A stretch of 64,000 nucleotides of DNA, taken from the NCBI GenBank assembly GCA_934636865.1, contig CAKUBI010000001.1, positions 124,001 through 188,000 of the forward strand. The letters run 5' to 3'. Below the pieces are notes generated by a model. It was not told where the DNA came from, made no database searches, and saw only the letters and a program-made list of their open reading frames with translations. Of the stretch, positions 1 to 64,000 are shown one piece after another. This DNA is from an uncultured Oscillospiraceae bacterium (lineage in GTDB: Bacteria; Bacillota; Clostridia; Oscillospirales; Oscillospiraceae). Made by a program: the position numbers and the translations under genes. Every line of letters starts with the position of its first letter. The stretch's first letter is position 1.

Positions 1-98
1 CGGGTGTTGATGGCGGCCAGAAGCTCCCGGTTGTTCCTGCGCTTTCGTTCTTCCCCGCGCTCCATCGTGTCGCCCAGCAACCTTAAAATATCTGCCAC
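1..98 (-). CDS. 5' fragment of an unidentified protein, cut by the window edge
   Basis: A reading frame opens with GTG at 98 and runs off the left edge. The start is chosen because GGAGGG lies about 8 nt upstream. The visible product begins MADILRLLGDTMERGEERK and continues as a charged, helical-looking stretch. An internal ATG at 65 is an alternative start with no clear ribosome site. Too little is visible for a function. It lies downstream of gyrA on the same strand, separated by about 150 bp. Confidence 0.55.
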   Translation of the reverse strand, partial: MADILRLLGDTMERGEERKRRNNRELLAAINT

Positions 99-247
99 TT
101 CCGTTCCCTCCTCTTTTTTCTCTCTATTTTAGTGAAAAGAGGATCTTCTTTCCAGCAAGCTGGGGGTTACATCGCTGCTTTGGCGTGCAACTTTGATGTT
201 ACATCGCTACTGCGCGGTCCTATGCAATAGGACATCTCTTCGAGGCC
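99..247. other. Intergenic segment downstream of gyrA: hairpin plus short direct repeat
   Basis: The segment holds a perfect 7-bp hairpin, GTCCTAT / ATAGGAC with a 3-nt loop, at 217-233. It also holds two copies of GTTACATCGCTRCT at 166-179 and 198-211, offset by 32 bp. No U-run follows the hairpin on the minus strand, so it is not a canonical terminator. Confidence 0.5.
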
Positions 248-2728
248 TTACACTTCGCCGCCCTCTTCATTCTCCGCCAGCGCCATGGAGATCACGCTGT
301 CGCCCTCTTCCTTGAAGCGCATGACGATCACGCCCTGCGTGGCGCGGCCGGTGGTGCGGATGGCCTCGACCGGCGTGCGGATGAGGATTCCCGCGCGCGT
401 GACGAGAAGCAGATCCTCGCTGCCGTCCACGACCTTGACGCCGACGATGCCGCCGGTCTTTTCCGTGACCATATAGTTCTTGATGCCAAGGCCGCCGCGG
501 TTCGTGATGCGGTATTCCTCGACGGGCGTTTTCTTGCCGTAGCCCTTTTCCGTGATGGTCAGGACCTCTTTGCCCTCCTGCGCGCGGGCCGCGCCCACGA
601 CATAGTCTCCCTCGCGCAGCTTGATGCCGCGCACGCCGACCGCCGTGCGGCCCATCGGACGGACGTCGTTTTCGTCAAACACGACCGCCATGCCGTCGTG
701 CGTCGCGATGAGGATGCGCTGCTCGCCGTCCGTCTCGCGTACGCTCACCAGCTCGTCTCCCTCGTCGAGGTTCAGCGCGCGGATGCCGTTGTTGCGCAGG
801 TTTTTGAGCGTTTCGACCGGGAGACGCTTCACCGTGCCGCTGCGCGTGACCATGGTGAGATACAGGTTCTCGGCGTTCAGGTCACGGAAGTGGATCATCG
901 CCTGCACGCGCTCGCCCGTCTCCACCTGAATGATGTTGACAATGTTCGTGCCCTTGGCGGCCTTGCCGCTCTCGGGGATCTGGTAGCCCTTCTTGCGGTA
1001 CACCTTGCCGGTGTCCGTGAAGAAGAGGATATAATCGTGCGTCGAGGCGGTGAACACGTCCACCACGGTGTCCTCGTCGCGGGTGGTGATGCCCTTTTTG
1101 CCCATGCCGCCCTTGCTCTGCGCGGTGTACTCGCTCGCGCTCGTGCGCTTGATGTAGCCGTTGCGCGTCAGGGTAAAGACGCACTGCTCCTCCTCGATGA
1201 GGTCCTCGATGTCGATCTCGTCCTCGACCTCCTGGATCTCGGTCTTGCGCTCGTCGCCGTACTTGTCGCGGATCTCAAGAAGCTCGTCCTTCAGAACGCC
1301 CTTGAGCATCGTCTCGTTCGAAAGCAGCTCGACAAAGTACGCGATCTTCTTTTCCAGCTCGTCGTACTCGTTCTGCAGCTTTTCGCGGTCAAGTCCCTGC
1401 AAGGCCTTCAGGCGCATATCGAGAATGGCCTGCGCCTGAATATCGGAGAGGGAAAAGTGCTCCATGAGCTTTTCCTTCGCGTCGTCGTAGCTCGTGCGGA
1501 TGATGTGGATGACCTCGTCGATATTGTCCTGCGCGATGAGAAGGCCCTGTAAGAGGTGCTCGCGCTCGCGCGCCTTTTTGAGGTCGTACTGCGTTCTGCG
1601 CGTGATGAGCTCCTCCTGGAAGGTCAGGTACTCGTCGATGATGTGTCGCAGGGAGAGGATCTTCGGCTGCTTCTGGTTATCGACGAGCGCCAGCATGTTG
1701 ATGGCAAAGCTCGTCTGTAATTGCGTCTGGGCAAAGAGCCGGTTCAGCACCACCTGCGGGTTCGCGTCGTGCTTGACCTCGATGACGATGCGCATGCCCG
1801 TGCGGTCGGTCTCGTCGCGGATATCGGAAATGCCCTCAAGGCGCTTGTCGTTCACCTGATCGGCCATGTTCTTGATGAGCATGCGCTTGTTCACCTGATA
1901 GGGAAGCTCGGTGACGATGATGCGCGTGCGGTCGCGGCCGAATTCTTCAAATTCCGTGCGGGCGCGCAGGATGATCTTGCCGCGGCCCGTGGCGTAGGCC
2001 GCGCGGATGCCGCTGCGGCCCATGATGATGCCCTTGGTCGGGAAGTCGGGGCCCGTGATGTGCTGCATAAGGTCGTAAAGCGTCGCCTCTGGATTGTCGA
2101 GCACGCAGACGCAGGCGTTGATGACCTCGGTGAGGTTATGGGGAGGGATGTTCGTCGCCATGCCGACGGCGATGCCCGAGGAGCCGTTCACCAGCAGGTT
2201 CGGGAAGCGCGCGGGCAGCACGCGGGGCTCCTTGCGGCTCTCGTCGAAGTTCGGGTCCCAATCGACCGTGTCCTTGTCGATGTCGCGCAGCATTTCGTTC
2301 GCGATCTTCGACATTCTCGCCTCGGTGTATCGGTAGGCGGCCGGGGGGTCGCCATCGATGGAGCCGAAGTTGCCGTGGCCGTCCACGAGCATATAGCGCA
2401 TGGAAAAGTCCTGTGCCAGACGCACGAGCGCGTCATAGACCGACGCGTCGCCGTGGGGATGATAGCGGCCCAGCACGTCGCCGACGCAGGTCGCCGACTT
2501 TTTGAAGGCCTTGTCGCTCGTCAGGCCGTCCTCGTACATGGCGTACAGGATGCGGCGGTGGACGGGCTTCAAGCCGTCGCGCACGTCGGGCAGCGCGCGC
2601 CCGACGATGACCGACATCGCGTATTCGATATAGGAGGACTGCATTTCATGCACAAGCTCGCTCTGCACGATCTTCTGATCCGGGAAGCGGATATCCTCGG
2701 GCTTGTAATCCACGTTTTTGTGTGCCAT
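248..2728 (-). CDS. gyrA: DNA gyrase subunit A
   Basis: GyrA is the breakage-reunion subunit of the A2B2 gyrase that introduces negative supercoils. The 826-residue length is typical. The winged-helix core carries the catalytic tyrosine at 134 ([10 protein letters not shown]). The quinolone-determining stretch around 90-100 reads [10 protein letters not shown], with Ala95 where E. coli has Ser83 and Asp99 where E. coli has Asp87. The C-terminal beta-pinwheel follows residue 510, with a degenerate GyrA box near 537-546 ([10 protein letters not shown]). AGGAGG lies 9 nt before the ATG. It is last in the dnaA-dnaN-recF-gyrB operon, 18 bp after gyrB. Confidence 0.99.
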
Positions 2729-2746
2729 TTTCTTCGTCCTCCTCTC

Positions 2747-4714
<1,968 letters not shown>

Positions 4715-4813
4715 TTGGGTTCTCCTTTCATCGTAAGGCAGGAAGAACCGGGTCGGAGCCGTTTCCGGCCCGTTTCTCCTTGCCTCGAGCAGTCGTTCTG
4801 ATGGGAAGGCCGC

Positions 4814-5155
4814 TTACAGCGCGGCCGATCGTTTCTTTTTCGCAAGAAGGTATACGCCATAGACCAGCGCTTCGCTCAGGGCATACAGGAACATAATGCC
4901 TGTCACCGGCCCGAGATAAAGCGTCGAATCCGCGCCGTGGAACTGCCACAGCACCTCGCACGCGAGCCAGCAGATCGCCGATACCTTCATTTTCTTCTGA
5001 AAGCGCCACTTGTTTCCCTCGTCCATTCTCAGCTGCACCGCGCCGAAAAAGATCAGCACCGCGAAAAGGCCGAGCACGATGGGAATAATCCACTTTTCGT
5101 CCTTCGGCAGGGTAAAGGGACCTGACAGCATTTCAATGGCAATGGGCATTTTCAT
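4814..5155 (-). CDS. Small membrane protein of unknown function in the gyrase operon
   Basis: A 113-residue protein with about three hydrophobic segments (residues 23-40, about 57-70, and 83-103) ending in a basic KKKRS tail, so probably an inner-membrane protein. I do not recognise the family. Its ATG overlaps the remB stop codon in an ATGA quartet, which indicates translational coupling. It sits between remB and gyrB, where well-studied Firmicutes have no such gene. Codon use matches the neighbours. Function unknown. Confidence 0.75.
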   Translation of the reverse strand: MKMPIAIEMLSGPFTLPKDEKWIIPIVLGLFAVLIFFGAVQLRMDEGNKWRFQKKMKVSAICWLACEVLWQFHGADSTLYLGPVTGIMFLYALSEALVYGVYLLAKKKRSAAL

Positions 5156-5409
5156 GTCTTCTCCTCCATTCTCTTCTGCAGCGTCTGGCTCGAAAGCTCA
5201 GACAGGTAAACCAGCTGCGGGTGATACGGGTGGTCGCACACTAAAAAGGACTTTGGAATGTCCTCGCACACGTCGATGACGAGACTCTCCTCCTCCGCCC
5301 GGCGGAGAAATTCCGAGGTTCTTTTGGACTGCGACGTGATCTCTAAGTCAAAAACGCCGATGATGTGCTTTTCCGGCAGCATGACGTTATTTCCGATGTG
5401 AAGATACAT
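5152..5409 (-). CDS. remB: RemB-like (DUF370) extracellular matrix regulator
   Basis: An 85-residue protein of the DUF370 family. It starts MYLHIGNNVMLPEKHIIGVFDLE, close to the start of Bacillus RemB (YaaB), and ends with an SSQTLQKRM helix. In Bacillus, RemA/RemB are DNA-binding activators of matrix genes; the role here is inferred. The position between recF and gyrB is the conserved Firmicute location. AAAAGGAG lies just before the ATG. The stop overlaps the start of the next gene by 4 bp. Confidence 0.9.
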   Translation of the reverse strand: MYLHIGNNVMLPEKHIIGVFDLEITSQSKRTSEFLRRAEEESLVIDVCEDIPKSFLVCDHPYHPQLVYLSELSSQTLQKRMEEKT

Positions 5410-5427
5410 CTTGTCTCCTTTTCGCGC

Positions 5428-6531
5428 TCATACGACCGCGCCGTTCGCGATATGGAACACCTTGCCGCTGAGCAGCGTTCCCAGCCGGTCCTCCTCGCAG
5501 CAGGTGATGAACACCTGCCCGCCGAGAATGCGGTTGAGCACGTATTCCTGCCGTCTCGGGTCCAGCTCGGACAGCACGTCGTCGAGCAGCAGAAGCGGCG
5601 TGCGGGACGTGATCTCGCGGTAGATCTCGCGCTCGGCGAGCTTGAAGGCGAGCGCCGCCGTGCGGGTCTGCCCCTGCGAGGAAAACTGCCGCGCGTTCAC
5701 GCCGCCGATGCTCACGGCGATATCGTCCTTATGCGGCCCGGAAAGGCACATGCGCGAGGCCCGCTCCGCCGCCGCGTGCGACGCCTGATGCGCGCGCAGC
5801 TGCTCATAGATCGTCTCGACCGGCGCAAGCGGGTCGGAGATGGTCGAGACCGTCTGATACGTGACGCCCAGCTCTTCCCTGCCGCCGGAGCACTCGCGGT
5901 GCGCGATGCCCGCGTATTCCTTCAGCCGCTCGCAGAAGCGCGCGCGGTAGTAGATGACGACCGCGCCGCTCTGCGCCATGCGCAGGTCAAATTCCGGCAG
6001 CGTATCCAAAAGCGAGGGATACTCCTCGCTGTCGCGCAGGATGCGCGTTTTGTGCTCGCAGGCCCTGTGATAGTCGCTGAGCGCCTGAGCGTAGCGCGCA
6101 CGCAGCTGGCAGAGCGCGTCGTCCATGAATTTTCTGCGCGCCGCCGCGCCGTCGCGGATGAGCAGCAAATCCTCGGGGCAGAAGTAGACCGCGCCGAGCA
6201 CGTCGCTCAGGTCCGAGCCCTTTTTCGCCGGGACCTTGTTGATGAGGATCTTTCTCCTCCGCCCCGCGGCAAGCGAGACCTCGAGCAGAAAGTCGCGATT
6301 CCGCGCGAAGGCGTTCGCCGCCAGCTTCGCGTCCTCCCTGCCGAACGAGATGAGTTCGCGGTCGTACCGCGCGCGCGGCGAGCGCGCGGACGAGAGGTAG
6401 ACGATCGCTTCGAGCAGATTCGTCTTTCCCTGCGCGTTCTCGCCGACGATGACGTTGCAGTCCGGCGCGAAGGACACGTCCAGCGTGTCATAGTTGCGAA
6501 AGCCCTGCAGCGAAAGCTTATCGATCCGCAT
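5428..6531 (-). CDS. recF: DNA replication and repair protein RecF
   Basis: RecF is an SMC-like ABC ATPase that loads RecA with RecO and RecR at gapped DNA. The 367-residue length is normal. Walker A is GENAQGKTN at 30-38. The ABC signature region reads SSQGQTR, and Walker B is [12 protein letters not shown] near the C-terminus. The first 14 bp of the gene overlap the end of yaaA, there is no strong ribosome site of its own, and translation is probably coupled. The neighbour order dnaN-yaaA-recF is standard for Firmicutes. Confidence 0.98.
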
Positions 6532-6736
6532 ACGAGACGCTCAGCTCTTTGCCGTCAAAGGCTACGGTGTCGCCCGGGCGGATCTTCTTGCCGCGCATCG
6601 TGCAGACCTCGCCGTTGACGAGCACGTCGCCGTTCTGAATGACGATCTTCGCCTCGCCGCCGGTGCCGACGGCGTTGGCAAGCTTCAAAAGGTCCTGCAA
6701 TTTGATAAATTCCGTGGTGATGGTGATGTCAGTCAT
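6518..6736 (-). CDS. yaaA: S4-domain RNA-binding protein YaaA
   Basis: A 72-residue S4 RNA-binding domain protein starting [18 protein letters not shown], with the S4 core [20 protein letters not shown]. The ATG at 6736 was preferred over one 13 codons upstream because AAAGGAC precedes it and family members start here. Bacterial homologues between dnaN and recF are linked to ribosome function, but the biochemical role is not settled. Its 3' end overlaps recF. Confidence 0.93.
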
Positions 6737-6753
6737 ATAAAAGTCCTTTGCAG

Positions 6754-6793
6754 AATGATTCCAAACAGGAATCATTGTACGGTATGATACAAT
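6754..6793. promoter_or_regulatory. Stacked inverted repeats between dnaN and yaaA
   Basis: In the 77-bp gap there is a perfect 9-bp inverted repeat, AATGATTCC / GGAATCATT, with a 5-nt loop (6754-6776). Next to it is a second pair, ATTGTA / TACAAT (6774-6779 and 6788-6793), with an 8-bp spacer. Neither is followed by a U-run on the minus strand, so an operator or RNA processing hairpin fits better than a terminator. Confidence 0.5.
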
Positions 6794-6813
6794 TTGTATT
6801 CGTTTTTTCTGCC

Positions 6814-7926
6814 TTAATTCGCCTTCAGGCGAACGGGGAGAACCATATAGAGGAAGTTCTCCTCTCCCTCGGTGGGCACGATGATGGCCGGGGAAATGCC
6901 GGTGTTGAGCTCCATTTTCACGGTGTCGGCCGGCGCGTAGCGCAGCGCATCCATGAGATAGCGGTTGTTGAAGCCGATCTCAAGGCCCTGCCCGTCGCCG
7001 GCGATGCGGCAGACGTCCTTGGCGTCGCCGCTGGCCGTTTTGGCGGACATCGTCACGCGGTCCTCTTCAAAAAGGCAGCGCACGGGGCTTTTGAGCTTTT
7101 CGCTGATGACGACGCTCACGCGCTCGAGGCTCTGGAGCATCGTTTTCGTATCCACGACCACGTTGATGGGATTGCGGCGTGGGATGGCGTTTTTATAGTC
7201 GAGGAACTCGCCCTCGAGCCGGCGGCAGATCAGCTCCGTCTCGCCCACCTCAAAGAGGATGTGGCGCTGGCCGAGCGTGATGGTCAGGATATCGTCGATC
7301 TCCTCGCAGATGCGCTCGACCTCGTTGAGCGCCGTGCCGGGCGCGACGAACGAGAACGCGCCGCCCTCGATCTTTTCAAGCGGCTCCTTGCGCAGCGCCA
7401 GGCGGAAGCCATCGACGGACACGACCGTCAGCCCCGCGGCGGAGACCTCGAAAAGAGAGCCCATGTGCACGGGGCGCGCCTCGTTGGTCGAAACGGCGAA
7501 GCTCGTCTGCTGGATCATGGCCTTGAGCGTCTTTTCGGCAATCTGTACGGCGTACTTCTCCTCGACCTCGGGAAGCTCGGGGAAGTCGGCGGCGGAGAGG
7601 CCCATGATGTCGAAATCCGCGTCGCCGCAGGAGAGGTGGATGAGAAATTTTTCATCGGACGTGAAGGTCACGACGTCGTCCGGCAGCCTTCTCAGAATTT
7701 CGCCGATCAGGCGGGCGTTCACGACCAGCTCGCCCTCTTCCGCCGCCTCCACGGGGAAGCGCGTGCGGATACCGGTCTGCATGTTGTAGCCCGAAACGGT
7801 CAGGCTCTCTGCCCCGCAGGTCAGCAGCAGTCCCTCGAGCGCGGGGATCGAGCTTTTCGCCGCGACGGCGCGGGACGCGGTGTTGACTGCGTTTTGCAGC
7901 AGCAGCTTTTCGCAGGAAAATTTCAT
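6814..7926 (-). CDS. dnaN: DNA polymerase III beta subunit (sliding clamp)
   Basis: DnaN is the ring-shaped processivity clamp that tethers replicative polymerase to DNA. It is 370 residues with three clamp domains, starting [21 protein letters not shown] and ending in the conserved MVLPVRL. AAAGGACC precedes the ATG. It follows dnaA across the 245-bp origin segment and heads the dnaN-yaaA-recF-gyrB-gyrA stretch. Confidence 0.98.
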
Positions 7927-7959
7927 AGCGGCGGTCCTTTCGTAATTGGGAGAAATTTT

Positions 7960-8165
7960 TCTCTTTCGGAAAAGAAAAAGGATAGTTTTTAGAAATAGCA
8001 GCAGTAGGGGCGCAAAAATGTGGAAAACCGTAGTTTTCCCAGAAATACCAAGGAAAAGTTTTCCCAGCCCCGGTGGGGAAAAGTACTATGCCTTTCCACA
8101 CCCGAAATTTTCAAAAAAGTATTCCACAGCCTGCCTATGCACAACCCTGTGGATAATGTGGAAAA
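7960..8165. other. Replication origin (oriC) with DnaA boxes and DnaA-trios
   Basis: DnaA boxes: TGTGGATAA at 8148-8156 (perfect), directly followed by TGTGGAAAA at 8157-8165; TATTCCACA at 8120-8128; CTTTCCACA at 8092-8100; TGTGGAAAA at 8019-8027. Left of the last box lie A-rich 8014-8018, GC-rich GGGCGC at 8008-8013, then the triplets TAG AAA TAG CAG CAG TAG at 7990-8007 and an AT-rich tract at 7960-7989. This order (box, GC-rich, trios, AT-rich, with trios on the strand opposite dnaA) matches the Bacillus subtilis basal unwinding element between dnaA and dnaN. Confidence 0.88.
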
Positions 8166-8170
8166 CTCTG

Positions 8171-9484
8171 CTATCTCTTGGAGTTGATGTTGATGGTGAT
8201 CTCCTTGATCGTCTGGTTGAAGACAGGGTCGGATTTCATTTTTTTTTCGATTTGCTCGAGCGAGTGGAGAACGGTCGTATGGTCGCGCTTGCCGAACTCG
8301 CGCCCGATGTCGGGCGTGGAAAGATTCGTCATGCGGCGCACGAGATACATTGCGGCCTGACGGGCGTTGACGACCTCGCGGCTTCGCGACGAGCCCTTGA
8401 TGACCTCCTCGTCGATGCCGAAGTAGCGCGACGTCTCGGTGATGATCATCGCAGCCGTGGGGGCGAGGTTTGCGTTCTTTTTCATGAAGTCCTCGACCGC
8501 GCGGTGCGCGGCGTCGGCGTCCATCTCGCGTCCGATGAGATCGCGGTAGGCAAGGATCTTGTTCATCGTGCCCTCGAGCTGGCGGACGTTGGAGGTGACG
8601 TTTTCTGCGATGTACTTGGCGATGTCGTCATCGATGACCGTGCCCCACTGGGCGGCCTTGTTCTTTACGATGGCGAGGCGCGTTTCAAAGTCAGGCGGCT
8701 GCACATCGACGAGAAGGCCCCACTCAAAGCGCGTGCGCAGGCGGTCATCGAGCAGGTGCATGTCGGAGGGCGGACGGTCGGAGGTCAGGACGATCTGCCG
8801 TCCCGCCTCGTAGAGCGTATTGAAGGTATGGAAAAATTCGTTCTGCACCTGCTCCTTGCCCGCGACGAACTGCACGTCGTCCACGAGCAGAAGGTCCGCG
8901 TCGCGGTACTTCGCGCGGAACTCGCTGCCGCGGCCCGCGCGCACAAGCTCGATGAATTCGTTGATGAAATCGTCGCCCTTGATGTAGATGATCTTCGCCG
9001 AGGGACGGTTCGTGCGGATCTGGTGGGCGATGGCGTAAATCAGGTGCGTTTTGCCAAGGCCCGAGTCGCCGTAGATGAAAAGGGGGTTGTAGTGCCCCAC
9101 TCCGTCGGCCACGGCGCGGGCGGCGGCGTAGGCCATCTTGTTCGATTCGCCGACGACGAAGGTGTCGAATGTGAATTCGCCGGAATCGAGCAGCGAGGCG
9201 GACTTTTTCACCTCGGGCTCGAAAAGGGCGGTGCTCTCCGCGGTGGAGAGGAGCTTCACGTCGAAATCGGCGGAATAGATGTCCCGCAGGGAATCCTTGA
9301 TACGGTCCAAAAACATCGATTCGATGGTGCTGCGCTTAAAATCGTTCGGGCAGTGGAGATACAGCGTGCGATCCTTGATGGACACGGCCTCCACCTCGTC
9401 GAACCAGGTGGAGATCGTCGTTTCGGAAAGGTCCTGGCTGAGCCGGGCGAGGACGATCTTCCAGATGTCTGCAACAGAGTTCAC
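8171..9484 (-). CDS. dnaA: Chromosomal replication initiator protein DnaA
   Basis: DnaA is the AAA+ initiator that binds DnaA boxes and melts oriC; 437 residues. The GTG at 9484 was chosen because AGGAG lies about 7 nt upstream and the product then begins with the normal domain I (NSVADIWKIVLARLSQ). The frame stays open a long way upstream, across rpmH, by chance. Walker A is GDSGLGKT at 139-146 and Walker B LLLVDD at 198-203. The C-terminal DNA-binding signature is GKRDHTTVLHS. A promoter and a near-consensus DnaA box lie upstream, suggesting autoregulation. Confidence 0.98.
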   Translation of the reverse strand: MNSVADIWKIVLARLSQDLSETTISTWFDEVEAVSIKDRTLYLHCPNDFKRSTIESMFLDRIKDSLRDIYSADFDVKLLSTAESTALFEPEVKKSASLLDSGEFTFDTFVVGESNKMAYAAARAVADGVGHYNPLFIYGDSGLGKTHLIYAIAHQIRTNRPSAKIIYIKGDDFINEFIELVRAGRGSEFRAKYRDADLLLVDDVQFVAGKEQVQNEFFHTFNTLYEAGRQIVLTSDRPPSDMHLLDDRLRTRFEWGLLVDVQPPDFETRLAIVKNKAAQWGTVIDDDIAKYIAENVTSNVRQLEGTMNKILAYRDLIGREMDADAAHRAVEDFMKKNANLAPTAAMIITETSRYFGIDEEVIKGSSRSREVVNARQAAMYLVRRMTNLSTPDIGREFGKRDHTTVLHSLEQIEKKMKSDPVFNQTIKEITININSKR

Positions 9485-9503
9485 GGAAGCGCTCCTTTCT
9501 TTG

Positions 9504-9526
9504 TCTGGATAACGGCCGAAAGGCCG
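9504..9526 (-). promoter_or_regulatory. Near-consensus DnaA box and hairpin in the dnaA leader
   Basis: TCTGGATAA at 9504-9512 differs from a perfect DnaA box at one position. It is followed immediately by CGGCC / GGCCG with a GAAA loop (9513-9526). Both lie between the dnaA promoter and its start codon, a plausible autoregulatory site. Confidence 0.45.
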
Positions 9527-9542
9527 GGATATTACTCTATCT

Positions 9543-9571
9543 ATTATAGCAGAAAAGCGGAATAAACGCAA
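9543..9571 (-). promoter_or_regulatory. Predicted sigma-A promoter of the dnaA operon
   Basis: On the minus strand TTGCGT and TATAAT are separated by 17 bp, about 60 bp upstream of the dnaA start. The -10 is perfect; the -35 matches at 3 of 6 positions. Confidence 0.65.
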
Positions 9572-9717
9572 CACATATTCTAAATATAAAATGCTGCTTT
9601 TTGCCTGTCTGCGGGCAGGAAAACAGAAAGAAAAAAACAATATCTTGCGAGAAGCGTCCCTTTGCGTTACAAGAGTTTGTGATGCGTGCAGTTTGAGCAA
9701 AAAATGCGAACTTCCGG

Positions 9718-9746
9718 TTGACAGATTGACACAAAACCGATATAAT
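9718..9746 (+). promoter_or_regulatory. Perfect consensus sigma-A promoter of rpmH-rnpA-yidD-yidC-jag
   Basis: TTGACA and TATAAT are separated by exactly 17 bp. The predicted transcript starts near 9753, giving a leader of about 125 nt before rpmH. Confidence 0.9.
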
Positions 9747-9877
9747 ACTTCGTGCGTTTCTGTAGAGAATCGCAATTTTATGTCAACTGCGGTCCGTGAG
9801 GGCGACCTCACCCGCCGTCGAGTAAGTGCAGCGCCGCAAGGCTCTGCCGGCAAAAATTTTTTAGGAGGTAAAACGAA

Positions 9878-10018
9878 ATGGCTACTTCTCGCACCTATCA
9901 GCCCAAGAAGATCCAGCGCTCCAAGGAGCACGGCTTCCGCAAGAGAATGTCCACCGCCAACGGCCGCAAGGTCATTGCCCGCCGTCGTGCACGCGGCCGC
10001 GCCCGTCTGACCCACTAA
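9878..10018 (+). CDS. rpmH: Large ribosomal subunit protein bL34
   Basis: A 46-residue, very basic protein beginning [20 protein letters not shown] with the L34 core [27 protein letters not shown] lies 8 nt before the ATG. This is the conserved Firmicute position, divergent from dnaA and upstream of rnpA. L34 is a component of the 50S subunit. The perfect promoter upstream fits a gene needed in large amounts. Confidence 0.98.
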
Positions 10019-10060
10019 GCGGGAGCAACTTGCGTATCGTATGCTGCAGATGAAACAATG

Positions 10061-10099
10061 AGGGACGGCCGATGAAATTTTGTTTCGATCGCCGTCCCT
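10061..10099 (+). other. Stem-loop between rpmH and rnpA
   Basis: AGGGACGGC pairs perfectly with GCCGTCCCT, with a partly paired interior and a short loop. No U-run follows, so it is more likely an mRNA processing or stability element setting the L34/RnpA ratio than a terminator. Confidence 0.55.
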
Positions 10100-10152
10100 T
10101 ACAGGCTATACGGACAAAACGGGCAGAACCGTTCATCTAAGGGAGATCGCGC

Positions 10153-10497
10153 ATGAAAAGCACCACCACCGTCAAGCAGAACTATGAATTCCGCCGGATG
10201 TATGCCAGGGGCAGATCCGGCGTTTCGTCCTGCCTTGTGGTGTATTACCGCAAAAACAGGCTCGGGCACAACCGTCTCGGCGTCACGGTGAGCACCAAGC
10301 TCGGCCATGCCGTCGTGCGCAACCGCGTCCGCCGCCGCATCCGCGAGATCTTCCGCCTGAGCCAGAATGAGATGAAGCAGGGCTACGACATCATCGTCGT
10401 GGGCCGCACCAGAGCCGCCCGCGCGGACTACTGGGAGCTCAAAAGGGCGTTTGAAAAAACGTGTAAAAAGCTTGATCTCTGGGTAAAGGAAGCATGA
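10153..10497 (+). CDS. rnpA: Ribonuclease P protein component
   Basis: RnpA is the protein cofactor of RNase P, which trims the 5' leaders of pre-tRNAs. The 114-residue length is typical. The conserved RNR motif reads [12 protein letters not shown] near 54-65, preceded by the RLGVTVSTK strand. GGGAG precedes the ATG. The stop overlaps the yidD start in an ATGA quartet. Confidence 0.97.
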
Positions 10498-10709
10498 AAA
10501 GGGTCCTGCTCTGGCTCATCCGGTTCTACCGCAGGGCCATTTCCCCCTACCGTCCGGCCTGCTGCCGCTTTATCCCCACCTGCTCGCAGTACGCGCTCGA
10601 GGCCATCGAGAAGTACGGCGCGCTCAAGGGAGGGTGGCTCGCGTTCAGGCGCATCATGCGGTGCCATCCGTTCTACAGGGGCGGAAAAATCTACGACCCG
10701 GTCCCGTGA
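10494..10709 (+). CDS. yidD: Membrane protein insertion efficiency factor YidD
   Basis: A 71-residue YidD/DUF37 protein with an amphipathic N-terminal helix and the family cysteines and core [20 protein letters not shown], then [15 protein letters not shown]. It is thought to help YidC/Sec insertion of membrane proteins at the inner face of the membrane. It overlaps rnpA by 4 bp and precedes yidC by 31 bp. Confidence 0.97.
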
Positions 10710-10740
10710 CCGAACCTAACACCACGGAGGAAACCGAAGA

Positions 10741-11853
10741 ATGTTTTCAACCATCGGCTACTACATCTGCGTTCCCTTCGCCTGGGTCCTGCGCACCTTT
10801 TATGAGCTGACCGGCTCCTACGGCTGGGCACTGGTGCTCTTCACGATCGTCGTGAAGCTCATCACGCTCCCCTTCCAGATGAAGTCGAAAAAGAGCATGA
10901 TGCGCATGAATCTCTTCCAGCCCAAGATCAAAGAGATCCAGACGAAATATGCCAACAATCCCCAGAGGATGAACGATGAGATCCAGCTGCTCTACGCCAA
11001 AGAGGGCGTGAACCCGATGAGCGGCTGTCTGTGGAGCTTCCTCCCCTTCCCCATCCTCATCGCGCTCTATTCCATCATCCGTCAGCCGCTCAGCCGCTTC
11101 ATGATGCTCTCGAGCGACGTGGTGACGGAGATCACCACCCTTGCCACCACCATCGGCTACAATGCCGAGACCGTGCGCAAGGGCTATGAGGAGATCGGCC
11201 TTGCCAAGTTCATTTCCGACAACTTTGCAAGCTTCTCCGGCAAGTTCGACGGCCTTATCAACATGGACTACAACTTCCTCGGCCTTGACCTCACGGTCAT
11301 GCCGTCGGACGTTTGGAAGGACTTTTTCACCGGCGGCTGGCCCGTGATCGGCGTTGTGCTGATCCCGTTCCTCTCCGGTCTTCTGAGCTTCCTGCAGTCC
11401 AAGGCGTCCATGGCGGGCAACGTTTCCGCCCAGGGCGATGACGCCGCCGCGCGTTCCAACCGCATGATGATGTGGATGATGCCGCTCATGTCCCTGTGGA
11501 TCGGCTTCACCCTGCCCGCCGCTCTCGGCGTTTACTGGATCGTCAACTCCATGCTTTACGCCATCCAGGAAAAGGTTCTGACCAGGTACTACAAGAACCA
11601 CATGGAGGAAGAGGTCAGCGAGAAGGAAAAGCAGAAGCGCGAGGACCGCATCCGCCGCATGGAGGCTGCCCGCGAGCAGCAGCGTAAGATCGCCGCCGAG
11701 GAAGCGGAGAAAAAGACGCTGAAGGAAAAGCGCGCGGAAAAGCAGGCGGCAAAGTCCACCAAGAAGAAAAACTCCACCAGCGAAAACGGCCGCATCGGCG
11801 ACCGTCCCTATGCCCGCGGCCGCTCCTACGACCCCGAGCACTACGGTGAATAA
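10741..11853 (+). CDS. yidC: Membrane protein insertase YidC/SpoIIIJ family
   Basis: A 370-residue YidC/Oxa1 insertase that places proteins in the cytoplasmic membrane alone or with Sec. There are five predicted membrane segments, a basic cytoplasmic hairpin after the first (FQMKSKKSMMRMNLFQPK), and a long charged C-terminal tail rich in Lys, Arg and Glu after about residue 285 that probably contacts the ribosome. It has no evident lipobox cysteine at the N-terminus, unlike Bacillus SpoIIIJ. GGAGGAAAC precedes the ATG. Confidence 0.96.
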   Translation: MFSTIGYYICVPFAWVLRTFYELTGSYGWALVLFTIVVKLITLPFQMKSKKSMMRMNLFQPKIKEIQTKYANNPQRMNDEIQLLYAKEGVNPMSGCLWSFLPFPILIALYSIIRQPLSRFMMLSSDVVTEITTLATTIGYNAETVRKGYEEIGLAKFISDNFASFSGKFDGLINMDYNFLGLDLTVMPSDVWKDFFTGGWPVIGVVLIPFLSGLLSFLQSKASMAGNVSAQGDDAAARSNRMMMWMMPLMSLWIGFTLPAALGVYWIVNSMLYAIQEKVLTRYYKNHMEEEVSEKEKQKREDRIRRMEAAREQQRKIAAEEAEKKTLKEKRAEKQAAKSTKKKNSTSENGRIGDRPYARGRSYDPEHYGE

Positions 11854-11875
11854 AAGAAATAAGGAGCTTGTCTGA

Positions 11876-12793
11876 ATGATCAAGTTTATTGACGTAACGG
11901 GCAAGACGGAGGACGAGGCGATCCAGAGCGCGCTCGCTCAGCTGGGGATGGACAGAGACGACGTCTCCGTCGAGATCCTCGAGCGTGCGAAGTCCGGATT
12001 CCTCGGCATCGGCAGCGCGCCCGCGCGCGTTCGCGTGAGCTATGACGACGGCAAGGCCGAGGAAGAGGCCAAGCCTGCCGAAAAACCTGCCGGACCCAAG
12101 CCCGAAAAGAAGCCCGAGCCCAGGCCTGCCGCCCCCCTGTACGCCCCCGAGGTGCTGCAGAAGAAGAGCGGCGCGTCCCGCGGCGAAAAGAGCGAGCGCC
12201 GCGAGCGTGAGGACCGCCGCGAGCGCGCCCCCCGCGCAGAGCGCAGCGAGCGCAATGAGCGCCCAGCGCGCGCGGAGCGTCCCGCCCCGCAGGCAAAGGC
12301 GCCCGTCGATCTCGGCGAGGAGTGCCATGACGAGAAGAGCGAGCAGATCCGCGCGTTCCTCAAGGGCCTGCTCGAGCACATGGATTCCAGCGCGGAGGTC
12401 AAGGTCTACGAGAGCGAGAAGGGCCGCTACAAGGTCTTTCTCGAGGGCGATAAGCTCGGCGCACTGATCGGCCGCCGCGGCGAAACGCTCGACGCCATCC
12501 AGCAGCTGACCAACTACAGCATCAACCGCGGCAGCGAGAAAAACCGCGCCCGCGTGCAGGTGGACGCCGAGAACTACCGCGAAAAGCGCGAGCAGAGCCT
12601 CGAGCGCCTTGCGGAAAAGGTCGCCGGCAAGGTCACCAAGTACCGCCGCAACGTCACCCTCGAGCCGATGAACGCCTACGAGCGCCACGTGATCCACACC
12701 GCGCTCCAGGATACGCCGGGCGTGACCACCTTCTCCATCGGCACCGAGCCGAACCGCCGCGTCGTCGTGTCCTACGACCGCACGAAGGTGTAA
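11876..12793 (+). CDS. jag: RNA-binding protein Jag/KhpB (Jag_N, KH and R3H domains)
   Basis: A 305-residue protein. The Jag_N domain spans roughly 1-55, with the signature GFLGIGSAPARV. A low-complexity, highly charged linker (about 60-145) is rich in Glu, Arg, Pro and Ala. The KH domain has GALIGRRGETLDAIQ, and the R3H domain near the end has MNAYERHVIHTAL. Homologues (KhpB/EloR) bind RNA and influence cell elongation and sporulation. It directly follows yidC, as in most Firmicutes. AAGGAG precedes the ATG and a strong terminator follows. Confidence 0.96.
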   Translation: MIKFIDVTGKTEDEAIQSALAQLGMDRDDVSVEILERAKSGFLGIGSAPARVRVSYDDGKAEEEAKPAEKPAGPKPEKKPEPRPAAPLYAPEVLQKKSGASRGEKSERREREDRRERAPRAERSERNERPARAERPAPQAKAPVDLGEECHDEKSEQIRAFLKGLLEHMDSSAEVKVYESEKGRYKVFLEGDKLGALIGRRGETLDAIQQLTNYSINRGSEKNRARVQVDAENYREKREQSLERLAEKVAGKVTKYRRNVTLEPMNAYERHVIHTALQDTPGVTTFSIGTEPNRRVVVSYDRTKV

Positions 12794-12816
12794 AAACCTC
12801 CCCCCGTTCAAAAGAA

Positions 12817-12850
12817 AAACTCCTCTCTTGCAGAAGAGAGGAGTTTTTTT
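12817..12850. terminator. Bidirectional intrinsic terminator between jag and the 80-residue ORF
   Basis: The stem AAAACTCCTCTCTT / AAGAGAGGAGTTTT has a GCAG loop and T-runs on both strands, between convergent genes. Confidence 0.95.
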
Positions 12851-12858
12851 GCGTTTTT

Positions 12859-13101
12859 TCAGTCCTTTTTGGCGTATCGGTCTTTCTGGCCCTTCAGCAC
12901 GCCGAAATGCCGGCATAGCGTGTACGCGAGCACGATCATCGCCGCGGTGTCAGTGAATGCGAGCGCCGCCTTTGCGTTTTCCGAGAGCGCGATCACCTGC
13001 ACGGCGAAAAGAACGGTGACGATCAGCCCGATAATGAACACAGCGCCGCTCAAAAGAAGGGCGAGCTTCGTCCCCCGGCTCATTTCGCGCTTTTCCTTCA
13101 T
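12859..13101 (-). CDS. Small two-helix membrane protein, unknown function
   Basis: An 80-residue protein with a basic N-terminus, two hydrophobic segments (about 12-35 and 45-62) and a charged C-terminus (KGQKDRYAKKD). I do not recognise it. Its ATG overlaps the exoA stop codon (ATGA), so it is cotranscribed and coupled to exoA. It ends just before a bidirectional terminator. Confidence 0.7.
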   Translation of the reverse strand: MKEKREMSRGTKLALLLSGAVFIIGLIVTVLFAVQVIALSENAKAALAFTDTAAMIVLAYTLCRHFGVLKGQKDRYAKKD

Positions 13102-13862
13102 GCCTTTTCCTCCCCCAGCTCAAGCAGCACCGGGCAGTGGTCGCTGCCGGTCACCTCGGGCAGGATGTCCGCGTTTTCGATGCGGCTTCTGAGCCGCTCG
13201 GAAACGATGAAGTAGTCGATCCTCCACCCCACGTTCCGCGCGCGCGACTGGGCGCGGTAGCTCCACCAGGAGTAGGCGTCGGTCCTGTCGGGATAGAGCG
13301 TGCGGAACGAATCGAGAAAGCCCGAGGATAAAAGCTGCGTCATCTTGCCGCGCTCCTCGTCCGTAAAGCCGGGATTGAAGTGGTTCGTTTTCGGGTTTTT
13401 GAGGTCGATCTCCTCGTGCGCCACGTTCAGATCGCCGCAGTAAACAACAGGCTTGATCGCGTCCAGCTCACAGAGGTAATCGCGCAGCGCGTCCTCCCAC
13501 TCCATGCGGTAGGCAAGGCGGCGCAGCTCGTCCTGCGAATTGGGCGTGTAGCAGCACACAAGGTAGAAGTCCTCGTATTCGCAGGTGATGACGCGCCCCT
13601 CATGGCGGTGGATATCCTCGCCGAAGTCGTAGGAGACGGAGAGCGGCTGGCGCTTGGTGAACACCGCCGTGCCGGAGTAGCCCTTCTTCTCCGCGCTGTT
13701 CCAGTAGATGTGGTAATGCGGCAGGTCCAGCGCGATCTGGTGAGGCTGGAGCTTCGTCTCCTGCAGGCAGATCACGTCCGCGTCGATGAATTTGACAAAA
13801 TCGAGAAAGCCCTTGCCGATGCACGCGCGCAGGCCGTTGACATTCCATGAGATCAGTTTCAT
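13098..13862 (-). CDS. exoA: Exodeoxyribonuclease III / AP endonuclease
   Basis: This 254-residue enzyme of the exonuclease III family cleaves DNA at abasic sites in base-excision repair. Active-site residues are visible: Asn8 (SWNVNG), Glu35 (LQETK), Asp143 and Asn145 (GDLNVAH), and the C-terminal GSDHCPV with the catalytic His. A plausible promoter lies upstream on the minus strand. It runs against the majority strand in this region. Confidence 0.97.
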   Translation of the reverse strand: MKLISWNVNGLRACIGKGFLDFVKFIDADVICLQETKLQPHQIALDLPHYHIYWNSAEKKGYSGTAVFTKRQPLSVSYDFGEDIHRHEGRVITCEYEDFYLVCCYTPNSQDELRRLAYRMEWEDALRDYLCELDAIKPVVYCGDLNVAHEEIDLKNPKTNHFNPGFTDEERGKMTQLLSSGFLDSFRTLYPDRTDAYSWWSYRAQSRARNVGWRIDYFIVSERLRSRIENADILPEVTGSDHCPVLLELGEEKA

Positions 13863-13897
13863 TGGGGAACATTCCTCCGAATCGTTGATGTGGGACC

Positions 13898-13926
13898 ATT
13901 GTACTATCCGCCGGGTAGAAAAGCAA
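13898..13926 (-). promoter_or_regulatory. Predicted promoter of exoA
   Basis: On the minus strand TTGCTT and TACAAT are separated by 17 bp, about 40 bp upstream of exoA. Confidence 0.55.
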
Positions 13927-13962
13927 TAAAAATCCCTGTGGAAAGAAAACGATAAAAAACAC

Positions 13963-13991
13963 TTGTACGATTTTTCGCTCCGTGATAAAAT
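13963..13991 (+). promoter_or_regulatory. Predicted promoter of radC-uvrB
   Basis: TTGTAC and TAAAAT are separated by 17 bp, 73 bp upstream of radC. Confidence 0.6.
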
Positions 13992-14063
13992 ACGATATTA
14001 AGACAAAAATAGGAGAAGACCACCGCGTTTTGCGGCAAAACACCCCGGAAAGGAGAGCACAGC

Positions 14064-14754
14064 ATGCCGGTACACGAAGGCCACCGCTCGCGCAAAAAGG
14101 AACAGTTCCGCGCCTACGGGCTCGATGCGTTCGCCGACCATGAGGTGCTCGAGCTTCTTCTCTATTACGCCGTTCCGCGGCAGGATACGAACCCCATCGC
14201 CCACCGCCTGATGGAAAAGTTCGGCTCGCTCGAGGGCGTTTTTTCCGCCGACCGCGCAGCGCTCGAGGAGGTCGAAGGCATCGGCGGGAACGCCTCGACG
14301 CTCCTCTCGCTCATGCTTCCGCTGATGCGCCGCATCCGCGCGTCCTCCGGCGCGAACGAGACCATTCTGAGCGACGCCGAACAGGCAGGCGCGTACTTTT
14401 TAGACCTCTTTTTCGGCCAGCGGGAGGAAAAGCTCTACGAAGCGTGCCTGGACGCGAAGGGCCGGCTGCTCACCTGCCGCCTGGTCGCCGAGGGCGACAG
14501 CGAGAGCGTTTCGCTCAACATGCGCAAAATTGTGGAAAACGCGCTCAAGTGCGGCGCAAGCAGCGTGCTGCTCGCTCACAACCACCCCAGCGGCGTGGCG
14601 CTCCCCTCTCCCGCGGACAACGCGGCGACGCTTTCGGTCTTCGACGCGCTGCGCACCGTGGGCGTCGAGCTGGCCGACCACATCATCGTCGCGGACGACG
14701 ACTTCGTCTCGCTGCGGCAAAACGGACTTCTGCCCGAAAGAAAGGGAAACGGAT

Positions 14755-14765
<11 letters not shown>
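14064..14765 (+). CDS. radC: RadC/YeeS family JAMM-motif protein
   Basis: A 233-residue RadC (UPF0758) protein with an N-terminal helix-hairpin-helix region around 55-80 (GIGGNAS) and a C-terminal MPN/JAMM metalloprotein domain. The metal motif is HNHPSG at 172-177 with Asp185 (SPAD). Despite the name, no DNA repair activity is firmly established. Its last 11 bp overlap the start of uvrB, so the two are coupled. Confidence 0.93.
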
Positions 14766-16725
<1,960 letters not shown>

Positions 16726-16761
16726 AACCTGTGGAAAACGCTTCCACACAGGAGGTTCCCA

Positions 16762-17250
16762 ATGGCAAAAAGCAAGGAAGAAAAAACCAACGTCATGCGC
16801 GTGCTCGAGCAGAAAAAGATCGCCTACAGCGCGCACAGCTATCCCCATGAGGAGGGCGTGGCCGTGGACGGCGTCACAGTGGCAAGGTCCATGGGCTTTG
16901 ACCCCGCGATCGTTTTTAAAACGCTCGTCGCGCGCGGCGCGAGCGGGCAGCATTACGTCTTCGATGTGCCGGTCGCGGAAAATCTCGACCTCAAAAAGGC
17001 CGCAAAGGCCGTGGGCGAAAAGTCAGTCGAAATGATCCACCAGAAAGAGCTTCTGCCGCTCACGGGCTATATCCACGGCGGCTGCTCGCCCGTGGGGATG
17101 AAGAAGCTTTTCCCCACGGTGTTCGACGCGACGGCGGAGGGCTTGCCGAAAATGATCGTCTCCGCCGGGAAGATCGGCTTTCAGGTCGAGCTTGCCCCCG
17201 GCGATCTCGCCGCGCTCGTGCGCGCAAAATTTGCGGATATCACCGTTTGA
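16762..17250 (+). CDS. ybaK: Aminoacyl-tRNA deacylase, YbaK/EbsC family
   Basis: A 162-residue YbaK-fold editing protein. Family members hydrolyse mischarged Cys-tRNA(Pro) in trans. The catalytic lysine region reads AIVFKTLV near 49-56, and the conserved GGCSPVGMKK stretch is at about 105-114. AGGAGG precedes the ATG. It sits between uvrB and uvrA with no functional link apparent. Substrate specificity is inferred from the family. Confidence 0.93.
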   Translation: MAKSKEEKTNVMRVLEQKKIAYSAHSYPHEEGVAVDGVTVARSMGFDPAIVFKTLVARGASGQHYVFDVPVAENLDLKKAAKAVGEKSVEMIHQKELLPLTGYIHGGCSPVGMKKLFPTVFDATAEGLPKMIVSAGKIGFQVELAPGDLAALVRAKFADITV

Positions 17251-17323
17251 CGGTTGACATAAAAAATTCAGAAGAGTACGCTCATACTGCGATCGCAAAT
17301 TGAGCAACAGGAGTTATCAGTTC

Positions 17324-20146
17324 ATGCCAAGTAAGATTTTTGTCAAGGGCGCAAGAGAAAATAACCTCAAGAACATCGACGTCGAGATCCCCCGCGACGC
17401 GCTGACCGTCATCACGGGCCTGTCCGGCAGCGGCAAATCCTCGCTCGCGTTCGACACCATCTATGCCGAGGGCCAGCGCCGCTATGTGGAGAGCTTATCG
17501 TCCTACGCGCGCATGTTTCTCGGGCAGAAGGAAAAGCCTGACGTCGATTATATCGAGGGCCTTTCCCCCGCCATTTCCATCGACCAGAAGACCACCTCGC
17601 AGAATCCCCGCTCCACCGTCGGCACGGTGACGGAGATCTACGACTATCTGCGCCTGCTCTGGGCGCGCGTCGGCACGCCGCACTGCCCCAGCTGCGGAAA
17701 GGAGATCCGCCAGCAGTCCATCGACCAGATCATCGATCAGCTCATGGCGCTGGGCGAGGGCACGCGCGTGCAGATCATGGCGCCGGTCATCCGCGGCAAG
17801 AAGGGCGAGCACGTCAAAATTTTCGAAGACGCGCGCAAGTCCGGCTATGTCCGCGTCCGCGCCGACGGGAACATGTACGACCTCTCGGAGGAGATCTCCC
17901 TCGAGAAGAACAAAAAGCACAATATCGAGGTCGTGGTGGACCGTCTCATCCTCCGGCCCGATGTGGTCCATCGCCTGACCGACTCGTGCGAGACCGCCGC
18001 GGCGCTCTCGGGCGGGATCATCCTCGCGAACATTCTGCCCGACGACCGCGATATCCTCTTTTCGCAGAACTACGCCTGCGAGGACTGCGGCGTTTCCATC
18101 GAGGAGCTGACGCCGCGCATGTTCTCGTTCAACAATCCCTTCGGCGCGTGCCCGGCCTGCACGGGCCTGGGCACACAGCTCAAGGTCGATCCCGACCTTG
18201 TGATCCCCAATAAGAGCGTGTCGCTGCTCGACGGCGCGATCTGCGCCTCGGGCTGGAACAATGTGCGCGGCGACGGCATTTCGCGCATGTATTTTGACGC
18301 GCTGTCGAAAAAGTACCATTTCTCGCTCCGCGACCCGGTGGAAAAGCTCTCCAAGGAGGTCATGGACGTCATCCTCTACGGCACGAAAGGCGAAAAGCTC
18401 GAGCTGCAGTACGACCAGCCGCGCGGCAAGGGCACGCTCTATCAGGCCTTCGAGGGCATCATCCCCAACCTGGAGCGCCGCTATAAGGAAACGCAGAGCG
18501 ACGGCGTGCGCGAGGAATTGGAGGGCTGCATGAGCGAGTGCCCCTGCCCCGTCTGCGGCGGCAAGCGGCTGCGCCGCGAATCCCTCGCCGTCACGGTCGG
18601 GGGCTTGAGCATCAGCGACTACTGCGAAAAATCCGTCGTGGACGCGCTCGACTTTGTGGACAAGCTCACGCTGAGCGAGCAGCAGCTGCGCATCGGCGAG
18701 CGCATTCTCAAGGAAATCAAAAACCGCCTGGGCTTTCTGCGCTCGGTGGGTTTGGAATACCTGACGCTTTCGCGCGCGAGCGCGACGCTCTCGGGCGGCG
18801 AAGCCCAGCGCATCCGCCTTGCTACCCAGATCGGCTCGAGCCTGATGGGCGTTCTCTATATTCTCGACGAGCCGTCCATCGGCCTGCACCAGCGCGACAA
18901 CGACAAGCTGCTCGCCACCTTGAAGCGTCTGCGCGACCTCGGCAACACGCTCATCGTCGTCGAGCACGACGAGGACACCATGCGCGCGGCGGATTACCTC
19001 ATCGACATCGGCCCCGGCGCGGGCGCGCACGGCGGGCAGGTCGTGGCGGCGGGCACGCCGCAGGAGGTCATGGAAAATCCCGATTCCCTGACCGGCCAGT
19101 ATCTGAGCGGCAAAAAGAAGATCGAGGTGCCGAAGACGCGCCGCACGGGAAACGGCAATTTCCTCACCGTGCGCGGCGCACAGGAAAATAACCTCAAAAA
19201 TATCGACGTGTCCGTCCCGCTCGGCACCTTCACCTGCGTTACGGGCGTGTCCGGCAGCGGCAAATCGTCGCTCGTCAACGAGATCATCTATAAAAAGCTC
19301 GGCGCGGACTTGAACCGCATGAAGGTCCGCCCCGGAAGGTGCCGCTTAGTCGAGGGCGAGGAGTTCCTCGACAAGGTCATCTGCATCGACCAGAGCCCCA
19401 TCGGCCGCACGCCGCGCTCCAACCCCGCGACGTATACAAATCTCTTCAACGACATCCGCGACCTCTTCGCTTCCACGCCGGACGCGAAGGCGCGCGGATA
19501 TGGCGCCGGCCGCTTCAGCTTCAACGTGCGCGGCGGCCGCTGCGAGGCCTGCTCGGGCGACGGCCAGCTCAAGATCGAGATGCACTTCCTGCCCGATATC
19601 TATGTCCCCTGCGAGGTCTGCAAGGGCAAGCGCTACAACCGCGAAACGCTCGAGGTCCACTACAAGGGAAAGAGCATCGCGGACGTGCTCGAAATGACTG
19701 TGGAGGAAGCGCTCGAATTCTTCCGCGACCTTCCGAAGCTCGAAGCAAAGCTCCGCACGCTCAGCGAGGTCGGCCTCGGCTATATCCGCCTTGGCCAGTC
19801 GTCCACAACGCTCTCCGGCGGTGAGGCCCAGCGCGTCAAGCTCGCGACCGAGCTCTCCAAGCGCTCCACGGGGCGCACGATCTATATCCTCGACGAGCCG
19901 ACGACGGGCCTGCACTCCGACGATGTGAAAAAGCTTCTCGAGGTGCTGCAAAGGCTTGTGGACGCGGGCAACACCGTGCTCGTCATCGAGCACAACCTGG
20001 ACGTCATCAAGTGCGCGGACTATCTTCTTGACCTCGGTCCAGAGGGCGGCAGCGGCGGCGGCACGCTCGTCACCTGCGGCACGCCCGAGCAGGTCGCCGC
20101 GTGTGAAAGGTCCTACACGGGGCAGTATCTCAAAAAAATGCTGTAA
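17324..20146 (+). CDS. uvrA: UvrABC excinuclease subunit A
   Basis: UvrA is the damage-sensing ABC ATPase of nucleotide excision repair; 940 residues. The ATG at 17324 ([19 protein letters not shown]) has AGGAG 10 nt upstream. A TTG eight codons earlier lacks a ribosome site. There are two ABC modules: Walker A at 32-39 (GLSGSGKS) and again in the C-half (GVSGSGKSS), with LSGGEAQR signatures in both. Zinc-finger cysteine pairs appear as CPSCG, CEDCG/CPAC, CPCPVC and CEAC/CEVC. Confidence 0.98.
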
Positions 20147-20197
20147 GGCCCCGCACCCCTCGCCCGTCCGCACCGTAGAATGGCGCGAGGTGATGGT

Positions 20198-20596
20198 ATG
20201 CGGCTTTTACAGGACGGCGTTGTGGCGGCGCTCGCCGCCATCGGATTGACGGCGGTGATCTTTCTGCTGGTCTCCGCCGTCGTGCATCCGCGGCGGCGCG
20301 GAACGATCCCCGCCGCGGCCCTCGTCCCCGCGTGCGGGACGGAGGAAAAACTGGAATATACGGTGCGCGCGCTTGAAAGGTCGCGCTATGAAGAGGGCGG
20401 CTTCGCGCGCATCATCATTGTGGACTGCGGGCTGTCCGATGAGTCGCGCCGCGTCGCGGAGCTTTTGTGCCGCGAGGCGCACGGCGTGCTGCTCGCCCGC
20501 CCGGAGGAACTGCCGGAGCTTTTGACAGAGGAGAACCGCTATGGGAGAAGAGACGACCATCATGGGCACGGTCCTGTCCGTCGTTTTCCAGAATGA
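20198..20596 (+). CDS. Small membrane-anchored protein of unknown function
   Basis: About 132 residues. The ATG at 20198 is preferred over one six codons earlier because AGGTGA lies 6 nt upstream. One membrane segment (about 6-30) is followed by basic HPRRR and a cytoplasmic domain with a short alpha/beta look (FARIIIVDCGLSDESRRVAEL). The latter vaguely recalls the start of a glycosyltransferase fold but is far too short. The 3' end overlaps recD2 by 56 bp, so the two are probably cotranscribed. Function unknown. Confidence 0.6.
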   Translation: MRLLQDGVVAALAAIGLTAVIFLLVSAVVHPRRRGTIPAAALVPACGTEEKLEYTVRALERSRYEEGGFARIIIVDCGLSDESRRVAELLCREAHGVLLARPEELPELLTEENRYGRRDDHHGHGPVRRFPE

Positions 20597-22757
20597 GGAA
20601 AACGGCTATGCCGTGCTGCGACTTGTGACGGATGACGGCGAGCTCATAACGCTCGTGGGCTGCATCCCCTGCGCCGCGCCCGGCGAGAGCCTGACGGCCA
20701 CGGGCGCATTTTCCTCCCACCCGCAGTACGGCGAGCAGTTTACCGCAAGCGAAGTCGAGCGCTATCTCCCCTCGGACGAGACGGATATCTTAAACTACCT
20801 CGCCTCCGGCGTGGTGCGCGGCATCGGCCCCGCCACGGCGGAAAAGCTCGTCGCGCGCTTTGGCGCCGAGACGCTCACGGTGCTTGAATCCCAGCCTGAA
20901 CGGCTCACCGCCATCAAGGGCATGACGGACCGGCGCGCGCAGGAGATATCGACCGCCTTCAACGAGCAGATGGGCCTTCGCCGCGTGATGGAATTTCTCG
21001 CCCATTACGATCTGCCCGCGGGGCTGAGCGTGCCGCTCTACCGGCGCTTCGGCGCGAACGCCATGGCCGCGCTCGAGCGCAACCCGTACTTACTTTCCGA
21101 CAGCGCGTTCGGCGTGGATTTTTCCGTCTGCGACGAGATCGCGCTCTCCATGGGCTTCGGCGGCGACGCGTCGCTTCGAACGGAAGCGGGGCTTATCTTC
21201 GAGCTTTCCCACAACCGCGACGCGGGCGGGCATGTGTTCCTCCCGCGCGAAAAGCTTCTCGCCGCGACCGTCCAGCTTTTAGACTGCGGCGCCGACGCGG
21301 CGGAGAAGAGCCTTGACGATCTCATCGCGCTGCACCGCGTCGTGCAGGAGGGCGTCGCGAACGTGACGGCCTGCTATTTAAGGCAGTCGTGGGAGGATGA
21401 GACCTATGTCGCCGCGCGCATCGAAGCGATGCTCGCGGACAGGCCCGACGCGCTGCGCGGCGTGGAGCGCGTCATCTCCGAGATCGAGCGCGAGCAGGGC
21501 GTGCAGTACGCGCCGCTCCAGCGGCAGGCCGTGGAGCTTGCGGCGAAGGAGGAGCTGCTGCTGCTCACCGGCGGCCCCGGCACGGGCAAAACGACCAGCG
21601 TGCGCGCCATCGTCGCGCTCTTTGAGCGCATGGGCCTGAACGTCATGCTCGCCGCGCCCACGGGCCGCGCGGCCAAGCGCATGGGCGAGCTCTGCTCACG
21701 CGACGCGCAGACCATCCACCGCATGCTCGGCATGACCTGGAACGACCAGACCGGCGAGGTGACCTTCACCAAGGGCGAGAAGGAGCCGCTTGAGGCCGAC
21801 GCGCTCGTGGTGGACGAAACGTCCATGGTCGATCTTGCCCTCATGCGCGCGCTGCTTGCAGCGCTGCGGCCCGGCTGCCGCCTCGTCCTCGTCGGCGATC
21901 CCGACCAGCTGCCGAGCGTCGGCGCTGGCAACGTGTTTTCCGACCTTATCCGCAGCGGGCGCATCGCGGCTGTCGCCCTGCGGGATATCTTCCGCCAGGC
22001 CGGGCAGTCGATGATCGTGCGCAACGCGCACCTTGTCAACACCGGCATGCCGCCGCAGCTTAAAAACGCCGCGGCGAGCGACTTTTTCTTCATGCCCCGG
22101 CGCGACAGCGTCCGCCTCGTCGAAACGGTGGTCGAGCTGTGCAAGACCCGCCTTCCCGACAAGATGGGCATCCCCGCGGACGAATTGCAGGTCCTCACCC
22201 CCACGCGCCGCGGCGACGCGGGCACGCGATCCTTGAACTTTGCTCTGCAAGCTGCGCTCAACCCGCCAAGGCCCGACAAAAAGGAGCGCCGCTTCGGCGA
22301 GCTTACCTTCCGCGAGGGCGACCGCGTCATGCAGACGAGAAACGACTACGACGTGGTCTGGCAGAAGGCGGACGGCACCGCCGGGACGGGCATTTTCAAC
22401 GGCGACGTGGGCCGCATCGCGAAGATCGACCCGAGCGGCGAGCTGCTTGAGATCGTCTTTGACGACCGCACCGCGGCCTATACCGCCGACATGCTCGCGG
22501 AGCTCGACATGGCCTACGCCATGACCGTACATAAGGCGCAGGGCAGCGAATACCGCGGCGTGGTGTTTGTGGGCGCGCCTTGCGCGCCGTCGCTGATGGT
22601 GCGCGGCGTGCTGTATACCGCCATCACACGCGCCCGCGAGCTGCTCGTCATCGTGGGCGACGATTCCGCCGTCAATAAGATGGCGGAGAACGACCGCCGC
22701 AGCCGGCGCTATAGCGGCCTTAAATGGCGGCTGCGGAAGGGCGGCGGTCAGGCATGA
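20541..22757 (+). CDS. recD2: ATP-dependent DNA helicase RecD2
   Basis: A 738-residue SF1B helicase of the RecD2/YrrC family, which translocates 5'-3' without RecBC and is linked to replication-fork and mismatch-repair functions. It has an N-terminal OB-like region, then helix-hairpin-helix repeats (GIGPATAEKLVARFG), Walker A LTGGPGTGKTT, DETSMVD (Walker B), GDPDQLPSVGAG, and a C-terminal UvrD_C_2 motif (AMTVHKAQGSEYRGV). GAGGAG precedes the ATG. The stop overlaps comF by 4 bp. Confidence 0.96.
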   Translation: MGEETTIMGTVLSVVFQNEENGYAVLRLVTDDGELITLVGCIPCAAPGESLTATGAFSSHPQYGEQFTASEVERYLPSDETDILNYLASGVVRGIGPATAEKLVARFGAETLTVLESQPERLTAIKGMTDRRAQEISTAFNEQMGLRRVMEFLAHYDLPAGLSVPLYRRFGANAMAALERNPYLLSDSAFGVDFSVCDEIALSMGFGGDASLRTEAGLIFELSHNRDAGGHVFLPREKLLAATVQLLDCGADAAEKSLDDLIALHRVVQEGVANVTACYLRQSWEDETYVAARIEAMLADRPDALRGVERVISEIEREQGVQYAPLQRQAVELAAKEELLLLTGGPGTGKTTSVRAIVALFERMGLNVMLAAPTGRAAKRMGELCSRDAQTIHRMLGMTWNDQTGEVTFTKGEKEPLEADALVVDETSMVDLALMRALLAALRPGCRLVLVGDPDQLPSVGAGNVFSDLIRSGRIAAVALRDIFRQAGQSMIVRNAHLVNTGMPPQLKNAAASDFFFMPRRDSVRLVETVVELCKTRLPDKMGIPADELQVLTPTRRGDAGTRSLNFALQAALNPPRPDKKERRFGELTFREGDRVMQTRNDYDVVWQKADGTAGTGIFNGDVGRIAKIDPSGELLEIVFDDRTAAYTADMLAELDMAYAMTVHKAQGSEYRGVVFVGAPCAPSLMVRGVLYTAITRARELLVIVGDDSAVNKMAENDRRSRRYSGLKWRLRKGGGQA

Positions 22758-23398
22758 GCGCGCTGGACGCGATCTTATCCCTGCTTTTCCCGCCGCGCTG
22801 CGCCTTCTGTGGAAAAAGCGGCGTGCGCGGCGTGTGCCCGGAGTGCGAAAAGTCGCTCCCCTACTGCAAAACGCCGCTGCACGAGCGGGCGGAGATCGGC
22901 GCTTGCCTTGCCCCGCTCAAATACGAGGGCGCGGTGCGCGAGGCGCTTCTGCGCTATAAATTCCACGGTGGGCAGAGCTGCTGCACGGGCTTCGGCGACC
23001 TTCTGGCGCAGGCCGCGGCCGAGCATTTCGGCGGGCAGTTCGACCTTGTCGCCTATGTTCCCGTGTCGAAAAAGCGCAAACAAGAGCGCGGGTACGACCA
23101 GTCGTACCTCCTTGCGCGCGAAATGTGCCGCCATTGGGGCGTCGCGCCGGAAACGCTGCTTCAAAAGACGAAGAACAACGCCGCGCAGTCGTCGCTTTCC
23201 TCGCGCGCCGAGCGGCAGGAAAACGTCGCGGGCGCGTATACGGCCGTCCAGGCGGAAAAAATTCGCGGCGCGCGCATCCTGCTCATCGACGATATCCTCA
23301 CCACGGGCGCAACGCTGCGCGAAGCGGCGCGCGTTTTGCGGGAAGCGGGAGCGGAGAAAGTCATCTGCGCCACATTGGCAGCCGCGGACGAAGAATGA
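22754..23398 (+). CDS. comF: ComF family phosphoribosyltransferase-like protein
   Basis: 214 residues. The ATG overlaps the recD2 stop (ATGA). An N-terminal zinc-binding region has CAFCG and CPECEK. The C-terminal phosphoribosyltransferase fold has the PRPP motif ILLIDDILTTGAT. Homologues act in DNA uptake during competence, probably on imported single strands. Pairing with a recD-type helicase fits a DNA-processing role, but no other com genes are here. A terminator follows at once. Confidence 0.92.
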   Translation: MSALDAILSLLFPPRCAFCGKSGVRGVCPECEKSLPYCKTPLHERAEIGACLAPLKYEGAVREALLRYKFHGGQSCCTGFGDLLAQAAAEHFGGQFDLVAYVPVSKKRKQERGYDQSYLLAREMCRHWGVAPETLLQKTKNNAAQSSLSSRAERQENVAGAYTAVQAEKIRGARILLIDDILTTGATLREAARVLREAGAEKVICATLAAADEE

Positions 23399-23400
23399 AA

Positions 23401-23440
23401 GGAAAAGGCTGTGGAAAAGTCCGCAGCCTTTTCCTTATTT
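23401..23440 (+). terminator. Intrinsic terminator after comF
   Basis: The 11-bp stem GGAAAAGGCTG / CAGCCTTTTCC is followed by TTATTTT. Confidence 0.85.
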
Positions 23441-23477
23441 TCCCCTGCTATCAGAGCGAAAAACGCGCACAATGCTA

Positions 23478-23506
23478 TTGCAAACTTGTTTTTCTGCCGC
23501 TATAAT
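23478..23506 (+). promoter_or_regulatory. Predicted sigma-A promoter of mreB-pepD
   Basis: TTGCAA and TATAAT are separated by 17 bp, 66 bp upstream of mreB. Confidence 0.8.
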
Positions 23507-23571
23507 GAAAGCATCATGGATAAGTATGAGCTCCGCTCATTTTAGTTTTTCGAAAATAAGGGGTAAACACT

Positions 23572-24600
23572 ATGTTTTCTTTCACCAAGGACATCGGCAT
23601 GGACCTCGGCACCGCGTCGGTGCTGATCTACATTAAGGATAAAGGCATCGTGCTCAACGAACCCTCCGTCGTTGCGCTCGACAAGAACACCGGCAAGCTC
23701 TTGAAGGTCGGCGCGGACGCGCAGGCCATGCTGGGCCGCACGCCGGGCAACATCATCGCCATCCGTCCCCTGCGCGAGGGCGTCATCTCCGACTATGAGG
23801 TCACCGAGCGCATGATCAAGGAGTTTCTCCACAAGGTCATGGGCTTCCAGCTCTTCAAGCCGCGCATCATCATCTGCGTCCCCTCCGGCATCACCGAGGT
23901 CGAGGAGCGCGCGGTCATCGACGCGGGCATTCAGGCCGGCGCGCGCCGCGTCTACCTCATCGAGGAGCCTGTCGCCGCCGCCATCGGCGCGGGCATCGAC
24001 ATCACCCAGCCCGAGGGCCACATGATCATCGATATCGGCGGCGGTACGTCCGATATCGCGGTCATCTCGCTCTCCGGCGTGGTCGAATCCTCCTCCATCA
24101 AGATCGCGGGCGACCAGTTCAACGAGGCGGTCGTCAAGTATATGCGCCGCAAGCACAACCTGCTCGTCGGCGAGCGCACGGCTGAGCAGATGAAGATGCA
24201 GATCGGCTGCGTGTTCCCGCCCGAGGAGGAAATGACCATGGAGGTCAAGGGCAGAAGCCTTGTCACGGGCCTGCCCGAGCTCATCTCCGTCTCGTCCGCC
24301 GAGATGATGGAGGCCTTTGAAGAGCCCGTCGAGCGCATCATGGAGGAGGTCCACCTCGTGCTGGAAAAGACCCCACCCGAGCTCGTGGCCGATATCTCCA
24401 ACAACGGCATCGTCATGACCGGCGGCGGCAGCCTTGTCCGCGGCTTCGATAAGCTCGTCACCGCCCGCACCGGCATCCACGCCGTCGTGGCCGAAAACGC
24501 CATTCAGTGCGTGGCCGAGGGCACGGGCAGGAGCCTCGACAGCATTCAGGACATGCAGGACGGCACGATGAACCTGAGCCGCCGCAAGCAGATCAACTAA
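23572..24600 (+). CDS. mreB: Rod shape-determining protein MreB/Mbl family
   Basis: A 342-residue bacterial actin that guides cell-wall elongation beneath the membrane. The phosphate-1 loop is DIGMDLGTASV at about 7-17, phosphate-2 is IIDIGGGTSDIAV, and the adenosine motif is IVMTGGGSLVRG near 280-291. There is no mreC or mreD beside it, which suggests a paralogue of the Mbl/MreBH type. It has its own promoter and is followed 21 bp later by pepD. Confidence 0.96.
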   Translation: MFSFTKDIGMDLGTASVLIYIKDKGIVLNEPSVVALDKNTGKLLKVGADAQAMLGRTPGNIIAIRPLREGVISDYEVTERMIKEFLHKVMGFQLFKPRIIICVPSGITEVEERAVIDAGIQAGARRVYLIEEPVAAAIGAGIDITQPEGHMIIDIGGGTSDIAVISLSGVVESSSIKIAGDQFNEAVVKYMRRKHNLLVGERTAEQMKMQIGCVFPPEEEMTMEVKGRSLVTGLPELISVSSAEMMEAFEEPVERIMEEVHLVLEKTPPELVADISNNGIVMTGGGSLVRGFDKLVTARTGIHAVVAENAIQCVAEGTGRSLDSIQDMQDGTMNLSRRKQIN

Positions 24601-24621
24601 AAAAGAATTTCAGGAGGAATT

Positions 24622-26070
24622 ATGGCTGTTTTATCCGGTCTGAAGCCTGAAAAGGTATTCTACTACTTTGAAAAGCTCTGCTCCGTGCCGCACGGCAGCG
24701 GAAACACCAAGCAGATCAGCGACCTGTGCGCCGGCTTTGCGAAAGAATTAGGTCTCAAATACCGCCAGGAGGCGTGCAACAACCTCATCATCTGGAAGGA
24801 CGGCTCCAGGGGCCGCGAGAACGACGCGCCCGTCATCCTGCAGGGCCATATCGACATGGTCTGCGCCAAGACCGAGGACTGCGCGAAGGACATGACGCGC
24901 GACGGCCTTGACGTTCGCACCGACGGCGAATGGGTCTGGGCGGACAAAACGTCGCTTGGCGGCGACAACGGCATCGCCGTTGCGATGATCCTTGCCATTT
25001 TGTCCGATGAAACGCTTTCCCATCCCCCCATCGAGGCGGTGTTCACCGTGGATGAGGAGGTCGGCATGGACGGCGCGTTTGCGCTGGACTGCTCAGACTT
25101 AAAGGGCAGAAAGCTTCTGAACATCGACTCTGAGGAAGAGGGCGTTTTCACCGTGTCCTGCGCGGGCGGCGTGCGCCTTGACTGCGCGCTTCCCGCGCCG
25201 CAGCAGAGCGCGGAGGGCATGACGGGTTATCGCGTGACGATCTCCGGCTTAAAGGGCGGTCACTCCGGCATGAACATCAACGAGGGCCGCGGCAACGCCA
25301 ACTGCCTGATGGGCCGCACGCTGTATTCCGCGATGGAATTGTGCCCGTCGCTGCGCGTGAGCGATCTCACCGGCGGTCAGTTCGATAACGTCATCTGCCT
25401 GAGAAACGACGCGCTCGCCGCCGTGTCGGAGGCCGACGCACCGAAATTCGAGGAGTTCATCAGGGAATTCGACGCGACGCTCAAAAACGAGTACGCCGTG
25501 ACGGACGGCGGTATTTCCCTTACGTGCGAAAAGGCGGAGGTCAAGTCCGCCGCGTCCGAGGCGGATACCGCCCGCATCCTGCACGTGCTCCTTGCCCTGC
25601 CGCAGGGCGTGCAGGCCATGAGCGCCGACTTCCCCGGCCTTGTGCAGACCTCGCTCAACCTCGGCGTGATGCGCACGGACGAGGAGGGGCTCAAGTTCTC
25701 CTACTCCGTCCGCTCCTGCATCGCCTCGCAGAAGCAGATGCTCATCCAGCGCGTGAAGTCCATCGTCGAGTACGCGGGCGGCACCGTGGGCGAGCGCAGC
25801 AACTATCCCGGCTGGCAGTATGACCGCTCCTCCGCCCTGCGCAAAGAGGTCGAGGAGGTCTACCGCGATCTCACCGGGCACGACGGGAAGATCGAAGCCA
25901 CCCACGGCGGCTTGGAGTGCGGCCTTTTCATCGAGAAGATCCCCGGTCTCGACGCGCTCTCCCTCGGCCCTGAGCTGCACGACGTGCACTCCGTCAACGA
26001 GCGGCTGAACGTCGCCTCCACTGCGCGCGTCTACGAGCTCGTGTGCGAGGTGCTCAAGCGCAGTAAGTAA
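24622..26070 (+). CDS. pepD: Aminoacyl-histidine dipeptidase, M20 family
   Basis: A 482-residue cytosolic dizinc dipeptidase of the PepD (M20C) type that hydrolyses Xaa-His and related dipeptides. Metal ligands and catalytic residues: His76 and Asp78 (QGHIDM), Asp115 (GGDNG), Glu145-Glu146 (VDEEVG), and the C-terminal GPELHDVHS with the last His. The lid domain reads GLKGGHSGMNINEGRGNA. AGGAGG precedes the ATG. It is cotranscribed with mreB and followed by a bidirectional terminator. Confidence 0.95.
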   Translation: MAVLSGLKPEKVFYYFEKLCSVPHGSGNTKQISDLCAGFAKELGLKYRQEACNNLIIWKDGSRGRENDAPVILQGHIDMVCAKTEDCAKDMTRDGLDVRTDGEWVWADKTSLGGDNGIAVAMILAILSDETLSHPPIEAVFTVDEEVGMDGAFALDCSDLKGRKLLNIDSEEEGVFTVSCAGGVRLDCALPAPQQSAEGMTGYRVTISGLKGGHSGMNINEGRGNANCLMGRTLYSAMELCPSLRVSDLTGGQFDNVICLRNDALAAVSEADAPKFEEFIREFDATLKNEYAVTDGGISLTCEKAEVKSAASEADTARILHVLLALPQGVQAMSADFPGLVQTSLNLGVMRTDEEGLKFSYSVRSCIASQKQMLIQRVKSIVEYAGGTVGERSNYPGWQYDRSSALRKEVEEVYRDLTGHDGKIEATHGGLECGLFIEKIPGLDALSLGPELHDVHSVNERLNVASTARVYELVCEVLKRSK

Positions 26071-26090
26071 AAAGCATCCGTAAAAAGCAA

Positions 26091-26125
26091 AAAAGAGGGA
26101 CCTCTCGACGAGAGGTCCCTCTTTT
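26091..26125. terminator. Bidirectional terminator between pepD and the HtrA gene
   Basis: Arms AGAGGGACCTCT / AGAGGTCCCTCT with flanking A-run and T-run lie between convergent genes. Confidence 0.93.
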
Positions 26126-26138
26126 TATCTCTGCGGCC

Positions 26139-27506
26139 TTAGCCGCCGTAGCCGAAGAAGTTATTGAAGAAATCCCAGGGGTTCGTGTAGTAGCCGCTGC
26201 TGCCGTCGCTGTAGCCGTTGCCGCCGTTGTAGCTGTTATCGGTGCTCTGGTCGGAGCTTGTGTCGGTGGTCTGGGGGGCCGCGTCAAACGTCAGCTGGAG
26301 CTCCATCGTCTTGCCGCCGCGGTAGACGGTCAGCGTCACGGTGTCGCCCGCGCTGTAGCTCTTCTTGGCGGCGACGAGGTCCTCATAGGAGGTGATGTCG
26401 GTGTCGTTGAGCTTGGTGATCACGTCGCCCATCTGGAGACCGGCCTTATCCGCTGCGCTGCCCTGCTCCACGGAGTAGACAAACACGCCCTCGGTCACGT
26501 CGTAGCGGTACTGGCGCGCCATCTGCTCGTTCATCGTACCCGGCGTGATGCCCATGTAGGCCTTGTTGGTCACATAGCCGTTGGTCATGATGTCCTTCAC
26601 GAGGGAAACAACGTCGTTGATGGGGATGGCGAAGCCGATGCCCTCAACGGTGGTGTTGGAATAGCTCGAATACTTGGCCGAAACGATGCCCACGACCTCG
26701 CCGTAGCTGTTAAAGAGCGGGCCGCCGGAGTTGCCGGGGTTGATGGAGCAATCGACCTGGATCATGTTGAACGGCGTGCCGTCCACGTTGATGGCGCGGT
26801 TCACGCAGGACACGATGCCCTCGCTCATCGAGAACGTCAGCTCGCCGAGCGGGTTGCCCACCGCCGCGACGGATTCGCCGATGGCGAGCTTGCTGGAGTC
26901 GCCCAGCACCACGGGCGCCGCGCCGGTCACGTCGATCTTCAAAACGGCGATATCGTAATCCTCGTCGCTGCCGATGACCGTCGCGTCATAGGTCTCGCCG
27001 CTGTAGAGCGTGACCTTCACGCTGCTCGCGCCGGAAACGACGTGGTGGTTGGTGAGGATGTAGCCATCCTCCGTGATGAAGAAGCCCGTGCCGCTCGCGG
27101 CGGTCTCAACGGTCTGGCCGAAGTTGTTGGTCGAGGTGGCGGAGACATTGATGGACACCACGCTGTTGACGTTTGCGGCGTAGACCTCGGACATGGTCAT
27201 CTCGGTCTTGCCGTCCACGCTCAGCGTCTGCACCTGCGCGACCTCGCGCTTGCTGACCTGGATGCTCGTCTTATTGACCTTCGCGGCGCGGCTCACGCCT
27301 GCGCCGGCGAAGCCGCCGACGAGCGCGCACACCAGCGCCAGCGCGACGATCTTGACCGTGCCATGATTGCCGCCCTTCTTCTTCGGGGCGTCGCCGCCGG
27401 AATACGGCTCCTCTGCATAATTCTTCGTGTCAACGGGATCGGGGGTATCGCTGCCATCGCCCTTGCGGTAGCTGTAGTGATACAGGTTGTTCTCGTCTTC
27501 GTACAT
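26139..27506 (-). CDS. htrA: Membrane-anchored HtrA/DegP-family serine protease with PDZ domain
   Basis: 455 residues from the ATG at 27506, chosen because AAGGAGGT lies 7-8 nt upstream. There is a cytoplasmic acidic N-tail (about 1-50), one membrane segment (51-71) and an extracytoplasmic trypsin-like domain. The catalytic triad is His155 (TNHHVV), Asp185 (DYDIAV) and Ser260 (GNSGGPL). One PDZ domain follows (about 345-420), then a Ser/Thr/Gly/Tyr-rich tail ending FFGYGG. The protein likely degrades or refolds damaged envelope proteins. It matches the HtrA/HtrB topology of Bacillus; which paralogue cannot be told. Confidence 0.95.
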   Translation of the reverse strand: MYEDENNLYHYSYRKGDGSDTPDPVDTKNYAEEPYSGGDAPKKKGGNHGTVKIVALALVCALVGGFAGAGVSRAAKVNKTSIQVSKREVAQVQTLSVDGKTEMTMSEVYAANVNSVVSINVSATSTNNFGQTVETAASGTGFFITEDGYILTNHHVVSGASSVKVTLYSGETYDATVIGSDEDYDIAVLKIDVTGAAPVVLGDSSKLAIGESVAAVGNPLGELTFSMSEGIVSCVNRAINVDGTPFNMIQVDCSINPGNSGGPLFNSYGEVVGIVSAKYSSYSNTTVEGIGFAIPINDVVSLVKDIMTNGYVTNKAYMGITPGTMNEQMARQYRYDVTEGVFVYSVEQGSAADKAGLQMGDVITKLNDTDITSYEDLVAAKKSYSAGDTVTLTVYRGGKTMELQLTFDAAPQTTDTSSDQSTDNSYNGGNGYSDGSSGYYTNPWDFFNNFFGYGG

Positions 27507-27674
27507 GATTATGACCTCCTTGAAGGGCCGCTCGTCCCGCGGCCTCTTTGCTTTCGATGGTGTTATCATAGGGCATATTTATGTATAATTCTTGAACTCC
27601 ATTTGGCGATTTCTTAAATTCCGCCGCAGCCTGAGCGTAATTTCTAAGTTTCTGTTATATTCGCAGATTTTCCC

Positions 27675-27703
27675 TTGCGCTTTGTTCTTTGTCATACTAA
27701 AAT
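27675..27703 (+). promoter_or_regulatory. Predicted promoter of the FAD oxidoreductase operon
   Basis: TTGCGC and TAAAAT are separated by 17 bp, 33 bp before the start codon. Confidence 0.6.
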
Positions 27704-27735
27704 GAAACGCAACTGAGAAAAAGGAGGCGGCGCAC

Positions 27736-29331
27736 ATGCTTCGCATCGACAATCTGAAGCTCCCCGTGAGAGCGGGAGAGCAGGACCTGCGCGCCGCGGC
27801 CGCCCATGCGCTGCGCGCGGACGCGTCCGCGCTCGTATCCGTCCGGCTCCTGCGCCGCTCCGTTGACGCGCGCGAGGGCGTGAAGCTCGTCTGCTCCTGC
27901 GCGGCGGAGGTCAAAAACGAGGCGGCGGTCTTAAAGCGCTGCAAAAATAAAAACGTGCAGCCCTACACGCCGCAGAAATATGTCCCGCCCGCGCCCATCG
28001 CGGCGCCGGCGCTGTCCCCCGTCGTTGTCGGCGCGGGACCGGCGGGCCTTTTCTGCGCGCTGCTGCTCGCCCGCTGCGGCGCAAGACCGATCCTGCTCGA
28101 GCGCGGGCGCGCCGTGGAGCAGCGCAAGCGCGACGTGGACCGCTTCTGGCGCACGGGCGAGCTGGACCTCTCCTCGAACGTGCAGTTCGGCGAGGGCGGC
28201 GCGGGCGCGTTTTCCGACGGCAAGCTCAACACCGGCACGAAGGATCTGCGCCACGGCTTTATATTGGAGGAGTTCGTCCGCTGCGGCGCGAGCGGGGACA
28301 TTCTGGTGGACGCCAAACCCCACGTCGGCACCGATAAATTATATGTGGTGCTGCAAAACCTGCGCCGCGAGATCATCGCGCGCAGCGGAGAGGTCCGCTT
28401 TTCCCACAGGCTTGTGGATATCCTGCCGGACGGCGGCAGCGTGACGGCGCTGCGCGTCGCTTCCCCCGAGGGGGAATACACGCTGCCGGCAAAGCACGTG
28501 GTCCTCGCCCCCGGCCACAGCGCGCGCGACACATTCGAAATGCTCAGAGCGCGCGGCGTGCCGATGGAACCCAAGCCCTTCGCCGTCGGCGTGCGCATCG
28601 AGCACCGCCAGCGCGACATGGACTTGGCCCAGTATAGGGAAGCGGCGGGCCGTCCCGGCCTTCCGCCCACGTCCTATAAGCTCTCCTGCCACACGGAAAA
28701 GGGACGCGGCGTGTTCTCGTTCTGCGTCTGCCCCGGCGGCGAGGTCGTCGCCGCCGCGTCGGAAGCGGGCCGCGTCGTGACCAACGGCATGAGCGAGTTC
28801 GCGCGCGACGGGGAGAACATCAACGGCGGACTTCTCGTCTCCGTCACGCCGGAGGACTTCCCGTCCGAAGATGTTCTCGCGGGCGTGCAGCTCCAGCGCG
28901 AGATGGAGGACGCGGCCTACCGTCTCGGCGGCGGAAATTATTTTGCCCCCGCCCAGCGGGTCGGGGATTTCCTTGCCCACCGCGCGTCCGAAGCGCCCGG
29001 CAAGGTCGATCCGACCTATCTTCCCGGCGTTACGTGGTGCGACCTGCACGGCTGTCTCCCGCTCTTTGTGTGCCAGGCGCTCGAGGAGGGCATCCCGGCG
29101 CTGGGCCGGAAACTCAAGGGCTTCGACGATCCCGACGCCGTTTTGACGGCAGTGGAGACGCGCTCTTCGTCTCCCGTGCGCATCACGCGCGATCCAAACA
29201 GTTATCGATCCGCCCTGCGCGGTTTATATCCCTGCGGCGAGGGTGCGGGCTACGCCGGCGGCATTATGAGCGCCGCGGCGGACGGCCTGCGCGCCGCGGA
29301 AATCATTTTGGAGGAACTGAAACATGAATGA
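27736..29331 (+). CDS. FAD-dependent dehydrogenase (COG2509-like)
   Basis: 531 residues. A small N-terminal domain (about 1-75) precedes a Rossmann FAD-binding domain with VVVGAGPAGLFCALLLARCG near 96-115 and an acidic turn LLERG. A FGEGGAGAFSDGKLNTG stretch follows. The C-terminal FAD motif is YPCGEGAGYAGGIMSAAADG. It resembles the widespread uncharacterised FAD-dependent dehydrogenases of COG2509; the substrate is unknown. AAGGAGG precedes the ATG. Its stop overlaps the next gene by 8 bp. Confidence 0.88.
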   Translation: MLRIDNLKLPVRAGEQDLRAAAAHALRADASALVSVRLLRRSVDAREGVKLVCSCAAEVKNEAAVLKRCKNKNVQPYTPQKYVPPAPIAAPALSPVVVGAGPAGLFCALLLARCGARPILLERGRAVEQRKRDVDRFWRTGELDLSSNVQFGEGGAGAFSDGKLNTGTKDLRHGFILEEFVRCGASGDILVDAKPHVGTDKLYVVLQNLRREIIARSGEVRFSHRLVDILPDGGSVTALRVASPEGEYTLPAKHVVLAPGHSARDTFEMLRARGVPMEPKPFAVGVRIEHRQRDMDLAQYREAAGRPGLPPTSYKLSCHTEKGRGVFSFCVCPGGEVVAAASEAGRVVTNGMSEFARDGENINGGLLVSVTPEDFPSEDVLAGVQLQREMEDAAYRLGGGNYFAPAQRVGDFLAHRASEAPGKVDPTYLPGVTWCDLHGCLPLFVCQALEEGIPALGRKLKGFDDPDAVLTAVETRSSSPVRITRDPNSYRSALRGLYPCGEGAGYAGGIMSAAADGLRAAEIILEELKHE

Positions 29332-30292
29332 AAAAATCGGCGTCATCATCGACTTTCTGACCCCGGAGTACGAAAAGACCCTGCGCGGCGCGGCGGAGCG
29401 CTGCGGGTACGGCATCGCCTTTTTCCCCTCGTCCAAGGCGGCGGAGGGCAATGTGGACGACTGCACCATTATCTACGGCCACCCCTCGCAGAAGGTCATC
29501 GCGGGGGCGAAGCACCTCAAGTGGTACGCAAGCTGCTGGGCGGGCGTGGACCGCTTCTGCCGTGACGATCTCTACCAGAACCCCGACTGCCTGCTTACCA
29601 ACGCCTCGGGCGCTTACGGCACCACCATCGCCGAGCATTCGATCATGGTCTCGCTGATGCTGCTGCGCCGCCAGATGGAATACACCGAGATCATCCGCGA
29701 GGGCGATTGGCGCGTGCTTGACGGCGGCATCCATTCGCTCCACGGCGCGCGCGTCACCTGTCTCGGCACGGGCGACATCGGCACGGAGTTTGCCCGCCGC
29801 GTGCGCGCGTTCCACCCGGCAAAGCTGCTGGGCCTGAACCGCAGCGGCCGCGCGAACCCCGATTTCGACGAGATGCGCACCGTCGCCGAGCTTGACGCGG
29901 TGCTGCCGGAGACGGACCTGCTCTTCATGTCGCTGCCCTCCACGCCCGACACCGTCGGTATCCTGAACGCCGAGCGCATGGCGGAGCTTCCCAAGGGCGC
30001 TTACGTTGTGAACGTCGGCCGCGGCACGGCGATCGATCAGGACGCGCTTATCGCGGCGCTGGATTCCGAACACCTCGCGGGCGCGGCGCTCGACGTGGTC
30101 GTGCCCGAGCCGCTGCCCGCCGACCATCCTCTGCGCAGGGCGAAGAACCTCCTGCTCACGCCGCACGTTGCGGGCAACATGACGCTCGGCTACACCTGCG
30201 AGCGCAATATCGAGCTTTTCTGCGAGAATCTGGAAAACTACGCCGCGGGCCGCCCGATGCACCACCTTGTTGACCGCAGAAAGGGCTACTAA
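29324..30292 (+). CDS. D-isomer 2-hydroxyacid dehydrogenase family protein
   Basis: A 322-residue NAD(P)-dependent dehydrogenase. The Rossmann motif is GTGDIG (about 149-154). The catalytic Arg is in VVNVGRGTAID, the Glu in DVVVPEPLP and the His in LTPHVAGN. It interconverts a 2-hydroxy acid and a 2-keto acid; the exact substrate is not predictable. It overlaps the preceding FAD gene and is cotranscribed with it. The DUF368 gene follows after 54 bp. Confidence 0.93.
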   Translation: MNEKIGVIIDFLTPEYEKTLRGAAERCGYGIAFFPSSKAAEGNVDDCTIIYGHPSQKVIAGAKHLKWYASCWAGVDRFCRDDLYQNPDCLLTNASGAYGTTIAEHSIMVSLMLLRRQMEYTEIIREGDWRVLDGGIHSLHGARVTCLGTGDIGTEFARRVRAFHPAKLLGLNRSGRANPDFDEMRTVAELDAVLPETDLLFMSLPSTPDTVGILNAERMAELPKGAYVVNVGRGTAIDQDALIAALDSEHLAGAALDVVVPEPLPADHPLRRAKNLLLTPHVAGNMTLGYTCERNIELFCENLENYAAGRPMHHLVDRRKGY

Positions 30293-30346
30293 GCGCGGCC
30301 CCGTCCGCCGTATGCCCGCATCCGGGCAGGGAGCAAGCAGAACAAT

Positions 30347-31186
30347 ATGAAAAATTCCCGCATCAAAAACGGTATCCTGCGCATCGCGCAGGGCATCATC
30401 ATCGGCGCGGGCGCGATCCTGCCGGGCGTTTCCGGCGGCGTGCTCGCCGTCATCTTCGGCGTGTACCGCCCGGCCATGGAGCTTTTGACGCACCCCAGGC
30501 GCGCGCTCGCGCGCTACTGGCGCATGCTCCTCGCCGTCGGCGTCGGCTGGGCGATCGGTTTTCTCGGCGGCGGGAGCGTGATCCTCGCGCTCTTCCACCA
30601 GTCCGAGACCGTCGCGACCTGCCTTTTCATCGGCCTGATCCTCGGCACGCTTCCGGACCTCTGGCGCGAGGCGGGGACGCAGGGGCGCGGCAGGGGCTCG
30701 TATGTCTCGCTGCTCATAAGCTTTCTCGTCCTCTTTTCCGCCCTTCTGGGCGTGCAGCTCGGCTCGTTCGCCGAAATGCGCGCGAACGTCTGGGGCTTTC
30801 TCTTCTGCGGCGTGCTGTGGGGGCTGAGCTTCATCATCCCCGGCATGACGTCCTCATCCATCCTGATGGCCGTGGGCCTGCTCACGCCGCTCATTGACGG
30901 CATCTCGCGGCTCGACCTGTCCGTGCTCGTCCCGTGGGCGCTTGGCATGGCTGGTGTGATGGCGCTGTTCGCGCGCATCGTGAGCCGGCTTTTTGACACG
31001 CACTATTCCATCGCCTACCATGCCGTCATCGGCATCGTGCTCGCCTCGACCATCATCATTATCCCGACGAGCTTTGCCTCGGCGGCGGAGCTTATCTGGG
31101 GCATCGTCTGCGCGGTCTTGGGCGCGGCGGCCGCGTACTTCGGCGGCAAGCTCCAGCCGCAGGAGGAAGCGGAGCGGCAAAAATAA
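30347..31186 (+). CDS. DUF368 membrane protein, candidate polyprenyl-phosphate transporter (PopT-like)
   Basis: 279 residues with about eight membrane segments. Both family repeats show their signature: GAILPGVSGGVLAVIFG near the N-terminus and SFIIPGMTSSSILMAVG near the middle. DUF368 proteins (PopT) have been shown in other bacteria to recycle undecaprenyl phosphate across the membrane for wall synthesis; transfer of that role here is inference. It ends at a strong bidirectional terminator. Confidence 0.92.
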   Translation: MKNSRIKNGILRIAQGIIIGAGAILPGVSGGVLAVIFGVYRPAMELLTHPRRALARYWRMLLAVGVGWAIGFLGGGSVILALFHQSETVATCLFIGLILGTLPDLWREAGTQGRGRGSYVSLLISFLVLFSALLGVQLGSFAEMRANVWGFLFCGVLWGLSFIIPGMTSSSILMAVGLLTPLIDGISRLDLSVLVPWALGMAGVMALFARIVSRLFDTHYSIAYHAVIGIVLASTIIIIPTSFASAAELIWGIVCAVLGAAAAYFGGKLQPQEEAERQK

Positions 31187-31190
31187 AAGG

Positions 31191-31226
31191 AAAACGGCGG
31201 AGACCAATTGGTCTCCGCCGTTTTTT
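31191..31226. terminator. Perfect-palindrome bidirectional terminator
   Basis: The two 17-nt arms, AAAACGGCGGAGACCAA and its exact complement, are followed by a T-run on either strand, between convergent genes. Confidence 0.95.
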
Positions 31227-31231
31227 CATCC

Positions 31232-31678
31232 TCAGCCGAGAAGCTCGCCGTAGCCGGAAAGGCTCTGCGCGGCGAGCGACTGCATCCTGCTCCACTCGTC
31301 CTCTCCCGCGCAGCCGCGCACGGCCACCGTGCGAAAGCCCGCCTCCGCCGCGTTCCGGACGCCCGCGAGCGAGCCGCAGAAAACCGCCGTGTCGTCCTTC
31401 TGCCCGTGCAGGCGCTTCATCGCGCGCTCGAACATCGTGGCGCTGTCCGCTTTGCAGAGCGCGACGGACTCGGGCAGCACGAAGCGGAAATAAGACGAAA
31501 GTCCCGCCTGATCGAGCATACGCTGCGCGTCGTCCGCGCGCAGGGCCGTCACCGCGCCGAGCCACACGCCCTCCATTTTGAGCAGCGCGAGCGCCTTGTC
31601 AAGGTCCGCGCGCGCCTCCGACGTGCCGGGAAGAAAGAGTGTATCGTCCATGGTAAAGATCGCGCCTTGCAGCCGCAT
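31232..31678 (-). CDS. HAD-fold protein lacking catalytic aspartates (probable pseudoenzyme)
   Basis: 148 residues from the ATG at 31678, which has GGGAGGG upstream. The overall layout is that of a small haloacid-dehalogenase protein. Motif I, however, reads IFTMDDTLF, with Thr9 where the nucleophilic Asp should be (only the second Asp, 11, is kept). Motif IV reads FCGSLAGVRNAAEAGF, lacking both metal-binding aspartates of the usual GDSxxD. Motif II Thr and motif III Lys regions remain. It probably binds rather than dephosphorylates a ligand. It is transcribed from its own promoter. Confidence 0.8.
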   Translation of the reverse strand: MRLQGAIFTMDDTLFLPGTSEARADLDKALALLKMEGVWLGAVTALRADDAQRMLDQAGLSSYFRFVLPESVALCKADSATMFERAMKRLHGQKDDTAVFCGSLAGVRNAAEAGFRTVAVRGCAGEDEWSRMQSLAAQSLSGYGELLG

Positions 31679-31709
31679 AGAGGTCCCTCCCCAAGAAAAA
31701 TCTTTTCCT

Positions 31710-31738
31710 ATTATACCCCCTGCCGCGCGCGTTTGCAA
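31710..31738 (-). promoter_or_regulatory. Predicted promoter of the HAD-fold gene
   Basis: TTGCAA and TATAAT are separated by 17 bp on the minus strand, 31 bp upstream of the start. Confidence 0.75.
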
Positions 31739-31903
31739 TCGCCGCGCGGAAAACGGCCCGACTGTATAAAATTACGGATATATGCGAAAAACATCCGCCG
31801 CCCTCTGCGCGCAACCGCCGTCTCACGGGCGCTTTTGTGAAAAGTGATGAAGAAATATCCAAAGTGGCGTCATAAATTTGTCGCAAGCTGGATGATTATT
31901 CTG

Positions 31904-31932
31904 TTGACTATGTATTTTTATTGATGTACACT
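31904..31932 (+). promoter_or_regulatory. Predicted promoter of the M14-SLH gene
   Basis: TTGACT and TACACT are separated by 17 bp, 65 bp upstream of the start. Confidence 0.6.
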
Positions 31933-31996
31933 AAGACCATCATTTCAAACCGCCGTGCTGTGTGCGGCGGGTCAGACCATCCGGGAGGAAGAAAAC

Positions 31997-34900
31997 ATGA
32001 AACATTATCCGAAAACCGTCAGCAAGGCGCTCTCGCTGCTGATGGCCCTGGTGATGACGCTCTCGCTCGCGGTCACGTCCGCGTCCGCCGTGAGCTGCCA
32101 GGACATGAACCCCAAGGACGATGCGCTCCTCGGCACGCAGTTCGCCGTGGACGCGGCCATCACCCTCGTCACGGATGAGGACGGCAAGGACGTCTCCCTT
32201 TCCATCCCCGTCTCCGGCATGAGCAAGGATGCGCTCGCCGCCGCCGTCACCGCCGGCACGGTGGAGCTATCGCTCCTGCGCGACGATTCCCGCCCCTATG
32301 TGAACGAGGAGCTGTTCCCCTACGCCTACGCCGGCGGCCCGCTTGCCGACTGGAAGACCGAGGGCGGCGGGCAGCAGTTCACGGACGTCAAGCTGACGGC
32401 GAATGAGAAAAACGGTAAGACCGTGCTCGACGTTTCCTTCCATGTGAACAACTACTTCTACTCCACCAACCGCAGAACCGGCACGACGTCTGTGGACTAC
32501 AGCGTGCCCCATACCAACGGCGGCTACTATATCGACCTTTGCGGCTATTTTGATCTTACCGTCTCGGTGAGCGGCAAGACCGCCGGCTCCGCCCCGGTCA
32601 AGGTCGCCCCGTATGAAAACTTCAATACCATGTGGGAGATCTACAAGCAGCTCGACGAGATCGTGGCGGCGGGCAAGAAGAACGGCCTGTATGTGGAAAA
32701 GTTCTCCATGGGCCAGTCCACCGCGGGCCGTGACATGCCCTATCTGATCGTGGCCGACAGCAAGGCGAGCGTGACGAAGTGGCTCGCCCTGACCGATAAG
32801 GCCGAGAGCGATCCCGACGCCGTGCTTGCCCAGATCAAGGCCGGTGAGCTCGACGATATCCGCGTTCCCGTGATGTACTCCAACATCCACTCCAATGAGG
32901 TCGCCGCCACCGACGGCGTGCTCGATTTCGCCAAGATGATCACGAGCGAAAAGACCATCGACTATAAGACGCTCACCGGCTTCACCGCCGAGGGCGAGAA
33001 GGAGCTGGCCAAGGAGATGGGCCCCGTCGGTGAGAGCGGCAGCACCGCCATCCCCGACCTTGTCAAGGATAAGGCCAGCTACCTCGGCTATCTGACGGCC
33101 GGCAACAACGGCAAGTCTGGCAAGGTCGATCTTGAAACGTATTATACGGTGGAGGAAAACACCGTGAACGTTAAGAGCGGGCTGCTCTCCGACGTGTTCT
33201 TCATCCTCGTGCCCGAGGAGAACGTAGACGGACGTACCTACCTCACGAGACACTCCACCAACGGCTACGACCTCAACCGTGACAACTCCTTCCAGACCAC
33301 GAGCGAAACGGCCAACATGCAGCAGCTCATCGCTGCCTTCAACCCCATGTCGTTCGCCGAGTTCCACGGCCGTGTTCAGGCCTTCCAGTGCGAGCCCTGC
33401 GATCCCCCGCACGAGCCGAACTTTGAGTATGACCTGCTCGCCAACCACCTCATCGGCGGCGGCGAAGCGCTCGGTATCGCGGCAGCTGCCAACAACGACG
33501 GCTACAACAGCTATGTTATCCCCCAGCGCGACTATTTGAGCTACACCGGCAACGGCACCGAGACCTACTGGGAAGATCCCTGGGACGATATGTCCACCAG
33601 CTACACCCCCCAGTTCGCCATGCTCCACGGCACCGTGTCCTACACCGTTGAGCTGCCCGCCTACTGCGACGAGACCGCGCAGGCCGTGCAGTACGGCATC
33701 CTCGGCCAGGCTGAATACGTCGCCGCCGAGAAGCTTTCCTACCTTGAATCCCAGGTCACCATTTATCAGCGCGGCGTGCACAACCTGAACTCCGACGCCT
33801 ACGAGCTCGTCGGCCAGTGGCTGTGCGACCAGAACGATGTTGAGGGCGCGGAGATGGAGCTCTTCCGTCCGGAGTACACCGGCAAGGACCAGAACGGCAA
33901 CTTTTATCCCGAGTGCTACATCATCCCCCTCGACGGCAAGAACCAGACCAATCTCCAGGCCGCGGCCGACATGATGGAGTGGCTCACGAGAAACGACGTC
34001 AAGGTCAGCGTGACCGAGAAGGAATTCACCTATGACGGCGTCACCTATCCCGCCGGTACGATGATCGTTTCGATGTATCAGGCCAAGCGCTCCGTCGCCA
34101 ACGGCGCGCTCTATGACGGCACGCTCATCAACAGCTGGACCGTCCTCTACTCCGAGGGCATCACCTCCTTCAACGAAACGCGCGGCTTCGACATGGTCAC
34201 CGTGGCCGAGCCCGCCGCCTACAAGACCATCGCCGCCGTCTGCGGCAGCGATATGGACCACGACGATGCCCTCGCCTACACCAAGGCGCTGACTTCCTGC
34301 TTCACGGGCGAGAAGAACAAGGACGTCATCATCTCCAACGTCTCCGAGGCTTCCACCGCCGCCGTCAACGAGCTTTTGAAGGCCGGCAAGACCGTCGGCA
34401 TGATCACCGCGGGCGATCACATGGGCGACTTCATCTGCTCCTATGCCGACTACCAGAGCGTTGCGGACAAGTACCTGCTCACCGCCGGGGGCGCGGATAA
34501 GACGAGCGTGAAGGCCAAGATCATCACCAAGTCCCCCACCGTCTATGTTTCCGGCACGCCTGCCGAGAGCACCAAGGGCTTTGCCTACACTCCTCAGATC
34601 AGCCAGAGCGCCGGCTGGAACTACGATAACGCCGCCATGAGCCTCATGGGCTTTGCCACGACCACCGATGTGACGCAGGCGGATGCCGCCGCCGGCGCGA
34701 CGAAGCTCAATGCCGAAGCCAGGACCGCCGTGAAGAACGGCCTGCCCTATATCGGCTACAGCTACTCTGCCGCCTCTGATGCGTCCAGTCTTATCTCCGG
34801 TGTGGAATACACCGAGCTGGACGGCGCGATGGACTGCCTGACCCCCGTCGTTTACCCCAGCAAGACCCTCGTCAACGCGAGCTATGCCCTTGACGGAGAC

Positions 34901-35740
34901 AGCATCCTCTATGCCTACGGACTGGGCTTCTTCTCCAAGCTCCCCTCCGGCGCGACGGTCCTCGTCAAATCCGACAAGACCAGAACGCCCACCGAGGGCT
35001 TCATCCCCACCAATACCGACGAGCGCGCCGCGGGCTTCAAGGCCTATATGAACGGCGGCGTGCAGGGCTTTGCCTATCAGGAAAACGGTATGAACGTTGT
35101 CCTCTTTGCCAACTCCCTGACCAATAAGGTCCACCAGAGAGACGAGTATGCCTTTATCAGCAATTTCCTCTTCTCCTCCGTGCTGAGCAATGAGAACTAC
35201 GACGGCTCTGCGTCCCTGCCCTTCACCGATGTTGCCGACGACGCCTACTATGCCGACGCCGTCGCCTGGGCCATCGCAAACGGCGTGACCTCCGGCACGA
35301 GCGCGGCCACCTTCTCCCCCAACGCGAGCTGCACGCGCGCCCAGATGGTCACCTTCCTGTGGAGAGCCGCCGGTTCCCCCGAGCCGAAGTCCACCTCTAC
35401 CGTCTTCACCGACGTCAAGAGCGGCGCATACTATGAAAAGGCCGTTGCCTGGGCCGTGGAGCAGAGCATCACCACCGGCACGAGCGCCACGACCTTCTCG
35501 CCCGACGCAAACGTGACGCGCGCCCAGGCCGTCACCTTCCAGTGGAGAGCTGCGGGCGCGCCCAAGGCCGAGGGCACGAACGCCTTCACCGACGTGAAGG
35601 CGGACGCGTTCTACGCCGAAGCCGTCCAATGGGCCGTCAACGCGGGCGTGACCACCGGCACGAGCGATACGGCGTTCTCCCCCGCGAGCGACTGCACGCG
35701 CGCCCAGATCGTCACCTTCCTCTACCGCGCGGCAAAGTAA
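31997..35740 (+). CDS. Secreted zinc carboxypeptidase (M14 family) with three SLH repeats
   Basis: 1,247 residues; the ATG at 31997 has GGGAGGAAG upstream. A signal peptide spans about 1-31 (hydrophobic core LLMALVMTLSLAV, cut after ASA). The M14 catalytic domain shows zinc ligands His298 and Glu301 (NIHSNE) and His457 (AEFHGR), substrate Arg near 428 (YDLNRDNS) and the catalytic Glu near 552 (YTVELPA). The middle region (about 620-1060) is unassigned. Three S-layer-homology repeats end the protein (FTDV...FSPxxxxTRAQ pattern). It is probably displayed on the cell wall, degrading peptides. Confidence 0.93.
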   Translation: MKHYPKTVSKALSLLMALVMTLSLAVTSASAVSCQDMNPKDDALLGTQFAVDAAITLVTDEDGKDVSLSIPVSGMSKDALAAAVTAGTVELSLLRDDSRPYVNEELFPYAYAGGPLADWKTEGGGQQFTDVKLTANEKNGKTVLDVSFHVNNYFYSTNRRTGTTSVDYSVPHTNGGYYIDLCGYFDLTVSVSGKTAGSAPVKVAPYENFNTMWEIYKQLDEIVAAGKKNGLYVEKFSMGQSTAGRDMPYLIVADSKASVTKWLALTDKAESDPDAVLAQIKAGELDDIRVPVMYSNIHSNEVAATDGVLDFAKMITSEKTIDYKTLTGFTAEGEKELAKEMGPVGESGSTAIPDLVKDKASYLGYLTAGNNGKSGKVDLETYYTVEENTVNVKSGLLSDVFFILVPEENVDGRTYLTRHSTNGYDLNRDNSFQTTSETANMQQLIAAFNPMSFAEFHGRVQAFQCEPCDPPHEPNFEYDLLANHLIGGGEALGIAAAANNDGYNSYVIPQRDYLSYTGNGTETYWEDPWDDMSTSYTPQFAMLHGTVSYTVELPAYCDETAQAVQYGILGQAEYVAAEKLSYLESQVTIYQRGVHNLNSDAYELVGQWLCDQNDVEGAEMELFRPEYTGKDQNGNFYPECYIIPLDGKNQTNLQAAADMMEWLTRNDVKVSVTEKEFTYDGVTYPAGTMIVSMYQAKRSVANGALYDGTLINSWTVLYSEGITSFNETRGFDMVTVAEPAAYKTIAAVCGSDMDHDDALAYTKALTSCFTGEKNKDVIISNVSEASTAAVNELLKAGKTVGMITAGDHMGDFICSYADYQSVADKYLLTAGGADKTSVKAKIITKSPTVYVSGTPAESTKGFAYTPQISQSAGWNYDNAAMSLMGFATTTDVTQADAAAGATKLNAEARTAVKNGLPYIGYSYSAASDASSLISGVEYTELDGAMDCLTPVVYPSKTLVNASYALDGDSILYAYGLGFFSKLPSGATVLVKSDKTRTPTEGFIPTNTDERAAGFKAYMNGGVQGFAYQENGMNVVLFANSLTNKVHQRDEYAFISNFLFSSVLSNENYDGSASLPFTDVADDAYYADAVAWAIANGVTSGTSAATFSPNASCTRAQMVTFLWRAAGSPEPKSTSTVFTDVKSGAYYEKAVAWAVEQSITTGTSATTFSPDANVTRAQAVTFQWRAAGAPKAEGTNAFTDVKADAFYAEAVQWAVNAGVTTGTSDTAFSPASDCTRAQIVTFLYRAAK

Positions 35741-35767
35741 AAAAGCTTCTTCATGATCCTCCCAAAA

Positions 35768-35794
35768 GGGCCGCGGAGCACGTCTCCGCGGCCC
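35768..35794 (+). terminator. GC-rich stem-loop after the M14-SLH gene
   Basis: GGGCCGCGGAG / CTCCGCGGCCC with a 5-nt loop, followed only by TTG rather than a T-run, so a weak or processing-type 3' end. Confidence 0.6.
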
Positions 35795-35831
35795 TTGCGC
35801 CGCATCAAAATGCAAAAGGAGAAAATTAGTC

Positions 35832-35860
35832 TTGCATTTTTGCGCGGGCAAGGCTATAAT
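35832..35860 (+). promoter_or_regulatory. Predicted sigma-A promoter of tpiA
   Basis: TTGCAT and TATAAT are separated by 17 bp. The leader to tpiA is about 120 nt, with no structure I could identify. Confidence 0.8.
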
Positions 35861-35988
35861 TCAAAGTAGTACCAAATGTACCATTCGTTTGCAACAACTA
35901 ACGCAAATGTGCGGCACTTTCAGATGGATCCGGGCCGCAGCGCGCCGAGATCCGATTGAAGAAGGAAAGAGAAAGGGGTAACATAAAA

Positions 35989-36753
35989 ATGAACTCGAAC
36001 CGTAAAACCGTGATCGCAGGAAACTGGAAGATGAACAAGACCGCGCCGGAGACCACCGCGCTGATCGAAGAGATCAGGGTCGCGGCGGACTGCAAGGCAT
36101 GCGAGGTCGTCGTCTGCCCGCCGTTCACCAACCTGCAGGCCGCCTGTGACGCTGCCGCTGGAAGCGGCATCCAGGTCGGCGCGCAGAACGTCCACTTTGC
36201 GCAAAGCGGCGCCTACACCGGCGAGATCAGCACCGATATGCTCCGCGCCCTCGGCGTGACGCACGTCATCGTCGGCCACAGTGAGCGCCGCCAGTACTTC
36301 GGCGAGACGGACGAGACCGTCAACAAGCGCCTGACCGCCGCGCTGGACGCGGGCCTGACGGCCATCCTCTGCGTCGGCGAGACCGAGACGCAGCGCGAGC
36401 AGGGCGTGACGGATGAGGTCATCCGCTCCCAGCTCAAGATCGCCCTCGGCGGCGTGAGCGCGGAGAAGATCGCGCAGCTGATCGTCGCCTACGAGCCGGT
36501 GTGGGCCATCGGCACGGGCAAGACCGCCACCGCCGCACAGGCCGAGGAGGTCTGCGCCATGATCCGCGCGACCGTGCGCGAGCTGTACGGCGACGCCGCG
36601 GCGGAGGGCCTGACGATCCAGTACGGCGGTTCGATGAAGCCCGGCAACGCCGCCGAGCTTCTCTCCCAGCCCGACATCGACGGCGGGCTCATCGGCGGCG
36701 CGGCGCTCAAGGCCGCAGACTTTGCCGCCATCATTGCCGCCTGCCGCGGATAA
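35989..36753 (+). CDS. tpiA: Triosephosphate isomerase
   Basis: This 254-residue TIM-barrel glycolytic enzyme interconverts dihydroxyacetone phosphate and glyceraldehyde 3-phosphate. Catalytic residues: Lys14 (GNWKMN), His97 (VGHSERR) and Glu169 (AYEPVWAIGTG). The phosphate loop is QYGGSMKP. The ATG at 35989 gives the normal N-terminus. It is not in the usual gap-pgk-tpi-pgm cluster; a PEP-carboxykinase-like gene follows instead, 45 bp later. Confidence 0.98.
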   Translation: MNSNRKTVIAGNWKMNKTAPETTALIEEIRVAADCKACEVVVCPPFTNLQAACDAAAGSGIQVGAQNVHFAQSGAYTGEISTDMLRALGVTHVIVGHSERRQYFGETDETVNKRLTAALDAGLTAILCVGETETQREQGVTDEVIRSQLKIALGGVSAEKIAQLIVAYEPVWAIGTGKTATAAQAEEVCAMIRATVRELYGDAAAEGLTIQYGGSMKPGNAAELLSQPDIDGGLIGGAALKAADFAAIIAACRG

Positions 36754-36798
36754 TGCCCCGCGCCATCGGGCGCAGCCAAAAAATAAAGGAGGAGCAGC

Positions 36799-38700
36799 AT
36801 GTACACCGATCGATTTTTTGAGAAATTTGACCTCGCGCCGGAAGTCGCTGCCGCGCTGAAAAAGTGCAAGTGCATCGCCTACGCCGAAACCAAGGAAGAG
36901 CTGCAGGAAATGGCCTACGGCCCGACCCACACCTCCCGCTACGACGTGGTCTATCCCATCGAGGGCAAGGGCACGGTGAAGGAAGCGGAGGTCGTTCGCT
37001 GCAAGAACGGCTGTGTCGTGAACTTCATGGAGGACTATATGCGCCGCCGCGACCCGAACAGCATGGCCATCGGCGACGACCTGCCCACCGACAAGCCGCG
37101 CTTCAAGGACCGCTTCGGCTATGAATTCTCCACGCTCCGCCAGGAGACGCTCGACTGGCTCTCCAAGCAGCAGATCATCATGCTGCCGTTTTCCGCAGGT
37201 CCGAACGGCCACGGCTACCCGAGCCTGATGGTCTGCCCGATGAACGCGGCGTTCTTTGCGCTCTCGCTTGCGGATATGCAGGGCTTTGTCAGCATTGCCG
37301 ACATTCCCGATAACTACAAGCCGCGCGCCATCATTTTCGTCGCGCCCCCCTTCCGTCATACGCATTTTGACGGCAAGCAGGTCGTGGTCCACAACCGCTC
37401 GAAGGAGCTCCACGAGGTCTGGGCCTATAACCTCTACCCCGGCCCGAGCGCCAAGAAGGGCGTTTTCTCACTCCTTCTCGACATCGGCGAGCAGGAGGGC
37501 TGGGTCTGCTGCCATACGAGCGCAGCCATGGTCGAAACGCCGTATGAAAACGAGATCGTCTTTATGCACGAGGGCGCGTCCGGCGGCGGCAAGAGCGAGA
37601 TGCTCGAGGACTTCCACCGCGAGGACGACGACAGGCTGCTCATCGGCACGCATACGGTCACAGGCGAAAAATATTACATGACGCTCACCGAGAGCTGCAA
37701 GATCCGCCCCATCGCGGACGATATGGCCTGCGCCCTCAAGAGCTTTCAGGACCCAGAAAGCGGCAAGCTCCGCATCCTCGACGCTGAGGACGGGTGGTTC
37801 CTCCGCATGGACGGCGTGAACGCCTACGGCAACAGCCCGCTCTATGAGCGCATCTGCATCCACCCCAGCGAGCCGCTGGTGTTTTTCAACATGGACGGCA
37901 CGCCCGGCGCGACGTGCCTCATCTGGGAGCACGTCATCGAATCCAACGGCAAGCCCTGCTCCAACCCGCGCGTCATCCTGCCGCGCAGGATGGTCGATAA
38001 CATCGTGCCCGATACCGTGCCCATCGAGGTCGATGTGCGCAGCTTCGGCGTGCGCATGCCGCCGAGCACGGCCAAGGACCCGAACTACGGCGTGATGGGC
38101 ATGCTCCAGATCGTGCCGCAGTCGATCGCGTGGCTGTGGAGACTGATCTCCCCGCGCGGGTTCAAGAACCCCTCCATCGCCGATACGAACGCAGGCAGCG
38201 GCCTCAAGGCCGAGGGCGTTGGCTCCTACTGGCCGTTTGCCACGGGTCTCAAGGTCACGCAGGCCAATCTTCTGCTTGAACAGATCATGTCCGCGCCCAA
38301 GACGACGAACGTGCTCATCCCTAACCAGCACATCGGCGCGTACCATGTCGGCTTCATGGGCGAATGGCTCTCGCGCGAGTACCTTGCCCGCCATCTGGGC
38401 TTTGTGCGCGCCAAGCATCTGGTCCCCGCGCGCTGCCCGCTGTTCGGCTACGCGCTCGACGAGATGAAGCTCGACGGTCAATTCGTGCGTCAGACCTTCC
38501 TGCGGCCCGAGACGCAGTCCAAGCTCGGCGCCGTGGGCTACGACGCGGGTGCGAAGATCCTGACCGACTTCTTCAAAGAGCAGCTCCAGCAGTTCGTCTC
38601 CGACGATCTTGACCCGCTGGGCCGCGAGATCATCGACTGCTGCCTGCACGACGGCACACTGGACGATTACCTTGCCCTCACGCCGATGAAGCTCAAGTAA
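36799..38700 (+). CDS. Large P-loop protein resembling PEP carboxykinase (possibly DUF4914 family)
   Basis: 633 residues, cytosolic by appearance. A P-loop GASGGGKS at 259-266 is followed by DRLLIGTH, in the place where ATP-type PEP carboxykinases have GLSGTGKT and then KxLIGDDEHGW. Further on, NPRVILP (389-395) recalls the substrate-arginine motif NTRVSYP, and SFGVRMPP recalls GVLPPV. I think this is the family Pfam lists as DUF4914, but I am not certain. No enzymatic activity can be assigned. GGAGGAG precedes the ATG. It follows tpiA in the same transcript, which hints at central carbon metabolism. Confidence 0.75.
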   Translation: MYTDRFFEKFDLAPEVAAALKKCKCIAYAETKEELQEMAYGPTHTSRYDVVYPIEGKGTVKEAEVVRCKNGCVVNFMEDYMRRRDPNSMAIGDDLPTDKPRFKDRFGYEFSTLRQETLDWLSKQQIIMLPFSAGPNGHGYPSLMVCPMNAAFFALSLADMQGFVSIADIPDNYKPRAIIFVAPPFRHTHFDGKQVVVHNRSKELHEVWAYNLYPGPSAKKGVFSLLLDIGEQEGWVCCHTSAAMVETPYENEIVFMHEGASGGGKSEMLEDFHREDDDRLLIGTHTVTGEKYYMTLTESCKIRPIADDMACALKSFQDPESGKLRILDAEDGWFLRMDGVNAYGNSPLYERICIHPSEPLVFFNMDGTPGATCLIWEHVIESNGKPCSNPRVILPRRMVDNIVPDTVPIEVDVRSFGVRMPPSTAKDPNYGVMGMLQIVPQSIAWLWRLISPRGFKNPSIADTNAGSGLKAEGVGSYWPFATGLKVTQANLLLEQIMSAPKTTNVLIPNQHIGAYHVGFMGEWLSREYLARHLGFVRAKHLVPARCPLFGYALDEMKLDGQFVRQTFLRPETQSKLGAVGYDAGAKILTDFFKEQLQQFVSDDLDPLGREIIDCCLHDGTLDDYLALTPMKLK

Positions 38701-38714
38701 ATCGTTAAAAAATG

Positions 38715-38744
38715 AAGGCCCGGAGCGGAAGCCCCGGGCCTTTT
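38715..38744 (+). terminator. Intrinsic terminator after the PEPCK-like gene
   Basis: The stem AAGGCCCGG / CCGGGCCTT ends in TTTT. Confidence 0.85.
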
Positions 38745-38749
38745 CCTGT

Positions 38750-38790
38750 CGCGCGGAACGGATTGACCTTCCGCGCGGAAGCGGTATAAT
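38750..38790 (+). promoter_or_regulatory. Promoter with nested palindromes upstream of the NimA-like gene
   Basis: TTGACC (38763-38768) and TATAAT (38785-38790) are 16 bp apart. The -35 box sits inside an inverted repeat, CGCGCGGAA (38750-38758) / TTCCGCGCG (38769-38777). The spacer itself is the 12-bp palindrome TTCCGCGCGGAA (38769-38780). Three half-sites of GCGCGGAA over one promoter look like a repressor operator. Confidence 0.7.
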
Positions 38791-38835
38791 AAAAGCAGCG
38801 CAAAAAACGAAAAACAGATCAAAGGAGGACGCGCG

Positions 38836-39318
38836 ATGTTCAGACCCGTTCGAAAGAAGAAAAACGAGACCGGCCCCGAGAGGGCAAAGGCGCTTCTGCA
38901 CACGGCCCGCCGCGGCGTGCTGGCAGTCTGCGGCGACGACGGCTACCCCTACGCCGTACCGATCAATTTCCTCTATGACGAGGAGAAGCAGGAGATCCTT
39001 TTCCACGGCGCGCGCTCGGGACACAAGGTGGACGCGCTGAAAGCGTGCGACAAGGTCTGCTTCACCGTGATCGGCGGCGAGCAGGTGGAACGCGCGGACG
39101 AGGCGTGGGCGCCGTTTTTGGAGAGCGCCGTTGTCTTTGGCCGCTGCGGCCTTATCGCGGACCGGAACGAAACGCTCGAGCTGTGCAAAAAATTCGCCAT
39201 GAAGTACTACCCCACCGAGCAGATGGTGGACGACGAGGTGGCCGCGTCCGGAAAGGCCGTGCAGATGTTCCGCATCACGATCGAGCACATCAGCGGCAAA
39301 CGGGTGCAGGAGAAGTAA
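38836..39318 (+). CDS. Pyridoxamine 5'-phosphate oxidase-family flavoprotein (NimA-like)
   Basis: A 160-residue split-barrel FMN-binding protein. The signature stretch RGVLAVCGDDGYPYAVPINFLYD near 29-51 is followed by ILFHGARSGHKVDAL, as in NimA-type proteins linked to nitroimidazole reduction and in general flavin reductases. Substrate unknown. GGAGGA precedes the ATG. The promoter overlaps three half-sites of a palindrome, so it is probably repressed by an unlinked regulator. A terminator follows. Confidence 0.88.
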   Translation: MFRPVRKKKNETGPERAKALLHTARRGVLAVCGDDGYPYAVPINFLYDEEKQEILFHGARSGHKVDALKACDKVCFTVIGGEQVERADEAWAPFLESAVVFGRCGLIADRNETLELCKKFAMKYYPTEQMVDDEVAASGKAVQMFRITIEHISGKRVQEK

Positions 39319-39335
39319 AGACCCTAAAACGCAAA

Positions 39336-39364
39336 AAAAGAGACGACGCAAGTCGTCTCTTTTT
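39336..39364. terminator. Bidirectional terminator between the NimA-like gene and the tRNA cluster
   Basis: AAAAGAGACGAC / GTCGTCTCTTTT with a GCAA loop and T-runs on both strands. Confidence 0.93.
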
Positions 39365-39368
39365 CCTT

Positions 39369-39445
39369 TGGTGGAGACTGCTGGACTCGAACCAGTGACC
39401 TCCTGCGTGTGAAGCAGGCGCTCTAACCAGCTGAGCTAAGCCTCC
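39369..39445 (-). tRNA. tRNA-Val (anticodon CAC)
   Basis: The cloverleaf on the minus strand has acceptor GGAGGCT / AGTCTCC with one G-U pair, anticodon stem CCTGC / GCAGG and loop TTCACAC. CCA is encoded, giving 77 nt in total. It is last of three tRNA genes in the cluster. Confidence 0.95.
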
Positions 39446-39454
39446 ATATAAAGG

Positions 39455-39529
39455 TGGTGACCCGTACGGGATTCGAACCCATGTTACAGCCGTGAAAGGG
39501 CCGTGTCTTAACCACTTGACCAACGGGCC
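39455..39529 (-). tRNA. tRNA-Glu (anticodon TTC)
   Basis: The cloverleaf on the minus strand has acceptor GGCCCGT / ACGGGTC, anticodon loop CTTTCAC closed by CGGCC / GGCTG, and T-loop TTCGAAT. CCA is encoded, giving 75 nt in total. Confidence 0.96.
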
Positions 39530-39537
39530 ATATGAGA

Positions 39538-39561
39538 CACGGGATGCTTTCGCATCCCGTG
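39538..39561 (-). other. Stem-loop between tRNA-Met and tRNA-Glu
   Basis: CACGGGATGC / GCATCCCGTG form a perfect 10-bp stem with a 4-nt loop. No T-run follows, so it is probably an RNA processing signal in the polycistronic tRNA precursor. Confidence 0.65.
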
Positions 39562-39565
39562 CATC

Positions 39566-39642
39566 TGGTAGCGGCACCTGGATTTGAACCGGGGACACTG
39601 CGGGTATGAACCGCATGCTCTAGCCAGCTGAGCTATGCCGCC
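39566..39642 (-). tRNA. tRNA-Met (anticodon CAT), elongator-type
   Basis: On the minus strand the acceptor GGCGGCA / TGCCGCT has a G-U first pair. The anticodon stem TGCGG / CCGCA has loop TTCATAC. CCA is encoded. It lacks the three G-C pairs of initiator tRNA. The T-stem CCCGG / CCAGG has one C-A mismatch. A tRNA-Ile with lysidine-modified CAT cannot be excluded from sequence alone. Confidence 0.88.
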
Positions 39643-39773
39643 AAATATTCCTGCTCGACAGGACAGAAGCTACTATACCAAATGAAGGAGGGATTTGTCA
39701 ATAGGTTGTCCGAAAAAATTTCAAGTTTTCCCGAAAAATCAGGGGAGAGGGCGCGCCCCCTCCCCTTTTGCGC

Positions 39774-41033
39774 TCAGCGAACGACGTTTTTTCCCTCGGA
39801 CCAGACGGCGGCGATGTTGCGGCGGTGCATCATGTAGATCGCGCGCTCGAAGCGCTCGCGCACCGTGAGTGGATGGGCGGACTCGGTAAAGTCGGAGTCG
39901 TCCACCACAATGGCGTGGAGCCTGTCGCCGGGGGTGAAGCTGCCGTGGCCGCCGAAGTACTCGTGCCCCGCCGTGGAGCCGAGATAGTAGCCCTCCTCCA
40001 CGGTCAGGAATTCATCTCTGCCGTCGGTCTGCATGTGGCGGAACTTCGACGCGCGGATGGACATGGTGATGACCTTGTTCATCGCGAGCAGCGCTCCGCC
40101 GGCGATGTCGGACCCGAGCGTGACGAGGTTCCCCTCGCGCAGCAGCGTCCGCACCGGGGCGACGCCCGAGCAGATGTTGATGTTCGACCCCGCGCAGTGG
40201 GCGGTCACAACGCCATGCTCTCGCATGGCCTCGCGCTCGCGCTCGTCGGAGTGGACGCAGTGGGCCATGACGGTGTGGTCGTTCCAGAGGCCCGCGCGGT
40301 CGTAGCTCTCCCAGTACTGTTTGCACGCGGGGCAGAGCTCCTTGACCCAGGCGATCTCGCCGGTGTTTTCGGACAGGTGCGACTGGACGTACAGCCCGCG
40401 CTCGCGCGCGAGATCACCCAGCCAGCGCATCAGCTCATCCGTGCACGAGGGGGTGAAGCGCGGCGTCAGGATGGGTCTGACGGTCTGGAAGCGCTTGCAT
40501 TCCTCGAGCCAGCGCAGCGTTTCGCGCTTGGACTGCCCGGTCGTTTCCTGGAGCTCCGGGCTGCCGTTCCGGTCCATATTGACCTTGCCGACATAGCCCG
40601 TCACGCCCGCCCGTTCAAGCTCCTCCATCAGAATGAGCGTCGCGTCCGTGTGGAGGGACGAGAACATGCACACGCGCGTCGTGCCGCTCGTGATGAGGTC
40701 GCTTGCGAGCTTTCGGTAGATGCGGCGGGCATAACCGGTGTCCTGAAAACGCGCTTCGGTCTTGAAGGTGTAGGTGTTGAGCCAGTCGATCAGCGGCAGG
40801 TCCATGCCCATGCCGAGCATGGGATACTGCGGCGCGTGCAGGTGCATATCGACGAACGACGGCATGATGAGGCTCTCGCCGTAGTCGATGATCTCCGCGT
40901 CGGCGTGCTGCGGCACGGACGTTTCAACGCTCAAAATGCTGCCGCTATCGTCGAGCACAAGGCAGCCGTGCTCGGTGATGTCGAGCGCGCCGAGCGTAGG
41001 CGCGGCGACGAGGTGGCCCTTGAGGATCTTCAT
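39774..41033 (-). CDS. guaD: Guanine deaminase
   Basis: A 419-residue zinc amidohydrolase converting guanine to xanthine and ammonia. The ATG at 41033 (MKILKGHLVAAPTLG) has AAAGGAG upstream. Metal and active-site motifs: His64 and His66 (SFVDMHLHAPQY), the QSHLSENTGE motif, HCVHSD and the C-terminal Asp in GSDIAGG. The gene lies behind a guanine-class riboswitch with its own terminator. xpt, which would use the xanthine produced, lies 1.5 kb away on the other strand. Confidence 0.95.
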   Translation of the reverse strand: MKILKGHLVAAPTLGALDITEHGCLVLDDSGSILSVETSVPQHADAEIIDYGESLIMPSFVDMHLHAPQYPMLGMGMDLPLIDWLNTYTFKTEARFQDTGYARRIYRKLASDLITSGTTRVCMFSSLHTDATLILMEELERAGVTGYVGKVNMDRNGSPELQETTGQSKRETLRWLEECKRFQTVRPILTPRFTPSCTDELMRWLGDLARERGLYVQSHLSENTGEIAWVKELCPACKQYWESYDRAGLWNDHTVMAHCVHSDEREREAMREHGVVTAHCAGSNINICSGVAPVRTLLREGNLVTLGSDIAGGALLAMNKVITMSIRASKFRHMQTDGRDEFLTVEEGYYLGSTAGHEYFGGHGSFTPGDRLHAIVVDDSDFTESAHPLTVRERFERAIYMMHRRNIAAVWSEGKNVVR

Positions 41034-41070
41034 GAAAATCACTCCTTTTGGAAAATAGCAAAAGAAAAAA

Positions 41071-41103
41071 GTGTCCCTTCGAAGCTTCCCTTCGAAGAAA
41101 CAC
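41071..41103 (-). terminator. Riboswitch expression-platform terminator of guaD
   Basis: On the minus strand a 14-bp stem (outer part GTGT / ACAC, inner part CTTCGAAG twice) with a 5-nt loop is followed by six U's (41065-41070). Its 5' arm starts at the last base of aptamer helix P1. Confidence 0.88.
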
Positions 41104-41170
41104 CCATAGCAGGACCTTTCGGCGGCCCCGTAGAAACTTTCGCGCCAAATAAGCGAAATTATATGAGCTT
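41101..41170 (-). promoter_or_regulatory. Guanine-class purine riboswitch aptamer upstream of guaD
   Basis: On the minus strand the three-way junction is complete. P1 is CTCATA / TATGGG. J1/2 is TAA. P2 is TTTCGC / GCGAAA with loop TATTTGG. J2/3 carries the hallmark GTTTCTA, and P3 has loop GCCGAAA. The nucleotide aligned with position 74 is C, which specifies guanine rather than adenine. The base aligned with conserved A73 is G and could pair with C53, an unusual change. A terminator follows directly. Confidence 0.9.
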
Positions 41171-41185
41171 TTTTCCTCTGCCCCA

Positions 41186-41214
41186 AGGATACCACGCCGC
41201 GGCGGGAAATGCAA
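41186..41214 (-). promoter_or_regulatory. Predicted promoter of the guaD riboswitch transcript
   Basis: TTGCAT and TATCCT are separated by 17 bp on the minus strand. The predicted start lies just before the aptamer. Confidence 0.65.
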
Positions 41215-41267
41215 GCGGTCTATCCTAAGCGCAGGGCGCATAGGATGGGGACAAGAGGTGAGGAACG

Positions 41268-42428
41268 ATGCAGAAGAACCGGACAAGACGGGCGGCGCGC
41301 ACGATCTGCTCGCTCTCGCTCGCGGCGGCGACGCTGTGGGGCGTGGGCGTGACGGCCCCGGCAAAGGACGCGCGCTCGGCCCTGCGGGCGCTGCGCCGGG
41401 GCAGCGGCGTGAGCGTGATGCTGCTTGAATGGGAGCGCGGCGGCGCGGGAACGGACGCGCTCAGCGCGCCGTCGGCGCTGGCGCTGCGCATGACGCCGCT
41501 TTTGCGCGCGGGGGAAGCGAGCGTCGCGCAGGCGTGGTCGGCGGAGCTGGAGCAGCCGCCGGACGAGACCGCGCAGGACGGACAGGACGAGGAGGAGAAC
41601 ACGGTGCTCTCCCAGCCCGTGACCAGCGGCGAGCTGGTTGTGACGGAAAACGGCGTGGCGGCGCGCACGCTCAGGCCCTCCGACCCCTCGGGTTACACGG
41701 TGTATGGGAATGTGTACATCAACAACGGCTCGGACGCGGCGCTGGACGCGTCCATGCTCGACGGTGCCTACGCCGCGTCGCTCGGGGCCGCGGGGCCGCA
41801 GGTGCTCATTCTCCACACCCACGCGACCGAGAGCTACACCATGCCCGCGGGGTCTGAATACGAGGCGTCCGACACCTTCCGCACGACGGATACGCGCTGC
41901 AACATGGTCCGCATCGGCGATGAGATGGAGCAGGTGCTCACCGCCGCGGGCATCGGCGTCGTGCACGACCGCACGCTCTACGATTACCCGAGCTATTCCG
42001 GCTCCTACGACCGCTCGCTCAGGGCCATCGAGGACTACCTTGCGAAATACCCGACGATCTCGTTCGTGCTCGACGTGCACCGCGACGCGGTGCAGGACGC
42101 AAGCGGCAACCAGTTCAAGCTCCTCTGCGGCGAGGATAAAAACGCCGCGCAGCTCGAATTCGTCATCGGCTCGAACGGCGGAGGACTGAGCCACGACCAC
42201 TGGCGCGAGAATTTGAAGCTTGCCTGCGCCGTGCAGGAAACGCTCTATGCGGACTACCCCACGCTCATGCGCCCCATCGCCGTGCGAAACTCGCGCTACA
42301 ACCAGTTCAAGACCACAGGCTCGCTTCTGGTCGAGGTCGGCACGGCGGGCAATTCGCTCGAGGAGGCCGTCAACGCCGGGCGGCTTTTTGCCGCGGGCTT
42401 TGCCAAAACGATACAAAAGCAGGGATAA
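41268..42428 (+). CDS. spoIIP: Stage II sporulation protein P
   Basis: A 386-residue peptidoglycan amidase/endopeptidase of the SpoIIDMP engulfment machinery. An N-terminal membrane anchor or signal spans about 8-28. The SpoIIP domain shows VLILHTHATESY, SFVLDVHRDAV and the C-terminal LLVEVGTAGNSLEEA. The linker (about 90-125) is acidic. AGAGGTGAGG precedes the ATG. It shows that the organism has at least part of the sporulation programme. A weak sigma-E-like site lies upstream. Confidence 0.95.
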   Translation: MQKNRTRRAARTICSLSLAAATLWGVGVTAPAKDARSALRALRRGSGVSVMLLEWERGGAGTDALSAPSALALRMTPLLRAGEASVAQAWSAELEQPPDETAQDGQDEEENTVLSQPVTSGELVVTENGVAARTLRPSDPSGYTVYGNVYINNGSDAALDASMLDGAYAASLGAAGPQVLILHTHATESYTMPAGSEYEASDTFRTTDTRCNMVRIGDEMEQVLTAAGIGVVHDRTLYDYPSYSGSYDRSLRAIEDYLAKYPTISFVLDVHRDAVQDASGNQFKLLCGEDKNAAQLEFVIGSNGGGLSHDHWRENLKLACAVQETLYADYPTLMRPIAVRNSRYNQFKTTGSLLVEVGTAGNSLEEAVNAGRLFAAGFAKTIQKQG

Positions 42429-42497
42429 ACGCCCCTTTGTCGCCGGAATAGACGGAAAGGACCAAAAAAAGATCAAATTCTTGTCAAAGTTGCCGTG

Positions 42498-42526
42498 TTG
42501 CATTCTGCACAAAAATCCTGTTTAAT
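42498..42526 (+). promoter_or_regulatory. Predicted promoter of xpt
   Basis: TTGCAT and TTTAAT are separated by 17 bp, about 45 bp upstream of xpt. That is too short for an aptamer in the leader. Confidence 0.7.
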
Positions 42527-42570
42527 GGGAGTTACCATCAATTCAGAAATTCCATTCAGGAGGGTATTCC

Positions 42571-43149
42571 ATGCAGCTGCTTCAGGATCGCATCCGCCGC
42601 GAGGGCAGAGTTTTGCCCGGCAATATCGTCAAGGTCGACGGATTTCTCAATCACCGCGTCGATACCCGTCTGCTCGAGGACATCGCAGACGAGTTCGCCA
42701 AGTATTTTGACACCAGCAAGATCACCGTCGTGCTGACGGCGGAGGCCAGCGGCATCGCGCTCGCGACCGTCTGCGCGCAGAAGTACGGCGTGCCCATGCT
42801 CTTCGCCAAGAAGGCCAAGAGCGACAACATCGAAAGCGGCCTTTACCAGAGCGAGGTGTTTTCCTACACCTACAAGAAAAAGGTCACGCTGCTCGTCTCC
42901 CAGGAGTGGCTGAACGCGGACGACCATGTCCTTATCATCGACGACTTCATGGCCAACGGTTTTGCCGTGCAGGGCCTTGTCGATATCGTCAACGCCGCGG
43001 GCGCAAAGCTCGAGGGCATCGGCATCGCCGTGGAAAAGGGCTTCCAGGGCGGCGGCGACCGCTTCCGCGCGAGCGGCATCCCCTACAAGGCTCTCGCCGT
43101 CATTGAAAAGGCGGACGAGAACGGATTTGTGTTCCGCGAGGAGGACTAA
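42571..43149 (+). CDS. xpt: Xanthine phosphoribosyltransferase
   Basis: A 192-residue purine salvage enzyme making XMP from xanthine and PRPP. The PRPP-binding motif is VLIIDDFMANG at 120-130, and the N-terminus MQLLQDRIRREGRVLPGNIVKV... is typical of Xpt. It would use the xanthine made by guanine deaminase nearby. Unlike Bacillus subtilis xpt, its leader has no room for a guanine riboswitch. A bidirectional terminator follows. Confidence 0.96.
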   Translation: MQLLQDRIRREGRVLPGNIVKVDGFLNHRVDTRLLEDIADEFAKYFDTSKITVVLTAEASGIALATVCAQKYGVPMLFAKKAKSDNIESGLYQSEVFSYTYKKKVTLLVSQEWLNADDHVLIIDDFMANGFAVQGLVDIVNAAGAKLEGIGIAVEKGFQGGGDRFRASGIPYKALAVIEKADENGFVFREED

Positions 43150-43156
43150 GCACCTG

Positions 43157-43191
43157 AAAAAAGAGGACGGCCAGCCGCCGTCCTCTTTTTT
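43157..43191. terminator. Bidirectional terminator after xpt
   Basis: AAAAAAGAGGACGGC / GCCGTCCTCTTTTTT with a 5-nt loop, between convergent genes. Confidence 0.95.
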
Positions 43192-43196
43192 AATCC

Positions 43197-43982
43197 CTAC
43201 AGCCGGTAGAGCGCGGGCCTTCTGTCGTGAAAGACGGGGACGCTGGCGCGCAGCGGCGCGATGCAGGAAAGATCCAGACCGGCGGAGACGATCTCCTCCT
43301 CCCCGCTTCCCTGCGCAAGGACGGTGCCCAGCGGGTCGATGATGCGCGAAAAGCCGCCGTAGCGCACGCCGCCGCGCTCGCCGCAGGCGTTGCAGGAGAC
43401 CACGAACAGCTGGTTTTCGATCGCGCGGGCGGCGGTGAGCGTCTCCCAGTGGTACTGCCGCGCGGCGGTCCACTGGGCGGGCAGGAATATGACCTGCGCG
43501 CCGCGCAGCGCCAGTGTGCGCCACAGCTCGGGAAAGCGCACCTCGTAGCAGATGAGAAGGCCGCAGCGCACGCCGTCGAGCGTGAAGGTGACGAGATGGT
43601 CGCCGGGGGTGTAGACCTCGTGCTCGCCCATGGGCGTGAAGGGATGGGTCTTGTCATACTCGGCGATGCACGCGCCCGCGCGGTCGAAGACGCAGGCGGT
43701 GTTGAAAATTTTCCCGCCGCGCTGGTTCGACACGCTGCCGGCGACAAGATTGACGTTCAGCTCGCGCGCGAGCGGCGAAAACCGTGCGCGCACGGCTGCG
43801 GCATTCTCATCGCACGCCGCGGCGAGATCGCCTTCCGGCATGAAGCCGGTGTTCCACGTCTCGGGCAGAACGATGACGTCCGGCGCGCCCTCCGCCGCGC
43901 GGCGGATAAGCGCTTCGGCGCGGTCAAAATTCGCCGCGCTCTCAAGCGAGCGCATGTTCATCTGGATGACGCTGACCTTCAT
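43197..43982 (-). CDS. Carbon-nitrogen hydrolase (nitrilase superfamily, omega-amidase-like)
   Basis: 261 residues from the ATG at 43982, which has GGAGGA 7 nt upstream. The nitrilase catalytic triad is intact: Glu41 (LPETW), Lys111 (YDKTHPF) and Cys145 (LLICYEVRFPE). It resembles YafV/omega-amidase-type enzymes that hydrolyse alpha-ketoglutaramate or related amides, though the substrate is not certain. It is monocistronic on the minus strand, preceded by a terminator. Confidence 0.92.
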   Translation of the reverse strand: MKVSVIQMNMRSLESAANFDRAEALIRRAAEGAPDVIVLPETWNTGFMPEGDLAAACDENAAAVRARFSPLARELNVNLVAGSVSNQRGGKIFNTACVFDRAGACIAEYDKTHPFTPMGEHEVYTPGDHLVTFTLDGVRCGLLICYEVRFPELWRTLALRGAQVIFLPAQWTAARQYHWETLTAARAIENQLFVVSCNACGERGGVRYGGFSRIIDPLGTVLAQGSGEEEIVSAGLDLSCIAPLRASVPVFHDRRPALYRL

Positions 43983-44046
43983 GACGGTATCCTCCAAAAC
44001 GTTTTTTCTCCATTATACGAAAAAGAGAGAACGATTGCAACACGGC

Positions 44047-44076
44047 GAAAAAGGACGGCCAAAGCCGTCCTTTTTC
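44047..44076 (-). terminator. Intrinsic terminator upstream of the nitrilase-family gene
   Basis: GAAAAAGGACGGC / GCCGTCCTTTTTC with a CAAA loop; T-runs on both strands. Confidence 0.88.
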
Positions 44077-44238
44077 GTATAGAAGCTGTTGTCAAAAAGC
44101 GTCGCAGACTTTGCGCCGCGCACGGCGCAAATAAATTCAAATCGTTTTTTGGAACGACATGTGCGTGCCCAAAAACACTCTGCACGGAGCGAACGTGCGC
44201 GCCTTTGGCGCGTGCGCTGAGCGCAGTGAAATCCTGCT
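44077..44238. other. Hairpin-rich non-coding segment downstream of the P-type ATPase
   Basis: About 160 bp without a credible gene. It contains TTGCGCC / GGCGCAA (44111-44130) and CGCGCC / GGCGCG (44198-44212) stem-loops. No second copy was noticed in the window. It may be a degenerate intergenic repeat. Confidence 0.45.
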
Positions 44239-44265
44239 CAAAAAACTGACACCGTCAGTTTTTTG
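44239..44265 (-). terminator. Terminator overlapping the stop codon of the P-type ATPase
   Basis: CAAAAAACTGAC / GTCAGTTTTTTG with a 3-nt loop; the TGA stop lies inside the 5' arm on the minus strand. Confidence 0.9.
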
Positions 44266-46138
44266 AAGTGCTCAATGCGCGTATCGCATTGAGCACCGCC
44301 AAGACCATCACGCCGACGTCGGCGAAGATGCCCATCCACATGTTCGCAATGCCGATGGCGACGAGAAGCAAACACGTGAGCTTCACGCCGAGGGAGAATA
44401 CAATGTTCTCGTGCACGATGCGCAGGCACTTGCGCGAGATCTGGATGCCCTTGGCGATCTTCATCGGATCGTCGTCCATGAGCACCACGTCGGCGGCCTC
44501 GATGGCGGCGTCGGAGCCCATCGCGCCCATGGCGATGCCGATATCCGCGCGGGAGAGCACGGGCGCGTCGTTGATGCCGTCGCCGACGAAGGCGAGGCAG
44601 TTGCCCTCCGCCTTTTCGCCGATCAGGTGCTCGACCTGCGCGACCTTGTCGCCGGGGAGCAGCTCGGAATAGACCTCGTCCACGCCCAGCTCCTGTGCCA
44701 CATGCTCGGCGACCTTCTTGATATCGCCCGTGAGCATGACGGTCTTTTTAACGCCCGCGCGCCTGAGCGCCGCGATGGCGTCGCGCGCGTCGCTCTTGAC
44801 CACGTCGGAAATGACGATGTGACCGGCGTACCGGCCGTCCACGGCCATGTGGACGATCGTGCCGACGCTGCGGCACTCCTGCCACTTCACGGCAAGCTCG
44901 TCCATGAGCTTGCCGTTGCCCGCGGCGACGCTGTGCCCATCGACCGTCGCGACCACGCCGCGGCCGCTGCGCTCTTCAATGTTCGTCACGCGCGAGCGGT
45001 CGAGCGCCGCGCCGCAGGCCTTCTGCAGGCTCTTGCTGATCGGGTGCGAGGACGCGCACTCGGCGAGCGCCGCGTATTCAAGCAGCTTGTGGTCCTCCAT
45101 GGGGCTGTGGTGCACGCCCGTGACCTCGAACACGCCCTGCGTGAGCGTGCCGGTTTTGTCGAACACGACGACCTTCGTCTTGGACAGGGCCTCTAAGTAG
45201 TTCGAGCCCTTGATGAGGATGCCCTCGTGACTCGCGCCGCCAAGGCCCGCGAAAAAGCTCAGCGGGATGCTGATGACCAGCGCGCAGGGACAGGAAATGA
45301 CAAGGAACGTGAGCGCGCGGTAGACCCAGACGCCCCACGCGGCGGCATTTCCCATCAGCAGGTTCACAAGCGGGGGCAGGATCGCGAGCGCCAGCGCGCC
45401 GTAGCACACGGCGGGCGTGTAGACGCGCGCAAAGCGGGAGATGAAGTTCTCCGAGCGGGACTTGTGCGAGCTGGAGTTTTCCACAAGCTCGAGGATCTTC
45501 GACACCGTGGATTCGCCGAAGGCCTTCGTGGTTCTGATCTTCAGAACGCCCGTCATGTTGATGCAGCCGCTGATGATCTCGTCGCCCGCCATCACGTCGC
45601 GCGGCAGGCTCTCGCCCGTCAGCGCCGCGGTGTTGAGCGTGGACGTGCCCTCGACGACCGTGCCGTCGAGCGGCACCTTCTCGCCCGGCTGGACCACGAT
45701 CACCGTGCCGACCGAGACCTCGTCGGGATCGACCTGCTCGAGCCTGCCGCCGCGCTCGATGTTGGCGTAGTCGGGGCGGATGTCCATCAGCGCCGTGATG
45801 TTGCGGCGCGACTTGCCGACGGCGTAGCTCTGGAACAGCTCGCCGATCTGGTAGAAGAGCATGACGGCCACGGCCTCGTCGTAGTCGCCGCTCTTCTGAT
45901 AGATGGCCAGCGCGATCGCGCCGATCGTGGCGACGGCCATCAGAAAGTTCTCATCGAACACCTGATGGTTGCGGATGCCCTTCCATGCCTTGCGCAGGAT
46001 GTCGTAGCCGATGGTGACGTAGGAGACGGCGTAGAGCAGCGTGGAGACAAGCATCGGCAGCGGCGCGAACTTCGCGATCAGGAACAGCGCCGCCGCAATG
46101 AGAATGCGGCAGAGCATTTTTTTCTGCTTTTTCGTCAT
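44255..46138 (-). CDS. cadA: Heavy-metal P1B-type ATPase (Zn/Cd/Pb type) without its own metal-binding domain
   Basis: 627 residues; the ATG at 46138 is placed 7-8 nt after AAGGAGGT. The transmembrane metal site has CPC at 283-285. The phosphorylated Asp327 lies in DKTGTLT, the actuator loop is TGES, the HP motif is SSHPIS and the hinge is GDGINDAP. In the last membrane segments, a Lys (GVKLTC) and Asp-Val-Gly (FADVGV) fit the zinc/cadmium/lead class. There is no N-terminal HMA domain; a separate HMA gene lies 67 bp upstream in the same operon. It exports toxic divalent metals. Confidence 0.95.
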   Translation of the reverse strand: MTKKQKKMLCRILIAAALFLIAKFAPLPMLVSTLLYAVSYVTIGYDILRKAWKGIRNHQVFDENFLMAVATIGAIALAIYQKSGDYDEAVAVMLFYQIGELFQSYAVGKSRRNITALMDIRPDYANIERGGRLEQVDPDEVSVGTVIVVQPGEKVPLDGTVVEGTSTLNTAALTGESLPRDVMAGDEIISGCINMTGVLKIRTTKAFGESTVSKILELVENSSSHKSRSENFISRFARVYTPAVCYGALALAILPPLVNLLMGNAAAWGVWVYRALTFLVISCPCALVISIPLSFFAGLGGASHEGILIKGSNYLEALSKTKVVVFDKTGTLTQGVFEVTGVHHSPMEDHKLLEYAALAECASSHPISKSLQKACGAALDRSRVTNIEERSGRGVVATVDGHSVAAGNGKLMDELAVKWQECRSVGTIVHMAVDGRYAGHIVISDVVKSDARDAIAALRRAGVKKTVMLTGDIKKVAEHVAQELGVDEVYSELLPGDKVAQVEHLIGEKAEGNCLAFVGDGINDAPVLSRADIGIAMGAMGSDAAIEAADVVLMDDDPMKIAKGIQISRKCLRIVHENIVFSLGVKLTCLLLVAIGIANMWMGIFADVGVMVLAVLNAIRALSTSKN

Positions 46139-46205
46139 CAAAATGACCTCCTTTCAAAAAAGTGCCCCGGCGCATTCGTCCGGGGCGGCAGGCGGTGACG
46201 CGGTC

Positions 46206-46424
46206 TTACAGGTAGATCTCGCAGTCGTCCTCGACCTTCTTGCAGTTTTTGAGGACGGCCTTCATCACGGCCTTGGGGTCCTGACCCTCGGCGAACTCGA
46301 CGGTCATCTTCTGGGTCATGAAGTTCACGACGGCGTCGGCGACGCCCTCGGTCTTTTTGGCGGCCTCTTCCATGAGGTTGGCGCAGTTGGCGCAGTCCAC
46401 TTCGATCTGATAGGTCTTTTTCAT
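46206..46424 (-). CDS. Free-standing HMA (heavy-metal-associated) domain protein
   Basis: A 72-residue single HMA domain, MKKTYQIEVDCANCANLMEE, with the metal-binding cysteines at 11 and 14. It is the first gene of the operon with the P-type ATPase, which lacks such a domain, and probably delivers metal to it. AAAGGAG precedes the ATG. The sequence around the cysteines (DCANCAN rather than GMxCxxC) favours Zn/Cd over Cu. Confidence 0.93.
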   Translation of the reverse strand: MKKTYQIEVDCANCANLMEEAAKKTEGVADAVVNFMTQKMTVEFAEGQDPKAVMKAVLKNCKKVEDDCEIYL

Positions 46425-46443
46425 GGTATTTTCTCCTTTTCGG

Positions 46444-46518
46444 CATCAAATATTTAACGATTAAGTGCTTGTTTAATCTTGATGACCGTACTATACTGTC
46501 CGTGAAGGAAAAAGTCAA
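46444..46518. promoter_or_regulatory. Overlapping divergent promoters and operator of the metal-export module
   Basis: Minus strand: TTGACT, 17 bp, TATAGT (46490-46518) toward the HMA gene. Plus strand: TTGTTT, 17 bp, TATACT (46469-46497) toward the regulator. The two -10 boxes overlap. An inverted repeat GATTAA / TTAATC (46459-46478, 8-bp spacer) covers the plus -35 and the minus start region. It is enclosed by CATCAA / TTGATG (46444-46484). This is a good operator for the ArsR-type regulator. Confidence 0.8.
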
Positions 46519-46611
46519 GGGCCGCAATAACGTCTCTTCCGTTCGGGCGAAAAGAATTTCCAAACGGGAGAGCGCCGCGCCCGCGGCCCTATAAGAAAGG
46601 ATGAGACATCT

Positions 46612-47379
46612 ATGGAGGAACTGCGCCTGCCCCACCAGCACGAGCCGGAGCAGACCATGGCGCAGCTGCACGAATCGGTGGAAAACGTCGGCGGCTTCCA
46701 GACCGTCGCGGACATCTTCAAGCAGCTGTCCGACAGCAGCCGCGTGCGCATTTTCTGGCTGCTGTGCCACTGCGAGGAGTGCGTGATCGACCTCTCGACG
46801 ATGGTGGGGATGAGCTCGCCCGCGGTCTCGCACCATTTAAGGCAGCTGCGCGAGAGCGGGCTGATCGTTTCGCGCCGCGTGGGAAAGGAGGTCTACTACC
46901 GCGCCGCCGAGACCGAGCAGGCCCAGCTCCTGCACCGCATGATTGAGCGCACGATGGAAATTTCCTGCCCCGAGGAGGAGAGCCGGGCCGCCGCCAGTGC
47001 GCCGCACCTGCCCCCGCTCGATGCGGAGGTGCACGAGGGCGGCGGCACGAGCGAGCAGATGGAGACCATCCGCGCCGTACACGACTATCTCACGCAGCAT
47101 CTCGACAGCCGCATGACGATCGAGAAGCTGTCGAAAAAATTCCTGATGAACCCCTCGACGATGAAGGCGCTCTTCAAATCCGTCTACGGCAGCTCGCTTG
47201 CCTCCCACATCCGCGAGCACCGCATGGAGTATGCGGCGCGGCTGCTCATCGAGGGCGACGAGAGTGTGGCGCAGGTCGCCCGCGCCGTCGGCTATGAGAG
47301 CCAGAGCAAGTTTTCAACAGAATTTCACAAGGCCTACGGCGTGCTGCCGACGGAGTACCGCCGGTCACAGAAGAAGTAA
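46612..47379 (+). CDS. ArsR-AraC fusion transcriptional regulator
   Basis: 255 residues with two DNA-binding modules. Residues about 27-105 form an ArsR/SmtB winged helix (QLSDSSRVRIFWLLCH..., recognition helix SSPAVSHHLRQLRESG) with a cysteine cluster at 52, 54 and 57 (LCHCEEC) typical of an alpha3-type metal site. Residues about 150-255 form an AraC-type double HTH (MTIEKLSKKFLMNPSTMKALF, then VAQVARAVGYESQSKFSTEF). It lies divergent from the metal ATPase operon and presumably senses Zn/Cd. The ArsR-AraC combination is uncommon. Confidence 0.92.
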   Translation: MEELRLPHQHEPEQTMAQLHESVENVGGFQTVADIFKQLSDSSRVRIFWLLCHCEECVIDLSTMVGMSSPAVSHHLRQLRESGLIVSRRVGKEVYYRAAETEQAQLLHRMIERTMEISCPEEESRAAASAPHLPPLDAEVHEGGGTSEQMETIRAVHDYLTQHLDSRMTIEKLSKKFLMNPSTMKALFKSVYGSSLASHIREHRMEYAARLLIEGDESVAQVARAVGYESQSKFSTEFHKAYGVLPTEYRRSQKK

Positions 47380-47380
47380 G

Positions 47381-48898
47381 TCATAAAAGCTCGAACGTCT
47401 CCGCGTCATACGGGATTTCGCGGAACACCATGCGCCATTCGATTCGCTCCGCCGCTTCAAAGTGCAGCGACGAGCACGCGGCGTGGAGCTTCCCCTGCGC
47501 CGCTTCGCCCACAACGATGGCGACCGGCCCGTCTGCGCCGCCGATGATGCCGACGCAGAAATCATTCTGCGCCTCAGGCCCAAAGGAAGCGGTCTCGCGT
47601 TTGACCTGGTGCGGGCGGTCACTCTCGGCACTGTCCTCGACGAAAATCGAGTTTTCCGGCGGCTCGGGCGTGAGTGTGTAACTGATAGCCGTGAAATGCG
47701 TCGGATAGTCGAAGTCCGGGTCAAGGTGCAGCCGCTCGCGCGGCAGCGTCTGCGGCTCGACCTCCTGCACGGTGAGGACATAGTCCGTGCCGCGGTAGGA
47801 AAAGGCGAAGGTATCGCCTGCCTTGTCCGCGCGGAAGCGCGGGCCGGGAACGCGCACCTCGTCCGCCGTCATCGTGACGGAAAGCGACCCTATCTTCGGC
47901 GCGCGCTTCGTGACAAACGGGAACGCCGCGCGGCGGATGCTCCAGCCATACGTGCGGTCAAGGCTGTAGTGCGCCATGGCGGCTTCCGCGTCGGCGCAAT
48001 AGCCGGGCTGGTCCGGCAGGAAAACGACGCTGCAGCCGTGGGTCGAACGGAGCGCCGCGCCGTTCAGCGTAAGAACGGGGGAAACGCCGAGGCCGAGCGG
48101 GTGCTCGCGCTCCATCTGCGCGCGCTCGTCGCACGTGAAGTCGATGGGCTCGCCGCTTTCAGGATCGATCCCCCACTTTTTCGTGAAATCGCGCAGCGCG
48201 GAAGCGTCCGCGCGCAGGCAGAAGTCCATGACAAGGCCCTTCGCGCAGACGTAGACAGACAGCACGAACCACTCGCGCCCCGCCCAGGAAAACCATTTTT
48301 CGATGGGGACCTCCCGGCCCGCGCGCCCGCGCCCGTGATGGCCCCAGAAGCTGCCGTCAAAATAGACCTTCCAGACCTCTTTCTGCTCGGGCGCGCCGCC
48401 GTTCATTTTGGGGTCGTAAAAATCCTCGGTGAATTTGAGCCTGCTGAGATCGGACTCCGCCTGCAGCCCGTGCAGGTACTGCCACGGCTTTTCCATCGGC
48501 GCGAGGGAAAAGGCTGTGGAGATCTGCGAGAGCACCGCCCGCTGCTCGTCCGACGGCGGATTTTCGGCAAGGAAGGCGTCGAACTGCGCCTCATCCCACT
48601 GCCACACCTGCTCGAGCGCCGCGCTGCCGCCGGCCGCGAGAAGCAGGCGCAGAAAGTCGGCAAAATCGCGCGCGATCACGTGCACGCAGTCCTTTCCGCC
48701 GTTCATCGGGCTCACGGCAAAGACCGTCTCGCCGAAGCCGCGCACAAAGCAGAAGTGGATGCCGTCCACCCCGGCCCAGCCGAAGATGGAAGCGCCCTTC
48801 GGCGTGCAGAAATAGGGATCGTTGTCCTCCCGGCGCATCACGCCGAGGGAAGACAGGTCGATGGATTTTCGCAGAAATTTTTGATAAAACGCCGCCAT
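47381..48898 (-). CDS. Protein of unknown function (505 residues)
   Basis: I do not recognise this family. It is rich in aromatic residues, with Trp/Phe clusters (SIFGWAGVDGIHFCFVRGFGETVF near the N-terminus; VYFDGSFWGHHGRG and WFSWAGREWFVL in the middle), and has no signal peptide or clear membrane segment. Near the C-terminus is GIIGGADGPVAIVV, close to a motif known from sodium-pumping decarboxylase beta subunits, although this protein is otherwise unlike them. GGAGGA precedes the ATG. It is monocistronic, with a weak promoter upstream. Confidence 0.75.
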   Translation of the reverse strand: MAAFYQKFLRKSIDLSSLGVMRREDNDPYFCTPKGASIFGWAGVDGIHFCFVRGFGETVFAVSPMNGGKDCVHVIARDFADFLRLLLAAGGSAALEQVWQWDEAQFDAFLAENPPSDEQRAVLSQISTAFSLAPMEKPWQYLHGLQAESDLSRLKFTEDFYDPKMNGGAPEQKEVWKVYFDGSFWGHHGRGRAGREVPIEKWFSWAGREWFVLSVYVCAKGLVMDFCLRADASALRDFTKKWGIDPESGEPIDFTCDERAQMEREHPLGLGVSPVLTLNGAALRSTHGCSVVFLPDQPGYCADAEAAMAHYSLDRTYGWSIRRAAFPFVTKRAPKIGSLSVTMTADEVRVPGPRFRADKAGDTFAFSYRGTDYVLTVQEVEPQTLPRERLHLDPDFDYPTHFTAISYTLTPEPPENSIFVEDSAESDRPHQVKRETASFGPEAQNDFCVGIIGGADGPVAIVVGEAAQGKLHAACSSLHFEAAERIEWRMVFREIPYDAETFELL

Positions 48899-48931
48899 AA
48901 GAGGTCCTCCGTCGTGCGCAAGGTTTTCCCC

Positions 48932-48960
48932 AGCATAGCATACGGGTGCGGAAAAGTCAC
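48932..48960 (-). promoter_or_regulatory. Possible promoter of the 505-residue protein gene
   Basis: GTGACT and TATGCT are separated by 17 bp on the minus strand. A weak match. Confidence 0.4.
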
Positions 48961-49010
48961 CGCTTTTGTGCGCCGTGCGGATTTTTCGCGCCGGAAGCGG
49001 CGGCGCGGCC

Positions 49011-49039
49011 TTGCCACAAAAGCGCGGACATGATATACT
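49011..49039 (+). promoter_or_regulatory. Predicted promoter of miaB
   Basis: TTGCCA and TATACT are separated by 17 bp. The predicted start near 49046 excludes any upstream in-frame start for miaB. Confidence 0.75.
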
Positions 49040-49077
49040 ATATTGCTAAACTATCGAGATTCGGGAGGAATTTTCCC

Positions 49078-50496
49078 TTGGAACGTAAAGAAGTCATCGT
49101 CAGCGAGCAGGAGCTCGCGCGCCAGAAGGAATTTACGCGCGCCATGCGCGAGATGAACGACCAGCGCACGCGCACGCCGCTCGCGCTGGTGGACACATTC
49201 GGCTGCCAGCAGAACGTGGCCGACGGCGAGGTGCTCATGGGCATGCTGCGCGAGATGGGCTACGAGCTCACGCGCGACGAAAATCAGGCCGACGTTATCC
49301 TGCTCAACACCTGTGCCATCCGCGAGCACGCGGAAAAGCGCGTCTACGGCCATTTGGGCCGTCTCAGCCATACGAAGGCCGCAAAGCCCGACCAGATCAT
49401 CTGCCTGTGCGGCTGCATGGCGCAGCAGAAGGTCGTGGCCGACAAGGTGAAAAATTCCTATCACCACGTCGATCTCGTGCTCGGCCCGCAGGCCGAGTGG
49501 CGGCTGCCGGAGCTGCTGCACGAGGTATACACCAAGAATAAGCGCGTGTTCTCTATCGAGAACGAGCACGGCCGCATCGCCGAGGACCTGCCCGTCGTGC
49601 GCGAGGGCGGCGTGCGCGCGTGGGTGAGCATCATGTACGGGTGCAACAACTTCTGCTCGTACTGCATCGTGCCCTATGTCCGCGGCCGCGAGCGCAGCCG
49701 CGAGCCGGAGAAGATCATCGAGGAGTGCCGCGGCCTGATCGCCGAAGGCTACAAGGAGATCACCCTCCTCGGCCAGAACGTGAACAGCTACGGCAAGGAC
49801 CTTGATACCGATTACGACTTTGCCGACCTGCTCTCTGCCATCAATGAGATCCCCGGCGACTACTGGCTGCGCTTCATGTCGAGCCAGCCGAAGGACGCGA
49901 CCAACAAGCTTTTCGACACGATGGCGAAGTGCGGGCACGTTGCAAAGCAGCTGCACCTTCCCGTCCAGTCCGGCAATGACCGCGTTTTAAAGGCGATGAA
50001 CCGCCCCTACACGCGCGAAAAATACGAAGAGATGATCGCCTACGCAAGAAAAGTCATGCCCGATATGGTGCTCACGAGCGACGTGATCATCGGCTTTCCC
50101 GGCGAGACGGAGAATGAGGCGATGCAGACCGTCGATCTTGTGGAAAAGACGCAGTTCGACGCGCTCTTTACCTTCATCTTCTCCCCGCGCCCCGGCACGC
50201 CCGCGGCGAAGATGGACGACCCCGTCTCCCGCGAGGAAAAGCAGGTCTGGTTCGACAGGCTCGTGAACGCGCAGAACGACATCAGCGCGAAAAAGCACGC
50301 GGCCTACATCGGCAGGACCGTTAAGGTGCTGGTGGACGGCGAGAGCGACGATCCCGAATTCCCGCTCTCCTCCCGCACCGAGGGCAACCGCCTTGTGCGC
50401 CTGAAGGGAGACGAGTCCCTCATCGGCACGTTTGCCATGGCGAAGATCACCGACAGCAACACCTGGGCGCTCTACGGCGAAGCGGCGGAGCAGTAA
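49078..50496 (+). CDS. miaB: tRNA-2-methylthio-N6-dimethylallyladenosine synthase MiaB
   Basis: 472 residues. A TTG start at 49078 is favoured: GGGAGG lies 9 nt upstream, and the promoter at 49011-49039 puts transcription start downstream of all earlier in-frame starts. The methylthiotransferase N-domain holds the auxiliary cluster cysteines (TFGCQQN, NTCAIRE, CGCMAQQ). The radical-SAM motif is CNNFCSYCIVPYVRG. A TRAM domain ends the protein. MiaB adds the methylthio group at A37 of tRNA after MiaA, whose gene is also in this window. Confidence 0.96.
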   Translation: MERKEVIVSEQELARQKEFTRAMREMNDQRTRTPLALVDTFGCQQNVADGEVLMGMLREMGYELTRDENQADVILLNTCAIREHAEKRVYGHLGRLSHTKAAKPDQIICLCGCMAQQKVVADKVKNSYHHVDLVLGPQAEWRLPELLHEVYTKNKRVFSIENEHGRIAEDLPVVREGGVRAWVSIMYGCNNFCSYCIVPYVRGRERSREPEKIIEECRGLIAEGYKEITLLGQNVNSYGKDLDTDYDFADLLSAINEIPGDYWLRFMSSQPKDATNKLFDTMAKCGHVAKQLHLPVQSGNDRVLKAMNRPYTREKYEEMIAYARKVMPDMVLTSDVIIGFPGETENEAMQTVDLVEKTQFDALFTFIFSPRPGTPAAKMDDPVSREEKQVWFDRLVNAQNDISAKKHAAYIGRTVKVLVDGESDDPEFPLSSRTEGNRLVRLKGDESLIGTFAMAKITDSNTWALYGEAAEQ

Positions 50497-50516
50497 AAAA
50501 AGGAGGGGGCTTTCCG

Positions 50517-51344
50517 ATGAAGGTCGTCATTTTGATGGAGAATACCACCTGCCGCGCGGACATTGCCTGCGCGCACGGACTCTCGATGTACATCGAGACG
50601 GACAGACACAAAATTCTTTTCGACATGGGGCCTGACGCGCAGTTTATCGACAACGCAAAGGCGCTCGGCGTCGATTTAACGCAGGTCGATACCGCCTTTT
50701 TGTCCCACGCGCACAACGACCACTGCGGCGGGCTGGAAGCGTTCTTAAAGCGCAATAAGCAAGCGAAGGTCTACATGCAGAAGGCCGTCTGGGGCCAGTA
50801 TTATGTGGTCACGCCGGAAAAGTGCGCCTACATCGGCATGGACGCGGTGCTTAAAAACTACGAGGACCGCTTTGTCCTCTGCGACGGCGTGCAGAAGCTC
50901 GACGAGGAGCTGACGGTCTTTTCCGCCGTCACGGGCCGTGCGCTGTGGAGCGCCGCGAACGACACGCTGCGCGAGAGAATCGGGGACGAGTACCCGAAGG
51001 ATGAATTCCGCCACGAGCAGGACCTGCTCGTGACCGAAAACGGCCAAACGGTGCTCTTCGCGGGCTGCGCGCACCGCGGCGTTGTGAATATTTTAAAGCG
51101 CGCGGAAGAGGTGCTCGGCAGGGCACCGGACGCGCTGTTCGCGGGCTTCCACCTCTACAACCCCTCGCTCGGCAAAAGCGAGCCGGACGCGCTGGTGGAC
51201 GCGGTGGGCGAAGCGCTGCGCGAGAGCCGCGTGAAGCATTATTTCACCGGCCACTGCACGGGGAAGGAAGCCTATGCAAGGCTTAAAAAGACGCTTGGCG
51301 CGCGGCTTGACGAAATGCCCGCCGGCTCCGCCTTTACCCTGTAA
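50517..51344 (+). CDS. MBL-fold metallo-hydrolase
   Basis: A 275-residue metallo-beta-lactamase-fold protein with the metal motif SHAHNDHCGG (HxHxDH) near 63-72, a later His in FAGCAHRGVVN and a final TGHCTG. It resembles the family annotated as 7,8-dihydropterin-6-yl-methyl-4-(beta-D-ribofuranosyl)aminobenzene 5'-phosphate synthase in archaea and widespread in Clostridia, where its real role is unknown. AGGAGGG precedes the ATG. It is 20 bp after miaB and likely cotranscribed. Confidence 0.88.
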   Translation: MKVVILMENTTCRADIACAHGLSMYIETDRHKILFDMGPDAQFIDNAKALGVDLTQVDTAFLSHAHNDHCGGLEAFLKRNKQAKVYMQKAVWGQYYVVTPEKCAYIGMDAVLKNYEDRFVLCDGVQKLDEELTVFSAVTGRALWSAANDTLRERIGDEYPKDEFRHEQDLLVTENGQTVLFAGCAHRGVVNILKRAEEVLGRAPDALFAGFHLYNPSLGKSEPDALVDAVGEALRESRVKHYFTGHCTGKEAYARLKKTLGARLDEMPAGSAFTL

Positions 51345-51385
51345 AAAACGACTGATTTTGATGTGATAGAAAGCGAGGACGAATC

Positions 51386-53977
51386 ATGGCCGAGATCACG
51401 CCAATGATGAAGCAGTATCTGGAGATCAAGGAACAGAATAAGGATTCGATCCTCTTTTTCCGGCTCGGCGACTTTTACGAGATGTTCAACGAGGACGCGA
51501 AGCTCGCCTCGCGCGAGCTGGACCTCGCGCTCACCACGCGCGACCGCAGCAAGTCCGCCGAGGACCAGACCCCCATGTGCGGCATCCCCTACCATTCGAG
51601 CGACGCCTACATCGCCCGGCTCATCGCCAAGGGCTACAAGGTCGCCATCTGCGAGCAGACCGAGGATCCCGCCCTTGCCAAGGGATTGGTCAAGCGCGGC
51701 ATTATCCGCGTCATTACGCCCGGCACCGTGATCGACAGCGCGTGCCTGGACGATAGGCGCGGCAACTTCCTCTGCGGCATTTTCCTGGATGAGCAGAACG
51801 CCGGCGCGGCGTTCTGCGATATGACGACCGGCCACACGCACGTGACCGCCTTTTCCGGCCCCGAGCGGCTCGAGCATCTTTATAACGAGCTGTCGCGCTT
51901 CTCCCCCGCCGAGGCGGTGCTGAGCGAGCAGGCCGGGGAAAACGGGGAGCTCACGTCGTACCTGCACGACAGGCTCTCCTGCGCCATCGAGCGCGGGGCA
52001 AGCCGCTTTGAGCTCAGAGCGGCCGAGAGGGCCATCCGCGCACAGTTCGGCGAGGAGGCGTATGCGAACCTCCCGCGCAACAACTCCGCCGCGGCGCTCG
52101 CGCTGGGCGCGCTTTTGTCGTATCTGCACGAGACGCAGAAAACCGACCTTTCCTACATCAAGGATTTAGAATACTACGAGCAGGGCCGCTTCATGGAGCT
52201 GGACCTCTCCGCGCGGCGCAATCTCGAGCTGACGGAGACCATTCGCGCCAAGGAAAAGCGCGGCAGCCTTCTCTGGGTACTCGACAAGACGAAAACCGCC
52301 ATGGGCGCAAGAAACCTGCGCGCGTGGCTGACGCGCCCGCTGCGCGACGTGGCGGCCATCGAGCGCCGCCTGGGCGCGGTGGAAGCGCTGACGAAGAACA
52401 CCGTTGCGCGCGAGGAGCTGATTTTAGCCCTCTCCGGCATCAGCGATATGGAGCGGCTCATCGGCCGCATCGCCTACGGCACGGCGGGCGGGCGCGACTT
52501 TGCCTCGCTGCGCGCGTCCATCGAAAAGCTCGCCGAGGTCAAAGCCCAGCTTGCGGCGTTTTCATCCGGGCGTCTCCGCGAGTTAGACGGCGAGCTTGAC
52601 ACGCTCGACGACATCGCGCGGCGCATCCGCGAGACGCTTGTGGACGAGCCGCCGTTTTCCGTGCGCGAGGGCGGCTTCATCCGCAAGGGCTTCAATGCCG
52701 AGGTCGATCGCCTGCACGAGATCCTCTCCGGCGGCAAGGGCCTTCTTGCCGATATTGAAACGCGCGAGAAGGAAAAAACCGGCATCCGCACGCTCAAGAT
52801 CGGCTACAACAAGGTGTTCGGCTACTATATCGAGGTGTCGAATTCCTTCAAGGACCTCGTCCCCGACACTTACATCCGCAAGCAGACGCTCGTCAATGGC
52901 GAGCGCTACATCACAGACGAACTCAAGTCCCTCGAGCAGGAGATCCTGACCGCGGGCGACCGCGACAAGGCGCTTGAATTCGAGCTCTTTACCGCGCTGC
53001 GCGAGGACGTGACCGCCGAGAGCGTGCGCATCCAGCGCGCGGCGGCGCTCGTCGCCGAGCTCGACACGCTCTGCTCGCTCGCGTCCGTCGCGGTGAACAA
53101 CAGCTACTGCCGCCCCAGCGTGGACGACAGCGGCGTGATCGAGATCCACGACGGCCGCCACCCGGTCGTCGAGCGCGTGCTCAAGGACGCGCTCTTCGTC
53201 CCGAACGACACCTACATGGGCGAGCGCGAGGACCGCGCCGCCATCATCACCGGCCCCAACATGGCCGGTAAATCGACCTACATGCGCCAGGTCGCGCTCA
53301 TCACGCTCATGGCGCAGATCGGCTCGTTCGTGCCCGCGCGCAGCGCGCGCATCGGCGTGGTGGACCGCATCTTCACGCGCATCGGCGCGAGCGATGATCT
53401 CGCCGGGGGCCAGTCCACCTTCATGGTCGAGATGACCGAGGTAAGCGAGATCCTTCATCAGGCGACGCCGCGCTCGCTGCTCATCTTGGATGAGATCGGC
53501 CGCGGCACATCGACGTTTGACGGCATGAGCATCGCCCGCGCGGTGCTCGAGCACTGCGCCGACCCGAAAAAGCTCGGCGCAAAGACGCTCTTCGCCACGC
53601 ACTACCATGAGCTCACGGAGCTCGAGGGCGTTCTTCCCGGCGTGAAGAACTACAGCATTTCCATCAAAAAGCGCGGCGACGAGCTTATCTTCCTGCGCAA
53701 GATCGTCCCCGGCGGGGCCGACCGCAGCTACGGCATCGAGGTCGCGAAGCTCGCGGGCCTGCCGTCTGACGTGGTGCGCCGCGCGAACGTCATCTTAAAA
53801 GAGCTCGAGCAGGGCGGCGCGTATCAGGCAAAGCCCTGCGAAGAGACGGAGCAGGTCAGCCTTGACGCGATCGGCGAGGCCGAGGTGCTCGCGGCCCTGC
53901 GCCGCGCCCAGCCGGACACGATGTCCCCCATCGAGGCGATGCAGCTGCTCTACGAGCTCAAGCAGAAGCTCTCGTAA
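51386..53977 (+). CDS. mutS: DNA mismatch repair protein MutS
   Basis: 863 residues. The mismatch-binding domain at the N-terminus carries the Phe-x-Glu motif region (RLGDFYEMFNEDA). The connector, lever and clamp domains follow. The C-terminal ABC ATPase has Walker A GPNMAGKSTYMRQ, signature STFMVEM and Walker B LLILDEIGRGTSTFDG, and ATHYHELTEL lies downstream. It recognises mispaired bases and recruits MutL, encoded downstream. GCGAGGA precedes the ATG. Confidence 0.98.
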   Translation: MAEITPMMKQYLEIKEQNKDSILFFRLGDFYEMFNEDAKLASRELDLALTTRDRSKSAEDQTPMCGIPYHSSDAYIARLIAKGYKVAICEQTEDPALAKGLVKRGIIRVITPGTVIDSACLDDRRGNFLCGIFLDEQNAGAAFCDMTTGHTHVTAFSGPERLEHLYNELSRFSPAEAVLSEQAGENGELTSYLHDRLSCAIERGASRFELRAAERAIRAQFGEEAYANLPRNNSAAALALGALLSYLHETQKTDLSYIKDLEYYEQGRFMELDLSARRNLELTETIRAKEKRGSLLWVLDKTKTAMGARNLRAWLTRPLRDVAAIERRLGAVEALTKNTVAREELILALSGISDMERLIGRIAYGTAGGRDFASLRASIEKLAEVKAQLAAFSSGRLRELDGELDTLDDIARRIRETLVDEPPFSVREGGFIRKGFNAEVDRLHEILSGGKGLLADIETREKEKTGIRTLKIGYNKVFGYYIEVSNSFKDLVPDTYIRKQTLVNGERYITDELKSLEQEILTAGDRDKALEFELFTALREDVTAESVRIQRAAALVAELDTLCSLASVAVNNSYCRPSVDDSGVIEIHDGRHPVVERVLKDALFVPNDTYMGEREDRAAIITGPNMAGKSTYMRQVALITLMAQIGSFVPARSARIGVVDRIFTRIGASDDLAGGQSTFMVEMTEVSEILHQATPRSLLILDEIGRGTSTFDGMSIARAVLEHCADPKKLGAKTLFATHYHELTELEGVLPGVKNYSISIKKRGDELIFLRKIVPGGADRSYGIEVAKLAGLPSDVVRRANVILKELEQGGAYQAKPCEETEQVSLDAIGEAEVLAALRRAQPDTMSPIEAMQLLYELKQKLS

Positions 53978-54001
53978 TTTTCCCGGAAAAGAGGTTTCCC
54001 C

Positions 54002-54712
54002 ATGGCAAAAAAGAAAGCCTCCGGCGGCATGGACCGCACCGAGCGCGTCGCTGGAACGATCTTCTTTCTCGTGTACCTTCTCGTCCTGCCGCTGCTGGCA
54101 GGCAGGATCTTCGATTTTCTCGAGGTGACGCTCGGCACGACGATCGGCGCGTCGCTTCGCAACGTTCTTTACTATTACCTGCTCTTCGCCGTCACGGTGC
54201 TGCTGTTTCACTCGTATCTTGCGCGCACCTCGTCGCGGTTTCTGGACAATCTGAACCTTTCGCTCTCAACGCTTCTTCTGGCCCTCCTTGTCTTTTACGG
54301 CGCGAACGAGCTTTTCTACCGCGTGTGCAACGTGCTCTTCGACAGCCGCACGAACTTAAACGACACGGCCATCGCCGCGCAGGTGGCCTCCGCCCCGCGC
54401 ATGACGGCGCTCATCGTCGTGCTGCTCGCGCCGTTTGTGGAGGAGGTCCTCTTCCGCGGGCTCGTGTTCGGGTGCCTGAAGGGCAGAAGCCGTATTTTTG
54501 CCTATCTTCTCTCCTGCGCGCTGTTCGCGCTGCTGCACGTGTGGAACGCGGCGGTCTCGCAGTGGGACCTGGGCTATCTTATTCTGATGCTGCAATATCT
54601 CGTCCCCGGTCTTGTTTTTGCCTGGGCGTATGAGCATTCGGGCACGCTGTGGACTTCCATTTTGCTCCACGCGCTCGTCAATGCCCTTTCCCTTCTCACC
54701 ATTGCTTCCTAA
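54002..54712 (+). CDS. CPBP-family intramembrane metalloprotease
   Basis: 236 residues with about seven membrane segments. The CPBP (Abi, CAAX-protease-like) motifs are present: EExxxR as VEEVLFRG, FxxxH as FALLHVWN, and HxxxN as LHALVNAL. Family members are glutamic intramembrane proteases with varied or unknown substrates. It lies between mutS and mutL with 12-25 bp gaps, so it is cotranscribed with mismatch repair though not obviously related to it. Confidence 0.92.
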   Translation: MAKKKASGGMDRTERVAGTIFFLVYLLVLPLLAGRIFDFLEVTLGTTIGASLRNVLYYYLLFAVTVLLFHSYLARTSSRFLDNLNLSLSTLLLALLVFYGANELFYRVCNVLFDSRTNLNDTAIAAQVASAPRMTALIVVLLAPFVEEVLFRGLVFGCLKGRSRIFAYLLSCALFALLHVWNAAVSQWDLGYLILMLQYLVPGLVFAWAYEHSGTLWTSILLHALVNALSLLTIAS

Positions 54713-54724
54713 AGGAGGAACTCA

Positions 54725-56779
54725 ATGCCTCATATTCAGCAATTATCGCCGCATGTCGCCGACCTCATCGCCGCGGGCGAGGTGGTCGAGCGCCCTGCGA
54801 GCGTCGTCAAGGAGCTGCTGGAAAACGCCATCGACGCCGGCGCGCAGAGCGTGACGGTGGAGATGAAAAACGGCGGCATGACCTATCTTCGCGTCAGCGA
54901 CGACGGCTGCGGCATCGCGCCGGATGAGCTGCCGACGGCCTTCCTGCGCCACGCGACGAGCAAGCTGCGCACGGCGGAGGACCTTGCCGCCATCGGCACG
55001 CTCGGCTTTCGCGGCGAGGCGCTCGCGGCGATCTCGAGCGTGTCCCGGCTCGACATTTTCTCGCGCGAGCGCGGCGCGGACGCGGGCGCCGCGCTGCATT
55101 TGGAGGGCGGCGTGCCCGGCGAGGTCACGCCCGCGGGCTGCCCTGAGGGCACGAGCATCATCGTGCGCGACCTTTTTTACAACACGCCCGCGCGCTTAAA
55201 ATTCATGAAGCGCGACAGCGCGGAGGCCACGGCCATCGCGGGCCTTGTCGGCCACCTTGCGCTCTCGCATCCGGAGGTGTCGTTCAAGCTCATCAAGGAC
55301 GGCTCGCAGATGCTCCTGACCCCCGGCGACGGCGCGCTGCGCTCCGCCGTTTACGCGTCCCTCGGGCGCGAGTTCACGCTCTCACTCGTGGAGGTCAAGG
55401 GCACGGACGCAGAGCTCGGCGTGAGCGGCTTTATCACATCTCCCCTGTCCTCGCGCGGTACGCGCGCCATGCAGACGTTTTTCGTCAACGGGCGGCTTGT
55501 TAAGTCCCAGCTGCTGACCGCCGCGCTCGAGGAGGCCTACGCGAACCGCATGATGAAGGGCAAGTTCCCCGGCTGTGTGCTGATGGTGGACCTGCCGCAC
55601 GACATGGTGGACGTGAACGTCCACCCCGCCAAGACGATCGTGAAGTTCGTCGGCGAAAAGCGCGTCTTTGACCTTGTTTACCACGCGGCGATGCATGCGC
55701 TCGACGCGCGCGAGGAATCCGAGCACCCTCAGCCGAAGCCCGCCGCCCAGGTCGCAAATCCGCGCGGCGACTTCTTCGCCAATATGACCTCCCAGCAGTA
55801 CCGCGAGAGCCGGAAGGCGGCGGAAGCGCCCGCCCCTGCCGCCGCGCGTCCCGTATCCGCGCAGCCGGTCGAACCGGCGAAGCCCGCCCCCCAGTGGCAG
55901 ACGCGCGTGCCCGCCGTCGACACGCAGAGCGGCGGCAAAGCGCCGCTTTCCGACTTTGTGCGGCGCGAGACGGGCGCCTTTGCGCCCGCCGTCCGCACCC
56001 CTGTGGAGCAGCCTGTGGAAAAACCTGTCAGTTCTGTGGAAAAACCCGTTTCGCGGCCCGTTACCCTGCCCATGCGCGAGGAGGCCCAAGCGGTCGTGAC
56101 CGCGCCGGTCGAAGCGGCGCGGCCCGCTCCCGCTCCTGTGGAAACACCGGCGGTGAGCGCGTTTGCGCCCGCGCCGGAGCCGGAGCAGACGAGCTTCACG
56201 CCCCCCGCCGCCGCGCCGTGGCGTATCGCCGGCGAGGTGCTCGACACCTACATCGTCTGCGAGGACGAGGACAAAAACGTCTGGCTCATCGACAAGCACG
56301 CCGCGCACGAGCGCGTGAACTTCGACCGGCTCAAGGCCAGTCAGGAGCCCGTGATGTGTCAGGCGCTGCTCGCCCCGCTCGTGGCGGACTTTGACGCCGA
56401 GGAATACAGCGCCCTCTCTTCAAACCTCGCCCTTCTGCGCGAGTTCGGCTTTGAGTGCGAGGAGTTCGGCGGCGGGAGCCTGATCCTGCGCGCCATCCCT
56501 GCCGATATCGACAGCGGCGACGCGATCCCCACGCTCGAGGAGCTTGCGGGCAGGCTCGTGACCGCCCACACGGCGGACCCTGCCGCCGCGCGCGACGCGC
56601 TGCTGCACACCATGGCCTGCAAGGCGGCCATCAAGGGCGGCTGGAAGAGCGACATGAGCGAGCTGCGCGTGCTGGTGGACAAGGTCCAGAGCGGCGAGGT
56701 GCAGTTCTGCCCCCACGGCAGGCCCGTGAAGGCGAAGCTTACAAAATACGAGCTTGAAAAGATGTTCAAGCGCGCGTAG
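54725..56779 (+). CDS. mutL: DNA mismatch repair protein MutL
   Basis: 684 residues. The GHKL ATPase at the N-terminus shows ELLENAIDAGAQ, DDGCGI and GFRGEAL. A Pro/Ala/Val-rich linker spans about 335-490. The C-terminal dimerisation/endonuclease domain carries DKHAAHERVNFD (a variant of the DQHAxxERxxxE motif, with Lys for Gln and Asp for the last Glu), ACKAAIKGG and FCPHGRPV. It is therefore probably a nicking MutL of the mutH-less type. GGAGGA precedes the ATG. miaA follows after 11 bp. Confidence 0.97.
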   Translation: MPHIQQLSPHVADLIAAGEVVERPASVVKELLENAIDAGAQSVTVEMKNGGMTYLRVSDDGCGIAPDELPTAFLRHATSKLRTAEDLAAIGTLGFRGEALAAISSVSRLDIFSRERGADAGAALHLEGGVPGEVTPAGCPEGTSIIVRDLFYNTPARLKFMKRDSAEATAIAGLVGHLALSHPEVSFKLIKDGSQMLLTPGDGALRSAVYASLGREFTLSLVEVKGTDAELGVSGFITSPLSSRGTRAMQTFFVNGRLVKSQLLTAALEEAYANRMMKGKFPGCVLMVDLPHDMVDVNVHPAKTIVKFVGEKRVFDLVYHAAMHALDAREESEHPQPKPAAQVANPRGDFFANMTSQQYRESRKAAEAPAPAAARPVSAQPVEPAKPAPQWQTRVPAVDTQSGGKAPLSDFVRRETGAFAPAVRTPVEQPVEKPVSSVEKPVSRPVTLPMREEAQAVVTAPVEAARPAPAPVETPAVSAFAPAPEPEQTSFTPPAAAPWRIAGEVLDTYIVCEDEDKNVWLIDKHAAHERVNFDRLKASQEPVMCQALLAPLVADFDAEEYSALSSNLALLREFGFECEEFGGGSLILRAIPADIDSGDAIPTLEELAGRLVTAHTADPAAARDALLHTMACKAAIKGGWKSDMSELRVLVDKVQSGEVQFCPHGRPVKAKLTKYELEKMFKRA

Positions 56780-56790
56780 GAGGACCGGCT

Positions 56791-57729
56791 ATGAAACTCG
56801 TATGCGTCGTCGGCCCGACGGGCTGCGGCAAAACGCGGCTCGGCGTGGAGATCGCCAAAGCGACCCGCGGCGAGGTCGTCTCCTGCGACTCAATGCAGAT
56901 CTACCGCGGCATGGTCATCGGCACCGCCGCGCCGACGGAGGAGGAAATGCAGGGCGTGCCGCACCACATGGTCGGCGTCGTTTCCCCGGAGGAAAACTAC
57001 TCCGTCGCCCGGTACGCAGACGATGCGGCAAAGTGCGTCGATGACATCATCGCGCGCGGAAAGCAGCCCGTCGTCGTCGGCGGCACGGGGCTTTATTTAA
57101 ACGCCCTGCTCGCGGGCCACGGCTTTGCGCGCGGCGACAAGGACGGCAGATACCGCGCAGAACTCGAAGCGCGCTGGGAAAGCGAGGGCGGAGACGCGCT
57201 GTACGCGGAGCTTGCGCGCCTCGACCCCGAGACGGCGCGGGTCCTTCACCCGAACGACCGAAAGCGCATCCTCCGCGCGCTCGAGGTCTACTATGAGACC
57301 GGAAAGACCATGGCGCAGCACAATGCGGAGACGAAGCGTATCCCCCCGCGCTATGATTCCGTGCGCATCGGCCTTGCCTACGAGGACCGCGAGCAGATGA
57401 AGCGCGCGATCGACGCGCGCGTTGATGAGATGGTCGAAGCGGGGCTTTTTGATGAGGTGCGCGCGCTGCTTGCTTGCGGCGTTCCGCGCGATGTGACGGC
57501 CCTGCAGGCCATCGGCTATAAGGAAGCGCTCACCTATCTGGACGGCGCGTCCACGCGCGGGGAAGCCATTGACGAGATCAAGCTCCGCTCGCGCCAGTAC
57601 GCCAAGCGCCAGCTCACCTGGCTGCGGCGCGACACGGGCATTCACTGGTACTACTGGAAAAAAACGAGGGATCTTGCCGAGTGCCTCGCTTTTTCGACAG
57701 AAATTTTACGGCAGTATGGCGTATCCTGA
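56791..57729 (+). CDS. miaA: tRNA dimethylallyltransferase MiaA
   Basis: A 312-residue P-loop enzyme that transfers dimethylallyl to A37 of tRNAs reading UNN codons, the substrate for MiaB. The P-loop is GPTGCGKT near 8-15. Also seen are DSMQIYRGM, the conserved Asp-Ser and the C-terminal [16 protein letters not shown]. The order mutS-mutL-miaA-hfq matches many bacteria. AGGAGG precedes the ATG. Confidence 0.98.
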
Positions 57730-57778
57730 CTTTACAGCGGACCCAAAGGCCCGCAAAAAAAGAAAGGATCGAACAGCC

Positions 57779-58027
57779 ATGAAAAAAATTGCGAATTTGC
57801 AGGACCTCTTTCTCCTCTCTGCCCGCCGCACGCGCGTGCCGGTGACCGTCTTTCTCGTCAACGGCTTTCAGATGCGCGGCGTCGTGACCGGGTTCGACAG
57901 CTTCATCGTCGTGCTCGAGAGCGACGGGCGGCAGCAGATGATCTACAAGCACGCGATCTCGACGGTCGTGCCGCTGAGTCCCATCGACCTTCGCGCCGCG
58001 GACGAGCAGGAGGAAGCCGCCCTGTAA
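57779..58027 (+). CDS. hfq: RNA chaperone Hfq
   Basis: An 82-residue Sm-like hexameric RNA chaperone that pairs sRNAs with mRNAs. Sm1 reads [19 protein letters not shown], and Sm2 has YKHAIST with the KHA proximal-site residues at 57-59. Gln8 of the proximal face is present. The ATG at 57779 follows AAAGGA. It sits directly after miaA, the classic location. Its presence makes base-pairing sRNAs plausible in this organism. Confidence 0.97.
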
Positions 58028-58039
58028 GGGAGACGCTTC

Positions 58040-59272
58040 ATGAGATCTACATCCCTTTCCACAAAGATCATTACGGTATTGCTGCTGCTCGCGGTCATTG
58101 CGTATTTCGGCGTGCAGGGCTACCGGTACTTAGTCGATCCCGAGACGACGACGCTCGTTTACCGCTACCGCAGCGAGGAGTCGATCGCCCTGCGGGGCTA
58201 CGTCGTGCGCGAGGAGCAGGTTATCGACTGCACCGAAACGCTCATCGAGCTGACGCATGCCGAGGGCACGCGCGTGGGCGCGGGCGATACGGTAGCGATG
58301 ATCTACCGCTCGGCCGACGCGCTCAGGGCCACGCAGGAGCTTGAAACGCTGCGCGCGCAGAAAGAGCAGCTCGAATACGCCGCAAGCGCCTCGAGCGACG
58401 CCGAGACCGCCCTGCGCCTGGATACCGACATCCGCGACCAGATCCTGAAGGTGCGCGCGGCGTTCGAGGGCGGCAGCTACAGCGCGCTCGACACGCTCTC
58501 GGACGAGCTGAAAACCACGGTGCTGAAGCGCGAGTACGCGTACAGCGGCGGCGAGGACCTTGCCTCTCAGCTCGCAGAGCTGAACGCGCAGATCAGCACG
58601 CTTTCCGGCACGGCGAGCGGCGGCGCCACGCGCATCACCGCCCCGGTCTCCGGCACCTACAGCGCCGTGGCCGACGGGTACGAGAGCGTGCTCACGCCCG
58701 AGAGCCTGAACACCATGACGCCCTCGCAGCTCTCTTCCGTCGCGCCGCAGAGCGTTTCCACCACGGTCGGCAAGCTCATTCAGGGCAGCACCTGGTACTT
58801 TGCCGCGAGCGTGAACGCGTCCGACGCCGAGGGCCTCAAGGTCGGCAGCAGCCTGACGCTTCGCATGGCCTCGGGCGTGGACTTTGACCTGCCGGTGACG
58901 CTCTCGCGCGTGAGCGCGGAGGAGAACGGCAAGTGCCTTCTCGTGGTGCAGAGCAACCGCTATCTTCCCTACATGACGCTGCTGCGCGAGCAGAACGCCG
59001 AGCTCATCCTGCATGAGTACGATGGGCTGCGCATCCCGAAAAACGCGCTGCGCGTGGATGAAAACGGCGTGTCCGGCGTTTACTGCCTTGTGGGCCGCGT
59101 GGCCTACTTCAAGCCCGTGAACATCGTCTATCAGGGCGGCGACTACTGCCTTGTCACACCCGGAGAGATCGAAGCCGCCACCGAAAGCCAGGCATCCCTT
59201 TACACCCTGCGGGCCAATGACGAGGTCATCGTCTCGGCAGGAGAGCTATATAACGGAAAGGTCGTAGATTAA
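58040..59272 (+). CDS. HlyD-like membrane-anchored protein in the division cluster
   Basis: 410 residues. One N-terminal membrane segment (about 9-30) is followed by an extracytoplasmic part with a lipoyl/barrel-sandwich look (LRGYVVREEQVI, HAEGTRVGAGDTVAMIY), a coiled-coil insert (about 95-150) and a second half-motif (RITAPVSGTYSAVADG). It resembles HlyD-family periplasmic adaptors but has no transporter genes beside it. Its place between hfq and yggS-sepF-divIVA suggests an envelope or division role; that is inference. Confidence 0.85.
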   Translation: MRSTSLSTKIITVLLLLAVIAYFGVQGYRYLVDPETTTLVYRYRSEESIALRGYVVREEQVIDCTETLIELTHAEGTRVGAGDTVAMIYRSADALRATQELETLRAQKEQLEYAASASSDAETALRLDTDIRDQILKVRAAFEGGSYSALDTLSDELKTTVLKREYAYSGGEDLASQLAELNAQISTLSGTASGGATRITAPVSGTYSAVADGYESVLTPESLNTMTPSQLSSVAPQSVSTTVGKLIQGSTWYFAASVNASDAEGLKVGSSLTLRMASGVDFDLPVTLSRVSAEENGKCLLVVQSNRYLPYMTLLREQNAELILHEYDGLRIPKNALRVDENGVSGVYCLVGRVAYFKPVNIVYQGGDYCLVTPGEIEAATESQASLYTLRANDEVIVSAGELYNGKVVD

Positions 59273-59274
59273 AA

Positions 59275-59970
59275 ATGAGTATTGCTGAAAACATCGCGCG
59301 CGTGCGCGCGAACATCGCCGCGGCGGCGAAGGAAGCCGGCCGCGGCGCGGGCGAGATCACCCTTGTCGGCGCGAGCAAGATGAACGACGCGGACGCCTGC
59401 CGCCAGGCCATCGCCGCGGGCATCGACGCGCTGGGCGAGAACCGCGAGCAGGAGATGACGAAAAAGCTTGCCGAGCATGCCTACGACGGCGCGCCGCTGC
59501 ACTTTATCGGACATTTGCAGCGCAACAAGGTGAAAAACGTCGTCGGCAAGGTCGCGCTGCTCGAGTCCGTCGGCTCGAGCGAGCTGCTCGAAGCCGTGAA
59601 TAAGCAGGCGGAAAAGCTTCAGATCGTGCAGGACATCCTGCTCGAGGTAAATATCGGCGGCGAGGAGGCCAAAAGCGGCTTCGCTCCCGAGGCGCTCGAG
59701 GAGGCGGCGAGAAGCGCGAAGGCGCTCAAAAATGTCCGCGTCCGGGGCCTTATGTGCATCCCGCCGGTCGCCGGGGGCGAGCACGGCAGCATGCCGTACT
59801 TTGAAAAAGTTCATGCACTTTATGTTGACATCAATGCAAAATTGTATGATAATACACTTGATATACTGTCGATGGGTATGAGCGGCGACTATGAGGACGC
59901 GGTGCGCGCGGGCGCGACGATGGTGCGCGTGGGCACGGCGATCTTCGGCGCACGCAATTATACAATTTGA
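59275..59970 (+). CDS. yggS: YggS/YlmE-family PLP-homeostasis protein
   Basis: A 231-residue single-domain TIM-barrel PLP-binding protein. The PLP lysine is Lys35 (LVGASKMN). The conserved stretches HFIGHLQRNKVK and LSMGMSGDYEDAV are present. Homologues balance PLP and vitamin B6 pools and lie beside sepF in Firmicutes. It starts 2 bp after the upstream gene ends. Confidence 0.95.
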   Translation: MSIAENIARVRANIAAAAKEAGRGAGEITLVGASKMNDADACRQAIAAGIDALGENREQEMTKKLAEHAYDGAPLHFIGHLQRNKVKNVVGKVALLESVGSSELLEAVNKQAEKLQIVQDILLEVNIGGEEAKSGFAPEALEEAARSAKALKNVRVRGLMCIPPVAGGEHGSMPYFEKVHALYVDINAKLYDNTLDILSMGMSGDYEDAVRAGATMVRVGTAIFGARNYTI

Positions 59971-59989
59971 TCGAGGAGGTCTTGCTGCC

Positions 59990-60445
59990 ATGGGTATTTT
60001 TGATGATCTGAAAAAATGGGCTCACCCCTACGAGGATGAGGATGAGGAATATGAGGATGATTTCCCCGATCTGAAGGACCGCGGCGACACGGGCGCCTTT
60101 GCCGACCGCCGCAGCGCCGAGCGCAAGGCGGAGGACCGCCGCAACAAGGTCGTCAACATCAACGCGACCACGCAGCTCAAGGTCGTGCTCGTCAAGCCCG
60201 AGCGCTTTGAGAACGCCAGCGAGATCGCCGACCACCTGAAGGAAAAGCGCACGGTGGTCATCAACCTTGAATCCACGAACAAGGACATTGCGCGCCGCCT
60301 TGTCGACTTCCTCTCCGGCGTGGCCTACGCGGGCGAGGGCAAGATCAAGAAGGTCGCGGCCAACACGTACATCATCACGCCCTATCATGTGGATATCATG
60401 GGCGATCTGATCGACGAGCTGGAAAACAACGGCCTGTATCTGTAA
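59990..60445 (+). CDS. sepF: Cell division protein SepF
   Basis: A 151-residue FtsZ-bundling, membrane-anchoring division protein. The amphipathic N-terminal helix MGIFDDLKKW is the membrane anchor. An acidic linker follows, then the SepF core (RTVVINLESTNKDIARRLVDFLSG). The ATG at 59990 has GAGGAGGT upstream. Order yggS-sepF-divIVA is as in Bacillus, minus the ylmG and ylmH genes. Confidence 0.97.
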   Translation: MGIFDDLKKWAHPYEDEDEEYEDDFPDLKDRGDTGAFADRRSAERKAEDRRNKVVNINATTQLKVVLVKPERFENASEIADHLKEKRTVVINLESTNKDIARRLVDFLSGVAYAGEGKIKKVAANTYIITPYHVDIMGDLIDELENNGLYL

Positions 60446-60470
60446 AAAGACGAAACGGAGGATGGGATAA

Positions 60471-61199
60471 ATGCTGACACCGCAGGAAGTTTCCGGCCGC
60501 GCATTCAGCAAGGCGGCATTCGGCGGCTATAATATGGCCATGGTCGATGAATTTCTCGATGAGCTGACCGACGACTATACCTCGCTCTATAAGGAAAACG
60601 CCGCCCTGAAGGCAAAGCTCAAGGTGCTGGTCGATAAGGTGGAGGAGTACCGCGCGACGGAGGATTCCATGCGCACGGCGCTGCTGACCGCGCAGCGCAT
60701 GGCCAACACCATGGTCGAGGAGGCCGAGGAGAAGAAAAAGACCCTGCTCGCCGGCGCCGAGGACGAGGCCCGCGCCAAGATCGGCGCGCTGCAGAGCGAC
60801 ATTGAGCAGGAGCAGCGCAAGCTCAACGCGGCCAAGACCGAGACGGCGGACTTTTTGCAGAAGATGCGCGAGCTGTGCGAGGCCCAGCTTGCGCTCATCG
60901 AGCGCGCCCCGGACCTGACGCCCGCGGAGATCGCGGAAACGGACGAGGCTGCGCAGAAGGCGGCGGCTGACGTGAGCGCCATCGAGGAGACGATCCTCGC
61001 CTCCTTCCGCAAGCAGCCGGCCGAGACGGCGGAGAGCGCCGAAAGCGCGCCGGAGGCCCCCGCGCAGGACGAGGGCGCGGCGGCGGAGGAAAAGAGCGAA
61101 GAGCTCGAGCCGGACGACAGCCCGTTCGTGGAAACGGCAAAGCAGTCCATCCGTCTGGACGATCTGCAGTTCGGCCGCAACTATCACCGGGAAGAGTAA
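60471..61199 (+). CDS. divIVA: DivIVA-family cell division protein
   Basis: A 242-residue coiled-coil protein with the DivIVA lipid-binding N-terminus (MLTPQEVSGRAFSKAAFGGYNMAMVDEF...) and a long coiled coil (about 30-150). The acidic Ala/Glu-rich tail ends in a short conserved-looking segment (SIRLDDLQFGRNYHREE). It marks negatively curved membrane and recruits division or wall proteins. GGAGGAT precedes the ATG and a strong terminator follows, closing the operon. Confidence 0.95.
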   Translation: MLTPQEVSGRAFSKAAFGGYNMAMVDEFLDELTDDYTSLYKENAALKAKLKVLVDKVEEYRATEDSMRTALLTAQRMANTMVEEAEEKKKTLLAGAEDEARAKIGALQSDIEQEQRKLNAAKTETADFLQKMRELCEAQLALIERAPDLTPAEIAETDEAAQKAAADVSAIEETILASFRKQPAETAESAESAPEAPAQDEGAAAEEKSEELEPDDSPFVETAKQSIRLDDLQFGRNYHREE

Positions 61200-61204
61200 C
61201 ACCC

Positions 61205-61232
61205 AAAAGGGCGGCCAAAAGGCCGCCCTTTT
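61205..61232 (+). terminator. Intrinsic terminator after divIVA
   Basis: AAAAGGGCGGCC / GGCCGCCCTTTT with an AAAA loop. Confidence 0.93.
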
Positions 61233-61271
61233 CATTTTCTCGGGCCGCGCGAGCGGCCAAAAGGAGCCGAT

Positions 61272-62156
61272 ATGAACAAAAAGCCCATCATCGCCTTTTT
61301 ATACGACTTTGACAAGACCCTCTGCACGACCGACATGCAGGATTACAGCTTCATCCCCGCCCTCGGCTACACGCCAGACGAGTTCTGGAGCATCGCCAAT
61401 CGCTTCGGCTTTGAAAACCGCATGGACGGCCTGCTCGCCTACATGTACACGATGATCGAGGAGTGCCGCAAAAAGGGCATCCGCCTGAGCCGCGGCTATC
61501 TCGTCTCCTGCGGGCGGGCGATCGAGCTCTTCCCCGGCGTTTCCGACTGGTTCTCGCGCATCAACGCCTTCGGCGAGACGCAGGGCGTGGAGATCGAGCA
61601 CTATGTGCTCTCCTCGGGCCTGCGCGAGATCATCGAGGGCAGCGGCGTAAGCCACGAGTTTAAAGAGATCTACGCCTGCGAGTTTTTCTACAACGAGCAG
61701 GGCCTCGCCTCGTGGCCGAAGCTCGACGTCAACTTTACGAACAAGACCCAGTTCGTCTACCGCATCAACAAGGGCATTCTGGACGTCGCCAAGGACAAGG
61801 AGCTCAACGCCTCCATGCCAGACGATTCCAAGCGCATCCCCTTCACGAACATGATCTACATCGGCGACGGCCTTTCCGACGTGCCGTGCATGAAGATGAT
61901 GCGCGCCTACGGCGGGCAGGCCGTGGCCGTCTATCAGGACAGCAACCGCGCGGGCGTGGAGGACCTGCTCGCCAAGGGGCGCGTGGACTTCATCTTCCCC
62001 GCCGACTACCGCGACGGGACGCTGTTCGACACGACGATGAAAAACATCGTGCGCAAAATGGCAATCGCCGACGCGCTGGCGGAGGAAAACCAGCAGCAGC
62101 TGCGCGCGCTCGGGCGCGGGGAGCTGCCGCAGCAGATGGGGCTTCTCGGATGGTAA
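61272..62156 (+). CDS. HAD-superfamily hydrolase
   Basis: 294 residues with all four HAD motifs intact: DFDKTLC (nucleophile Asp12 in FLYDFDKT), SSG as motif II, a Lys in the third and IGDGLSDVPCM as motif IV. A helical cap spans about 30-100. It is probably a phosphatase; substrate unknown. AAAGGAG precedes the ATG. Its end overlaps the rlmA start by 7 bp. It contrasts with the catalytically broken HAD protein at 31.2-31.7 kb. Confidence 0.9.
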   Translation: MNKKPIIAFLYDFDKTLCTTDMQDYSFIPALGYTPDEFWSIANRFGFENRMDGLLAYMYTMIEECRKKGIRLSRGYLVSCGRAIELFPGVSDWFSRINAFGETQGVEIEHYVLSSGLREIIEGSGVSHEFKEIYACEFFYNEQGLASWPKLDVNFTNKTQFVYRINKGILDVAKDKELNASMPDDSKRIPFTNMIYIGDGLSDVPCMKMMRAYGGQAVAVYQDSNRAGVEDLLAKGRVDFIFPADYRDGTLFDTTMKNIVRKMAIADALAEENQQQLRALGRGELPQQMGLLGW

Positions 62157-62965
62157 GGCTGTGCTGCCCTGTCTGCGCCGGGGCGCTTGAAAAGCGCGCA
62201 GGGAGCTATGTCTGCCCGAAGGGCCACAGCTTCGATCTGGCAAAGAGCGGTTATGTCAACCTGCTGCTCAACAGCGCGCAGGGCCATCACGGGGACGATA
62301 AGCTCATGGTCCGCGCGCGGCGCGATTTTCTGGATAAGGGCTATTACGACCGCTTCATTGCTGCCGTCGCGGACGCGGCGGCAGAGTTCGCGCCCGCCGG
62401 CGCCGCCGTGCTCGACGCAGGCTGCGGCGAGGGGATCTATTCTCTCGCGGTGCTGCGCGCCATCGAGCGCGCGGGCAAGCGGGGAGCGCTCCTCGGCGTT
62501 GATATCTCCAAGACCGCGCTCCAATACGCGGCGAAGCGCTCGCGGGATTTCACGCTCTGCGTGGCCTCGTGCGCGCGCCTTCCCGTGCCGGACGGGAGCG
62601 TGGACGAGGTGCTCAACATCTTCTCCCCCTTCGTGCCGGAGGAGTTTGCGCGCGTGCTGAAACGCGGCGGGTATCTTCTGCGCGCCTATCCCCTGCGCGA
62701 GCATCTTTGGGAGCTCAAGGCGCTCATCTACGATGTGCCGCGCGACAATCCGCCCACGCCGCTTGAAGCGGAGGGCTTCCGTCTTGTGGAAACGCGCGAG
62801 GTGCGCGACGAGATTCATCTATCCTGCAATGAGGATATTCAAGCGCTGTTCCGCATGACGCCGTACTACTATAAGACCGGCGCGAAGGATCAGGAGAAGG
62901 CCGCGCGGGCAAAGGAGCTGGAGGTTCAATTAGCATTTGGGCTTGCCGTTTATCAGAGGGAGTGA
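62150..62965 (+). CDS. rlmA: 23S rRNA (guanine-N1) methyltransferase RlmA family
   Basis: A 271-residue SAM methyltransferase. The N-terminal zinc site is CCPVCAGAL...YVCPKGHSFD, followed by GYVNLL and the GDDKLMVRARRDFLDKGYY stretch. The SAM-binding loop is VLDAGCGEGIY. RlmA methylates G745 (or G748 in Gram-positives, the latter linked to tylosin resistance) of 23S rRNA; which one cannot be told. The start codon overlaps the upstream HAD gene, so translation is probably coupled. Confidence 0.92.
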   Translation: MVRLCCPVCAGALEKRAGSYVCPKGHSFDLAKSGYVNLLLNSAQGHHGDDKLMVRARRDFLDKGYYDRFIAAVADAAAEFAPAGAAVLDAGCGEGIYSLAVLRAIERAGKRGALLGVDISKTALQYAAKRSRDFTLCVASCARLPVPDGSVDEVLNIFSPFVPEEFARVLKRGGYLLRAYPLREHLWELKALIYDVPRDNPPTPLEAEGFRLVETREVRDEIHLSCNEDIQALFRMTPYYYKTGAKDQEKAARAKELEVQLAFGLAVYQRE

Positions 62966-62995
62966 TGGGCAGTGCCTATGGGTACTGCATGCAAA

Positions 62996-63037
62996 AAAGG
63001 GGAATATTCTCTTTCTCAAAAGAGAATATTCCCCTTT
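62996..63037 (+). terminator. Long stem-loop after rlmA
   Basis: A perfect 19-bp stem (left arm 62996-63014 beginning AAAGGGGAATATT, right arm 63019-63037) with a 4-nt loop. It ends in TTTC, so termination is likely but the U-tract is short. Confidence 0.75.
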
Positions 63038-63343
63038 CAATCCCCCAAGAGAAAGGACGAGGGGCCTTCCCCCTCGACCCCGCACATTGGCAGTTTAGGG
63101 CTTGAAGAGATGCCCGGCCTGCGGAATCGGGTGCGGTGTACGTGGCTTCGCCACGGGTCTTCTGCGCTTCGTGGGTGTGATCAACCGCGCCCTACTCCGT
63201 GGGGCGCGAGTGACGGTAGACGGTTCGCCGGTGCCTGCGGGGCTGTGCGGCATTGCCTTCGGCTCGCCGCACGGCGAGGGGTGCGCGGTTGAGCTGCGGG
63301 CTGGGGTGCGTGCGGGCGCGGCATTGCGTTGCTCGCCGCGGAT
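63038..63343. other. GC-rich segment with several hairpins and no convincing gene
   Basis: Open frames here lack ribosome sites and family resemblance. Stem-loops include CGTGGC / GCCACG (about 63140-63154), GCGCCC / GGGCGC around 63187-63208, and CTCGCCG / CGGCGAG around 63268-63285. It may be a decayed gene or repeat at the edge of an accessory island. Confidence 0.5.
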
Positions 63344-63493
63344 TTAATCTTTGGCGTTGATGTAGAGGTCTTCGGCTTTCTGCTGGGCGGCGATGAGGAT
63401 GTCTCTTGCGTCGCCGTAGTTCTGGGCGTCGAGCTTTTCCAATGCCTCGGTGGTCGCGTTGAAGAGCAAAAGATACAGGGGCTTGTAATCCAT
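63344..63493 (-). CDS. 49-residue small acidic helical protein
   Basis: ATG at 63493 with GGAGGA 7 nt upstream. The product starts MDYKPLYLLLFNATTEAL and is predicted largely helical (EKLDAQNYGDARDILIAAQQ, then KAEDLYINAK). Similar short proteins occur next to mobile elements in gut Clostridia, from memory; function unknown. It lies divergent from a ribbon-helix-helix gene across two palindromes. A promoter TTGCAA-17-TAATAT fits on this strand. Confidence 0.8.
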   Translation of the reverse strand: MDYKPLYLLLFNATTEALEKLDAQNYGDARDILIAAQQKAEDLYINAKD

Positions 63494-63506
63494 GATGTCA
63501 TCCTCC

Positions 63507-63535
63507 GTAATATAAATGTAGTATATTTATATTAC
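63507..63535. promoter_or_regulatory. Perfect 11-bp inverted repeat over the small-ORF promoter
   Basis: GTAATATAAAT (63507-63517) and ATTTATATTAC (63525-63535) are separated by 7 bp. The repeat covers the -10 region (63529-63534) and transcription start of the 49-residue ORF, a strong operator candidate. Confidence 0.75.
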
Positions 63536-63557
63536 ACATAATTTTCCTGATTTGCAA
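63529..63557 (-). promoter_or_regulatory. Predicted promoter of the 49-residue ORF
   Basis: TTGCAA and TAATAT are separated by 17 bp on the minus strand. Confidence 0.6.
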
Positions 63558-63583
63558 TACAATTGTCGTATAAAATGTATTGC
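63554..63583. promoter_or_regulatory. Inverted repeat upstream of the RHH gene
   Basis: GCAATACA (63554-63561) and TGTATTGC (63576-63583) are separated by 14 bp and lie 13 bp before the start codon. It is a likely operator for the RHH protein. Confidence 0.65.
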
Positions 63584-63595
63584 GGGTGAAAAATC

Positions 63596-63775
63596 ATGGC
63601 CTTTAAAATTCCGAGCGTGCCGCCCACGACCAATAAATCGGTGCGCTTTCCAAACGATATGCTGGAAGAGATCGAAAATGCGATTCGCGGCAAGGACTGC
63701 ACATTTTCGGCATTTGTCGTTGCCGCTGTCCGGGCGGCGCTGGATGATCTGAAAGAACAGGAAAACGACCGCTGA
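63596..63775 (+). CDS. Small ribbon-helix-helix (CopG/YlcI-like) DNA-binding protein
   Basis: 59 residues: MAFKIPSVPPTTNKSVRFPN, then helices DMLEEIENAIRGKDCTFSAFV and VAAVRAALDDL. The strand KSVRFP followed by two helices is the RHH pattern. Such proteins bind palindromic operators as dimers and often repress themselves or act as antitoxins. Two inverted repeats lie immediately upstream, between it and the divergent 49-residue ORF. The ribosome site is weak (GCGGGTGAAAA). Confidence 0.8.
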   Translation: MAFKIPSVPPTTNKSVRFPNDMLEEIENAIRGKDCTFSAFVVAAVRAALDDLKEQENDR

Positions 63776-63800
63776 TGCAGCCGTTTTCATCATTCCTCGC

Positions 63801-63828
63801 TTGACAGCGCGGGAGAATTTGCTATAAT
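63801..63828 (+). promoter_or_regulatory. Strong sigma-A promoter of the 63.8-kb small RNA
   Basis: TTGACA and TATAAT, both perfect, are 16 bp apart. No ribosome site or open frame follows. Confidence 0.85.
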
Positions 63829-63834
63829 GAGCAT

Positions 63835-63930
63835 AGATAAGGCGCTGCGACAAGCGGTTGGCTCTATCAAATGAACGTTTTGCTAAGAAATCTTAGAAAA
63901 CCGTCACTTGGCCGAGTGGCGGTTTTCACC
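63835..63930 (+). ncRNA. Putative structured small RNA, antisense at its 3' end to a micro-ORF
   Basis: A transcript from the strong promoter would be about 95 nt. It contains a hairpin CTAAGA / TCTTAG (63883-63896) and ends in a terminator AAAACCGTCACT / AGTGGCGGTTTT with loop TGGCCG (63897-63926) and U's. The terminator stem overlaps, on the opposite strand, the last codons of a 27-codon ORF. The layout recalls type I toxin-antitoxin RNAs that converge on shared terminators. Not matched to a named RNA family. Confidence 0.65.
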
Positions 63931-63987
63931 TTTAATACGGATCGTGACGACACATCCAAAGATATGTAGTGTGATCGTAATAGGCAT
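63904..63987 (-). CDS. 27-residue hydrophobic micro-peptide (candidate type I toxin)
   Basis: ATG at 63987 with a perfect GGAGGT 7 nt upstream, at the very edge of the window. The product starts MPITITLHIFGCVVTI, hydrophobic enough to insert in a membrane, and ends in a basic, polar tail (RIKG then ENRHSAK). The tail is encoded by the antisense strand of the small RNA's terminator. Its promoter would lie beyond the window. Toxin function is inferred from size, hydrophobicity and antisense arrangement only. Confidence 0.6.
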   Translation of the reverse strand: MPITITLHIFGCVVTIRIKGENRHSAK

Positions 63988-64000
63988 ATCTACCACCTCC

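Follow-up and report, generated by a model that had tools for sequence, protein, structure and literature searches.

We propose, with a probability of roughly 0.7, that the right end of the window, by which we mean the whole 64,000-nucleotide stretch of DNA analysed here, carries the left half and the core of a type I toxin-antitoxin-like module, in which a small RNA (sRNA) gene and a short peptide gene converge (Table 1). The module family is real, is present in many gut Clostridia and is unnamed as far as our searches reach. Its layout, the coding conservation of its peptide, the strand asymmetry of its terminator and, in relatives, the leader that masks the Shine-Dalgarno (SD) sequence are each established from sequence, and from sequence, too, we infer the label of type I toxin for the peptide. 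A first-pass annotation of this DNA had already offered a reading of the toxin-antitoxin kind, which is now supported by conservation of the reading frame, by multiple copies and by a sibling module with a Hol_Tox peptide.

Table 1. Features of the module at the right end of the window (positions in the window).
Feature	Position	Strand	Basis or remark
sRNA promoter, TTGACA-16 nt-TG-TATAAT	63801..63828	+	12/12 consensus score
Small RNA, putative antitoxin, ~95 nt	63835..63930	+	both ends predicted
Conserved sRNA 5' hairpin motif, GGCGCTGCGACAAGCGGTTGGCTC	63841..63864	+	same motif opens the opposing mRNA in relatives
Terminator stem-loop of sRNA, antisense to ORF 3' end	63896..63927	+	-20.9 kcal/mol, z -5.1
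27-codon ORF (position with stop), MPITITLHIFGCVVTIRIKGENRHSAK, putative toxin	63904..63987	-	family dN/dS 0.21; AlphaFold2 beta-hairpin
Shine-Dalgarno GGAGGT of the ORF, 7 nt before ATG	63995..64000	-	ends at window edge
sRNA/ORF antisense overlap, last 8 codons + stop	63904..63930	both	coordinates

The sRNA promoter had been described as a perfect sigma-A promoter and is one, with the TG dinucleotide before its -10 box. It is the sole promoter-like site between 62900 and 64000, where shuffled sequences average 0.8 sites, and among relatives the sRNA promoter scores at least 10/12 in 73 of the 77 complete modules, against 0.6% of shuffles. The predicted transcript (~63835-63930) folds at -34.2 kcal/mol (z -3.8) and contains no complete ORF, the frame opened by the plus-strand ATG at 63871 continuing beyond the terminator to 63969; the earlier description of a structured RNA devoid of an ORF thus stands. 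A covariance model built from the sRNAs of the family (R1) scores the window's sRNA, itself among the 94 training sRNAs, at 82.1 bits, and the only other R1 match in the window is a shadow of the terminator on the minus strand (25 bits). At the gathering score, Rfam release 15 recognises three tRNAs and a purine riboswitch in the window, leaving the sRNA unmatched, and a single tRNA in 18 relative loci; lax matches to one copy in Vescimonas have E values of 2 or more. The three tRNA genes (Met, Glu, Val) and the riboswitch lie at 39369-39642 and 41087-41186 (-).

The stem that ends the sRNA had been annotated as an intrinsic terminator antisense to the 3' end of the micro-ORF, and its position bears this out; the annotated ideal ribosome site is present as well (Table 1). 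An automated terminator scan missed the stem because its T-run lies mostly within it. As the first-pass annotation had also claimed, the stem pairs better on the plus strand (-20.9 kcal/mol) than on the minus strand (-14.9 kcal/mol), on which G-U pairs become C-A. All 102 filtered sRNAs have the stronger terminator on the sRNA strand, with a mean difference of 5.7 kcal/mol in the 77 complete modules, figures that include a bias towards sRNA-strand strength, as the choice of stems was made on that strand and permitted G-U pairs. The asymmetry traces to the A of the stop codon, which leaves a C-A mismatch on the mRNA strand; of the 94 aligned sRNAs, 92 retain the U-G pair opposite the stop codon. 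In the same alignment, five of 18 predicted pairs have changed on both sides, a CG/UA exchange at the apex included. Such an asymmetry would favour termination of the sRNA over termination of the mRNA.

Relatives were collected with a pattern derived from the sRNA 5' motif, so that CTGCRRCAAGCGGTTRGC is conserved in the sRNA mostly because the search itself imposes it; this does not apply to the promoter, the terminator, the ORF and the mirrored motif of the mRNA. The pattern matched 18 stretches of viral contigs, eight of them with the module (nine others are unrelated, and L021 was set aside as a duplicate), and 85 stretches of genome contigs, 76 with a verified module (seven are unrelated, L078 is cut by a contig end, and L063 was set aside as a duplicate). 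The titles of these relatives are mostly Oscillospiraceae, Oscillibacter, Dysosmobacter, Flavonifractor, Faecalibacterium, Gemmiger, Anaerotruncus and unnamed Clostridia, with a few Blautia and Lachnospiraceae. Among 122 distinct anchors, 102 passed the promoter and terminator filters, 16 are unrelated, one (L078) is the truncated copy, and three were added by hand beyond the filter (L053 twice, L091); the sRNA alignment (A1) comprises 94 of the 102 sRNAs and the leader alignment (A2) 63 of 71 leaders. Complete modules number 77, the window included, and encode 65 distinct peptides of 24-29 residues. The multiple copies with conserved RNA-peptide overlap that the first-pass annotation had suggested looking for do exist.

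The sRNA is widespread and often repeated. R1 finds a match in at least 51 of 394 genomes in the order of Pseudoflavonifractor (G001; E<=1e-5), in at least 57 of 200 in its family (E<=1e-6), in at least 21 of 197 in the family of F. prausnitzii (G002) and, at class level, in at least 12 of 391 (centre included), with up to at least 12 matches in one genome; these genome counts are likely lower bounds, since the searches ran with stricter filters and capped the number of candidates scored, and an R1 match by itself does not show which peptide faces the sRNA.

The peptide shares with its relatives a core of approximately M[RP]IT(LT)xHIxxxTVTIxVK, after which the terminator stem, read in frame, supplies a tail, NRH(SAK/PGR/PAR/RAG); over no fewer than its final 27 nt, the ORF is perfectly complementary to the sRNA. 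The tail seems dispensable, and two copies end before it, one titled F. prausnitzii (L052, ...FTIKVRK) and the other L119 (...FTIRVKK). Upstream of the stem, dN/dS is 0.083 for 25 distinct MRIT cores and 0.209 for 35 distinct MPIT cores, whereas the two other frames of the same codons give values of 1.3 to 3.9. In the tail codons, dN/dS is 0.54 and 0.63 and dS is low (0.35-0.40), as is expected where an RNA stem is constrained. Lack of conservation of the frame was one of the outcomes that the first-pass annotation had named as refuting its reading, and the reading survives it: judged by its substitutions, the peptide is a real coding sequence with a core under purifying selection. Searches of Pfam, NCBIfam, PHROGs and PADLOC with the window-type peptide returned no convincing family (the best library match, to a retroviral SH3-like domain, reaches 13.9 bits against a cut-off of 27), and a sequence search of the PDB returned no match. 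The titles and abstract openings listed by literature searches gave no pointer to the window's peptide or RNA, and the string NRHSAK is absent from the literature texts searched.

The RNAs of the module also occur with peptides of other kinds. When the loci were scanned for converging motifs, 88 modules were recovered; a filter assigned 33 of them to other peptides, although three of these (L068, L070 and L134) are in fact window-type. Where R1 represents the sRNAs, a second covariance model (R2) was built from the leaders of window-type modules only and searched over 100 loci, mostly fetched for their R1 matches. It gave 76 matches, two of which fall on sRNAs; among the other 74, 72 lie opposite an R1 sRNA when compared with the best 117 of 152 rows of R1 matches (to E 6e-6, two shadow rows excluded). 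By our own reading, these 74 leaders precede 37 window-type peptides, a figure that includes training sequences (e.g. L146, L159), 29 other hydrophobic peptides, all outside the training set, and eight that are unassigned. The sibling kinds include MVTYSELFQ.../MTTSELFQ..., MFFSTYESIFVFISAICDLIQ..., MKKFVRILIWAILLLHIFLIKVR, MDYGWVILVLILATGYIIAIKKD and MEYMWTLLTLLVLREVLHEARRLLKVFRHKKK, together with the peptide of L204, MVTYEGLFAFGVMIIALIDLIIKNIDRK, which scores 28.5 bits with Pfam Hol_Tox, above the cut-off of 23.3; the other 10 of the 11 sibling peptides scanned fall below that cut-off. When genomes were searched, the Hol_Tox match adjoined its R1 match and a sub-threshold one (18.5 bits) adjoined another R1 match, and Hol_Tox exceeded the cut-off in one of five genomes searched, versus two of 14 controls. 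Different kinds can stand in tandem: L146 has two window-type modules and one MVTYSDLIQ module, and L123 has two modules of each of these kinds.

That the same RNA pair carries hydrophobic and Hol_Tox peptides is our main argument that the window's peptide would be a toxin too, and it bears on the possibility that the peptide is functional without being toxic, for instance a small membrane-associated or signalling peptide that is held at a low level by a cis-antisense RNA. We consider this unlikely. It draws on the strong purifying selection on the core, which speaks for function and not for toxicity, and on the copy in Vescimonas, which resides among ordinary chromosomal-type genes beside a PNPase gene. 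The sibling modules, however, carry unrelated hydrophobic peptides, mostly with basic ends and including the Hol_Tox member, and a single physiological function accounts less well than a set of toxins for such unrelated cargo under one tight control.

In the toxin reading, the RNA pair would be a conserved chassis and the peptide its exchangeable part. Tentatively, and with slightly more doubt than confidence, we extend this to a convergent RNA chassis for type I toxins across Oscillospirales on which unrelated peptides (Hol_Tox-like, other helical and beta-hairpin) are exchanged; under this extension, the window kind would be the first type I toxin with a beta-hairpin fold, and the 5' motif that is identical on the two RNAs would serve as a shared recognition element. 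No counterpart of such a motif on both RNAs appears in the portions of the descriptions of par (PMC7472228) and of TxpA/RatA (PMC12390103) that are drawn on here.

The structure predicted for the peptide modifies one of the earlier claims. The product had been described as hydrophobic with a basic tail; the peptide is instead amphipathic with beta periodicity, which goes against a simply hydrophobic product, and its cationic character stands. The hydrophobic moment is larger at 170 than at 100 degrees in 64 of 65 window-type peptides, versus three of 14 sibling peptides, and net charge averages +4.9 among window-type peptides and is +3 for the window's own. AlphaFold2, given a 30-residue reading of the window (three codons longer than the ORF) and 48 relatives, returned a beta-hairpin with strands at residues 6-12 and 15-21 (mean pLDDT 86, pTM 0.40), and from single-sequence input it returned a single long helix for the sibling peptide of L079 (pLDDT 90), models that weigh little for peptides this short. 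The window-type peptide is thus probably a cationic, amphipathic beta-hairpin.

With the ribosome site as its last feature, the window leaves out the 5' half of the opposing mRNA, which is known from relatives only. There the mRNA opens with the sRNA's own motif, GGCGCTGC...GGCAGGCGGTTRGC, in 74 of 75 readable modules (L094 fails the pattern). In L041 and L089, an insertion between motif and SD places the motif 205 and 123 nt before the start codon, versus the usual ~50-66. A second leader hairpin pairs the SD fully in 62 of the 75 relatives and to at least 80% in 70, and the leaders fold with a mean z of -3.0 against mononucleotide shuffles. The stems that pair the SD vary between leaders (CACCACCC/GGGGGUG, CUUCCC/GGGAGG, AUCUCC/GGAGGU), which we read as compensation; of the 12 pairs in the gapped leader alignment, RNAalifold finds just two in which both partners have changed. 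An mRNA promoter scoring at least 9/12 is present in 35 of 71 modules, versus 5% of shuffles; the promoters are convergent in the family, and the window's own mRNA promoter lies beyond its edge. Past base 64000, we predict that the plus strand continues with an anti-SD sequence and then with the inverted motif (the reverse complement of GGCGCTGC..GGCAGGCGGTTGGC), to which about half of such modules would add a recognisable promoter that points back.

Within one module, the same triplet follows CGG in sRNA and mRNA in 58 of 83 cases, versus 31.4 expected by shuffling with kinship uncontrolled. A kissing contact through GGUURGCC (self-complementary with G-U pairs, by our own reading) was considered and dropped, as three TCA/TCA modules break the pairing. 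A second contact between sRNA and mRNA, at the leader or the start codon, was not found in the 38 modules analysed (every second one; none with z<-2), and pairing energy outside the overlap is -27.1 kcal/mol for cognate and -27.3 kcal/mol for non-cognate pairs. Diversification of the terminator loop among the copies of one genome, which orthogonal antitoxins would be expected to show, is unsupported: the loop is identical in 11 of 66 within-genome pairs versus 6.5 expected by shuffling, and in five of 23 versus 2.3 when complete modules only are counted, so that copies are, if anything, more alike.

Some sRNAs have both promoter and terminator and face no intact peptide gene (L092, L010, L065, L099 and the minus strand of L004, as well as second copies in L034, L060, L062, L088 and L098). 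Several have a complete module within a few hundred bases, and L099 and L052, both from Faecalibacterium, look by eye like the lost and the kept version of one site; these sRNAs could be remnants or antidotes in trans. The existence of such copies (L010, L065, L092, L099, the minus strand of L004 and others) is what would be expected if the functional product were a trans-acting sRNA and the ORF a by-product of its terminator stem. This reading is already disfavoured and, in our estimate, very improbable, as dN/dS is 0.08-0.21 upstream of the stem, and both the SD and the leader that masks it are conserved.

Less probable still is a MITE-like repeat element with terminal inverted repeats, in which promoters and ORF would be incidental. 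The shared 5' motif does form an inverted repeat at both ends of the module, copies are both tandem and dispersed within one genome, and the DNA similarity between the window and its nearest relative covers the module and excludes the upstream gene. A repeat element, however, leaves coding selection, SD masking and strand asymmetry unexplained, and the repeat on the sRNA side comes after the promoter in 73 of 77 modules. A chance arrangement of promoter, hairpin and micro-ORF is refuted by 77 complete modules that share it.

The nearest copy found lies on the 861-kb replicon of Vescimonas fastidiosa, which matches the last 200 bases of the window eight times; this copy has 80% DNA identity over 181 bases, and the similarity spans the module and stops short of the upstream gene. 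The copy is flanked by ordinary chromosomal-type genes, adjoining the PNPase gene, and no gene is listed for it in the gene table of PLSDB, which is incomplete. In the window, the gene directly upstream of the module (63596-63775, +) encodes a 59-residue protein of the NCBIfam family YlcI/YnfO (NF041551; 44.5 bits with a cut-off of 30 bits, E 1.2e-11), and Vescimonas has a helix-turn-helix gene in its place. A 14-nt near-perfect palindrome at 63507-63535 may be an operator of the YlcI/YnfO gene, and a 49-codon ORF, MDYKPLYLLLFNATTEALEKLD..., lies at 63344-63493 (-). Farther upstream, a perfect 19-bp inverted repeat with a 4-nt loop (AAAGGGGAATATTCTCTTT, 62996-63037) follows an ORF that ends at 62965 and is probably its terminator. 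The HAD-like protein encoded at 61272-62156 is 79.7% identical to a V. fastidiosa protein, and the ORFs near the module look chromosomal.

Returning to the toxin-antitoxin reading, we propose a mechanism in which each step beyond the overlap of the two genes is conjectural. The sRNA, made on the plus strand from a very strong promoter, and the mRNA, made on the minus strand, would converge on one terminator region. The sRNA is expected to pair with the 3' end of the mRNA, beginning at the GC-rich stem-loops that the two transcripts share, and the resulting duplex would cover 27 nt of the ORF, or a longer stretch if the mRNA extends past the stem. Pairing would lead to degradation of the mRNA or hold it silent, and it is possible that RNase III removes the duplex, as in TxpA/RatA. 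Free mRNA would be kept silent by the leader hairpin, with its masked SD, until it is refolded. Upon a shortfall of the sRNA, the peptide of 24-29 residues would be made and would harm the cell, the membrane being the most likely target.

If this proposal is true, common human gut bacteria carry, often in multiple copies, an RNA-controlled toxin system with a swappable peptide, and the question of which part defines the identity of a type I system becomes directly testable. Covariance models of both RNAs should then find such systems without knowledge of the peptide, and the beta-hairpin peptide would add a new structural class to the type I toxins. The module is easily overlooked because the incomplete table of PLSDB lists no gene at the Vescimonas copy and because the peptide falls outside the family libraries searched.

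In TxpA/RatA, the two RNAs overlap in antisense at their 3' ends. The window's module resembles the TxpA/RatA and SprG/SprF types in this 3'-end overlap, and searches of Rfam and Pfam found no RNA or peptide kinship with either. According to the part of the source drawn on here, RNase III cleaves the duplex that TxpA and RatA RNAs form (PMC12390103).

The likeness to par that the first-pass annotation had noted holds in part. As portrayed in the portion of the source used here, par of pAD1 has convergent promoters, complementarity at a shared terminator, an SD-masking leader and a short peptide, all as in the present module, and formation of the RNA complex begins at the terminator loops (PMC7472228). 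The direct repeats DRa and DRb, which provide par with a second complementary region, were not found here; the shared 5' motif is instead inverted, so both RNAs carry the same letters. The small RNA of par measures ~40 nt, versus ~95 nt here. The terminator of par is shared and bidirectional; the stem of the present family is also shared, and its mRNA strand is the weaker one in all 102 cases. The window's peptide also lacks the PXXXG motif that Fst carries in a hydrophobic helix, is predicted to form a beta-hairpin and has no Pfam match. Membership in par/Fst is therefore rejected on account of the missing direct repeats and of the peptide. The Pfam family Hol_Tox (PF16935) offers a different connection: the sibling peptide of L204, which has the same RNA halves, exceeds its curated cut-off, and the window's peptide does not match it.

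More broadly, the membrane-acting type I toxins covered in the reviewed text drawn on here have fewer than 60 residues and are cationic towards the C-terminus, as is the window's peptide (PMC8309996). They are alpha-helical in the same text, in contrast to the window type, with its beta periodicity in 64 of 65 peptides and its AlphaFold2 beta-hairpin. The usual helical, hydrophobic peptide of type I systems is not what window-type modules are predicted to encode. Such a peptide is not universal among type I toxins, as SymE and RalR are described as cytosolic in the part of the survey consulted (PMC12390103). In layout, the module agrees with a type I toxin-antitoxin system, the antisense RNA gene overlapping the gene for the peptide's mRNA, and it likewise agrees in having a small, conserved peptide whose SD and substitution pattern (dN/dS 0.08-0.21) point to a translated frame.
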